From Paralichthys olivaceus (Eukaryota > Chordata > Actinopteri > Pleuronectiformes > Paralichthyidae): DNA of 64,000 nt. The stretch covers positions 9,374,501 through 9,438,500 of the forward strand of contig NC_091113.1 in NCBI RefSeq assembly GCF_024713975.1, written 5' to 3'. A program made the translations under genes and the position numbers. Each line of letters opens with the position of its first letter. Within the stretch, counting starts at the first letter, position 1. Under the pieces are notes generated by a model. It made no database searches. It was not told where the DNA came from and was given only the letters and a program-made list of their open reading frames with translations. Of the stretch, positions 1-64,000 are shown in pieces.

Positions 1-60
1 AGAAAAATACAACTTGTAAGCTGATACACAAAGAAAGACTTGGCCAGAGGCAAGTTTCTC

Positions 61-107
61 ACTGTGTGTGTCTGTGTGTGTCTGTGTGTGTGTGTGTGTG
101 TGTGTGT
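61..107. repeat. (TG)n microsatellite
   Basis: Run of TG dinucleotides interrupted by a few TCTG units. It lies in what should be intron 1 of the minus-strand timp2 gene. No coding signal is seen here. Confidence 0.9.
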
Positions 108-222
108 TTTATTGGCCTGACTGACTACATCAAGCTTCAGCTATGCTTATGGCATTTATTCAGAATGGAAAATATGAGCAATAGAGAGAAGAAAAACATA
201 GAATAAGCAGGAACAGGGGACA

Positions 223-352
<130 letters not shown>

Positions 353-3300
353 CTCTTACACCCTTGGGTTCAGTTAATGGTTTGGAGCAGACACAAATAT
401 GAAGGTTCATGGCTCCCAGAGTTATTAGCGGCTAGTTTTTCGGCTCCTTTCCGCGTTACTTCCGTTTTCCTTTTACATTCTTCCCGCTGCAGCTAATTAT
501 GAAGCTGAAACAAATTTGGTAATAGCAATAAAAATTGTTATAGAAATCGTATAAACACTTAGAATAAAACTATAAACCATTTTCTTCCTATCATAACCCA
601 ACTGGGATTATTGGGCTCATGAAGTGGCTCAAAGAAATAATCATATTGCATCAATTCTGCTTTTTACCAGCACATCATCTTTATAAGATGTTAATTGGAT
701 AGTGTTTATAGATTGTTGTGCTGCCCCCAAAAAATAATTACTGCAGATTTAAGTCATAAAAGTCCAAATAAATTAAAAACCTTAACAAGCAAAATATTCA
801 TCTTAGATAAATGACTGACTCATTCATTATTAGGAAAGAGAAAATGAAGAGATAGAGGTTCGATAAGCTATTTGTTGATTAACACATGCAGGTTTTTATC
901 AAGTGGAACCATTATCATCACTGATCAATGGACTTAGTAAATATGTATTAGTGCTGGTTCTTCACAAGCAAACCTCTGCATTTAGGTTCCACTCTGATGC
1001 TTATGCAAATATGCAGCGGCAGCAGCCAGAGTACACACATAAACACACACATGCAGCAGTATACCTGGCTGGCACTCTCTCCTGCATTCCTCTCAGTTTT
1101 TCCACTCTCATTTCCTGACCTCGTTCTGAGCCACAAACTAATGAGGAGAGAATCAGCAGCAGCGCAACAAACACCAAGGAGCAAATTACACTGTTACTCA
1201 GAATGCAATGCTACGAGAGCTTTATCTGTCTACCTTGGTGTTGCAGACAACTTCTCCGTTTCTCCCCTCCTGCAATAAAGCTATAGACTACAGTGTGATT
1301 TCAAAATAGCACGATGGCCAAGGGCCTGCAGGCGACCAGAGCTTCACTGCAGACTGATCCCACAGTCGCCTGATCAGCACCGATCAATCAGCACAGAGGA
1401 GCCCCCTCCAAAAACCATCTAGTGACCCACATTCAGCCGGCTCCCCTACCCTCCCGGCCAGGACGACGCTTAATGACTTATGCACGCATCAGTCGCACTA
1501 CGCAATGTTTTCCATGCAAACCCCTTATGAACACACACGCCACATCCTCAGTGCCCCCCCGCACTCTTCATTCAGTCCACCGCAGGACTATCCATTTCTT
1601 TTTTCATACTCCAGCGACCACCAAATCATCCCAGACTTTCCTGGTGTGGTTAAATTCAGCTCCAGACGTGCGCAGGCCCTCTGTTTAACCTGCCATTTGA
1701 ACAGAGACGAGTTGCCCTCGAACACAACTCAGCCTGCAGCTCACGACCTCTGACGACATCTGGATGAAGAACATGTGCAGCAAAGGAGAAAGCTCCGGTT
1801 TTTCATGACAGTGATCGGAGATGCACTGCTGACTAAGGGGGGAGAGGGACTGAATGGGACAGGGTGATGGGAGGTCAAGAGTAAGGCCGATACATTCACA
1901 AGATAATATCATCAACTACAATACAATACAACTCTATACATCCCAAAAGTAATTTGGTTTAGGGAATATTAGTTGTATTGAGCTAAACGTTTTTCTAATT
2001 TAAGTTTTAAATTTTCATAGATGCTAAGACTGACAGGAATATTCTGACTATTGATTTTGATTATTTTGATTATGATGTTTGTATGAGTTTCTAATAAAAA
2101 AATGTATTTCATTTATATTCAGACTTTTGTCTTAATGTCTTAAAAAGTGTATTGAATGTGAGATCATTCTTGCATCAGTTGATGACAACTCTTTAAGAAC
2201 CATATTAGAGGGATCCTTGCACTGAGAAAAAACTGATCCTGAAACTCCTCAGTAGTGTCTCGCTGATATGACCAACATTTTTATAATGCAGGTCTTTTAG
2301 TCAGTTAGGACAATACTGGCAGATGTCCTCAAAGTCAACGCTGCCATTCCCTTCAGCTGCTGGAGACTATTAAGTGGTAATATTTTGCTAAACTGGTGAG
2401 TAAACAATTGGTGATAGTTGGCTATGCAGTGAGAGCAGAAATACTCCATCTAGCACCTTTAAATACACGTTGGCGGAAATAAGCTTATCCTGCTGATTTC
2501 TATTCTAAAACCCTGAGGCTCCAACAGGCTCTTTTCAAACACCCTCTTAAAGAGATTCTGATTCATTTTCAATGGATGAACTGAGGTTTTGGTTTTCGGG
2601 GCGCTGTGTTTGAGGGACTGGGTGTCTTATGATGCATGCATGACGAAAACATGCATATTTCCATGAATGGAGACGTGTCGAGGGAGTGTGCATGTGCTGT
2701 TGCATGTCCACTGCTGTTTTCCTGCAGAGAGCAGGGTGATGCTGGTCTTCCACAACGCCCTGTCTCAGGATGGACTCACTGGGAAGTTCCCCTTTGTGGG
2801 CAACAGATTTATATGAAAAGGGGATGTTTGTGTCTCCGTGTGTGTGTGTGTGTGTGTGTGGTAGGTGCATGACACTGATTTTAATGGCCTGTGGTCTGAA
2901 CCAGAGCATAATTTGAAAAAAACAGGTGACACACACACTTGCACACAGGCAAACTCACACGGCTGGTTTCTGCTTGTACAGTGTGTGTCTGAACGAGCAG
3001 GGAGTGGGATCCCACTTAAAAAACAAACAGTTGTCAGACCACATTAAATGTCGACAGTGTCACTTTATTGGGCAACCCCACGACAACAAGTCCTGCGCCT
3101 CTCTCCGCAGTCCTGGAGGTTTCTGACCAGGCAGTTTGGGGTTCTTAGATCTTTCATCCTCAGATCTGCCCCGAAAGCGTCACCCGACAATGGCATCGAC
3201 CGTTGTTGCGGTTTCGTGGTCTTTAAAGCACATCCTCCTTCCTCCCTTTTTACGAGAGCTGACAAAGGCCTTTTTGACTCACGCGCCGTTTCAAAACAAC

Positions 3301-5045
3301 ATGAGGACACGTGAACCTCAAGTACACCTCCGCTGTGAGACATTCTGTCTCTGAGAGCTGCCACCTCAGCGAGTGCTTGAGTCACACCTGAAAATAGAGC
3401 TGTCATTTTGCAATACGAGATTGCAGATAAACATCTTACCCGCACTCACACACAGTCACAAACATGCACAGACACACTCGGGCATGAAAAAAGGAAGAAA
3501 GATGCAGCCAGAGTAGTGCGGTCTTGAACTTTCCTTATTCTCAAGGATACCAGGCATTTTTCAACTTCGACCGTGACTTTTATTGGGTTTTTTCCCCGAA
3601 ACACGCCCTGAACTGACAGCCAGATGTCACTGTGCATGTGTGTGTGTGAGAGAGTCCACCGTGCATGGTAGCAGGCCGCATGGTGTCTATGTGGGCTTTT
3701 GAAAGTGTGTGTGAGTGCGAGTGTGAGTCCACCGGAGCAAAGTTGGGAAAATCCCAGCAGCATTCTTGTAATTCCTCACTGCACCACCCCTCACAGGAAG
3801 AAACAAGGCAGGAATGGAAATTAAAAAGGAAAAAAAAAAAAAAGACATATTCTGCGGTTGAGATTCAAACCCCCCTCCCCTGAAATTTCTCTTCACTCTC
3901 TCCATCCCTTGTCCTCCTCTCTGCTCTTTCCCTCCTCGTCTGTTTCCCCTCTCTTGTGCCACGTTGCCCTGCAAAAGCTAGGAGACGCTGCTTCTGCTTC
4001 TGCTGCTTCGTCCCGGAGCTGCCGGAGGGTGAAGCCTGGATAAACACGCACACTCCAGCTCCAGAGCTGAGACATTATGTACAGTGGTGGGAGCACAATC
4101 CTTCCTGGATATTACACCAACACAGTGCACTCACATGCAACAACACAGCTGCCTTATTGAGGATTTTAGAGGCTTAAACTGGGATATTATAGTGAAATGA
4201 GATGTGATAATAACAATAAAGTTAATTCAGGTTAGCGTTAATCAATCAATCCGATTTTATATGTATGGCCCATATTCATAAATCACAATTTGTCTCATAG
4301 GGCTAAACAAGGTGCGACATCCTCTGACCTTAACCCTCAACTACCAAAAAAACCCTTTTAACAGGGGAAGACAAATGTAGAAACCTCCGAGAGAGAGACA
4401 CATGTGAGAGACACATCCTCTCCCAGGCAGACAGAAGTGGAATAGATGGCGCGTGGAACTGGAGACATCAGCAAAATAACAGTATTTACAACGTTGAATA
4501 GAAGAAACAGCTTGTAATATGATGGAAAAGTGTGTCAATGTTTAAAGTATTAATGTCTGATAGAGATAGAGAAAGAAAGTCTGATAGAGATGAAGGGAGC
4601 AGCAATGAGTTATGGTCAGTAATGGCAGAATATTAAGTCATCAGTGAGTATCATGGCTGCAATTTCAACTCCAAAATAAGCATGTTTGCATTTGTGCATG
4701 TGTGTGGTCCATGCAAATGTCACTTTCCCAAATGGCCACCTGGGTATAACAGGTCTACGGTTGTAAACATGACAGGGCATCAAAAGTAACGTGTGTAAGT
4801 GTGCAGGCTGAATGCAACGCAGTGGGCCATGGCCTTGTGGAGCAACACCCTCCACCTCCAAGCGGTTTCCTGCAGCCTCTGTGAGCCCGTTCAGCACGCA
4901 CCAGAGGCGGCTGCAAACCACCGCTGTGTCCCCCCGTGATCTGAGCCGGAGCCTGGTGCAGCAACACGGGCTGAGTAAACAACAGCAGCGTCAGTCCCCC
5001 CCCCCCCCCCCCCCATCCACCCACCCACCCCGGTGCTCAACTCAC

Positions 5046-5178
5046 CTACGTCGGCGTTGCAGAACGCCTGTTGCGGGTGTACCGGAGCGCAGCTGCACGC
5101 CTCCGCCAGCTCCTCCGCCCGCCACAGCACCAGCAGGGCGAGCGTGCACAGGACACCGTTAACGGGAAACGTTAACAT
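5046..5178 (-). CDS. timp2: TIMP2 first coding exon (tissue inhibitor of metalloproteinases 2)
   Basis: First coding exon of a secreted metalloproteinase inhibitor that binds the zinc of active MMPs. The start ATG is at 5178-5176. It encodes a roughly 27-residue hydrophobic signal peptide ending in EELAEA, followed by the mature N-terminus [17 protein letters not shown]. In TIMPs the first mature Cys and the CxC motif chelate the MMP catalytic zinc. This stretch matches TIMP2 better than TIMP1, 3 or 4 as I remember them ([14 protein letters not shown]). The exon ends GTA-G followed by a GTGAGT donor at 5045-5040, the expected place in the family. Later exons are not in the window; TIMP2 intron 1 is very long in vertebrates, so they should lie beyond position 1. 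Whether this is the 2a or 2b fish paralogue cannot be told. Confidence 0.9.
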
Positions 5179-5420
5179 TTTGCTGAACACTGGTGGTTGT
5201 GATGGTTGTTTTCTGTTCAGCCTCTTTGTTGCTGCGCAGATACGTCGCGGTGTAGATCCAGCGGTGGACAGCTGCGTCCCCCTCCCCGGCTTTTTTCCTT
5301 CTGTTTTTAACCGACCTGGCGACGTCAACAACACCGGCCTGTCCGCTCGCTCAGCCCCGCTGCAGAGGTGAGGACACACGGTGGACGTGCGGGTCAGAGT
5401 CTGCAGTGGTCTTTTCAGGA
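5179..5420 (-). promoter_or_regulatory. timp2: timp2 5'UTR and GC-rich promoter region
   Basis: GC- and CpG-rich stretch directly upstream of the timp2 ATG, in contrast to the AT-rich flank beyond 5560. No TATA box is obvious. The interval 5179-8300 otherwise holds no gene that I can support; it lies between the divergent timp2 and mmp25 transcription units. Confidence 0.5.
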
Positions 5421-5559
5421 GTGTTTTCTTTTCTGTGGGTCGAACTGGTTTTATAAAGATGTGTGCGACTCCTCCCCCCCCCCAGTGGTGACGGCTTTAC
5501 CGGCAGGGGGCGCTGCCTCATCCGTCTCTACGGAACTACAGGAGCCCGGAGAGCGTGCC

Positions 5560-5775
5560 ATGAGGTCCCTCATAATAATACAAACAATAATAAGATGAAG
5601 AAGAAGAGGAAAAACAATGATGATAATAATAAAAACATATATATTATTATATTCTAATGATAAAATAATGATTATAAGCACAATGATAAGCACTATTGAT
5701 AATAGATGATGTTAATAAAGTAATAAAACATACTATGTAAAATGACTACTGATAATAATAATAATAATAAAATTA
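5560..5775. repeat. AT-rich low-complexity (ATA/ATG)n tract
   Basis: Degenerate ATA, AAT and GAT triplets across about 200 bp. No coding potential. Confidence 0.7.
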
Positions 5776-6311
5776 ATTTTTTGGTCAACTTGAGTTTAAG
5801 ACACTTCATCATCACCCCTGCCTCAAATAAAGCCCTGCCTATGGACAGCACTGGGGGTTGGCCCTGCTGTCTGACACACACACACACACACAAAACAAGA
5901 ACGCTGCCCCCTGCTGGAGGGTAGTCATACATCAATTAATACATTTTATGGACTATATATTGTTTTGTGTTTTTCTAGTCTCTCTCACTCAAATAACTTT
6001 ACAAGACAAGTCACATTCACACACATTCATACAGGACTTCTATGTGCTGCACTTTTTCTATCACACACAGTCCTCACAGCCGTCAGGGGCAATGTGGAGG
6101 TTTAGTATATTTAGTAGGAGCCAGGGGTTGAACCACCAACGTTTAGCTAACCTGCTCTACTTCCTGAGCTAAAGCTGCCCAGTAAACAATCTAAGAGTTT
6201 ATGTCTCCAGGAGGTGGCGCTATGATTATGTTCAAAATTGGCCTTTGCATGTCATCAGAGTGAGACTCTCATCGAACGTGTTAAATTTGGCAAAGATCTG
6301 AACGTGTGGAG

Positions 6312-6405
6312 TCTCAAGATTCAAGATTCAGGATGTTTATTGTCATGTGAACAGCAGATAAACACAGTTTACAGCATGTAATGAAATCCTTACTTTGTTT
6401 TCAAT
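6312..6405. repeat. dispersed fish repeat fragment (LINE/SINE tail-like)
   Basis: Contains CAAGATTCAAGATTCAGGAT, then TTTATTGTCATG and AATGAAATCCTTACTTTG. I recognise this pattern from the 3' ends of abundant fish retroelements. The exact family cannot be assigned by eye. Confidence 0.5.
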
Positions 6406-7871
6406 CTCCCAGCATTCAAATATTATAAAATAAAATAGTATTAAAGTCGGGAGAGTAAAACAAACACGTCTGCTTTGTGATCTGTCTCTCAAATGTCATA
6501 AATCTAGACCTTAAAACTCTCAAGGGGCATAATTAATCCATAACATATCTAATTTTTCACCACATTAGAAATGTGAGCAAGTTTTCTGACATTATTATTT
6601 TTCTGCATTTATATGTTAAATCAGCTGAGTGCATGAATATCCACAGGCCCTCACACTGTAACAGCATGAAGGAAGCATCTCTACCAACTGCTTTCTGCTC
6701 AGCAGCTAAACGTTTCTAATCTTCTCCACTGGTGAAGCGACCTGTAGTGGACATGATGGAAACTGGACAACCATTAGCCGGGCAGTGTTCTGTGCTAATG
6801 GCATGACTCACATGGGCCCTAGAGGATGGACAGAAATTAAAGAAGGATGAGGAGAGAAGAAGAGTGAGGGAGAGAGAGAGAGGAGGAAAGATAATACCAG
6901 GGACAATATGAAGAGAAAGTGAACATGCAGACCCACGGACATGAGACTCTGAGCTGCTATGTGAGAAGCCAGAGCACTCTAGCTTAATGCAGCGTGATCA
7001 GTTTCCCGACATTGTATCATAAGCACTTTGTGTTGAAGAACAGCAGAAAAATAGATCATGCTGAACTCAACTCAATTATTTTGGTGATGATTAATATGGA
7101 GGGTCAGTGACCAAATAAAAATGTTATGAGATTTTATTCAACATTTAAAAAAAATATATTTTGGTGTTTGAAAATGCAACTGCTGCAATAAAATTCCAAG
7201 TAGTATAAGTATAAGTAGTATATACAAATTGCGGCCTAATTTTGAAACTTAAATTCTAAATTGGTCTTGGAATTTAAATATCTTGATTTTAGTTAATTTC
7301 TTATGTAAAAAAATTATTCTACACCTGTAATTTTCATGGTCATCATCAACAATAAAAATATTGTTGCAGAAAATGTGTAAAATTGATCAAAGTAAGATTC
7401 TGAATCCTCTGTGCCAGATTTAATATCATCAGTCTTTCACTCCTACAGCTTAGCATCCTGAAAATACCCACTAACTTCAATATAAAAACACAGGTATTTA
7501 TTTATCTATAAGATGTCTTCTCAGTGAGCACAAAGCAATGGAAACATTTTCTCAGACACAATAATCATCAGCTAATATAACACTTCTAAACATAGACATG
7601 AGGTGTCTGACACAGGGGACTTTTGTGTCAAATATAGTGACGGTAGCAGCGCGGTGAAAAGCTGAGAAAAGTGTGGGCGGAATAAAACAGGAGCTAAAAA
7701 CCATTCAATTTAAAGACAAGAAGATAGGCAAAGTTTTCTTATTGACCAGAATGAGCTTACTTTTATTTATTGTGACTTAGTCCTTCCTCTTATCTTGAAT
7801 AGGTACCTTAATGGGCGGCAGAGGACTTGGGGAAATCAGTCTTTATATAACAAAATGATGATTTGTTTTCC

Positions 7872-7986
7872 AAGCACCATACCATCATCATCATCATCAC
7901 CATCATCATCATCATTATTATCATTATTATCATTATTATCATTATCATCATTATCATCACCACCATCATCATCATCATATATATAA
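7872..7986. repeat. (ATC/ATT)n trinucleotide repeat
   Basis: Runs of CAT/ATC and ATT triplets. The Ser/Leu-rich open frame over it is repeat-derived. It lies about 500 bp upstream of mmp25. Confidence 0.85.
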
Positions 7987-8495
7987 ATAATAATGATCAT
8001 CAACATTATGATTTACACATGTATCCTGTATGTTAGGCTGTTAAAGACATTGGTTACAGCCTATGAACCCAGATGAATTCAGTTAAATCTAATCTAATTT
8101 AATATTGGAACATATCTCAGTTGTAAATATCAAGAGTAAAAAGCAACAGCTGTACAGAGGTTTGGCGTTAAACAAGCTTCCTGACCTTGGCCACAAATTC
8201 CTTAGAAGAGCTAAAGTGACGTTTCTGCTATTGAACATGCACGCGCTACGTGTGTGCTTAAAACGTGGACGCACGCACGAAGTTGGCGGATGTGCACTGA
8301 AGATCGATGAGCCCAGCCTAGTCCCAGGAGACCAGGCAGAGCAGTCAGAGGAGAAACAACGGTGAGCTTTGTCCCCTTCTCTCTCTTACTCGCTTCTGTT
8401 CACTTTGGACGAAGCTTCTGAAATGTCTCCTCCAAACGATGAAGTGGTTTTTTTTTAAATAATGATAGAGCGGACTTATTCCTGCAGTGACCACA

Positions 8496-11400
8496 ATGGA
8501 GCTGGCTCTTCTGCTGTGGATGGTTTTGAGTCTAACAGAGAGCGCATCAGCAGAGGCAGAACAGTACAGCCGAGCGGTGGTGAGTAGAAAAGAATCATCA
8601 CAGACCCCCAGAAAACCTTTATAAAAAGTTGTAGCCTCCCTTCGATTTGTGTACTTTGTGTTGATTCTATGCTGATTTTAGGCACCTACTGGAATTGGCT
8701 GTAATATTTAACTTTCAACAAATTATTTCTTTTTTTTCGAGCAAAAAAACATTTGACAAAAATATAAAACGTTGAAGATTTGACTCACTTTGTTGATTCA
8801 TTAAAATTGACAGCATTTCACATATAACCATGTCAATTTAATCGCAAATATGTCTACATCCAATGATATATTGCACGTGTTTTATTATTTTTCTTAATAT
8901 AAAGGTTTGTTGGGTAGAGATATATTTCTGTCTCATGTGAGAGGGGTGTCATATTGACCGCTTTAGGTGACCCACAGGGTTTAAAATACAAGTGTTGTTT
9001 TTGCAGATTTCGACTATTTTCTTTAAAAGAGCACAACATCTAATCTGTCTTCAGTTGATTGCATTGAAAAACATCAAGTTCACTTAAAAGCAACAGAGTG
9101 AAAATGTGTGAGTCCCTCACACTCTTCACTTCCTTAAAAAAGCGACTTGCCCAACTTCACTCTTATGAGAATCTGTGTGCAATAAGTTGTGGGAAGAAAG
9201 GTTTCACTTCTGCTGCAGTCCATATGTTTTGTTGTTATCCATATGATGGTGCTAGTTTTCAAGGAGATCTGTGTGTGCAAAATATGTGACCACAATGAAA
9301 CAGTTTTTCAGGTGCATTAATACAGACTTTAAAAAAACTAGAGAAGACAAGTGCATTGTTCTTAGGGACACGTTTTTGCAGCATAAAACCCACAGAGAAG
9401 ACGGTTGATGGAGAAGACAACACCTTTTCCTTTCAAGTGCAGCTACAGTGAAAGGGTGGAGGCAATGTGGGAGGAAGGGCAGGTTTCTAAATCGCTTGTA
9501 AGAAACTGTTTTTACTTGTGTCAACACAGATGTGTGCTTATGTCAATTCCCAACTATTCGCTTCTCTTTTTTCTTGAATGCTTTAAGCAAACCATCAATG
9601 CTACTCATACCCCTTCAAGCAACCCAACAAGAACAGGATCATTTAATATTAATGACAAAAGAGGTTGACACTGCCTTGTAAGGCACATGCTCACATGATG
9701 TCCACTGATGATCTGGAGTCATAAGTGGAGCAGTGTTTGTGTCAGATAGCCTCCATGTTGCAACATTGGCCTCTAACTTGACTCATGTAAGAGATGGTTT
9801 TTATCATCACACAAGAGATATGTGTTTTTCTTCCTCTGTTTTCTGTGCAGGATTGGTTGAGCCGGTATGGTTACCTTCCTCCTCCAGACCCCCGCACAAG
9901 TCAACTGCAGACCAAGGAGGGGATTGAAAAAGCTATCAGGGTCATGCAGAGATTTGGAGGAGTCCAGGAAACCGGGGTGCTCGGTAACGTCTTAACCTCT
10001 CTCACGGCAGCACATCATGTGTATAACATGTTGCATGTCACATGTGGTGCTGTGGTGTAGTTTCAACATCCAATATGTGATCAACTTCTCTTCTAGACAG
10101 CGAAACCACGAAACTCATGTCCACGCCACGGTGCTCTCTCCCTGACATTGTGGGGAGTGAGGACATGCTGAGGAAGAGGAGGAGGAGGAGGAAAAGATAC
10201 GCTCTGTCAGGACTCAAGTGGTATAAGAAATACCTCACATGGAGGTGTGTTTCCTGTCATGTCACTCTGCGGCTTTATCACACCTCTGTATATGACTCAC
10301 ATCAACAAACGAGAAGATGATCTGTGAATGCCAAAAATAACCAACACCTTAATTTTTCCATCAGTAAATTTAGTTTTAAAGCCAACTACTTAGTGTTGGG
10401 GTAAAGAACCTCTGTGTTTATCGAACTGATGCTCACATTAAAGTGTAATCACAATACACACTCATGCATCTCTAAATGTGTGCAAAATTCAGATGAAAAG
10501 AAACAGAACTTACATACAAAATATACAAATAAAACTGTATCCCATAGTTTTAATGATAAACCTATTCCATTGAGTATTAGTACATAAATAAAAACTTCAG
10601 ATTGCTCTAATGAGAATTTGCAGCAACAGGAAGGGGTATGCAGGATTGGTTCAGGTTAAACGACAGCAGCCATGTTTAAAAGGTGCATGTGACCAACTGC
10701 ATCAGTTTAGCTGAAGTGTTTTAATAGTTTTTTGACAACAATGGCGGAACAAACTGTTTCAGGATTTGGTCGACAGGCACATAAGAGTGGAGCTGATACG
10801 ATTTGTTGACAATAAGAGGGAAAATAAGTATCAGCAGAAAACTAGAATATCTGTTGAAGTTGTAGAAATTTCAAACCTTTCAAATCCTTTAAATGAACAT
10901 TTGATCATGTGGTAGGCTGTGTATTAAAATCACCTGCAGTATTTCGTGATATGAAAATACGGACGAGGTTTAGAAGGAGTTGTTAATAACAGTCCACAAT
11001 TATGTTATAATTTAAACTACTACTCTGTTGTCTGCAGTATCGACAGCTTCCCATCGAGCTCTTACTCACCCGGGCTGCCCAATGATATGGTGGAGAGCAT
11101 CCTCACTCACGCCTTCAAAGCCTGGAGTGACGCGGCCCCCTTGAATTTCCGTAAGGTGCCGAGTGCCAGCCAAGGGACCGCAGCTGGAGGGGACATCAGA
11201 GTGTCTTTTGCTAGTTTGCTGCACGACGATGGGTATCCGTTTGATGGGAGGGGTGGCACCCTGGCTCACGCCTTCTTTCCTGGCTGGGACAAAATGGCGG
11301 GTGACACACACTTTGATGATCATGAGATCTGGAGCTATGGAGGTATTGACTGGATGTAATCATGATACAGGGATGATGGCTAGATGACCTGTCCCGCCTT

Positions 11401-14400
11401 AGACATATAGAATGTAATGGCAGTGACATCTAATCACCAATTTGTGGACGTTTGGGATCTAGTAACGCTTCATTCTCACATCCTCAGGTGTGGGCGAGAG
11501 CACAGACTTGTTCACAGTTGCAGTGCATGAGTTTGGTCATGCTCTGGGCCTTTCCCATTCCTCCACTGACCCATCCATCATGAGGCCGTATTACCAGGGT
11601 CCTGTGGAGGATATTCCCAACTTCAAGCTTGCCCTGGACGACAGACTGGCTATCCAGCAGCTCTACGGTCAGTGAACAGTCAAACTGCCGAACCTCTGAT
11701 ATATTGATTAAATACCACCTACATAACGTGTAGATGTGTTATCTGTTTGACAGAAACTATCTTTTGAAACAGTGAGGTGAACAGAAACTCCAGCTCAAAA
11801 TAACTTGACTTTGATGGCTGTTGTCCTCTAACTGCTTTATTTTATATTTTCTGCCAAATCCAAGTATCAACATGGATCCAGAGGGAACATATGAAAAGAA
11901 GTGGGAGATAAAAGTAGACTTGAAAGGTCATAAAATGCAGAGAGACTTCACTAAGAGTTCACCACCTCTGTATTTCCCATGTTCAGCATCTTTTTGATTT
12001 GTGTGTCTTTATGCTTACATGCACAACATTACATTTAGCACCAAGCTGACCTGATGATGGTGCTACATAAGGAGATGGCCAAATTCACAATTTAACTTCA
12101 AGGGACCTTGCATATCTCAAGCAAATTTCACTTCAAGTTGTTCAATGATCTGAAGACATTTCTCAGGAATGTCAACCTCATGGTGGCGCTACAATGAAAA
12201 TCAGGGGATCGCCAAAGTCAGAAGGTTGCATTCTCTCGGAACCATGGATGTCTGAATCACATTTCATGGCAATCCATCCACTAGTTGTGTAGGTGCTCAA
12301 GTCTTTAAAGAAGTGGTGGAACAACTGACAAACCAACACTGCCATCAAATGCAACTCAAAGTCTCCCTTAAGGCGTTTCTTTCTTTGTCTTAAAAACACA
12401 GCATCCTGTGTGTCAAACTCCCCAGGCTACAGGGAAGGATATGGGTTGCCTGTAGTTTTTCCTGCTCTGTCATTTACTCTTTCACCTCTTCAACATTGCC
12501 CCCTGTCACTATTCTGCTTTAGGTGTGAAGGACAATAGGCCACCAGGTGGGGTTGACCCTAACCATCCAAGCCTGCCCCGTCCACCACCTCCAAAACCAA
12601 CACGACCGTGAGTATAGAGCCAAAAAACAATAAATCCCTGACTACATCCATCTAGACAATAAGCACTTAATCATTTGCTTTATAGACAACATTTTCTATA
12701 TCCATGCACTCAGTTCACTCCTGCGTGAATGAATGATGACTAATTTAAGACCAGAGATGGAGTTAAAAGCCTTCTGATTGATCTTTACTGTAAAAGGGTT
12801 TTGTCTTATTGCATCCTCTAGTGAATATTTAGTACACCGCATTCTATAAAAAGAGTTTTAACAAAATGTTTTCTATCCAGTTCTCAGCCCTCCTTTGGTG
12901 AGCGCTGCCATGCAAGATTTGATGCCGTGGCAAATATCAGGGGAGAAGTCTTCTTTTTTAAAGGTCAGTAGATAATAATGTACATGTAACATAAAGACAT
13001 TCAGAATTGATATTGTTTCTGAATATACAGTGACATGTTGGTGCTGATGATTGGGCATTCACTTTGTTTTCTCGGGAAGGTGCACACTTCTGGAGAACTA
13101 AGCGAGACGGGTCCTTGGTGTCGCTCTATCCGTCTCAGATCAAAGACTTCTGGATCGGGCTCCCGCCGGGAATAACCAGGGTTGACACAGTGTATGAGAG
13201 GAAAAGCGACAGCAGTATCATCTTCTTTATAGGTACGGAAAGAAGGTGAAGCTGGATTATTCTTTTGATTTCGTCATTCAATGTTATTTTGATCAGGGGT
13301 TTTGAGCGAGGTTTGTTATACTGATAATATTATCACCATTGATAATAAGCTGCCATTTATTCTGTAGGTTTAATTAATTTATCACACAGACACATAAATA
13401 AATAATAACACACTGGTCACAATTAAATCAAGAAGAGACAGTAATCCCCATTCAAGAACAATCCAACATGGAATATAAGTGTGTGAAGACTATTTAACTA
13501 AATATCTGCACAGTCTTTACCCAATTTTATGGCAATCAAATGGTATTAGATGGATTCATTTTCTTGCCAAAGTTGTGGGTAGACTGACTAAATAAACTGG
13601 CAATCTGGCAGATAAAGAAGATTCTAAAATGTTCTTACACACCTTGCCCCATCTATCCAGGATCTCAGTACTGGGTCTTCAAAGACACAGTGGCCATGAG
13701 CGGTTACCCTCGGCCCCTGTCTGAATGGGGCATGAAGACCAAAAATGGGGCACTGGTGGACAGGTTGGACGCAGCTTTTATCTGGGCTCACAATGGCAAA
13801 ACCTACCTGTTTAGCCAAGGGGAGTTTTGGAGGTTTGACGAGAGCCGTAAAGGTGAACAGGTGACCAGAAATCCGGATCCTGGCTACCCAAAAGACTCCA
13901 GCCTCTGGGAAGGAGTGCCCTCCGACATGGATGATATCATCACCTGGGGAGAAGGTAACGTCTCAAATATGTGATGAATTTCATCAATGCAAGACAAATA
14001 AACAAAACCAAGGCAAAGGGCGATGACAAACAGGGCGACAGGTGCTTCTGGAAGGTATGAAGAGTCAAAATAATAACAGAGAGCTGATTGAAGTCAAGAT
14101 AAGAAGTAACTACAAATCAATCAACTGGCTTGAGTTGCCGGTTTGTTCACTGGAATTTACCCCACAAATTCATCTCAGGTGACGAAATGTAGTCACTTCC
14201 TGCTTTTGATTTCATGCTATTCCCTAAATTGACAGAGTTAATACCAATAAATCCAGCAATGAGCTCTCTTTAAACCATAAAAGATTCCTTAGGGACTCTC
14301 AGCAAACAAACAGAAGCTTCTGTATGTTTCCATTCAGTTCATAATCTCAACCACACTGTGTCATCCTTGAGCCTGAACAAATGTGTTGAATGAGGGTATC

Positions 14401-15448
14401 CCTGTAGTTGCCGTCATTGTCTTTGCATTGTGTGCAGTCAAGTCTGTGTATCACCTCAACCTATGATACGAACAGGAACTCACTCATAAAACATGACTGC
14501 TTAACCCTATATGTAGTATATAGAAAAAGTATCTTAAGTACCACAATGTAAAAAATACTCATTTGCGAGTATAAGGACTACCCTCAAAAATAGTAAAACT
14601 TTTTGAACTTAATATACGGGACACAGGAGTAACGGATCTTACTTGTTATTCTCACTCAGTTTGTTGACACATTTTCATTTGTATCTGGATTAAATTGAGA
14701 CTTTTGCTGGCTTGAAACAAATGTACTGATTATTTTGCAAGATTACAGACTTACATTTATGAGCATTTTACCCACAGAGGTCACCATCATGATTTACTTC
14801 CTCTGTTTGAAAAGCAATCAGGAATTTTCATCTACCCCTTTTTAGGGGGGACCTGAATACACTCCAGGTTTAGCTTAGCATAAAAGCATACCATTTGCCA
14901 ATTAGCAATAAAGAAACATGATTTTTGACCTGATGGTGGTGCTAGGTGAAAAGACAAGAGAGCAAAGGGGACATGAATGACAAATATGAATGTCATGAGT
15001 TAGGGGAAAAGTGAGGATGTCAACAAAGTCATTAAGGATACATCCTCTGGACACCATGGAGAAAATGAAAATATTCAAGTAGATCATTTTCTACCTCTGC
15101 TTCTGTGTAACAGTAACTCTGGTAGTTTGTTACAGGCTAACCTTTGTGTCATGAAAAACCGAAGAGTCACTCTGTTGCCACTGTTCTTTAGGAGATACCT
15201 ACTTCTTTAAGGACAACCTCTACTGGGTCATAAAGAATGGAGGACTGAACCAAGATGTCATCTCTCCTAAATCCATCTCTGTCGACTGGCTCAGATGTCC
15301 CGCTCCACCTTCAACCTCCACTCCAGCTGGTCCTCGATTCCCAAAGGAGTGCAAGTGCGACTTAAGGGGATCATCTTCAATTTTAAGAAGCAGCTGGATC
15401 CTGCTGATTTCTGTTTTATTGGTCATTAATGACTTTATTAGAAAATAG
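8496..15448 (+). CDS. mmp25: MMP25-like GPI-anchored membrane-type matrix metalloproteinase (MT6-MMP)
   Basis: Zinc endopeptidase of the cell surface that degrades matrix proteins. Ten coding exons: 8496-8579, 9851-9983, 10097-10244, 11038-11342, 11488-11667, 12523-12607, 12881-12963, 13080-13232, 13661-13954, 15192-15448. All have GT/AG borders, and phases close to 573 codons plus stop (human about 562). Order: signal peptide ([19 protein letters not shown]); prodomain with cysteine switch PRCSLPD; furin site RKRRRRRKR before YALSG; catalytic domain with [11 protein letters not shown] and Met-turn SIMRP; proline-rich hinge; four hemopexin blades; CKC motif and a hydrophobic C-terminus, as in GPI-anchored MT-MMPs. 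[17 protein letters not shown] and GDTHFDD match MMP25 better than MMP17. An upstream non-coding exon seems to end at 8361 (GTGAGC donor) and to join an acceptor at 8486-8487. Which fish paralogue (25a or 25b) is not resolved. Confidence 0.93.
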
Positions 15449-15789
15449 ATTTTTGGATCTTTTGTTTGCTCTGAACCTGCTTGGTTTGTACTTGGATGGT
15501 TTGAATGCAAATTTGTATTTATTCTGATTGTTTTTGATTTGTCTGAATATGTGTTTTTTTTATTCCAGTAAAATTGAACACTGGTGGCTGATAGTTGAGG
15601 TCTTATATTTGATGACAAAGTTTATCAATAGAGCAAATAATGGGAGTAGGCCTAGAACAGTTTTTATATTTGTCCTACTCCTTCTCGAGCATTGATTGCC
15701 TTATTTGAATGATTCAATGGCATTTTGATATGACTGCTGTTTTTTCTTGCTTATATTTTCTTTTGAGTTATTTTACATGTTCTAAGAGA

Positions 15790-15795
15790 AATAAA
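15790..15795 (+). terminator. mmp25: mmp25 polyadenylation signal
   Basis: AATAAA about 340 bp after the mmp25 stop, in an AT-rich 3'UTR. The interval 15800-16766 separates convergent mmp25 and carbonic anhydrase 3' ends; no other gene is seen there. Confidence 0.65.
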
Positions 15796-16381
15796 GCAAA
15801 ATAATATTATGTAATAATTGGGGCTCTTCACAGTCGTGTATGCCTTTAGAACACATTGCTGATCTGTTACAGAATGTCTGCACATGAGAGTGAGTTGTGT
15901 GCATGTTCTAGGCTCATTGGACAATCACAATCAAGTTCATATGCGTTGACATTCTAGAATGATACAAAAGCAGCACACAGTTGCAATTAAAAATGTCCAG
16001 TTTCAAACAATAAATCCAAGATTGCTTAAAAGTGACTGACACCAGATCATTTTAATTTAAATATTCAAGAAATCACAGTTCTTCATTATACCTCAGACCT
16101 TCGTTAGACTTTGATCAGCTTGACAATTTGGTTACATTTCATGTGCCAATATATCCACCAACAAAAAATAGCAAAGCAATATAAAACATACAACATCAAA
16201 ATGAACATTTCAAGCATCAACAACTGTTGCCAAAATGTAACAACCAATTTGTAACTTTGTTAAGATAAGTTCTATTCAAATACAGTTATTATAAACATGA
16301 CCAAACCCTCAGATTGCATTAATTAATCAATCACTGCTCCCAGTAGCATACATCTGTATACAATTTTTATAAATACCCATA

Positions 16382-16387
16382 TTTATT
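16382..16387 (-). terminator. possible polyadenylation signal of CA gene A
   Basis: TTTATT on the plus strand (AATAAA on the minus strand), about 380 bp beyond the stop of the 16767-18964 gene, in AT-rich sequence. Other weaker candidates lie nearby. Confidence 0.4.
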
Positions 16388-16766
16388 ATTTATTTCACTA
16401 GTAAATACACTAAAGCTACTCAGTAAACTTGGTATAATATCCCTTTCTCAGGCACCTGAATATAGCCTTGTCAGCTCAAAATGGATATCTCTTGTCCATA
16501 TCTTGAAAGCAAGATGTGCAAGTATGCAAATGAAAAGCTTATGAATAATTATTGTCATTAATGTGACAACTATGATGGTCTAACTCATCAGAGCAGTAAC
16601 CACCATTACATATAGAGTCCTCTGAACGATGACTTGATAACATTGTTAATGATGTCCAGTAAAGACTTTAGGTATTGACAACTTGAATTAGGCTGAAGTC
16701 AGACAGGATCATACAGGACAAAAACAGGTTAATCTGGAAAAAAATAACTTGCTGGATTTTCTTTGA

Positions 16767-18964
16767 TCAGTAATTCTTCCACAGAGCAAGACTCAGCACC
16801 ATCAACCCCAGAGAGTAGCAGGTTGTGGAGGCAGAGCTTTTTGTGACTGTGAGATCTGGCTGGATGTTTCTGAAGACGTCCGTCATAAAAGGTGATGAGG
16901 TGTCGTTGATGTGTACTGTTGTGCTGAAGAGGTCAATCTGGAGATAAGACAACAGGTGAGTTAGCTGCACTGAGTCACTGTTGGAGTATGAACTGGCCAC
17001 TGTACATAAGGGTGAAGAGAAACTCACCAAATCCTTGCTGACTTTGATTGGCTCTTTGAACACAGTCCAAACCACGGCCTCATTGCAAGCAGGGGTGGTC
17101 AAGGAGCCAAGGTAACGATAGTATATTGAGCGGTTCACGCCAACAAGGAGGTCATCCAATGAAATTCCAGAAGGAATTGTAAAAGTTTGACCTGAGGACA
17201 GAAACACGACCTCTGAAGGGACTGCAGCTGACATTGTGTTATTACAGAGCAATGGATCAAATTTAGTCAAAAAGACTAAAACATCTCCTTACCTTTGGTT
17301 GTGATGTTAGCCAGATACTTGGTCAACTTCTTCCAGCTTTCAGGTTTGCCAGTCTCGCTGCCTGACATTTCCTGAAAGATTGCACACAGGAATTAATTAG
17401 ACTCATGTTTTATTTCAAGCTTGGCTGAGGAAAGAAGTGTTTCATGGCCTTTGCATAAATTAACACAGAAGAGTAATGATACCTGAAAAAAAAAACTTAG
17501 GGAGAGTAATCTGAGTGTTTGAATGATACCTAAATGTTAGAAACAAATCTTTAAGAGCTGCACCTGTACCATTCTTGAAAAAATTGTATAAGCTGAAGTC
17601 TTAAATCAAGCCACTACTGATAGATTTGATTGAGGTGAGCTAAACTGACGTTCCATGCAAAGCAAAATTAGACTGACAGTCTGAGTGTAGTTTCACTGCG
17701 ACCCAGTCATTCCAACAGAATGGGCCAGCTGGCCTATCAGAGCAAACTGGGCTTTAGAGACAGGAGCAAAAAACTAGCATTTCAGATAGAGGCTGAAAAG
17801 AGGAGCTGCAGTAATGGACAGTTTGAGGAATGTGATTCATGTGAACCCCAGTACGTGCATAATATTTTTCCCTCACGTGGCTGAATGCTTGAATTATCTC
17901 ACCTCAATGAAGAAACCAAGGGCAGCAAGTCCTGTGGAGTCTCCAACAGCCTGGGTTGTGTTGCCATTGTAGGATGACTTGGCGTTTACAATGTGCATCT
18001 ATGGGAGAGAAGAGAAAAAAATGTTAATGAATATATATATATATATACTATAGAAGCTGCAGTTGGTTTGTATTGAGCTGTAGTTTCTGTTTCTTCCTCC
18101 ACTCTGACCTGCTCTCAGTTTAACTAATACAAACTCTTCACTAGTTATCAGGACCTGATCAGCTACCCTATGATTAACCTGATTAAAATTTGAAATTATT
18201 TGTGAGAGTGACACACCTCCATGGGGTAGCGCTTGCCATCCACTGTATGCTCAGAGCCAGGGATTGAGGAGCCATTTCCCCAATGCAAGTGGAATTGCAG
18301 GCTGTCGTAGACTTCGGAGAGACCTCCTCCTGAAATCTGAATACCGCTTTCTAATAAAACCTTGACTGGAAGATGTTAAAGAAAAGGACAAATGAGTGCT
18401 CATGACAACAAAATCCTGATAATGATACATAATTTGTAAATTTTTACATTTGGTTATCAAAAGATTTTTCATTTTGTAATTAGTATCAGTCCTCACCTGT
18501 CTTGCCGGTGTTTTCAAAGGTTTTCAATGCGGTGGCACTGTTGAATTTGATAAAGGTGAATTCTGTCAGGTTGGAATCTTTTTTTGCGGCTTGTGTGTTG
18601 ATGTTAATGGGCGACTGTCGGGAGCCATCACAATATTTGGCGAAAGTTTTTGGCCAGGTGGTGTCATCTGTAAAACACAAACACAACTTTGAGTAGCTGT
18701 AGTGGAGCAGCTGAGATGTTTGATTGGTAGATATTACAGAAGATTACTCACTGCAGGTTGGCAGATGATAACACCAATCTGGAGGCAGAAGAGAATGTAT
18801 AAGTATCACTTCATGATGACAAGTAGTTTCCATGGAGGCACACAAAAAGTCATAAATCCAATGCGATGGAAAAAACTGTTAAAATACCTACCGCCTGCAG
18901 CGGCACAATCAACCCTCGATATGAAGGCGCACACAGTTAGCACAATTGCTCCGAGGAAGATCAT
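16767..18964 (-). CDS. carbonic anhydrase 4-like, GPI-type extracellular (gene A)
   Basis: Predicted cell-surface zinc enzyme converting CO2 and bicarbonate. Eight coding exons, minus strand: 18892-18964, 18752-18778, 18497-18667, 18217-18365, 17903-17998, 17293-17371, 17028-17191, 16767-16937. Phases close to 309 codons plus stop. Seen: signal peptide ([20 protein letters not shown]); WCYHLPTC with Cys residues typical of CA4; QSPININ; zinc ligands in FHLHWG and MHIV; gatekeeper Thr in GSLTTPAC; several N-glycosylation sequons (NDT, NLT, NGS, NTT, NIT, NRS); hydrophobic C-terminal tail [10 protein letters not shown], as for a GPI signal. Odd point: the proton-shuttle position (His64, usually NGH) reads NTGKT, i.e. 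Lys. A non-coding 5' exon ends at 19228. Nearest paralogue is the pseudogene at 27334-30093. Confidence 0.92.
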
Positions 18965-19227
18965 CTAAAGAAACAGTCACAAATTCAAATTCCTATTCCT
19001 CACCAAAATTAATTTCCATCCATGTTCAATCCTTGGTAAGAAAATGCATAATTCAAATATAAGAGAATAAAATCAATTTGTTTTAAAGTGGTTCTAATTT
19101 TAAATACCTTTGTTGATAATGGAAATAATACAAGGCTAAAAAGGTACAGGTTCCTCTGAAATGTGCGGTTGGAGTCGATCCTTATTTGGCTGAATCCAGG
19201 TCACCTGAGCAGCAGAAGTGCTCTTAC

Positions 19228-19273
19228 CTTTGACGCACCTGTACCCTCCAGTCTTACACTCCCTCTTTTTATC
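19228..19273 (-). promoter_or_regulatory. core promoter and non-coding first exon of CA gene A
   Basis: The minus strand reads GATAAAAAG (19265-19273), a TATA-like box, then about 30-40 bp later a short exon ending CGTCAAAG at 19228 with a GTAAGA donor. The matching acceptor (TTTAG) lies directly before the start ATG at 18964. The same non-coding exon end and donor recur at 30310 upstream of the related pseudogene. Confidence 0.6.
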
Positions 19274-20929
19274 CTCTCAGCTCTCCTCCCACCGGCTCTC
19301 TGGTGGGCTCCACCTCTTTTTAAACTCCACATAGGGCATTTTTTTGTTAACTAAAACCAAAATTAAAAAACAAAAAAAACATTTTACTTTTTAGTTAAAT
19401 GATACGTCCACAAGCATGTGAAATGTACTTATCAAATTGAAAAACTATATAGAAGGTTTGACCTATTATTTAAGGAAACTTTGTATGTTCAGTATATTCA
19501 GGCTCATTTATGGACGTCACCAAAAGCAGTATCTGTCAGCTGTTCAAAGGTGGAAACATCGTGATGCTATGACATTTGCAGCATTTCTGTGAGCAGGTTA
19601 GGGTAGATGGTTGAATCAACATGGGCATGTGACTAGTTGTGTTAGATGAGGGCTGAATGTTAAAAGAGATGAATAGATTGACAGATTGGCAGGCAGAGAC
19701 AGAGAGATCTTGATGTAGAAATTCTTGCAAGCAAAGGCGGATCCTCTAAAGAAACATCTATTTTAGATACACATCAATTACAGGTCCAAGCCACAGACAC
19801 TGTATGGTGCAAGAATGCTTTATGAGGAGGTAAACAACTGCTGTTTGAGTCGTCCCTACAGTAGACAGTTCTCACAGTCCCAGTTCAGCACAACTACCAG
19901 TGGCTCTTTTTTGCTAAATGACTTAATAATAAACTCAATAACCTGCAGCTACCAACATCTCTGAAACTGTTTAATCAGCAGACTAACATTGCCAAACTTC
20001 TGATCAGTCATGTGCAAATGAACTCAGTGTTTGGACTATCACCACAAATCTTCAAATGAAAAAGTGAAGGTACAGGATTTATTGTTATTTTTGTTGTTTG
20101 CCGGTTATATGTATGTCTTTTTACGTCCATGTCTCACACCACATCATGAGGTTTTTTTCAAAACCAGTTTTACTGGCTGCACAATTACATATCAAATTTT
20201 TCTAAACAATTCATGTATGTAAAGGTTTAAGTAGAGTGTCCTATTACATCCATGGTTGTATTTGTATATGCTGTTGGTGGTTCCTTGTAGAGCCACATTG
20301 CACTTAGTGACAAGCTTTTTAGGCCTCTGCACCTGCAATAGCCAGAGGCTGGAGGCTTTATGTTTTCGGGTTGTCTATCTGATTCCTCTAATTTGATCAA
20401 GTCAAGTCAGTTCACTTGGATTCAGAGCTGAACAATTAGATTTTATTAACTGGAGGTCAACGTTCAAAGTCACAGTGACTTCATGTCCCTGTGAATGTGA
20501 AATATTAGGACTGCCTGTAGGGAATTCGATTACATCTGGTACAATTCACTTAGACTCACAGATAGATTGATTCGATTTCAGTGGTGAAAGGTCAAGGTGG
20601 CTTCAAAAAACTTGTTTTGGGCTCTTGGATGTGATATCTCAAGACTGCTTGAGGGAATTTCTTCAACTTTTGATGAGTTGTCACTTGGACTCAAAGATAA
20701 ACCAATTACCTTTCAAGGGTTACAGCTACCTTTATATGAATTTGGAAAAAAAGTATGTAGAAATGTATACACAGAAACTGCACTGGTTGGAGGAGGTGTA
20801 CAGCCCTAGTGTGGTAATTCTAGTTTTCTCCTCTACATTTTTAAAAGAATTATCAACGTTTTTTCCAGCAAATTACATGAACAGTAGCAAACCATTTTAC
20901 AGAGAGTTATGAAAATGAAGTGGAGGCAT

Positions 20930-21240
20930 GTGCATTTTATGTGCAAACATAAGCCGTGCAAAATCAAGGACGCCGTAGCTTTGAAACAGAAGCATGAATT
21001 GGGCTTCAGTCTTCGTATGGCCTGAGGGGAGAGGCTCTTCCTCATTCCCTCTGTGTTGGCCTATATGCAGTGGAAGGGCTTTCCTGTCTGCATCTGGGAG
21101 AACAGTCTGTTGCAGGTGTAAAAGTTATTAAACACCTTAGAGGGCAGCCTGAAGTCTCTTAAGCGTCCTGGCCTTCTGTTCTAGGGTGCTGATGTGACAG
21201 GACCGGGACAGATCCCGCGTGATGTGAACAAACAGGTAGA
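20930..21240. repeat. probable LINE (L2/Maui-type) 3' region fragment
   Basis: Sequence such as GAGGCTCTTCCTCATTC, GGGAGAACAGTCTG and GAGGGCAGCCTGAAGTCTC resembles 3' regions of abundant fish non-LTR elements. Not resolved to family. The rest of 19275-20930 and 21240-21665 shows no recognisable gene. Confidence 0.4.
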
Positions 21241-21672
21241 CAACAGTTTCGTTCAGAGGCAGCATCAATACATATAGGATTTTAAAGATTTGCACAGACA
21301 ACATGGCACTTACACGTGTTGAATTGATAATGATTATAATAACTTTCTTTGTATAAATGATGAGACACATGACACAAAATGTTTGATGTATAATAACATC
21401 ATCATGGATTATTTTTCATGATCATTGGCTACCTGTGATTGTCGCACAACAAGTAACACCTCTTCTCCAGAACTGGTTTGTTGGTGTGCAATAATTGCAT
21501 GATTAAACTTACTCAGTGCCAACAAAGCCATTGTCAGTTTCTGGGCGTTGTTGTTTAAAGATTCCTGTATTCAATGTGTTCTTTTTTGACTACATAGGCC
21601 CGGTGCGGCAACACATCTCCGACTCATAGCTCTGTCAGTCCGTGTTGGGTGAAAATCTGTTTTATCTCAGCC

Positions 21673-22420
21673 TGTCATGGTTATGTATTTTCAGTGTTCC
21701 TCTCATGTTCCCTTCTGCCTTCCTCTGTGCTCCACCCTGTGATTCTCCTGTGTTGTTCTCTGTGTCCCTCTCCTGTGTTCCCCTCCTTGTCCCTCGCTAT
21801 GTTTCACCCTGTGATTCTCCTGTGTTGTTCTCTGTGTCCCTCTCCTGTGTTCCCCTCCTTGTCCCTCGCTATGTTTCACCCTGTGCCTCTCCTGTGTTCA
21901 TCCCTGTCTTGGTTATTGTATTTTGTTCTCGTTGATAAGTGTGTTCAGTGTTTCCTGTTTTATTTTGTAGTCCTTGCGCCCTGTGTGTTTTCACCCTTTG
22001 ACTTCCTGCCCTCATCAGGTTCACCTGTTTGTCTTGTGCCACCTGTCCCCAGTTACTAATTCGTTCCAGTGTGTATATAAGTCTTTGTGTTCCCCCCTTG
22101 TGGTTGTTGGTTCGTCATCTTCGTTTCTGGTCAGGTCCTGTCCGTCATCTCAATTCTAGTCATGTTCTGTTCGTGCGTCCCGTCAGCTCTCGTCACTTTC
22201 CCCGTAAGTTTGTTTCCTGTCCTTCCTGTGTTCCACTCCTCTTTTTGAGTGCGAATTTTGTTACCTGAAGATTTCTTTTGTTACGTTTACCCCCTGTTAA
22301 ATAAAATACACTTTTTGTTTAACCATATTTAGTTTCTGCGTTTTGGTCCTTCCCTTCCCTTTTTTCCCTACCGAGTCCGTTCCCTGTCCCCTTGTGCACC
22401 TCCTCCACTGAACCCTGACA
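21673..22420 (+). mobile_element. solo-LTR-like insertion with 5-bp target duplication
   Basis: A 748-bp element with ends TGTCA...TGACA, flanked on both sides by CAGCC (21668-21672 and 22421-22425), which looks like a 5-bp target-site duplication. Inside are a TATA-like TGTATATAAG near 22071 and AATAAA near 22300, the order expected of an LTR. A 72-bp unit is repeated in tandem (21741-21812 and 21813-21884). No internal retroelement genes accompany it, so it is best read as a solo LTR left by recombination. The Pro/Ser/Cys-rich open frames across it are not taken as genes. Confidence 0.65.
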
Positions 22421-22961
22421 CAGCCATTTGTTTCAAATGTTAAGGTTATATGTATTAAAACAAATGTGCACTTTATGATGTTTTAGTTCAACTCCATTTC
22501 TTCCAGTTTCCTAAATCAGTCATTGGACATGCATGTGATTTGTCTACAGAAATTTTAAAAAAGGTCAGCAATGGCAGTGATGACTCCTGGTATGTCACAG
22601 TAAGGAATGTCCCCTGAACTTTTTGATTGCATTTTCATTCCCTTTCATATGGCATAACTGTGCTACTTTCAGTATTCTATGTTTGCCTTGTGTCAAATGT
22701 CATAGGTGTGTTGTGTTGATGGGTAACATGAATATATAGACTAGATCATATTTGCAGAGCTACTGTCATTTACAACTAGTACACATGTATAGATTGCTAA
22801 ATTGCTCAGTCTTCCTCAGTTTACACGTACAATCCCTTACAGATGGACCATCTGACCAAAACCACATGAGATGTCAGCTAACGTCCAGTCATACTTCACA
22901 GTAACTGTATAAGATACAGTATAAGATACAGCGTTGTACATCATAATGGATTCAGATGTTA

Positions 22962-23048
22962 TTAAAAGAAACCCAGAACTGCCAGACCATTAGGAGTCCA
23001 TACTGCCTCTTCCAAAGTTGAATCCTTCCTCTTGTTCACTATATGCAT
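22962..23048 (-). pseudogene. orphan carbonic anhydrase exon (relic of a lost array member)
   Basis: Reads on the minus strand [16 protein letters not shown], then GLAVLGFF and a stop. This is the CA exon that carries the third zinc ligand (His119). It is closely similar to exon 12 of the two-domain gene (35143-35232), and similarity continues into the flanking introns (TGCATTTAATGCAACA at 23109-23124) and to a fragment of the preceding exon's acceptor near 23173-23195 (GTTAACTGGGAGTTGAG). The ATT-GAG-donor end is lost. No other exon of this copy survives as an open frame between 23200 and 24340. Confidence 0.85.
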
Positions 23049-23689
23049 CTGGACAAAGAAAAAACCGAAACTCACATTACACACAAAGCAAATCCTATTA
23101 CAAACCATTGCATTTAATGCAACAACTCACGCGTTGAAGGATACCTGATACAGCCAACATGTCTTCTTTCAGTTAACTGGGAGTTGAGAGAGAACACAAG
23201 AAGTGTAAATGGCTTTCACAGACAGCATTTCATAATGTTATAAACCAACATATTGTGTTGTGAGGGCAGGCGTAGGTTTTGTATTTGAAACATAGGGTGA
23301 TTGACTTGTCACAGTTTTGATGCCAACACGCTCCTGGATCATTCTGGTAATGCTTGTTTTTTTATGACAAGAGATTTGACCAAGAGCAACTGGCAGACTC
23401 TCTTGTCTCCAGGGTCTAAGGAAATAAACAGCCTCCTGTCTTCCAATTTGTCACATTCCAGGCAGTGGACACAGGTTATCAGGTCCGCTGCTGGTTTGGT
23501 GCCTCAGCTGCCTTTCAGTGCCTCACAAATTTAGAGCTGCATCCACACGCACTGTATGGAGCCCACTGATCTGATGATGTTATCAAGAAACCAGTCAGCT
23601 CAGCTGTGCAATAGTTAAATTAAAATGAAAATAAAAGGAAGGTACTATAAAAAAGTAAAATGCAATACAAAGCTACGACTGCATTCAAA

Positions 23690-23945
23690 AGGAGTGTGTG
23701 TGATCAGTTATTGCACATGTGTATGTTTAGTTATTGCACCGTGTGTGTATCAGTGCACAGTTTCAAAATAAAGTGCAGCAATCCAAATTTCGTTGAATCA
23801 CATTCAATGACAATAAAGGCAATCTGAATCTGAAACAGGCAGGAAAAAAGATGTGCACAGGATTGTTAGTCATGAGTTGTTTAGGAACCTGATGGCCTGA
23901 TAGGACAAACTGTTCTTAAGACAGTCACAAATCCTCCTTCACATC
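23690..23945. repeat. probable L2/CR1-type LINE 3' fragment
   Basis: Contains AATTTCGTTGAATC, CAATGACAATAAAGGCAA and a GGAACCTGATGGCCTGATAG module, patterns I know from fish L2/CR1-like 3' ends. Boundaries are approximate. Confidence 0.5.
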
Positions 23946-24339
23946 CGACACCACAACTGATATCTGGTTTATCAGGGATCAGGTTTATTTTTTTGTGATT
24001 TGGTCAAACACACTGTTGCAACTTTCAACTGTTGGAGCATTTTATTAACGGCATTGTCAACATGAAAAGACGCTTGCCTCCGTTTTACAGATCGGTATGC
24101 AGAGAAGAGCATGTCAGAGAGTCACGCTCCTTAGATAAAATGTGCCAAGAAATGTGTTTACCTGCCTGCCAGGGCTGATGGTCACATGGATAAGATGAAA
24201 CATCAGGTGTCTTTCAGTCTCCATCTGATTCATAGGTGGTTTGCTATTTTCTAGTTTTTTCCTGTTGATGTCTGTTGCATGTTCTTTGCATCAGACTACT
24301 TTTAATATTTCTCTAATAGATTTGGAAATAATGACCATA

Positions 24340-24995
24340 TCCAAATATGGTCATCAGTGAGGAGAAGACAAGATGCCACAGAATTATGTTGAGTTGATAT
24401 GGGTGGAGTTGCAATGGGAGGGGGGCCCACTATTCATACAACACTCATCATTATTTTTGAGTGATACTTCATATTAACCATAACTACCATTTTAAGCCTC
24501 AGGGACTTTGGACCTTAATTAAATTATAACAGACTTTTAACACGAGGCTTGTCACTTTAATAAAAATTTTATTGTTGGACATCTGTGTAAAATAAGTTAT
24601 TTTTAATAAGTTATTTTTTTTAGGTATGTCAGTAATACAACACTCATCCGGTGACACAAGATCATGTCTTTGAACCAATAGAAAACAGGTGGAATTTGAC
24701 ACATCTTTGTGTGGTCCTTGGCAACAATCGACTTACAAACACAAACGCACAAAAGCACAATCCAGAAATAAGTTTATACACGCCACAGAGATTTGCTCGG
24801 ATGGCATTACATTCGTTTAACAGTGAAACTAATCTTTTAATGGATGTGTGGCTCTGCAAACTGACACCGTAGAAGCTTTATGCTCAAGCTTCTCTCTTAC
24901 ACCAGCCATTGTAGGGATGTGGATGAATGTGAAGCGCTGTCCTGTGTCCTGGGACAGTGCCATTTGTGTCATTATACTTCATATTGAATTTCAGA
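24340..24995 (-). pseudogene. decayed copy of the two-domain CA gene's promoter region
   Basis: 24354-24440 resembles 41731-41840 (TCAGTGAGGAGAAGA, then a G run and TATACAACACT, here ATACAACACT). 24640-24990 resembles 42560-42870 (AGAGATTTGCTC, CAAGCTTCTCTCTTACACCA, GTGTCCTGGGAC, GTGCCATTTGTGTCAT). The TATA-like TATAAAC of the functional promoter reads TATGAAT here. Together with the orphan exon at 22962-23048, this is what remains of a tandem copy. 25000-26215 shows nothing I can name. Confidence 0.7.
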
Positions 24996-26215
24996 TGATC
25001 AGCATGTGAGATCTTTTTGAAAGGCAAGAGTAGTAGGATGAGACAGCTGACATGTTATTTGATTGAATGATTTTGCAAAGTTGGTCATTTTTGTTCAGAC
25101 AAATCTTTTCAGGAATTTTCCTATAAAGTTTAGTCTGCCAAACAATATATACAACAAGGGCTTCAAGATCAAACCAGAAATTTGAAAGGAATTGCACAAT
25201 ATTTTAGGAAATACAATGCTGATTTGATTGTATATATAAAGTGATAAGGTATATACAGTGGGGTTGCCATACTGTAGCTGCAATAAATAGTGAATGTTGG
25301 AAAATGTTATAACACATTCACATTTCTCAAGTGAGAAAGACATACACTGGAGTACATGTTGATCATTCCCTCGAGCAAACAGAATTTGACTCAGAGTGAC
25401 TGCACTGATTTCCTTCTAGATTAGGAACAATTGTCCCTCCTGGCAAATTCAACTGTCACATTATAGTAACAGAAAGCAGTGAAGAATGTGTACCTGTTGT
25501 TTAGCCAGATGGATGGGTTTCTACTATACCTTGAAGCGTCCCTCAGATGGCCTGATATGAGATCAATATCAGCTTGGAGTTTAGAGTGTGTAACTCTAGA
25601 AACTGACACAAAGTAAAGTGATGCAAATACGTTTATTTTATTATTTACATTTCACTGCCGTGAAAAAGTTACATACATAAGAAGGTGTTGATCTCTTTTA
25701 TAATTATAAAAGTTAACCATTAAATATTCTCTTTAAAGCATTTTTCAAGTTCCTCAAGTAGGTAAATGTTTGCATATAAAATTCCTTTTTCTGTGTTTAT
25801 CCTGGATTTATCCTGTGCTGTAAATGGCACAGATCAAATAAGTTGAAAGCACAACATGCTGCAGTGTCACAGCCTTCAATTATGAGGAAGTGACTTGGAA
25901 TTGGAACACAGCCACTTCAACAAGCCTTTATGTCATCTCATATTGCAAGAACTCTACTGATGAGCTCTTTAAAACCATGTCTCTCTATGTCTAAGAGCAA
26001 CAATAGGGATACAATTTCATACCACGACACAGCACCTGCGAGTAGTTCAACACAAGGTTAAAAAGGTGTAAATATATAATTGTGTATATAATTGTGATAA
26101 ATAATAGTGTTCAATGAACTGACAGCTCAGTCTTTCATTACACCGATTGAAAAAGCTTTCGATTAATCACCTTGGCAAGCTGGTGACATTTCATGTGCCA
26201 ACAGTATCTGTACCA

Positions 26216-27393
26216 GAGAGCTGAAAATCAGGTTAAAATATAAAGTAATACAAAAAATCTGCAAAAAAGTAACTCATCACATGGCATGTGCAAAGCAGGT
26301 ATTAATCCATTTTAGCATTTCAAAATCCCCAATATTAAAGCTACTCAGTAAACTGAATATAGCCTTGTCAGCTCAAAACGGACGTGAGCTGTGCCGGATT
26401 CACTACTATGCTGCATAAAAACATTCAGTACTTTTGTCCATAACATGAATGCAATTGTGCAAATATCCATACATAATAAATATATTTAAATTGTATTTTG
26501 TAATTAACATGAGATTACGACAGTCAAATTCATAAGAATGTCAGTTGAACGATGACTTGATAATATTGTTAATACATTGGGCTACATTAGAAAAGATCGA
26601 AGTTCTTGTGTTTTTGAGGCTTCGTTTTATCTTGGATTTAAAAACAGTGATCACATGTGCATGTTGCATTGTACATGTGCTATAAGTACTGCTTTTAAAA
26701 ACAGGTTAATCAGGAACACAGTCAATTGCTGGGAGCTGTTTGGTAACTATTTCTTCCACAGAGCAAGACTCAGCACCATCAACCCCAAAGAGTAGCAGGT
26801 TGTGGAGAGCTGAAAATCAGGTTAAAATATAAAGTAATACAAAAAATCTGCAAAAAAGTAACTCAACACATGGCATGTGTAAAGCAGGTATTAATCCATT
26901 TTAGCATTTCAAAATCCCCAATATTAAAGCTACTCAGTAAACTGAATATAGCCTTGTCAGCTCAAAACGGACGTGAGCTGTGCCGGATTCACTACTATGC
27001 TGCATAAAAACATTCAGTACTTTTGTCCATAACATGAATGCAATTGTGCAAATATCCATACATAATAAATATATTTAAATTGTATTTTGTAATTAACATG
27101 AGATTACGACAGTCAAATTCATAAGAATGTCAGTTGAACGATGACTTGATAATATTGTTAATACATTGGGCTACATTAGAAAAGATCGAAGTTCTTGTGT
27201 TTTTGAGGCTTCGTTTTATCTTGGATTTAAAGAGTGATCACATGTGCATGTTGCATTGTACATGTGCTATAAGTACTGCTTTTAAAAACAGGTTAATCAG
27301 GAACACAGTCAATTGATGGGAGCTGTTTGGTAACTATTTCTTCCACAGAGCAAGACTCAGCACCATCAACCCCAGAGAGTAGCAGGTTGTGGA
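26216..27393 (-). repeat. tandem direct duplication, about 589-bp unit
   Basis: Copy 1 is 26216-26804 and copy 2 is 26805-27393, head to tail and nearly identical, with scattered substitutions and a 3-bp difference (GGATTTAAAAACAG versus GGATTTAAAGAG). Each copy carries the 3' flank and last codons of the neighbouring CA pseudogene, so copy 1 includes an orphan 3' piece of the last CA exon (26746-26806). High identity points to a recent event. Confidence 0.9.
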
Positions 27394-30093
27394 GGCAGAG
27401 CTTTTTGTGACTGTGAGATCTGGCTGGATGTTTCTGTAGACGTTCCTCATAAAAGGTGATGAGGTGTCGTTGATGTGTACTGTTGTGCTAAAGAGGTCAA
27501 TCTGGAGATAAGACAACAGGTGAGTTAGCTGCACTGAGTCACTGTTGGAGTATATGTACTTTATGAACTGGCCACTGTACATAAGGGTGAAGAGAAACTC
27601 ACCAAATCCTTGCTGACTTTGATTGGCTCTTTGAACACAGTCCAAACCACGGCCTCATTGCAAGCAGGGGTGGTCAAGGAGCCAAGGTAACGATAGTATA
27701 TTGAGCGGTTCACGCCAACAAGGAGGTCATCCAGTGAAATTCCAGAAGGAATTGTAAAAGTTTGACCTGAGGACAGAAACAAGCTCAGTGGAGGAGAGAA
27801 GTGTGTCATGGCATTTGCATATTTAACAGAGTACAGTAATTAAAGTCACAAAAAACATTTGAAAATTATGGAGTCCAACAGTTGCATGAATTTAAAGGTT
27901 CACCATGTAAGACATCTAGTGGTGAAGTTACATATGCAGGTGAACACCCCTCACCTCACCCTCCCCTTCCAAACATGATAAAGAACCTGTGGTGAACTTC
28001 AGTTGTCATAAAAACTCAAAAGGTGTTTAGTTTGTCCAGTCTGGGCTACTGTAAAAAACATGGCGGCCTCCATAGAGAGGACCCGCTCCTGATGTAAATA
28101 CAAGTATACAACAACAAATAAAGTAAACAACACTTTGTACAATAGTACACATTAGTGAAAACATCACTATGATTCTTTTGTATTCAGTTTCTGCCAATAG
28201 ATCCCTTTCACCTAAATCTTACACTCTGAACCTTGACACAAAACAAAAAGCTTTTGAGGTTTGTACCACATAAAGGTGCAAACCTGTTTGGTCAAATACA
28301 AACACACTCACACAAACAAACAATCCTTCCTGAGTCAGTGCCAGCAAGCTATGCAAACAGATTCTTGCCAAAACAAGGCCTTGGAGTGTATTAGAAGTAG
28401 TTATGCTCCCCTTAATGTTCAGTTATTTGAAAATGTCCCATATGTTGAAGAAAAAATATGTTTCTTTGAGTTTTACCGATACATGATGTTGGCCTATCAG
28501 CATGTCCCTCCACCAAAGAAGATTGGGTTTCCCAGCAAGAAAGGAAATGAGAGATGAAGTCATTTTTCCTCAGCTAGCCGCAACTCCCCTCTGGTTCCCC
28601 AAACAGATCCAAGGATTTAGTTTCAATTCAACATGTAGACCTGAACAGTGTGAATGAAAGACTGATCTCAGGATGGAAGATAACTTTGCTTTTAAAACGT
28701 GAGCCCTATGTATTACTTTGAGCTGAGTTATGCGGTGCTGAGGACCTATTGAAGTTGAGTTAACCAGAGTGTAGGATTCTATGCATCTTCTCTTTGCTCG
28801 TCTCTCTTGATCTCTTAATAAACACTCACTATCCACCCATCAAGCTCGGAGAGAACTGACTGAGTTTGAATTGTTGTTCATTTATCAGGGTTTGGTTTTG
28901 AGTCAGTCTCTCTGATTTGGTGGATCAGATCTATATGCACTTTATAGGATTTTGGAATTTTTGCACGGCACATGATATGGTCTACGTAAACTTTCACAAG
29001 ATGTATTGAGTAGTGGGTTAATTGAACTGGCAGTGCATGCTACTTTGCATGAGGTCAAGGAGGGACATGGTCAAAATAATAAGATAATCAACAAATGCAT
29101 CTCACCTCAATGAGGAAGCCAAGAGCAGCAAGGCCTGTGGGGTCTCCCTCAGCCTTGGTTGTGTTGCCATTGTAGACGTCCTTGAGGTTTAAAATGTGCA
29201 ACTGTGGGTGTAAGGAGAAAAGAAACACAATCTCAATTTATTGTTGTAACTTCAATTTGTAACTTCATATGAAAAACACAATTTACCTCTACAGGGAAGC
29301 ACTTGCCATTCACTGTGTGATCAGACCAGGGGACAGAGGATCCATTTCCCCAGTGCAAGTGGAACTGCAGGCTGTCATAGGTGCTAAGCAGACCTCCTCC
29401 GGAAATCTTAACATCTTTTTCAAGGATAACCTTGACTGGAGGAGGTTTAAAAAAAAGATGGACAATTAAAATCAAAACTGATAAATAATAAAAAAGCTTA
29501 CTGTTTTGTCCAGTGCTATGTAAGCAAGATTATCACATGATACAATTACACAAACCTGAACACCTCCCTCTTGAATAACCCTAATGCAACCCTCTTTAAC
29601 CAGCATTTAAGCAGGTGCCAGTCCTCACCCATTCCTCACCTGTCCGTAACCGGTGTTAATGTTGAAGTTGGTAAAGGGGAAATTCTTCAGTTTCACATCC
29701 AATGTGGCAGTGAATGTTCCAATGTGGATGTTAATGGGCGATTGTATGGAGTCATTACAAAATGTAGGCACGATAGATGCCCAGGTGGTGTCATCTGTAA
29801 AACACAAACAACTTTGAGTAGCAGTAGAGGAGCAGCTGAGATGTTGAGACTGGTAGAGATTACAGGACATCACTCACTGCAGGTTTGTAGATGATAACAC
29901 CATTCTGGAGGCAGAAGAGAACGTATAAGTATCACTTCATGATGACAAGTAGTCTCCATGGAGACGCAGCGCTAATACACAAAGTCATAAATCCAAGGTG
30001 ATGGGAAAAAAAACATTTCAAATACCTACCGACACAATCAACCCTTGATATGAGGGTGCACACAGTGAGCACAACTGCTCTGAGGAAGATCAC
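27334..30093 (-). pseudogene. carbonic anhydrase 4-like pseudogene (gene B)
   Basis: Close paralogue of the 16767-18964 gene. Recognisable exons: 30030-30093, 29878-29904, 29640-29794, 29287-29435, 29106-29201, 27603-27766, 27334-27501. Three separate defects are visible. The start codon position reads GTG instead of ATG (30093-30091). Exon 3 is 155 bp instead of 171, so it ends in the wrong phase for exon 4 and leads to a stop. The 79-bp exon 6 is missing from the 27767-29105 interval, which also breaks phase. The 164-bp exon 7 still reads like gene A, with GSLTTPAC intact, so the decay may be recent. A MITE sits in the interval that lost exon 6. A non-coding first exon end persists at 30310. 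Confidence 0.88.
27894..28234. mobile_element. MITE (non-autonomous DNA transposon)
   Basis: Ends in imperfect inverted repeats, AAGGTTCACCATGTAAGA on the left and TCTTACACTCTGAACCTT on the right. The inside (AACATGGCGGCCTCCAT, CCAGTCTGGGCTACTGTA) matches a MITE that I recognise as common in fish genomes. It lies in the interval of gene B where exon 6 should be. Confidence 0.75.
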
Positions 30094-31933
30094 CTAAAGA
30101 AACAGTCACAAAGTCACTCACCTATTTATTAATTTGTCATGTATGGACAAATTCTAGACACATCTTTTTAAATAATTACATGAATCATTAGTGATGATGC
30201 TCGATTTCACTATGGTACAGAGAAGGACCACAGAGTTCTGCTGAAAGGTCTGTTTCAGATTGTTGGTTCAGATCTTTGAGCAGAGGACTTGAGCAGCAGT
30301 GGGTCTTACCTTTGACGCACCTGCACTGTCCTCATAAGAGTTATGAAATGAATGATGTATGGTGTCCAAACATGGCAGAGTGGCTGCTGAAACATGATTA
30401 ACTGAACAACTAAAGTCTTGAGAAGACTCAGTTTGTAAAACAGGGACAGAAAGTGATAATGAGAATCCACCTTTGTTCCAGCTTTGCCAGAAAGAAATTC
30501 TTTGAGGTCATGAGCCAAGAAGTTGTGTAATTAATCCTTTTAATTAACAAGGCGTTGTTCTTTGACTGATGGTGACAGTAATATTTTGACACCATCATCT
30601 TCACGAGTAGCCAGGCTAAGAGCAGCAACACCTACTTCTGCTCAGTTTTCATGACACAACTTTATGAGAAATCAGCTTGAATGAGTATCACTAATTGTTT
30701 TTGTCAATTGGAGCCTTTTGGGTTGAATAGGAGAGATTCATTTTTAAAAGTTGTAGTTCTGAGGACTTTATTGATTGTATATTTTCACAATTTAATTGTA
30801 GTTTAATCAGAGTATACTGCCGTGTGCCACATGTCAATAATTTTCGTAAAACACATCTGGGTGTGTAATGACAATTGTCACCAAACCAGCCAGTTAAGCA
30901 AATATTGACACAACATGTTATTTGAGTCAAGAAGGCACAAAAATATCAGTTCTAATCAGACATTATTCAACTAGTGAGCAGGTTCTTTAAAGCTTTTGAA
31001 TTTGATTACTTGGCTAACATCTACAGGGATGGAGATTGATTGCAGTAGCAGGTTTTGTTTTTTGCATGCTGCAACTCTGCACATCACGTGTTGGTGGTGA
31101 TGGAGATTACTGTCAGATCAGATTCCATTTTCTTAAAACACACACATAAAGACTTCCGCAGACAGCTTATCTTGAATCCCTTTAACTTCACCCACTGGCA
31201 TTTTGAGTTATTACATGATGTGATTAATAAATCAATGAATGAAACACATCATGCCAATTAGGTGTGGCAATAAAAATTGTAATTAGAAGAAAAAAAAAAT
31301 TTGTGACATAAACCCCATCAAAATGTCAGTCTAAAATTCCCACTTTATTATCAAAGTGTCAGATGGTTTTTTTCCCACTTTAAGTAAGAAATTCATGTAG
31401 TGTTTGGTGTTATACTCTGTATTAATACAGCATAATACTCATCAGTTAATATGGTGGATCTTTTAGTTTTGGTAATGAAACAGTCAGAAGGTGGTTTCAA
31501 TACAGTTATTTATTTAAGTTTCACAGTTATTAATTTCCTTCTGATAAATACACCCAGACACTGGTTAGTATGATAGACATCAGTCTGTGATTCACTCAAT
31601 TCCATTTTTTTTTAATCCATACAGCATATGTATTTGTGGTTAGCAATCTCAAAATTTTACAATTATTCACAGCCATGGTTGAAGGTAAAGAGCCTGATAA
31701 CACTTCGAAGTTTAATAAACCATATAAGATTTTTTTTAATTAACCTTCTGTAGTCAACATCTTGATTATGAGATCACAGCTTATTATACTGCATATACGA
31801 AAGTGTCAAAATAAACTACAGAAAACACCACATCGTCCTTTACTTACAACTACGGATATAACCTTCAGAGTACAAACAGATAATCAATAAGATATGATTA
31901 TCCTTCACAGCAATTTAAGGTAGGTAGCTCTTT

Positions 31934-34900
31934 TTAAATATGCAAATTGGATACAATGGTAAAAAGACATGCCGGCAGCAGAAACTGCATGATGGGTGCA
32001 AGGCAGCTGGCTGCGGCTGAGGTGTAGACTGTCCTGTCCTGAAGAGCCTGCGGAGCCCGATACACGTTGTTGTATTTCATCTGAGTTGGGAACAGCATCA
32101 TCTGGTTGGGTTAAACCAAAAGTCAGCCTTCAGTTGGTAACAAATTCACATGCTCCGCTCATCCACCCAAAGTAATTCTTTTTTTCTCCCCAATCTAGAG
32201 ACCTGCATGAACATTTCAAAGAGCTGAAGACTGAGCAATCCTGCGATACACGTCCTAAAATCAGTACAATAGTAAAATGTCAGTAATAGTAAAAAGGCTT
32301 TTTCACACTGCAGAATAACCAAACCATGTCTCAGTTTGATCCACACCAGGATCAATTTGGCAAAGGATGAAGGCAAGGTTGTGTATTATTAGATGGTTGT
32401 TGGGGTTGATGGATAGGTTTGTAAAATATTAACACAGGAAACCACAATTTGTTTCCTGTGAGAAACCTGTTTATTCCAGCTTAGATGGTACATTTGATTA
32501 TTAGAGCTGTCATCAAGGTTGCGACATGCCTGTAACTGCAGCGGATTTCAAGCATTCATTTGACACTTGAAAGTTTGAAGGAACTTAAATGAACTCTTGT
32601 TTGAGAAGGCACTCAGTCTTTGGCTGACCACAATTTTAGTTGATGCGGGTGAAACCAAGTGGAAATGGCGGCTTGGAGCCGTTGAGCCGGCCAGACTTGT
32701 AATTCAGTGGCTAAGGGTGGGGCTGCACCAAGCAAGAAAAAATTACCAGATATCTTAGAAGGTACATGACGTTCTGATAAGTCATATAGTTTCAGCTTTC
32801 AACTCCTGCCAAGTGACGTTGATATAAAACACTAACAGTTTTAAGGGCCATCACAAGGTGACCACTGCCGGTCTCGTAACTTGTTGTACGTCTTGTTAAC
32901 CTCCCATGTCAAACATTGAAGACTTTATTACCAGCACAGTTGAATGTTTGACTCATCTGACCAGACTAAAAGCAAAAAAGTCAAGCAAGTCTATGATGGT
33001 TATAAATATGAATTTTAAAGTGAGTTTGATTATATTCCAACTAATCCAGAAATTTAAAAAAAGTTTTCCCTGTATAGTTGAAAACTAGTAGCTCGCTCTT
33101 CTGTGCATTAAAGGAATAGTTCAAAATGCCTGCTCCTGCGGGACACTTGGATGACCACAGGAGCAGAATGGAGGCGTTTTTTTTTTTTTTTTTTTTTTTT
33201 TTACATTTGACAAATCGGTCACCATTTACTTCAATTGTATTGATTTGGCTGCAATGCTGCTTACCCCTGAAACCCCAAACACTCCACCCACCCCTCCATC
33301 GGCATAGTGGTGAGTAGATGAGTGAATTTTCATTTTTGGGTGAACGATCCCTTTAGGCCCAATGTTTATTTACAAAACTACTTATCATTGACATGTAGAC
33401 ACGTTGCTTCATTGATATGAACATGGGCATTGTAGTTTTGTAATTAGGGAATCGCGCTCACACACACACACACCATTTTGCTGCCCTAAACACTGGCTTG
33501 AGCAGTCAATGTGTAATATTAAGGCATTTAAAGTAGTTCCCTGAAAAACCATATTTTTCTCTTGGGTAAAACTACAGCGCTCAGAAATTTAAAATAAAAG
33601 AATGATGAGCTGTTTAATAATTTAAATCCTCAGTGGAGTCCACTGTGTTAGCACCAGAGAGAAACCACACAATTGTTTGCATTTGGTCTTTTAAATTGGA
33701 TTAATGAAGAAAATTCCGGACTCTACGTCACACCCGTTCTGATTACTTTGTGCTCTCTGTGATCTGGGTATGAACTCCTTGAAGATCATATGCATATACC
33801 ATGTTGGTGTAAATTCCTAAAATTACATTGGAGCTACGAGTCAACAATTTAATCTCAGCCATTTATTTCAAATCTTTGATATGCATGAGAAACAAACAAT
33901 GATGTCAGAGAAAATCTGACAATGCATTTCTGTATAATCTACTGAAAAATCACTGGAGACTTGATTGTGCTGTGATACAGTGGAACAAACAGCTTCTGGA
34001 AATGAAACGTAATGACCTCACCACATGATGATGCAAGAAAACTGTTATTTAAATCTCATTATGCTACCAATATCATTAAAGCTGTTCAGGAAAATACTCT
34101 TACAAATATAAATCCCTTTTTTGTTTGAAAACAGATGAGTCCACTCACCAGTTTTTGGTCGACTTTGATAGACTCTTTAAAGACGGTCCAAACCACAGCT
34201 TCGTTACAACCAGGGGTGGTTAAGGAGCCATTGTAGCGGTAGTACACAGTTTTGCTCACACTGCTGAGCAGGTCATCAATAGAGATCTCCTCTGTGAAGT
34301 TAACTTTTGAGTCTGTATTGAAGCAAAAAATGCACAAAATGTAGTGGTACATTTATGTCTGCACATTCAGTGTTATATGCATTGAAACAAAGGGGCACGC
34401 ACCGATGTCTTCAATAGCTGAGAGATAGTTTGTCAATTTCTTCCAGGCTCCAGTATCAGCTGCTGGACTCGGTGTGGGATTTGTCTGCAGAGACCAAAGA
34501 CTCTAAGTAAAGATGGATGACCCATCTCTACTACCTTCCACTTTCCAAAAATGAAGCCAGTAGCAAACAGGGGATGGCACCACGGTGGCGACCAATTAAA
34601 AGTCAGTCTGAGCTGTCAATCATCACATTTTAGCTAATTTTTATAGCATAAACTAATAAAAACCAAATTTACTGGAGAATTAGCAGTTGTATGATAAGAA
34701 CTACTTAAAATGACATATTTGAGAAAAAATTATTTGATGTGCACTTTGACTTTTTAGTTTGGTCCTTGTGTCATGGTGAACAATGTCCGGTATCAACATT
34801 TAAGGCCCTGGTTTAACAAAGCTATGCTACTTACCTGTCCTGAGCCGCTGCTGCTTTTGGTCGATTCAGCCTGGAAAATATGTGAGAAAGTCTCATACAA

Positions 34901-37900
34901 AAGATTCACTGGTAATGTCAAAGTAAGACAGGGAAGAAAAGAAAGCAGGATTCACTTTGTTCAGTAAGACTCCCTTTAAGTTTTTTTAAAGTGAGATATT
35001 TAAGATGGACACTAGTTGTTTGGTACATGTTCTGGTTGTCATGTTTTTTGTGTGGAGACAGGTCACATTAAAAATCTACTTAGAATCAGCAGATACTGTA
35101 CATCATGGATTTGCATCTTACTATTAACAAACTCAACATTACCTCAATAAAAAAACCCAGAACTGCCAGGCCATTCGAAGTCTGTACAGCCTCGTCCAAA
35201 GTTAAATCCTTCCTCTTGTTCACTATATGCATCTGGACAAAGACACAAAAGCAAACCTCATTACAAACCACTGCATTTAATGCAACAGAATTATTCAGAG
35301 TTTTGCAATTACCTCCATTGAATATCGTTTTGAATCCACCATGTGCTCCGAGCCCTTGGAGACAGTGGAACCCCAATGGAAATGGAACTGAAGGGTGGAG
35401 TAGACATGTCCCAAACCGCCTCCCGATATCTCCACTGTGTTTTCTTTCAGCACACACTTAACTGGGAGTTGAGTGAGGACACAAGCACAGGAGTAAATGA
35501 CCCTAACACATTTAAAAAGGGTCCTCGCTCAGGCCCTAATTATAGAAATCTAAGTTTCTCCTAAATCAGCAAATTCTCATTTTTAGGTGTCATTGTCATA
35601 AGGCTAATAAAAATACAGCTAACTTGAGTTTCAGTTGTGAGATGTGTTGGATTTCAAAAACACAACAGCCTGTAATGTAAAAGGAAAACTGTCAAACCTG
35701 CGTGGCCGGTGTTGGTGATGTACTTGATGGTGTGTTTGTCGTCAAACTTTGTAAAGGTGAAGGCGTCAAGTTGTTTGTCCAGCACAGCCTTCTTTGACTC
35801 AATGTTGATGGGTGACTGATTTTCACCGCCACAGTGTGACAGAGACAGAAGGTGCCAGCGAGACTGATTGTAAACTGATGGGAGAAGAAAACCAAAGTTT
35901 AAAACAAGCCAGAGTCCTCTGCCATCCAATATGTCTGAGCAGTAACTTTATAAATTTGGTGATACATACTGCAGTGATTATCATAGCACCATGGACCGCC
36001 TGTAAAGAATGGAACTGGATATTTAATGCGCCAACACAGAGTCAGAAATATCATGAGTCACATGTGTGTGATTTTTCAACTCACTGGGAGGGAGAGAAAC
36101 TTCAGGAGACGCAAACACTTGACGTCCATTAAGTTCTTGTACAGGCCGATAAACATTGGTGAGTCCCGTAATCGAGGCAAACCGCTCAATCTTAGAATAT
36201 AAAAAGACAAACATTTCCTCCGATGGATCCAACAATGTAGGGCTGTCACTTTTTACACACTTCAGTAATTGATTTGAACGTGGTAAATGTATTATTTCAA
36301 TTGCATGCCCCGTAGGGCCATCAGTATTGCTATGTTGCAATGAAAATGGAGGACGCTAGCAGGCAAAGCTGTCCTGAGCAGACAAGCATGACACCAGAGA
36401 ACCTGAGAAGCAGTGTGTTAAAGTCTTTTGGATTCTGCGGCGTAGACCGCAAAGGTGTAGCCGTTAGCGGAAGCTGAGCAACACCAAGTGTCCAACCTTC
36501 TCATAGATACAATCAAACACATAGTGTGTGGTGTGAAATTTGTTTCCATTCAACACAATGAAGATATGCTGAAATAAAATATTTTGTAGTTGCTAATGAG
36601 TAGCAACATCAACTGGTTATTAGTCGACAGGCTCCTGGGTGTGGACTTTATATTGTGATCATTTTTACTGAATTTATCCCAATTCCAAACATTTGATTTA
36701 TTGCATCATGCAGACGTGCATCATAGGTTAAGCTCACTTTGACATCTGATTGTGTTGTGCTGTTGGTATACTATGACTGGTATACTATGCTAAGACAAAA
36801 TGTAAATGCACCTTTTCAGTTATGGAACACAGCCAAGAACAATTCACATGCAGAGAAATGTGAAACGTTTTCTTATCAACTGTTTGCTGTCACACAGATA
36901 AGAAATCATTCTTGGATCATCACATGCAGCTAACCAAGGGCATTGTGTTGCTACGACAGAATGGTTATGAAACACAATTATCCAACCATGCAGAGAACAG
37001 GCTGTACAAGTATATTGGCATTTGTCTACATGCAGGCAAGGGTCACCAGATGACAGTGTGCACGTGATTCCTCTTGACATAGGTCAAGATATTAAAGAAG
37101 CAACAATTAAGACATTTTAGCCGTCACTAAGGTAGCCAGAGGACAGGAACAGGGAAACCTGCACCAAGACAGCTGGGAACAGACTCTGACACAGCTCCTG
37201 TTGACTGATCGTGCTTGAGTATTTGCTGTACACAATGCAGTAATTATTTATGACAGTTTGTCTCTAGGCGTCAGCAAAATCAATTGCAGTAACATAATGG
37301 GTACTTCAAACAAAGTCTTAGCTTTAGTATGAGTATACATGTAATAATTAACTAGTGAGTACCCGTGGGTCTGACTGTCAACATGTTGACTGGCATTGTG
37401 GCTGGGGTGCTGCCACTGCAGGACGGTCTTATCTACTGATAAGGAAACATGTACACCTACATCCTGAAGAGGGTTCTTGACTTGCATTTTAATTTGACTC
37501 CTGAGTGGTCATAAATGAATTTCCTTGACCATGCAAATCCACCATTATGTTCACAGCAATTTAGCTTTTGTGCTAAGCTGGTAGTGTTCAATGTATCTTG
37601 CCATGGACATGGTAAAGCAGTGCCTGAAGGCTTTGTACTGGGGCACAGTCTCTTTGCACTTTTTGAAATACTACAAATACAAGCACTTTAAATGTCTCTT
37701 AAGGAATTTAACATTGCAGGAGCATGTGTTGTCTAAACTTAGCTTTTCCTCCTCTTTCTCTCCAGAATGAAGATTTTCAGGCTGCCCAACTGACCAGATT
37801 TTTGTTGATGTTGATTGGCTCTTGAAAGACAGTCCATACGACCGCTTCACTGCAGTTGGGCGTTGTCAGGGAGCCCATGTAGCGATAGTACTTTGTTCGG

Positions 37901-40900
37901 GAAACACTTCCAATCAGGTCATCAATAGAGAGGCTATGGTTTATGGCAATCTCAGTGTCTGTGGAAAAGGGGAAAAAAAAGCTGTTATCAACTAAATGTA
38001 GATATATGGATTTAAATGCACCAACATGGCAGAATCCTTGATTTGATGCCATGAACTTGATTACAAAAAAATTAAAAAGACTAATCCAACCAAACAATCA
38101 TGATTTGACCCGCAAACCTGTACCATCTATACACCGGCCCCTGCATCACACACAAACCCTCATATCCCTTCATGCCCTTGTCCCCAAGTACCTGTCTCAC
38201 ACTTTAAAAACTACCATTCATGATTATGTAATTATACTATTTTATTTACTTATGTTGCTCATCAGGTAAGATGTGAGTATGCCCCATGGTCCTGTCATAT
38301 TTCCATCTTCTGTTGCCTTTAAGGAGAACACATCATTATTGAATTTGCAACGTGGATATAATTGTGTTTTGACAGTTCATGCGTTCCTTGTTAATTTTGT
38401 TGTTGGCAAAACCAATTCTGACTGTTTGAGTGTGTTAGCATTCAGAAGCAGCCAATGGATGACCTTGAACAAAAAACAATTTCATGGGTGCATTCCCAGT
38501 TCAAATTAGCAAGCTGGGTTTCAGCAGAAAAGTAATGTCTTTGTTTGTTTTGTTTTACAACAGGTTTGCCCAACACTTTTCTTCGCAATAATAATTGTGT
38601 ACACATACGTTAAGGAAAAACCCAAGAACAGCAATTCCTTCCGGATTTGCGACGGCCTGTTCCTTAGTGAGACCTTTCTTCAGACTAACGATATGCATCT
38701 GAAAGAGAGTATATAATTAGTGATGACGTAAGAGAAAATCACAACTTAACAGAAGAAAAACACAGCGAATTTCAAACTCGAATGTACCTCCACTGGATAT
38801 CTCAACTTGTCAATCGTGTGCTCCGAGCCTGGATGATGGGCAGTATCACCCCAGTGAAAATGAAACTGGAGCGTAGAATATGTTCCATTAAGTCCACCTC
38901 CACTCACTTCAACTTCATTATCCTTCAGCAAGCATACCACTGTGCATAAAAGAGATGTTTGGTGTGCTTCTGTGCAATTAAATGCTTAGATTCATTTCTT
39001 GATATCTGTCACAAATACTTGAGCTCTTGTTTTGCTGGTTGATAATTTGCTTTTAAGTGATGGACAACCAGCAGTGTTACATTCCTTAGCAGAAAAGCAC
39101 TATACCCAGAATGTACTGCAGGGATCATGTATTGCATGCAACAATGAACCCTATTCAAAATAAAGGAAGTGAACACTTAAATCACACACCAGATCTTGAT
39201 GAACAAATTATTCAAGTTGAAAATCTTTACTGATCAACATTCTATCAATTGTTGAGAACAAAAAAATAAATAAATAAATAAAAAACGCTTGGTGGAAACA
39301 ATCAACCCATTTAGGGCTGGATTCAAAACCACAACAAATTGAAATCAGTGACTCAGTATTGTGCATGGCCCCTTCCTGCCTGTATGGACTCCTGACTATG
39401 TCTTGACATGCTCCTGATAAATCGGTGGATGGTGTCCTGGGGGATCTCCTCCCAGACCTAGATCAGGGCATCAGTGAGATCCTGGACCGTCTGTGATGGT
39501 AGTTGGCAGTGTCAGATTCACAGATACATAACGTGCCATATAGTAGCTCAATTTGATTCAGGTCCGGGGAACGTGAGGGCCAGTCATGAATGCCTTCATC
39601 ATCCAGGACCTGCTGCTGGGTCAATGCCCTTCTGTGGCCCTGTCCAGCTCTCCTTGTGTAACAGCCGGTCTCCTGGTATTTCCTCCATGCTCTTGAGACT
39701 GTGCTGGGAGACATAGCAAACCTTCTAGCGACCGCACGTATGGATGTGGCATCCTGTAGGAGTTGGACAACCTGTGCAACCTGATTGAGCTGCGGGTACC
39801 CCCTCATGCTACAGGTAGTGGCAAGACAAAAGAACACAAAACTAGAGAAGAATCAGTCTGAAAGGATAAGGAGAGAGCAACTGTCTGTGGCAACCACATG
39901 TAAAACATTCCATTTTAGGAGGTTGTCTTGCTTTTGCCTCCATTGCACCTGTTTCTAATTTCATTTGCACCAAAGCAGGTGAAACTGATTCACAATCACT
40001 CATGCTTCCTTAAAGGACAGATTGATGTCCTTGAAGTTTTACTGACTGGTTGTTTACTGTGACGATTCATTGTTCCCTGCTGACGTCAATTTTCTTAGGT
40101 AACATCTCCCTTCATAATATATAGATCTGCACACAGCTCATTAATTCATTCAGCCCCTCCTCATTCTGCAGTTTCTCCAACACACACAAGCAGAGATGGG
40201 AGGGGTGCGTGCATGGGGAGGAGTTTAACAACTTTGGACATGTGTCACCCAACGGAAACTGGTTGGGAAAGAAGTTGTGTCAGAATGGATAAGCAAAGAG
40301 TAAACTGTAAACTTGGTAAACCGCAGTTTGCATACACAACAGCACATATAGAACACTGCGTCATCTTTGTGTTTAAAACTTGATCAAATTATTGTTCGAA
40401 TTTTATGTATAAAACTTAAACTACCTTTTTTATGCTCATGTAAAATTCTAATGGGGCTGGGAGTTTGGCTAATGAAGTTGATGCCCATTTTTTTGAGTGA
40501 GATTTCAGTCAACCCAGATTTTCAAAAGGAAACCGTTTGTTTACCTGTATGTCCGTTGTTGGTGATGGATTTCAAGACATCCTGAGAGGAGAAGTTTTTG
40601 AAGGTAAAGTCCAGCAGGTTCGGGTCTCTTTGAACATGGCTGGTGTCTATATCAATAGGAGACTGCCTCTGTCCTCGACAGAAAGAAGAGATGTCTCCCC
40701 AGTGGGTCGGGCTGTGCGCTATGAAAGGTCGAGGTTTTCGCAATGTTAAGAACCAATGTAAACAAATGATTGATCCAAATCATTCAGTGAGTCGGAAATC
40801 TGTCCGTTCTTACCACAGCCAGTATAGCACCAGTCACTTCCAGCAGCTGAAAGAGAAATACAGCAAATATAAACTTTATTCATCTCATGAACCCAATGAT

Positions 40901-41478
40901 TTTGTGACCATTTTATTACCTGACCTTGAGGTTTGGAACCACTGAACCATTTGTTTTTAAATTACTGCACTCACATTGTGGTATTTCTAAAAGAAAAGTG
41001 ACATATGTCCCTGTGGGCATGGAGGGGGCTGGGAGAGCACCGCCACCATGTCCCTGATTTATAAAAGAAATAAATCCTGTTGGAACATTGAACTAGGGTT
41101 TCTAAAAAGGTGTGACATGAACTGGTTCCACAATTAAATGAGGACACAAGCTTGGAGACCAAATAAATCGTGAGATATATACGTGAAAAAAGACAGTTGT
41201 TGAAAGTTACTTCAGTTGGTGACACACAAATGGATTTAGTTTGTTAAATTAAACTTATGTTAAAACAAGTAATATTTTTAATTTGACAAACTTAATTTGA
41301 GTACTACCAATTATTATAAAAGTATTTAGGTATTTTCCTTTCTTTGAAGTTATGCAAAATCAGGAAACAAAGGATAGAGCTCATTAACACACAATTTCCT
41401 GGAAATTGATGCATTTTACTCACCACATTCTATCAAAGCTCCCAGACTGAGCCACAGCACCAGTGAGGAGGGACACAT
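31934..41478 (-). CDS. two-domain GPI-type extracellular carbonic anhydrase (CA4/CA15-like)
   Basis: Predicted to carry two complete CA domains. Exons: 41424-41478, 40814-40846, 40545-40718, 38788-38939, 38609-38698, 38250-38316, 37795-37958, 36085-36190 (domain 1); 35970-35999, 35698-35874, 35313-35461, 35143-35232, 34835-34870, 34403-34484, 34149-34312, 31934-32101 (domain 2). Total 1737 nt, 578 codons plus stop, all phases closing. Domain 1: signal [46 protein letters not shown]; its last exon has no hydrophobic tail and ends in a phase-1 donor. Domain 2: starts at WCYDNHC with no signal exon found, then NTGHA, FHFHWG, MHIV, SLTTPGC and a hydrophobic GPI-like tail. Zinc ligands, Thr199 and shuttle His64 are present in both. 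Alternative: two single-domain genes with missed terminal exons, which I think less likely. Exon 6 (38250-38316) is the least certain. Confidence 0.8.
33110..33355. mobile_element. MITE with poly-T tract
   Basis: Begins AAAGGAATAGTTCAAAATG and ends CATTTTTGGGTGAACGATCC, the inverted-end pattern of a widespread fish MITE. It encloses a 25-bp T run at 33178-33202. It lies in the last intron of the two-domain CA gene (32102-34148), which otherwise shows only AT-rich sequence. Confidence 0.65.
34504..34800. mobile_element. truncated MITE-like repeat
   Basis: Starts AAAGATGGATGAC, contains AAAAATGAAGCCAGTAG and TTTTTAGTTTGGTCC, and shares these modules with the element at 42035-42478. Boundaries are approximate. 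Confidence 0.45.
39151..40105 (-). mobile_element. internally deleted Tc1-like transposon
   Basis: A minus-strand open frame (39463-39837) holds the N-terminal paired-type helix-turn-helix of a Tc1-like transposase ([20 protein letters not shown]). It then jumps directly to the C-terminal motif [10 protein letters not shown] with its Glu (QIE). The middle of the DDE domain, including the first catalytic Asp, is gone. The flanks carry element ends that I recognise from fish Tc1 copies (CTCCTCCCAGACCT, GGATGGTGTCCTGGGGGATC). It sits in the intron between exons 3 and 4 of the two-domain CA gene. End coordinates are estimates. Confidence 0.8.
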
Positions 41479-41713
41479 CTGCATAAGGAATGAGGAAAAT
41501 AATTTTTAATCAATATGAATCATGATCTGAAATCCCATTAAAACAACTGTGGCCCTGCGAGAGCATGAGAAATTACCTTGTGTGATGCTACTTGGTTACA
41601 AATTCCATTATTTTAGCATATCATGTGGAAGTGATGTACCCCATATGGACAAAAACAGTTAAAGAATGATAAAAATTAAAGTGACATGTGTTAAACATCT
41701 GAAATCGTCTTAC

Positions 41714-41826
41714 CTTATGTCCCTGAAATACTGTCAGTACATCAGTGAGGAGAAGAAAATGTGAAGACTTTTTCAAGTTAGTGCTTTAAGTAAGAGGCTG
41801 GAAGGGGGGGGGGGGCACTGTTTATA
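41714..41826 (-). promoter_or_regulatory. core promoter and non-coding first exon of the two-domain CA gene
   Basis: The minus strand shows TATAAA at 41826-41821, followed about 30 bp later by a likely transcription start. A non-coding exon ends GACATAAG at 41714 with a GTAAGA donor. The acceptor is the TATGCAG directly before the start ATG (41478). The 24354-24440 relic is a decayed copy of this block. Confidence 0.55.
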
Positions 41827-42034
41827 CAACACTAAACCAACATGACAGTAACATGACCACAGGCCTTGTTGGATGTTGTAAATAAAGGCGTTCAGAGCAA
41901 ATTAGTGATCTTGTAAAATCTTGCAGTTTATTTGGTTAAATTACTCATTTTTTATGTCTCAATTTTATATGACAACTCATATTTGAATTCTGTGTCACAC
42001 TATAGAGAGGAATTGTCTCCATTAATGAATACCA

Positions 42035-42478
42035 AAGTCTGTATATAAAGATGGAGTCCACTTCCTCCCTCTATCCAGAAATGAAGCTAAAATATCCAGT
42101 GATGAGTGACGCCATGTTCCCCATTTGGAGCCTGAGCCCTGCTACAATAATCTATTTTGCGTAGAAGGATCCTGACCAAGAGAAATTACCTAGAATTATT
42201 TCAGCGAGCTTAATTGTAAGAGCTTTCAAATTCTCTAAATTAGCTTCAATTCATCCCAAGGACAAACTGGACCATTCTTTATGGTAATTTAAATTTACAT
42301 CTTACAAAAAAATTTACAAATCTTTGTGCAATTTGGCTTTTTAGTTTGGCCCATGCCCCATACACTAACATGGAGGGAGGTTGGACTTATGACCTATACT
42401 GTGGCCAGCGACCAGGTGGCAAACACTTTGGCTTCACTTTAAGGGAGCAGTCATGTCATCCATCTTTACACAAAATCT
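42035..42478. mobile_element. MITE-like repeat
   Basis: Ends carry AAAGATGGAG and TCCATCTTTA in inverted orientation. Inside are GACGCCATGTTCCCCATTTG and ACATGGAGGGAGGTTGG modules known from fish MITEs. 42480-44020 otherwise shows a CA microsatellite at 43303-43333 and no recognised gene. Confidence 0.5.
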
Positions 42479-43298
42479 AATGAACACCCATATTGGATTA
42501 CAGCTACACATAGTACCATAAACCATTGATGAAATGTTGTGGATATACGCAAAGTCGATTTAAGTCGGTTTAAGCAAAGAGTACAAATCTCTTTAAAAAT
42601 ACTCCATAAATTTCCTGCAAATAAATAAAATAGACTCAAATACACAAAAGCACATTCCAGATAAAAGTGTATATACCCTATAGAGATTTGCTCTGGAGAC
42701 ATTAGCTTTAACAGTGACACCAAACGTTTAATTTATGGGTGGCTCAGCAAACTGATACCAGAGTTCTCAAGCTTCTCTCTTACACCAGTCATTGCAGCAA
42801 CGTAGACGATTGTGAAATGCTGTGTCCTGGGACGGTGCCATTTGTGTCATGCTTTGAATTTCACAGACTCATTTCTGATCAGAAGGTAATAGAAATCATA
42901 GGAGAGAACATTGAAATGTTATCTGATTTTGCAACTCGTTTTCAGCCTGTACAAAAAAAAATAAAAAATTTAGCTCTTCTGGGTTTACTCATCTTGATAT
43001 TGATATAGATTTTATAATGACAAAAGCAAGTTTACAATAAAAACATTGACACGAGTGAGAGTCACTTTCCCTGGAGGGGAAACCAAATGTCTTTATCTGG
43101 TAATGTTTATTGTAAACACTTCAGAGGTCACTACATTGATTTCCTGGAGACTTAATCAAACCTTAACCATAGTTACTACTAACTTGTCTTCAGCTTAATA
43201 TTCAATGATTTACGCTCTGGGGAGTTACTATTTTTCCTAATAAGGAAAACAAGTCACCAAATGTCACAGTGGGAACAGATATAGATCCACAAAACATC

Positions 43299-43302
<4 letters not shown>

Positions 43303-43333
<31 letters not shown>
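43303..43333. repeat. (CA)n microsatellite
   Basis: Fifteen CA units in intergenic DNA between the CA array and hrc. Confidence 0.9.
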
Positions 43334-43335
<2 letters not shown>

Positions 43336-44028
43336 GCCACACCTCATTACTCCAAGCCTTCAGACACATAGCCCACGGTACAGCTCTTGAAATGGAGTGG
43401 TTTGTTTTTTCAATAAGAATCTGAAGTGCATGAAATGACTCAGACGACGTAACAAAAACAATCAAGGCTGAGGTCGCCTGGTATTCAGTGATCTTTAGGC
43501 TCAAAATGTGGTAGACTGGAAGTTGAATGTTCATATGTTTTACATTCATGTGCTTTATTTTATATCACTTAAACTATTTATATGTTTTAAATGCCATTCA
43601 TATCACTTCCTTTACATGGGTATATTTCACTAATGTTATTCATCATTTTATTTTATCACCACCAGCTGCCATAGGTCAATTAACTTTGGTCTGATGAGTT
43701 GTGGAGAATCAGGCACTTACTTATTTACAGTTTTTCCATGGTAATGCAAACCTTGTTTCTGCACCGGACTGCGTCTGACCTGGGCACAACCTCCTAATTT
43801 TGCCAAGTCACTGAGAAACAAGGAAGAACTTTGCTTTTCTCTTGACTCAGCACAGAACCACACCTGAAAACCATCCAGAAGGAACGACCACCATCAGCAT
43901 GTGATTGGCCGAGCAACTGACCTCATTCTTCACCAGCAGCACCTGATGCAAGTGTCAGCTTATGTGAATCGTGTGCATGGCTGTATTTAAAACACCTGTA
44001 TTCCACAGTCTGAAACAAAATACACAAC

Positions 44029-44034
44029 TTTATT
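44029..44034 (-). terminator. hrc: hrc polyadenylation signal
   Basis: AATAAA on the minus strand, giving hrc a 3'UTR of about 1.37 kb (44029-45402) in which no other coding frame is convincing. Confidence 0.6.
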
Positions 44035-45402
44035 CAAACAGCTGAGAAGATACATTTATAAAGGAGTTACAGTTATTGACATAATCATTGTGAATACATG
44101 CACAATAATAAAAACTACAAAGTGCACATAGCATTAAAAAAGCTAATTAGAAGCAAATTTGTGTCACACAATCTGTGCAGGTGATCGACATGTTATATTA
44201 GACAAAGTTTTATGGATAAGCAGAAATTTATTTTCAAGTGAGAGTCACAGCAGCATGAAATATAAGATTGTATCATAACATGTTGCAAAGTCAAATGACA
44301 TATCCTGAGCGGTTTCATATTCTTTTATATTTACATTCATTTTCATCTATTTAGTGTGTCAATACAGACTCCCGCCACAAGACGGGCCCACAAATATTTC
44401 TTGCTCAGCTAAAGTTGTTTTACAATAACGCTCCTACAAAAAAAACATATGAATAAATCCTAGCCTTAGAAATACTGTATTTTGCATTGAAAATACACAA
44501 AATCAAGGGCATCAAATGAAATTCTACAAACAGACTCTTTGCAGCTTTTAGTAAAAATTGAAACGTGAGCCGTCAGATTCAGGGCGTGAAGCCAGGCGGC
44601 GCCAGTCCTAAACGACATACATCTTGTGACCACAGGAGGATGCTAAAGGGGCGAAGTCTCAAGGGTTGCTCAAAGAATATAGGAAAAGGTCCTGCAGGAA
44701 TAAAGATCAGAGCAGAGTCAGAGTGTGTGCTGACCTGAGGCCTGTACCACGGATCAACTACAGCGTACAGTCGGCACCCGGTATAACCTATACAACAAAT
44801 CAGGTTCTCAATGGTCCCAGTTGGGTGTGAGCATGTTTGTGTGAAAAGAGAAGGCGTTGATAGGAACGAGGAACACAATCAAAACCATTAATTAAGTCTT
44901 TAGTTTGGCAGGAGAGTGAATGCTGAGGCATGCAGGTATATTCAGTTGTAATGACAGACGAGTGACTTGTAAACATTTTCAACATCATATAATTAAATTA
45001 GAACAGACACTCTACAGTAATGAAATAAAATTACTAGTTGTTAGTCAGGTAATGAATGTGACAGGAATCGTTATTGAGTTTCCAGCTGTTCTCAACACAA
45101 GCTGCAGATTTTAGGAAAGTAGTGAAAGTAGACTGTGCCTGAGAAGAGAGGGAGTTGACGTGTGGTAAAACTGGTCCAACTGATTCAAATGTTGATTTAT
45201 AGGGAGAGGAAAATCAATCCTGATCAACTACATCAGAGTAAAAGCACAGTTCTGTCAAAATCAATAATATATGTTCAGCCTCAGTTGCCATGGCGAATTA
45301 TCTCGTTGCTAAGTGAACCTTGCTTGCGACAAATCCTGCTTCATAGCACAGGCCTCCGCTGCTGTTGTGTCCCTAAATGTGTGATGTGAGAGATGAGGAA
45401 AC

Positions 45403-48065
45403 TCACTGAAAGAGGGACCCAGTCAGCTCATCCACAAGGCCGCCTGCAATACACACAAATATTAATACTTCAATAGAATACACGAACACTGGTACGTGCA
45501 CTGTTTAAATAATAATACTACCTGGGGAGCAAATGGTGTCACACAGTATGGGGCAGAGGTAGCAGGACGAACATCCCTGCAGGACAAACAGTGTGAGCAC
45601 ACAAGGACGTCGTGGTCATGATGAAATGTGCAAGGTGTGTTTTTTCTAAGGAGCTAGGACCTTACCTGACAGTGCACGCAGTGATCTGACTCGTCTCCCT
45701 CCTCACATGGGCACTTATCACAGCTACTAGAGCAGTGCTAACAGGAGAAACACACACAAACAGTGCACAGTTGTGTTTATTACCCAGAATACCATTGGAC
45801 CATTGAAGGCTCGTACTCCTTTCTCATCATTTTACCTGGCAGACGGAGCAAACGCTGCACCAAGAGCCAGAGCGGAAGTGCAGCATGTCAGAGAGGGCGT
45901 GTTCGTCACCATGGGTCTCTGCTGCGACGGCCTCATGCTCATCTGAAGTCAGCAATGTTAAAAACGTTTAATAACTTGTATCAGTGAGCACATATCGAAT
46001 CAATAGCTAAAAGGAAACCGCAGTGCAAAAATGTGATGGAGATTCATGAAAATATCCCGCTCTGTACGTAGCAAGCAGGTTCCTAGTTCGAATCCCTGTG
46101 TGGAGTTTGCATGTTCTCCCCATGTCTGGGTGGGTTTCCTCTAACTTCCTCCCACAGTCCAACACATGCAGATTGAGGCTGGGTTAATTGACCATAAGTG
46201 TGAATGTTAGTGTGAATCACCTGTTTGTTGCCCCTCAGCGTATATAAGCGGTAAAGATGGGTCGACGTGTTTATGTTTAAACTCCTAAATGTCAATATCT
46301 ATTTCCGAGTCTATCTAAGTCTATTCTTGGCCTGCTTCATGTAAACCTTCAGCAGAGATCATGAGATCAAATTATTGGTGTCAGGTTGGTGGCGTGAGGT
46401 TATGTTAAATGTGAATCAGCTTAAATGTTGTACCCTAGTAAAGTGCGTAACACCGAGGACGAGGCACGTGTCAGATATAGTCAGAAAGACAAAATGTGCA
46501 GAACAGGACGGATTATAAAAACACATTTTTGTTTCTGGTGTTGTTCACATGTATCGTATAACAGTATGAACACTTTGTAGTGATCGACAAGGGTTTTTCC
46601 CCTTTTCTGTCCCAAAATAGCCATATTGGCCGAACAAAAGGAATGGGATACTGCCGGGTGCCATGCAGCTACCACATAGATAAGCCGAGCTATTTTAGGA
46701 CCGATATGTGTCACACTGTTCTAACAGTAGCTTTAACAATGTCAGAGAAGAAACTCAAGTATGGGATGAATAACACGGCACATTCAGAAAGGGCTCTGAA
46801 CGCCTGTGTTTAAAAGTTGGATGTCTGATATAAAAAGGTTTTGCATGATAAAAGATGAAGTTTCAAAACCGTGCATACATTTTTGACGGACTGCAAACAT
46901 TATTTTGGATTTGAGTTTCTGAAGCACCTCACTGTTCTCCCTGTGCATGATGATCTGAAAACTGATGCACGTGGAAATGTTGAAACTTGAGTTTTGAAAG
47001 GTCGGATCTGTATTTTGAAACTTTGCAGACGTACTGCAGCCTGTTCCTCCAGTGCTGAGTTAACCACACACACACAGATTCATCCACTTGCAAGCTTGTG
47101 ACTTTTTCCTGCACCTTTGATCTGACACACCCCCAACTTGATGATCAGGATCCTGGATGCAGGAACATTTGCTCCTAACCTATCATAGATCTGTTTTTAT
47201 CAGATTTCAAGCTTTTCAAACATCAAGTTTCAACATTTCAAAACATTTTTTCTGTCATGATATTCATTCCAAACTTTAGAGTCAAACTCAAAGAAAAAAG
47301 TCAACTTGTCATATTTGATACTAATTTGTGCCTTGTTTTAGTTTCATTTTCCTGAAATATATTTAGGATCTGTTTAATAAATCGATACGTTAAAGAAGTG
47401 GATATACCATGATCGTCCTCTTCCTCCTCAGCATCATCACCCTCCTCTTCCGCAGCAACCTCCTCTCCTTCAGTTGCCTCCTCTTCCTTAGCATCTTCTT
47501 CTTCTTCTTCTTCATCATCCTCATCTGCAGCCTCCTCCTTCTCTTCTTCTTTTTCTGCATCATCCTCATCTGCAGCCTCTTCCTCCTCATCCTCCTCCTC
47601 TTCTTCATTGTCATCTTCTACCTCATCTGAAGCCTCTTCCTCTTCCTCCTCATCGTCCTTCTCCTCTTCTTCATCGTCATCCTCTACCTCATCTGAAGCC
47701 TCTTCCTCCTCATCGTCCTTCTCCTCTTCTTCATCGTCATCCTCTACCTCATCTGCAGCCTCTCCCTCCTCCTCATCATCCTCCTCCTCGGCTGCCGCCT
47801 CATCACCCTCCTCTTCTTCGGCATCATCATCCTCCTCCTCGTCTGATTCTTCTTCACCTCCCTCTTCTTCTACCGCTTCCTCTTCCTCAACAGCACCACC
47901 ATCGCCCTCAGAGGTCTCGCCCTCCTCTGCCACAACCTCATCGTTTCTGGCTTGGAGGTCTGCTTCGGCCATGTTCTGGGCACTCACTACCCCAGAGAGT
48001 GGCAGCTGGGATGGGCACAGGAGCACCAGCATGAGTCCCAATACCCATGTCTTCACAGGTGCCAT
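45403..48065 (-). CDS. hrc: HRC-like calcium-binding protein of the sarcoplasmic reticulum (acidic, histidine-poor)
   Basis: Luminal low-affinity Ca2+-buffering protein of muscle SR in mammals. Five exons: 47408-48065, 45836-45942, 45666-45737, 45522-45576, 45403-45443; phases close to 310 codons plus stop. The start ATG at 48065-48063 has a good context (CCAAGATGG); the 5' extension has no ATG. Exon 1 encodes a signal peptide (GLMLVLLCPSQLPLSGVVSA), then about 170 residues that are almost all Glu, Asp, Ala, with tandem repeats of a SDEVEDDDEEEEKDDEEEE unit. Exons 2-5 encode the Cys-rich tail: WCSVCSVCQ, CPCEEGDESDHC, CYLCPILC, ICSPG and LFQ, the order I recall for mammalian HRC C-termini. 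Histidine, abundant in mammalian HRC repeats, is nearly absent from the acidic part. Adjacent trpm4 matches mammalian gene neighbourhood. Confidence 0.88.
46060..46265 (+). repeat. tRNA-derived SINE-like repeat
   Basis: Starts with a B-box-like AGTTCGAATCCC, then TGTGTGGAGTTTGCATGTTC, CTTCCTCCCACAGTCCAA and TTAATTGACCATAAG, ending near AAGCGGTAAAGATGG. This is a very common fish dispersed repeat. It lies in hrc intron 1, which otherwise shows no feature. Confidence 0.6.
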
Positions 48066-48446
48066 CTTGGAAGATTTACACAACTCTTAAGAGCTAAAAA
48101 AAATCCACTCAGGAGGAACGTCTCCAAAACTGGTTCTTCCACAAAAAAAACTAAACGACCGAAGGTTTGTCAGCTCTTAAAAAAACAAAAATCCACTGAA
48201 AACAAGAGAGAGCTGCAGACAGGAAATGATTTCAGATCTTTGCTCCACGCTGCAGAGAGAAGGGGTGAGGAGGGCCGTGCTCAAAGGAGTGACAGAGCGG
48301 TTCGTGCCAGTCTGGTGCCAGTGAACACAGAGGACACAGTGGAAACATACAGCTGGGTTTGTGGCGTATGGTTGTGTGGCTGCGTGAGTGACAGAGGCAC
48401 ATGTGTGGGAAGAATGCTCCTGAAGCCTTTAACACAGTGTATTGGA

Positions 48447-48492
48447 GAGGGGGGGGGGCATATGGCATTTAGGGGGGGGGGAGGGGGGGGTG
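48447..48492. repeat. poly-G low-complexity tract
   Basis: Two G runs (9-10 bp each) in a G-rich stretch about 400 bp upstream of the hrc start. Could form G-quadruplexes, but nothing further is visible. Confidence 0.7.
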
Positions 48493-50039
48493 AGGAGAGG
48501 GAGGAGTACATTTGTAATTGCTGACATCAAATGATGTAGTATAACAATTGTAGGCCCATACATATGTACATACAGTATATTGTACATGCAGTGGGGTCAT
48601 GGGACAGTTTTCACATGTCCTCCATATGTCCACACTTGTTTGTGCATGACTTTTTATAATTTATTTCTTTTGTTTAATTTACAGATCTATTTCTTTTCAT
48701 GAAGATTCATGAATTTTTCCCTGACAAAACTCTAAAAGAAAACTTGCAATGTTATAGAATGCAAAATCCTTCCACAGAAGTTGAATGGAAATCTGTTTTT
48801 GTGAAATCTTACTTATACAATATACAAACCAACGTACAAACAGACCTTGGCTGAGGTAAATACACTAGAATGGGTTTCAGTGGAGCTCACATGTCCTCAA
48901 GGGCACAAAAGTTGTTTTGTTAATGAATTCCTTCCTGGGAAATCAGTGAAAATTAAAATGTTAAAGAAAGGGATATAAACATTTCCTGAATTTGCATCTT
49001 TGTCTGGTTCCATGCAAAATGAAACTGGTTCTTTCTTGGCCCGCTTCACATCCTTCCACTAAATTTTAAGAAAATCGGTTCCCGTAGTTTTTGCATAATC
49101 CCACTGAAAGTCATTAAAACTGCAATGAAACATAACCTCCTTGGTGGGAGTAATAAAAAATCTAATTATTAATTCTCCAGTAATGAACCTCTATAGTAAA
49201 ATCTGCATTCACACACCAACAATGACTTTTGCTGCATCAGCCAAATAAAAATCTTTGGAGGTCAAGAAGTTCATCCATACACCCCACTCCTCTGTAACTC
49301 AATCTACTGTAAAACCTGCTTGAAACTCTGGACTGCATGTGCCACACAGGTCTACTGCACATGTGGGTGCGGACCCATTCCAATGAAAGCATGCACTGAA
49401 GGTACATATCATATGATGAACAATTATGCAACCTGAGGGAGTGAAATCTTAAATAACAGCTTAAAAACCACCAGAGTCTCAACAGCGAGGGTGATATTTG
49501 CCTGTCAATCCCAAAGCTGAGGAAAGCCTGACAGCTTGATGTATGGAATGGATGAAAATAGAAGGAAATGGAGATGATGGGAGTCTGTGTCCCATGTGCC
49601 GTGTGTTAGAAGAACAGACGTGAGCAGCTGACATTCCACAGAAATTGCACTTTAATCATTTTACTCCAGGGTTGTGATTGAGACAAGGAGAAATTAGTTT
49701 TGCATGAAATGTGTGAAAGGAGGAGTGTTTACATTAAAGTCACTGAGATACAGAGTCATCGGGAGTGACACACGCATGATCACGTACATTGGAGCAAGTT
49801 TGCACATGGAGCCGTCATGCAACGAGAGAAGCGCAGGGGCAGAAAGTGATGACACCGCCTCTCTCTGTGTGTGTGAGGCGCTGGTGCGGCTGACAGGTGG
49901 CCCGGCTGGCTATTTACAGTAAAGGCTCTTTCAATAGCCCTGCTCCACTATGTGACCTTCAGTCGAGCTCTGGCGAACTGAAACTAAGCACCATGCTTAT
50001 GGAACCATGTTCCACCATGTTTTAGTCACGTCGTGTTCA

Positions 50040-50130
50040 GTTTTAATGGATTTTATTGGTTTTATTGGATGAATTTTATTGGATTGGATTTTATTGGATT
50101 GGATTTTATTGGTTTTATTGGATTGGAGTC
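50040..50130. repeat. TTTTATTGGATTGGA minisatellite
   Basis: Tandem ATTGGA / TTTTATTGG units across about 90 bp. The interval 48530-50440 between the hrc upstream region and the trpm4 3' end shows no supported gene. Confidence 0.75.
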
Positions 50131-50443
50131 CACTTCACTTTGGGCCTTGCAATGTCACGGCCTCATTAAGCCTTTGTTTGACATCTTTCTGACATCAGAC
50201 CTCTATTGATCATTTCTTTCTTTCCTACATTGGGTTGAAAGAGCAGTTTGATAATGAAAGATGCATTCATTTGCTTTTTTGTGAAGTCTTTGGTAAATAA
50301 GTACCTGGAGGGAACAGCTGGATTAGCTCGGTTTTGTATAAAGTATGAAAATGAAGCTGCAGCTAAATGTAGCCTGAAGCTCACTAATGAACATGTTACA
50401 TATATAATTGCTTAAGAATTCATTAAGTATACTGTGAATAAAC

Positions 50444-50449
50444 TTTATT
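50444..50449 (-). terminator. trpm4: trpm4 polyadenylation signal
   Basis: AATAAA on the minus strand about 560 bp past the trpm4 stop codon. Confidence 0.6.
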
Positions 50450-50516
50450 GAACAGGATCAAAAATGCAACAAAACAAAAACACCGGTCTAATAAACAGAC
50501 AAATATGTCTTTTGAA

Positions 50517-50579
50517 TTCTCGACAACCGCTCAACTAACAATGTCATTCATCCCCAATCAGATGAGCGGTTGTCAAGAA
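50517..50579 (-). other. hairpin in the predicted trpm4 3'UTR
   Basis: Left arm 50517-50533 and right arm 50563-50579 are inverted repeats of 17 bp with one mismatch, separated by a 29-nt loop. In the minus-strand RNA the mismatch becomes a G-U wobble, so all 17 positions can pair. The stem core is GACAACCGCTCA with its complement. Confidence 0.7.
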
Positions 50580-51006
50580 AATTGGAGGAAAGACAGAAAA
50601 GAAACACAATTTTGTTAGAAAGATTAAAATCAAGTATAGCTAAACACAAAAGTAATACAATGTGCCCCTGTAAACAGTATCATTAGTTTCACTGTTATGA
50701 TAAAAAACTATATAAAAACCTTAAAAACAGAAAAAGCAATAAAGCTTTAACAGCAATGCCAAATTAAATACAAAAAATATATCCTACCACATTATAAATA
50801 CATGCACCTGACTTTGGCATTAGAATGAGATGAATTGCACATTAAAAGGTCACATTTTCCATTAACTCGGTACTGTAACAGGAAGTCACGACATCTCTCT
50901 CTCTCTCTCTTTCTCGCTCTTTAAGAACCACTGAGGGTCTTTGCTAAATGAGTCCAGTGTTGAAGACGGCAGAAGAAAAGCAAGACTGGTCTTTCACCGT
51001 TGTCTT

Positions 51007-54000
51007 TTACTGACCATGTGAGCTGGCCGAAGAAGGGGACACATCTGTGCAGAGGAAGAAGCAAAATTATGCATCTTCAGGGAGGAAGTCAGCGAACACA
51101 CACACGTGACATCACAACATGCAGAGAGCTGTGTGAAGGCATGCTCTGATTTTGGAAGTACCTCTTAGTGTAGGTGGAGGACGAGGAGGTTTAAACGTGC
51201 TGCCTTGAGCCAAAGTGTCCACGATCCAGCTGAGAGCGCTGGAGCAATACTCCATCTGAAATAACAAATTCACTGTGCATTAGAAAACTGTAAGGTGTCT
51301 AGTACTAGTGTCTTGAAACCTTGTTGAGGCCGATTTTCAGGTGGTGTACAGACATCCACTGAGAGATGTCAGACAGGCAGAGATCCGTGCTGCTACCGTC
51401 TTTTCTCAAGAAGATCAGTTTAATCCCAGTCTACCCTATTGTGTTCTTAGGCAGGATACTGAACCCTAAGTTGCTCCTGACAGCTGTGTCATTCTCAAAG
51501 AAAAGGTGCACCCCCTAGAGGCACTGTATGAATGGGCGAATGGCAAAAACTGTACTGAAAAGAGCTTTGAGTGGTCATCAAGACTAGAAACGTGCTATAG
51601 AAATACACAGCATTCTACAATACAGACCCTAACTAGAGATTTCAACAGGTGAATGTGCAGCAGCAGCAGCAGCGGTGCAGCCTCAGGGTCAGGCAGCAGC
51701 TGTTTGCTTGCTGCAGCTCAATTACTGCAGGTAATTTTTTCTGTTTGTTGTACATCCTTACAGTCATTGGCAGGATTTAAAGTTTAAAACAACACATGTG
51801 TTATTTAGCAAAAAATAAATGAGAGTTCCAGTGAAAGGGCCATTTTGGAAAATTAGCTTCCTGGCAAATCATGATATTGGCCCACTCTTATATCTGCCTG
51901 TTCATTATGAGGTGTATTCAAATGACAGCTACTCGGAGAGGGTCAGTAAAAAAGTCTATTAGTATTTAATTGTCCGAATACTCCCAATATATAGTTCAGA
52001 AACATTTTTTCCACAATACCGTCACTTCTTGTTGTTTTCTTTGAAAAAGGTGGAGGTAGAGGAGCTGAGAAAAAACACCCACGGCCTGCATTGATATTTG
52101 TGTTTGAGTCATTAACTTTCTGTTTATCTTACAGATCGTCTGTAATCTGTAAACAATCTGCATCATACAGCCGCCGGGCTCACGTTGTCACTCTCCCCTC
52201 AGTTTTTTTCCACCTTCAGGTCTAGACTGAAGAAATCTTTTATAGCGATTATGATGATGAATGGCAAAGAATAGTAAAATTTACCTCATTCTCCAGAGCC
52301 CTTAGCCTGTGGTCAATGTCTCTGGTTTCAGTCAGGTGTTTCAGGACGCCATCCACTCTGAAGAAGGAGACGATCAGCTCAGTAAAGAAATAAGAATTTC
52401 ACTGTTAACATGTGGGCAGGTGCAAGAAGGTGCACTTACTTGACCGACATCCGTTTAAGCCTTTCGGAGTCGCTGCTTTTCTGGATCTTGGTCTGTGCCG
52501 TGAGGAAGTCCTCCTTCTGAATGGTTTCCCACGTCATCAGCCTGTTCGCCACTTTCCCTCGTAACTGCAACACTGAGAGAAAAAGATTCAGGTTTTTAAT
52601 CAGATTTGTTCAGCTCACTTCAACCACAGTGAGGGAAGCTTGTATTTTTGGTTTCAATCAGCATTCAATGTGAAATAACTTTATTATATTAATCTTTAAA
52701 GGTCTATTGTGGAACTGACCAAAATGGTGGATCTTGATCGAGGGCACCTTGCGGATCGTCCTCTTGATAAACAGATTGATGTGAGAGATGATGATGAAGG
52801 GAGGCGCCAGCGAGGGACGGGAGTGGTACTGAACAATCAGGTTGTAGCGCTGGAATTTCCAGTAGATGTCGCTGTTCGCCTGCACCTCAGAGAAGGTGGA
52901 GCTGAGGGAACGCAAATAGAGTTGTTATGAGGGTTGCTCAGCCACGGACAGATTGATTGAAAGCAGTCTCCTCGTCCTTTTACCTGAACATGGCGATTAG
53001 AAGGTTGATAAGCAGGATGTTGGTGACGAGCAGGTAAACGACGAGTAGAATCACCACCAGCCAGTTACTGGACATCGTCCTGCATGGCTCAGCACCGCCC
53101 TGGATCAATGTCACATTGTCTGTGCAGGGCATGTCCCACTGCTTCCCAACTGGAACAGATAAACAAATACAGAGAATCTTAAAATAGGTCAAATAATTAC
53201 AAAGTGGCAGTATTCTACCACTGGTTTGAAACCATTGCAACTTTTTTTTTTTTCTTTCTGCACCATGCACACACAAACAGATTTACCGTCCATCTCTTCC
53301 ACAGGGATCTGCCCAAAGATGTGCAGATACGGCCTGTAGAAAACCCGGCGGAAGATGCGGTCCAGGCGCGGGTCGTAGGAATACAGCAAAGCCTGGTTGG
53401 CTACTCCATACGCCATGAGCCACACCCCCAGGAAGAAGAGGAAGAAGAAGATATCCTTCATCTGAAGAGGAAGAATGAGTATTGCTTGGTTAACATTGTG
53501 TTGCCGGTATCATAGTGAATTTAAACATTAGTAACACGTCAGCTTGATGGCATCTTCTCACCATCTTGCCAACAATGATGATTTTTGGCCCCAGCTGTTT
53601 GTGGATGGCAAAGATGTGAATGAGGCGGAGGGTGAACACCATGTAGTCCACACACAGGACGTCCCGGCCAAAATCATACGACACGTGGAACATTCTAAAA
53701 GCACAGAGTGAAGCAAATGAACTGTGGTAACAGCGACACCCAGTGGCCAGTTGGTAAACACCAACATGTGCATATTTTGAATGCAGATGCTTTTCCATGT
53801 CTCACAGATCATCTTGATATATTAATGCTGTTTTTAACCAAAAAATAAAAACAGTTTTCAGCCTCATCAGGATTGAATCCTGATCAATTATTGTATCTGA
53901 CTCAAAAAAATAATTTTAGTGGCTAAACTTTGAATATTATCACCATCTGATCATTTGACTCAGGTATCGCTTTGTTTAAAAGTCAAACTGGCAAAATCCA

Positions 54001-57000
54001 ATAACAACTAGAATGGAACTCATTAGAGAGCCTTCCTCCAAGCAGTCACCTAATGAAACCACATTTAAATTCACTAGATCCAGATTTTTATTTGGATCTG
54101 CACCAAATTGCCATAGATATCTGTCTCCCATAATTATTATAAATTTCATCAAGATCCATGATTAATTATATGGGAAAACAAGGACAATGTTAAAAAAAAA
54201 AATCAACCTCACAATGTTAGAGATAGAGAAAAGAAAATCCTGGACCCACTCCCTGAACACCAAAATGGAGTCTTCCCTGACCCATGACACATCTTTCTTC
54301 CAAGTTTTGTTGCAATCTGTAAGATAGTTTTTGCGTAATCCTACTAACTAACAGATGGACACAGACAGTGACGGGGGTGAAAACATAATATTCATGTTCT
54401 GTGCGTAACCACACCTGCAGATTAGTCCAATGATGAAGAGAATGATGGCGGTCAGGTCACACTTGTTCCACACGTCCTGAATGTACACTCGCATCCTCTG
54501 GCGCCAAGTCATCGCCCCCAAAAAGAAAGTCTTGGAGAAGACAACACCAACTTCACAGATCAGTTTAAAAGATCACACACTGTTTTAGTTTCACTCCATA
54601 TCTTTGTTAGAGGTGAAATTGATTCATTAAAATATGAAGCGTCCCATTAAACGTCTCTCTCACCTCTCGGATCTCCTCACACACGATGGTGAACACCCAG
54701 AAGTACAGCACGTACTCAGTGACGGCCGGACCAGCGGGCGGAGGGGGCTCGAAGTCCACCAACAGCACGTAGGCGAAAAGCAGGAGGAAGAGAAAGTACA
54801 TGAGGACATTGCCCAGAAACGAGGTGACGGGTGCAAACCAGAACTGGCGCCATCTCGACACGATGAATGGGCGCTTTGGTGGTCTGGGAGTCTGAGGTAT
54901 GCCTGTGAGGAAGGTCGTTGGACATTGGATTAGCAGCTGATCAGTCGGAACAGCTGAATGCATCAAGCAACAAATATTCATGGCCGATCAAATCACATTA
55001 ATGCCTGACATCATACATAAAAATGAGTCTGGACAGAGGAGGCAGAAGTGGTTGTGGATTTTATTTCCTTTTATATCCCTTCAGCATTGCATTGACAGCG
55101 AGTACAACATGTTAGCACGAAAGTCGGCTATGTTGTGTGTCCGTAGCAGGAAACTGTGGTTGTTGTCGTAATGACGATCAGCGTCAGGCGTTAATGTAAC
55201 ATGTCAGTCCTGCGTTAGAGGTACTGCATTTAAACAGGACCCACCTTTGATGTGTGCTGTCCTCGGAGTGGTTGCATCTTGTGCGTCAGCTTCACTGGTG
55301 AAACAACAACATATTTTTTAAAGAATCAACACAACAACACATACAAAGCAGTGGTTCTCATTCAAAGCTGCAACCTGGCTCCTTGACACAACTGATGATC
55401 GACAGAAAACGCCAGAGTTAATTAAGTAGGAGCATTACATGTGCTTGATGTCAGAGAAGGAGAAGATGGTGGTGCCGTAGAGGCTGTCGCTGTCCCGGCC
55501 TTGACCTTCCTCATTAGGCTTCCCCTCCTCCTCTAGCTGATGGTCCTCGTGTTTCCTGTGTTGCAAAGTTTTAGCGAAGTGATAACACTCTCCAGAGCAG
55601 GCAGTTTTGTGTGGGAAAATCTATATTGTTTGGATGCTAATCACAAATAACAGTGTCGTCAAAAAAATCACAGTGTTGTAGATGTGGACTTTACCTGAAG
55701 GAGATTAAGTTGGTGTAGCAGAGGAAGGGGCAGAAGAACGTGATGACGAGCTTCCACACCTGTGTGTTCCTCTTCATGTCACCCCACCAGATCTGCGACA
55801 ACAGAGACTGGAGGAGGACAGACCATTAATGTTATTATGTTAAAACTATAACTCACGACTTATTACGAGTTACAGCAGACTTCCATACGAGGAAGAGCAC
55901 ATTGGGTTTGTTGTATTTGAGTATTTTCTTCTAGACAACACGAAAAACAGAGCGAGCATGAATAGAAGTGGTTAAACTACAAAGATGCATCGACTTGTTC
56001 TTGTGTTGTCTTTAATGTGTTCGTCAGAAAACAGCGACAAACCTGCACTCCGTCGTTGCTGAAGAAAAGCCGAGCGTCAGCGCCCATGCCCATCTGGAGG
56101 CAGGTCGTACCGCCCCAAACCGGAGACTTCCTGATCAGCAGAGTGAACGAGCGACTCTCATTGCTCCGATAGCAAGAGCTGAAGACGTCTGAGAGGCGGG
56201 GGGAAAAAAACATGCAGAGATGACGAAACTGACAGAAAAGAAAAACTTTTGAAATATCTACTCATGGCAATATAAATTATTTAAACAGCAACATCATTTA
56301 CTTATAAGGAGTGGCCAAATAACTCTGTAGTTTTGACGATGTGAAACTTAATGTAAGTTTATTATTTCTGCTCATTATTTTTAAATCAGTCGCTGTTTAA
56401 AGGAACTTTAGTGGATGACACATTCAGGGTCTCACCATGTGCCAGGTTCTCAAAACTCTGGGCCAACTCTTTCATGGAGACCTTGTTCTCAGTCTCAGTC
56501 TCCAGCTTGGAAAGTTCTCTCAGGATCTTACAGCCGCTCAGAGCGCTCAGCACCGACTCCGCCGCCTGACACAAACAAAGACGGACATCAGATAAACTGG
56601 TGCTGATAAAATTCACCGTATTTTGCATTTAAGTCAGTTGTGATGGTCATGGAAGAGACAAGCTATGAGTGTGTAAGCAGCAACAAGTCAGAGGGGGGTG
56701 TCAGTTCAAAAACGTTGATTACCATTGTGGGCAAATGTGTGTTTTCTGTAAGTGTCAGTTCAGATTTTTACCATCTCCCAGAAGAAAGTAGCCATCTCTC
56801 TGCGATTCTGCAGAACAGCCCAGATGAAAAGCGACGCCCAGGGGAAGAGGCAGCGTTTATTGCGATACAGGCAGTCTCCACGCAGCAGCTTACTGGCACG
56901 CTGGGAAGGAGAAAGATTCACTTAGGGGGCAGCGAGTCGAAGGTGACAGTCGTGAGCCGGTCAATCACTATTGACTTGTAAAGCAACAAGAGTTCATTTA

Positions 57001-60000
57001 TTTTGTGATACACTTGGTGGACTCCTGTTACGTGCTTCTGCAAAATCTAAAAACAATCCATCACAATTTTGCAATAAAATCTAATTTCACCAAAATGTTC
57101 AGATTTGATAGCATCAACAAAAACTGAACATCAGCAGCTTTGTAAAGGTCGTTTTGTGGCTGAGTTGCTGAATAATAATAAAGTGGCCATTGAGTGTATG
57201 TCTGCAAATTAGTAGGTTTAGTGAACCTTGAGCGCCCTCCTCTTGGATGTGATCTTCTCTAAACCCAAAGCTTCAAAGTAGAACGGCTGGCAGACATCAC
57301 CAATTAACAGCTCCAGGACTCCTGACACCTGAGGCAAAAGGGGGGGGGTAGAATGAAAAATTAAATGCAAGATTCTTTCACATTAGTTCTGATTTAATTT
57401 CAGTAAAACTAGGGTAAAAAAAAAAAACTATAAAGAAGAACCTCAAAAAGGCTGATATCCATCCCTGGCCCGCGCTGCATCTCCTTCTCCACTTTGGAGG
57501 GCGAGGCCTGCTGCCTCGACAGGGTAGACACAGGAATGGCAGTTCCTTGCCGCTCCATCAGTTGGCGCTGCAGCAGGTAGTAGAGGAGCGTGCCATCGGC
57601 TACGGAGCGGTACAGGCTCTCCAGCCTGTCGTAGGTCAGGTACTCCAGGATGTTGAGACCATTCTCAGTGAAAAGACGCACAAACTGAGGCTTGTCATTG
57701 ATCAAGGCGTCCGTCATCGAGTCTTCCAAGTCTTCATACTGATTGGATGAAGTTAATTGATTATCTGGCAGGTTTAAATACAGGAGCGGCCGTGTTTCTC
57801 TGAATGTATCATCTGATGTTTTCTCTTACCCTCCACTGTATGTCTCCATTGAAGAGTTCACTTTTGGCAATGTCGACCCTGTTCCACGTGACCGCCAGCT
57901 TCAGCTCCTCATTGTAAGGGCTGGCATCCACTGACGCACGGTGCTTACTGGCTGAAAAACACCACAAACATCCAAATAAACATGTGTCACCATGTAAACA
58001 ATATTTAATAGGAGTTTACATATCTACCTCCCACTAATGCTTTGAGCAGGACTGTGTCAAAGTCATTTGGGCCCTCCTGATCCCCGTGGTAGATGGTAAT
58101 CATATCTCTGTTCTGGTAGATACTCAGAGCCTGAAGACACGGAATAAACAGAAAAACATGATATTTTGAATAAATGAGCACAATATTTTTTTAGGGAAAA
58201 TATTCAGATGAGGAAAGAAGTGATTACAAATGGTATAGTCAAAGCCATGACATCATTAAGTGTATGGCCTGATGCTGAGTGAGGAGAATATCAAACAGTT
58301 AAAGGTTTTATCAGAGCATTTGAACCTAAGGAGCAGGATTAATGAGAAGAAATTAGTAGGATTAACATAAAACTGTGACTTCTATCAGTCCCTGATACTA
58401 AATGACAAAATGATTGGAATTTACGCACTGATTATGGTTTCAATAAACCTTATGACAATGATGAGTTTATAAGTGATAATAATGCAATATGAAATAAATG
58501 TCTTTGTGGAGCTGATGAGCTTTGCAGCTGTAAATATATTTATGGGGCTTAAAGCAAGAAACATTTCTGTGGCTGAAATGTGTGCACATGTATCAAAAAG
58601 TTTAACTACAATCCATTTTAGACATTTGTATCATAAGAATAACCTTTTAACGCTGCATTAAACCTGAACCTGATTTCCAAACTTCACCTTGTGTGTGAAC
58701 AAATGAGACAGAGAAAAGATCCAGCAGTTTCAGGAATGTGGGACAAACTGAAAACAGGAGTTTATGAGGAGCCTGAGGTTCACAGGGCAATAATTTAGTT
58801 CTTGGAGCTGTTGCGGCAGGGGGGCTAAAAATGTGAGCTTGCCCTAAGGGGGTGTGCATGAAGAAAGGCTCTTTGGGCCATAAAAATCCAAAGACATCAT
58901 CCAGTTGGAAGCACGAATATGCTCAGCAATCTGAAACATCTTGTGAGTAAAGGTGGAGTCTTGAAACAGGTCAAACTGCAACTTAGAATATTTGAAAACT
59001 TGAGACCATAAATATAATATTAAGGAAACCAAGCCAGTAGTTTTCCAGAACAAAAAAAACACAACAGCTGCCGAATATACAAGGTAAAGAAATCCCTTGG
59101 ACATTCCTCTTCCTGCATTCCAGTAACCGGATGATAATGACAAATTCACGTTGTGAACTGATCTTACTCGCTCAACAAGTTTGTCCGTCTCCGCTTCAGA
59201 AGGGAAATACTTTTTAACCCTTTCTGCCACCCGGTCTTTCAGGTCCACACTGGGAACCCCCTCCCCATCCCCCTCGTTGGAGGACTGCACCACGGGGACT
59301 GACGACAGGTTCTCCAAGACGTCGCTCAGGAAATCAGCCATACCTCCTGAGCCGGCCAGCACCAGCCAGGGCATGTTTTTTTTCAGAGAGAGATCCACTC
59401 TCTGACAGAAGAAAGAATAAGACATTTTGATAAATAGTATTAGTTTTAATCCATTTACGTAATAATTGATTTGATTATCAAGAGCCGTGATTGTACCTCC
59501 AGCATGCTTGCCTCCCCAGACACCAGCATACAAAGGACGGGGATGTCAATGCTGCCGCTGCCTGCAGAGATGTAAGCATTCTTTTACAAATTCATATAGC
59601 GCGTCTGTTAATTATTTCCTGTGATGCAAACTTTACAAACACATTCGCAAACTTGGAATAATCAAACTGCATATTTCTCAAGTAACACAAGAGCAGAGTG
59701 ACAACACAGATACAGAAAGAAGACCCTGTTCAATCTTTAAGACAAATCTCTGCTTGACTTTACATGTTGACGAGCTGTGTCTCAAACTCATGCAGTGGCA
59801 TGCATCAGCATGCATCCGGTGGATTCCAGAGGATCGCATGCATTGATCAGAGATCATCTCAAGACGCTCAAATAGCTTAAAATCAAGGTTGGATACTTGT
59901 GTCCCACATCCAGTTCTACCAGATATTTCAGGATATAAACTAAACTACAAAAGCAGAAATGTTTACACCTACTTCCTTATTTCACAAGTGGAGAGTAGAT

Positions 60001-62498
60001 GAGATTTTACTGTGCAAACTCTCACCCCAGATGCCTGTGCGCTGGTGGGAGATGTAATCCTCCAGTTTGGCCCTGAACCCTGTATCGCCTCCTCTGCGTC
60101 CCACGCTCCCGTCGTCTACCAGCAGAAAGGCCTGGTAGTTGTTGTCCAAGCAGCAAGAGTTCCGTGTCGTATTTTGGACGTAGTACTTAGCAGGAAAGGA
60201 ACCCTACAAAAGAAGAACAATCCCAAGGAATAGCAGTGAAAAGCTGCAGTCCAATGGATACCTGCATTTCAGTGGATACTCTTATTGTAAAAATCCTTGA
60301 ACAGTTAAAGATAAGAGTAAGTATAAATATATCCAAACAATAAAGTGATTCAGCCAAAAACTAAACCATAAAACTGATGAGAATGCTCAAATTATAAGGC
60401 TCATATTACAGTGAGATTGTTACAGACAAATTAACAAATATCTTTTTAGAGCGTGAAAAAGTGCTGAAGAAATGAACCTGAGGGTTGACCAGCTGCTCCC
60501 GGTTGTGGACCAGGCCCCAGGGAGCGATGCCCAGCGCCACCACCTTGCTGAGGGAGACAGACGAGGCCGCTGTGGCGTGATCCCTCACCGCCTCTCCGAC
60601 ACACTTCCCCACACCTTCACGCAGGCCGGCCGTCAGGATCCACGCTCCTTGGGGGGGGGGGTTACACAGAGAATGCAAGGAGATATGAGAAATTGTGTAA
60701 CTTTGAAAAGCCACAATAACCTTTAACTATTAAAAACATCTGTGTCATATCTCACCAAGTCCTTGACTTTAAAATATAATTTAAAATAACCACAAAACTT
60801 GGTGGACAGAAGCAGTATAGGTGAGGAATGAGGATCAGGCAGCACTTCGAGGATTTTTTTCATCACTTTCATCATTTGGTCTTTTTAAATTTGTGCTGCA
60901 AGGATTTATTTCCAGTTCTGCCGTGTCTTCAAATATCTAAAGGTTAACCAGAGTCGTGTCCCTTGCTTTCATGTGTTCGCCTGAATGTTTTTGTTTTGAT
61001 CCACGGCCACAAAAAGAACAGCTACTTGAAGTGTCCTGAGATGATGAGGATCACAGTGTGCCACCTGTCCTTGGCACAGTAGCCAGGAAACGGCTATTGT
61101 ATGACTAAATCAGGATCGCACCCCAGAGAGCCATGAAGTTTAATGGTGCTGCAGTTTGTAACGGCGGGAATCTCCTGTCATAACTTCCACGAGTCAATTC
61201 TTTGAATTTCAAGAAAGCGTTGATTCATTATTTTACACTGTATTTGTCAGTTCCTGAGACATGTTGACAAATTTCGGAGGGATTAAAAAGCATGAGGATC
61301 TCCAGTGAAAGATCACAAACCCGAGGAAAGTGCTACAAAACTCTCACATAAAAACATTCGGAACATTTTTATCTCTTAAAGCATGTATATATAGATATAA
61401 TCACACTAACAAATAATGCTAGATTAGTCCCCATATTAAAAAAGAAGCTACATCAGTAAGAAAGATTACTTCAAGGGGAACAAGTCGATTTAATCAAGAC
61501 CAAATACGCTGAACTCGGACAAACTGCTCCACAAGTTAGAGCTGCACTGATGTAATCAGGATAAAGTAAACAGCGGATGTGGGTTCGACAACACTGTTAA
61601 CTGGTTGCAACCTCTGATCCACTTCTGTAGAAGGGTGTGAGGTGTTGATTTAGTTACTTCACATGCTTTCACAGTGCGTTTACCTGTGCTTTGTGAGGCT
61701 TTCACCAGTCCCTGCCTAAGGACCTCCCGTACCCATGTCTTCACCTTTGTCCTTCCCTCTCCACCCACTACAGACACCACCAGATTGGGCGGTGGCAGGC
61801 CCCAGTGGGCCGTCATCAGGGTGTAGACCATAGACGGAGGGGTGTCCCATGACAGGCGTAGGAACTGAGAAAAAAAATGAACATAAGGTATGTTTCAAAA
61901 GTAGTAAAATGAGCCAAAAGACGAACTAAGACATAAAAAATGTAAGGATTCTGATCATTTTTGTACAATATGATGCTAAAGGTGTCTCAATCTAGTTATA
62001 ATAAACTCCGTACAGATATGTGACCTCAATCTCAGTGTACTTTGTTATAGCAGCAGGGTAAAGGTTACCCAGATTGCTACACATTTAATCATAAACTCTA
62101 AGACTGTAGGAATAAAGTGTTAAATGAACCCTCCAGATAAAGTCACCCACATAGCTATGTCTCTTGCTGGCCCCTGCAAACTGGAGCTCTCCAAAGGCAT
62201 CCGTCGGGTACTCAGACGAGTGCTGGGCGCTGTCCCAGTGGTTGACGATCGCCGTGCTGAAGTAGTCACCGAGAGCCACAGAGCCGTGGGTGTCTCTTGC
62301 ACTCCCACACTGGCAAAGGGCCCCATTACTGAGAGAGGTGAGAAGGTAATACATCAACGTGAAACCATCTTATTGGCACAGTGATCAGAGAGACATTATT
62401 ATCAGACAGAAACGTGCTCGGCAAAGTTCACACTACCTGAACGAATCCTCTACGAAGGTGGAGCACACTCTTTTCTTTATGATTTTGGGGATCCAACT
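51007..62498 (-). CDS. trpm4: TRPM4, Ca2+-activated monovalent cation channel (start exon not placed)
   Basis: Plasma-membrane channel that depolarises cells when Ca2+ rises. 27 coding exons: 62437-62498, 62151-62328, 61684-61864, 60478-60647, 60026-60203, 59497-59561, 59168-59401, 58028-58130, 57830-57951, 57442-57738, 57227-57328, 56772-56900, 56436-56565, 56043-56188, 55695-55807, 55439-55555, 55245-55294, 54664-54902, 54415-54530, 53562-53694, 53287-53461, 52984-53149, 52720-52901, 52440-52572, 52285-52357, 51162-51255, 51007-51044. Sum 3726 nt, 1241 codons plus stop, all phases closing. Opens [10 protein letters not shown], as human TRPM4 after its short first exon. Then melastatin region ([21 protein letters not shown]); S1-S2 (54664-54902); S3; S4; S5 with pore [10 protein letters not shown] (53287-53461); S6 ([10 protein letters not shown]); TRP helix; coiled coil [10 protein letters not shown] possible start exon is ATG at 62713-62711 (MSE, weak GTAACA donor). 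Confidence 0.92.
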
Positions 62499-63599
62499 CT
62501 GAAAACAACATCAGCAGGTTAGTAATCTGAGTTGTACGTGCAGACCGACACAATCATAGGAAGTTTATTTCTGACCATACCCTTGGATGCCTGGAAATAA
62601 GAGAGGAGGGGATTCTGTTCAGATGACAAATATTGACTTTGGCTCTGTGAAATACCGAATGATGGGCTGGTGAGTTATGCTGAGCCTAAACACCCGACTG
62701 TTACTTCTGACATGGTGCTGCAGTTTCATCTCGTGTACATGTGTGTGTGTATGAACATGCGTGTGTGTGGGCACGTAGGTATCTTCAGTCTGCAAGACAA
62801 CCACAAACCTGCCTACTGACACTTGCCTAAACTCTGATATCAAATGAACACTGTAAATAGTAAATATTTAAATGTTTGTGCTAAAATGATACAGTTATCT
62901 TAAATAGATGAGTCCACTGTTTTGACAGGGATAATCATGTTACCATAATAATGTTATCAGTTACACCAGTGCATGGGAGTGAAACTGCAACTTTCACATT
63001 TTAGTTTCATTATTTAGATGCTGGTGTTGCTAATACTTTTCAATTTACAGTATAGATTTTAAAACAACTCACCAAAGAACAGACATAAACAGTAAACACA
63101 AAACCTGATCTAAAAATAGATAAATACACAAACAAAAACAATGAGAATATATATATATATATGAGAATAAATAGCTTCAAGTAATTTCTATACGTTATTC
63201 TGGAAAGATGGAAGAAAGAAAGTAAATATATAAGCAAATTAAAAATAAATAAATACTTTAAAGTAATTTCTTTACAATATTTGGGAAGGAAGAAAGAAGG
63301 GAACATTTTAATAACAAACAAATAAAACTAATGAATAAAACTAAATTACTTCAAGTAATTTCCTTGACCTGCTTATGGTGATAATTAGAGAAGGAATAAA
63401 TAAACAACAAATAAATAAATAAAGCAGTTGATTGAAATAAGCATTAATATCCTGATATCCTCAATTCTTTTTTAAATAAAGTAATATTAAATAAAAAAGT
63501 AAATAAAATATTTCCTAATATTCTACATCCTCGGCTTTAAAAGAAACAAGGAAATCTAATATATTGTTTTCTCCTGGAGGTTATGTGAATAAGTTTTGA

Positions 63600-63891
63600 G
63601 TGAAGTTTTTAGAGGTGTTTTTGAAGAAGCACTGGAGGTGGAGTGTAACGCAGAGAAACGTACGCTGCCTCAGAAAGTTGCGGTGAAGTCACCGTGAATC
63701 GACTCTTACGTATCAAACGCTTGCAGCAGTGTCGGTTGTTCCGCAGCGATGCTAACGTTAGCTTCACTTCCGCCGTCTGGACGCGAGACACAACAGCTGC
63801 GCAGCTCTGTCACAGAGGACTGACACTTCTGTTTACACACAACACACATGAACCACTGTCCCCGTGTGTGTCCGGGACCACACACCAGACT
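63600..63891 (+). promoter_or_regulatory. CpG-rich promoter-like region, possible non-coding first exon on plus strand
   Basis: CpG content rises sharply after a 500-bp AT-rich, repeat-like stretch (63060-63560). On the plus strand a GTGAGT donor follows 63891. On the minus strand a GTAAGA donor lies near 63700, which could belong to a trpm4 5'UTR exon. Together these suggest a bidirectional promoter, but no coding exon of a new gene is visible before the window ends. 62720-63560 holds low-complexity AT-rich sequence only. Confidence 0.3.
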
Positions 63892-64000
63892 GTGAGTATC
63901 GAACTGTGACTCAGTGTGAGTCGTTCATCGTGAGTCTGGACCACAGAGACGAACTTCCACCTTGTTTTTAAACTTCCCTACAGTTTTCTTTGCCCACACG

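Follow-up and report, generated by a model that had tools for sequence, protein, structure and literature searches.

The window analysed here, 64,000 nucleotides of the Paralichthys olivaceus genome (C21:9374501-9438500), raises the question of whether two complete carbonic anhydrase (CA) domains lying one behind the other on the same strand are made as a single membrane protein or by two adjacent genes. The reading best supported by the DNA is a signal-bearing two-domain protein with a GPI-like tail, for which splicing and anchoring at this locus are predicted. The gene is very probably the fish CA4C, a CA4-family gene whose product would carry two catalytic domains in one chain, with one signal and one GPI anchor, and which would have originated by fusion of tandem genes. 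The two-domain architecture is real but not new, as CA4C was described from Eupercaria gill transcripts in 2021, according to the account of this isoform in that paper (PMC7918649).

Gene model and predicted product

Sixteen exons on the minus strand, all with GT-AG borders and matched phases, were joined into one open frame of 580 codons starting at ATG 41484 (Table 1). The preliminary description had proposed 16 exons in a frame of 578 codons; the exons and the single frame were borne out, while the length was not, 578 being the count from an inner ATG at 41478. A Pfam search matched the single spliced product to Carb_anhydrase in two stretches, with a score of 482 bits, and in the spliced frame domain 1 (D1) and domain 2 (D2) are joined by a linker of ten residues, from VFAS to WCY. 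The predicted two-domain protein contains 10 sequons. With GT-AG borders, a 12-nt micro-exon could also be placed between E1 and E2 (40986-40975), but the frame does not need it, and it was omitted from the model. The intron between E3 and E4 contains a 124-aa ORF (39463-39837, minus strand), which we take to resemble a Tc1-type transposase fragment.

Table 1. Positions in the window of the four CA units and of the exons modelled for domain 1 (E) and domain 2 (F)
Feature	Position	Strand	Description	Basis
Domain 1	41484-36085	-	CA unit	
Domain 2	35999-31934	-	CA unit	
Copy B	30093-27334	-	CA unit	
Gene A	18964-16767	-	CA unit; intact, single-domain, CA4-like	
E1	41424..41484	-	Signal-peptide exon (20 residues), end in phase 1	Hydropathy, spliced frame
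E2	40814..40846	-	Domain 1 WCY exon	Spliced frame
E3	40545..40718	-	Domain 1; ends directly past NNGH (His64)	Spliced frame, motif
E4	38788..38939	-	Domain 1; two zinc His (QFHFHWG) and Glu106	Spliced frame, motif
E5	38609..38698	-	Domain 1; third zinc His (EMHIV)	Spliced frame, motif
E6	38250..38316	-	Domain 1; short, with an 11-residue stretch	Spliced frame
E7	37795..37958	-	Domain 1; Thr199 (SLTTP), donor GTCAGT	Spliced frame, motif, donor score
E8	36085..36190	-	Domain 1 final exon with a 24-residue stretch, without hydrophobic tail; phase-1 donor GTGAGT	
Linking intron	36000..36084	-	85 bp, links the two domains; phase 1 on both sides	
F1	35970..35999	-	Domain 2 WCY exon, phase-1 acceptor	Spliced frame
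F2	35698..35874	-	Domain 2; ends directly past NTGH (His64)	Spliced frame, motif
F3	35313..35461	-	Domain 2; two zinc His and Glu106	Spliced frame, motif
F4	35143..35232	-	Domain 2; third zinc His	Spliced frame, motif
F5	34835..34870	-	Domain 2; Ser-rich, 36 nt; neither domain 1 nor gene A has a modelled counterpart	
F6	34403..34484	-	Domain 2	Spliced frame
F7	34149..34312	-	Domain 2; Thr199	Spliced frame, motif
F8	31934..32101	-	Final exon; GPI-like hydrophobic tail and stop	Spliced frame, hydropathy

The junction between the domains

The case for a single gene depends on the junction between E8 and F1. E8 carries the usual C-terminal CA strand (17 residues), as seen in comparison with CA2 and the other CA loci of the genome, and ends at a phase-1 donor ahead of any hydrophobic tail. 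F1 opens with a phase-1 acceptor of the type that receives the signal exon in gene A and in domain 1. On an approximate donor frequency table, the linking donor CCA/GTGAGT scored 2.98 bits, a value reached by 2.5% of the GTs of that strand, which placed it 15th of 28 scored donors from the window's CA units. On the same approximate scale, the donors of E7, E5 and E6 were weak (2.43, 0.98 and 0.57 bits, respectively), and those of F1 (-0.44) and F2 (0.14) were weaker still. The introns between signal exon and WCY exon measure 113 bp in gene A, 125 bp in copy B and 577 bp in domain 1. The earlier claims that domain 2 begins only 85 bp beyond domain 1, with a phase-1 acceptor and the WCY exon, and that the linking intron has normal borders were confirmed.

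Signal peptides and GPI tails were read from hydropathy only. On this measure E1 is signal-like (2.36, compared with 2.94 for the signal exon of gene A), and the tail of F8 reaches 2.52 versus 2.26 in gene A, values compatible with the signal peptide predicted for domain 1 and the GPI-like end predicted for domain 2 in the preliminary description. The absence of a signal exon for domain 2, also part of that description, held as well: among candidates running from an ATG to a phase-1 donor in 36000-37794, none exceeded chance, and the best mean hydropathy was 1.51. Dinucleotide shuffles of this interval reached 1.51 in 192 of 200 cases and 2.36 in 92 of 200, indicating that good signal candidates are frequent by chance and that the interval holds fewer of them than usual. 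An out-of-frame ORF in E8 (25 residues) was considered as a signal for domain 2 and rejected; its use would require GTTGAA, a poor donor, and its hydropathy is no higher than 1.51. Hydrophobic frames do exist near the end of domain 1, and the description of this domain as tail-less is based on E8 itself, which stops short of one. In the intron between E7 and E8 such frames reach 2.83, a value equalled in 22 of 200 shuffles (2.5 was reached by 62 of 200), and they were rejected as a tail for domain 1. Downstream of E8, frames out of the frame of domain 2 have hydropathies of up to 2.65.

A pair of separate genes is an improbable explanation of this junction. Domain 1 would then be secreted, with the E8 donor read through for 20 residues to a stop, and domain 2 would use an internal start. 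It is compatible with the overlap between that stop and an ATTAAA hexamer, and with an ATG inside the linking intron (36054) that reads through 24 residues directly into domain 2. However, the hydrophobic stretch following this ATG is interrupted by charged residues, the upstream signal candidates fall below most shuffles, and two-domain transcripts are known from fishes with such a gene, as reported in the account of CA4C (PMC7918649). Beside the homology of E8 and the published transcripts, we judged the mimic tails and ATG 36054 to be weak objections to a single gene.

Kinship, catalytic residues and neighbouring CA units

D1 and D2 both fall within the CA4 group. A tree was built over 220 columns from 20 sequences, comprising 15 other loci of the genome, D1, D2, gene A, a partial human CA4 and a CA2 mutant; in it, human CA4, gene A, D1 and D2 formed a clade with an ultrafast bootstrap of 100, and the grouping of D1 with D2 against gene A had a support of only 59. 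BLASTP identities were 46% for D1-D2, 45% for D1-A and 44% for D2-A; over the tree columns they were 52.1% for D2-A, 50.2% for D1-D2 and 46.1% for D1-A. Among solved structures, the best phmmer relative of D2 was CA4; for D1 the first places were taken by CA2 forms and other CAs, and CA4 followed closely. The two domains and gene A are thus nearly equidistant, and a recent duplication of the domain is not evident in this gene.

Motifs and alignment with CA2 and CA4 placed the catalytic residues at H88, H116, H118, E129, H142 and T224 in D1, and at H350, H378, H380, E390, H403 and T502 in D2. We take these positions to correspond to His64, His94, His96, Glu106, His119 and Thr199 of CA2. The three zinc histidines, Thr199 and the shuttle His64 that had been proposed for both domains were therefore found in place, and Glu106 can be added to them. 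The WCY cysteine and the cysteine following TTP are also kept in D1 and D2. From the six kept residues, both domains are predicted to be catalytic. Synonymous differences exceeded amino-acid differences in D1-D2 (pS 0.671, pN 0.346; 251 codons), D1-A (pS 0.780, pN 0.369; 241 codons) and D2-A (pS 0.749, pN 0.361; 246 codons); the synonymous differences are close to saturation or have reached it. This excess is compatible with purifying selection on the amino acids.

A search of the 588-Mb genome (25 contigs) with the family PF00194 gave 74 exon-sized matches. No second set of CA exons, and hence no second two-domain locus, was found at 15 other CA loci, with three further loci left out of the count. 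The four CA units of the window all lie on the minus strand. Gene A has one Carb_anhydrase stretch (Pfam, 248 bits) and carries Lys at the proton-shuttle His64 position (ENTGK). Copy B is probably a pseudogene: its signal exon starts with GTG instead of the ATG present in gene A, no counterpart to the sixth exon of gene A was found in it, and when three alternative ends of its third exon were compared, the end that offers a GT donor disrupted the frame. Its final two exons are 97-99% identical to those of gene A, perhaps as a result of gene conversion.

Further traces of the family and other reading frames were observed in the window. The stretch 26216-26807 (minus strand) is a local duplicate of the 3' end of copy B. 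Within it, 26216-26500 matches 26805-27089 at 99.3% identity (the piece searched ended at 26500), and 26748-26807 repeats the end of the last CA exon, with 96.7% identity to gene A. A domain-2-like relic at 22965-23211 (minus strand) contains one F4-like exon with 75% protein identity, and stretches of it are 76-79% identical to the D2 locus. Beside the CA cluster, an acidic-repeat protein with a signal-like start is encoded at 47301-48083 (minus strand), which we take to be HRC-like, and 54607-54981 (minus strand) is presumably a TRPM-like channel exon.

Decay of domain 1 has to be weighed against these data. Under this alternative, domain 1 would be a decaying copy joined to domain 2 only by occasional read-through transcripts, and the weak donors of E5, E6 and E7 and the decay of the adjacent copy B point in that direction. 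We regard it as very unlikely, as its eight exons are free of stops and frame shifts, it retains 46% identity to domain 2 and all six catalytic residues, and the synonymous excess also counts against decay. Least credible of all is that the domain 1 GPI exon and the domain 2 signal exon were both lost through a deletion in the assembly: the two absent parts would indeed sit side by side at one junction, but the stretch contains no Ns, a phase-matched GT-AG intron would rarely be left by a chance deletion, and the same architecture is known in other species, as the CA4C account indicates (PMC7918649).

Relation to CA4C and probable origin

The two-domain gene preferred here has a published precedent. 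In gill transcriptomes of 14 Eupercaria species, three CA4 isoforms were distinguished, with proteins predicted from assembled transcripts and both domains extracted where two were present; a legend of the paper names stickleback, sea bass, perch and pufferfish among the species (PMC7918649). The third isoform, CA4C, has a consecutive pair of CA domains, a rearrangement held to be unique to Eupercaria and regarded by the authors as common to all of them; it is described as membrane-bound and gill-specific, and in Chionodraco hamatus its level is below 5% of that measured for the two remaining gill isoforms (PMC7918649). Transcript support for a two-domain CA thus exists by precedent, in other species. 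The premise of the preliminary description that vertebrate membrane CAs are single-domain is outdated in the light of that report, and with it falls the claim that an active tandem CA on one anchor would be unusual. The few sentences given to CA4C, in one section of that paper, contain no enzymology or gene structure. The name is not unique, since the zebrafish 'ca15a/ca4c' is a 324-residue protein (PMC9032886).

We infer that the present gene is CA4C from its architecture and CA4 descent; it was matched by description, both being CA4-related proteins in which two CA domains follow one another. The twin domains of CA4C were called a recent duplication by the authors (PMC7918649), whereas here the distances among D1, D2 and gene A are almost equal. 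Single-domain CA4, represented by human CA4 and gene A, shares the WCY N-terminal exon, the cysteine after TTP and a GPI-like end with the present gene, and gene A also shares its exon phases, but they have one domain rather than two. Outside the vertebrates, DDCA of Tridacna squamosa and tgCA of T. gigas also combine two alpha-CA domains with a signal peptide and a predicted C-terminal GPI site, and are membrane-associated in the gill (PMC5879104). These molluscan proteins differ in that their authors infer transmembrane stretches that leave one active site intracellular (PMC5879104), and they presumably arose independently. Fish CA6 with a C-terminal pentraxin also has an extra domain, but not a second CA (PMC7918649). 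What our results add is the anatomy of the gene, namely the linking exon and intron, the single-domain neighbour, the decaying copy and the near-equal distances of the domains from each other and from that neighbour.

The proposed explanation is that the single signal peptide would export the chain and the single C-terminal GPI signal would retain it on the membrane, with both active sites extracellular and interconverting CO2 and bicarbonate. The most likely origin would be a fusion of two tandem CA4 genes, in which a deletion took the GPI-coding end of gene 1 and the signal exon of gene 2, so that the final exon of gene 1 came to be spliced onto the WCY exon of gene 2. The exon frame, the two domains, their conserved catalytic residues and the CA4 descent are observed; from these we infer splicing at this locus, a host within the right group of fishes, CA4C membership, anchoring, the activity of each domain and the route by deletion. 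In length, the linking intron is nearer to the first introns of gene A and copy B than to that of domain 1, a resemblance suggesting that it is the original first intron of domain 2 and that the end of E8 may derive from the lost signal exon. Tentatively, CA4C may be an old fusion of two diverged tandem CA4 genes, with E8 a hybrid exon made by one deletion out of the last exon of the first gene and the signal exon of the second, and the linker formed by the surviving donor and short first intron of the second gene, the two domains having since retained separate, possibly differently tuned, active sites. With two active sites on a single anchor, such a CA could increase the turnover of CO2 at the surface of the gill.
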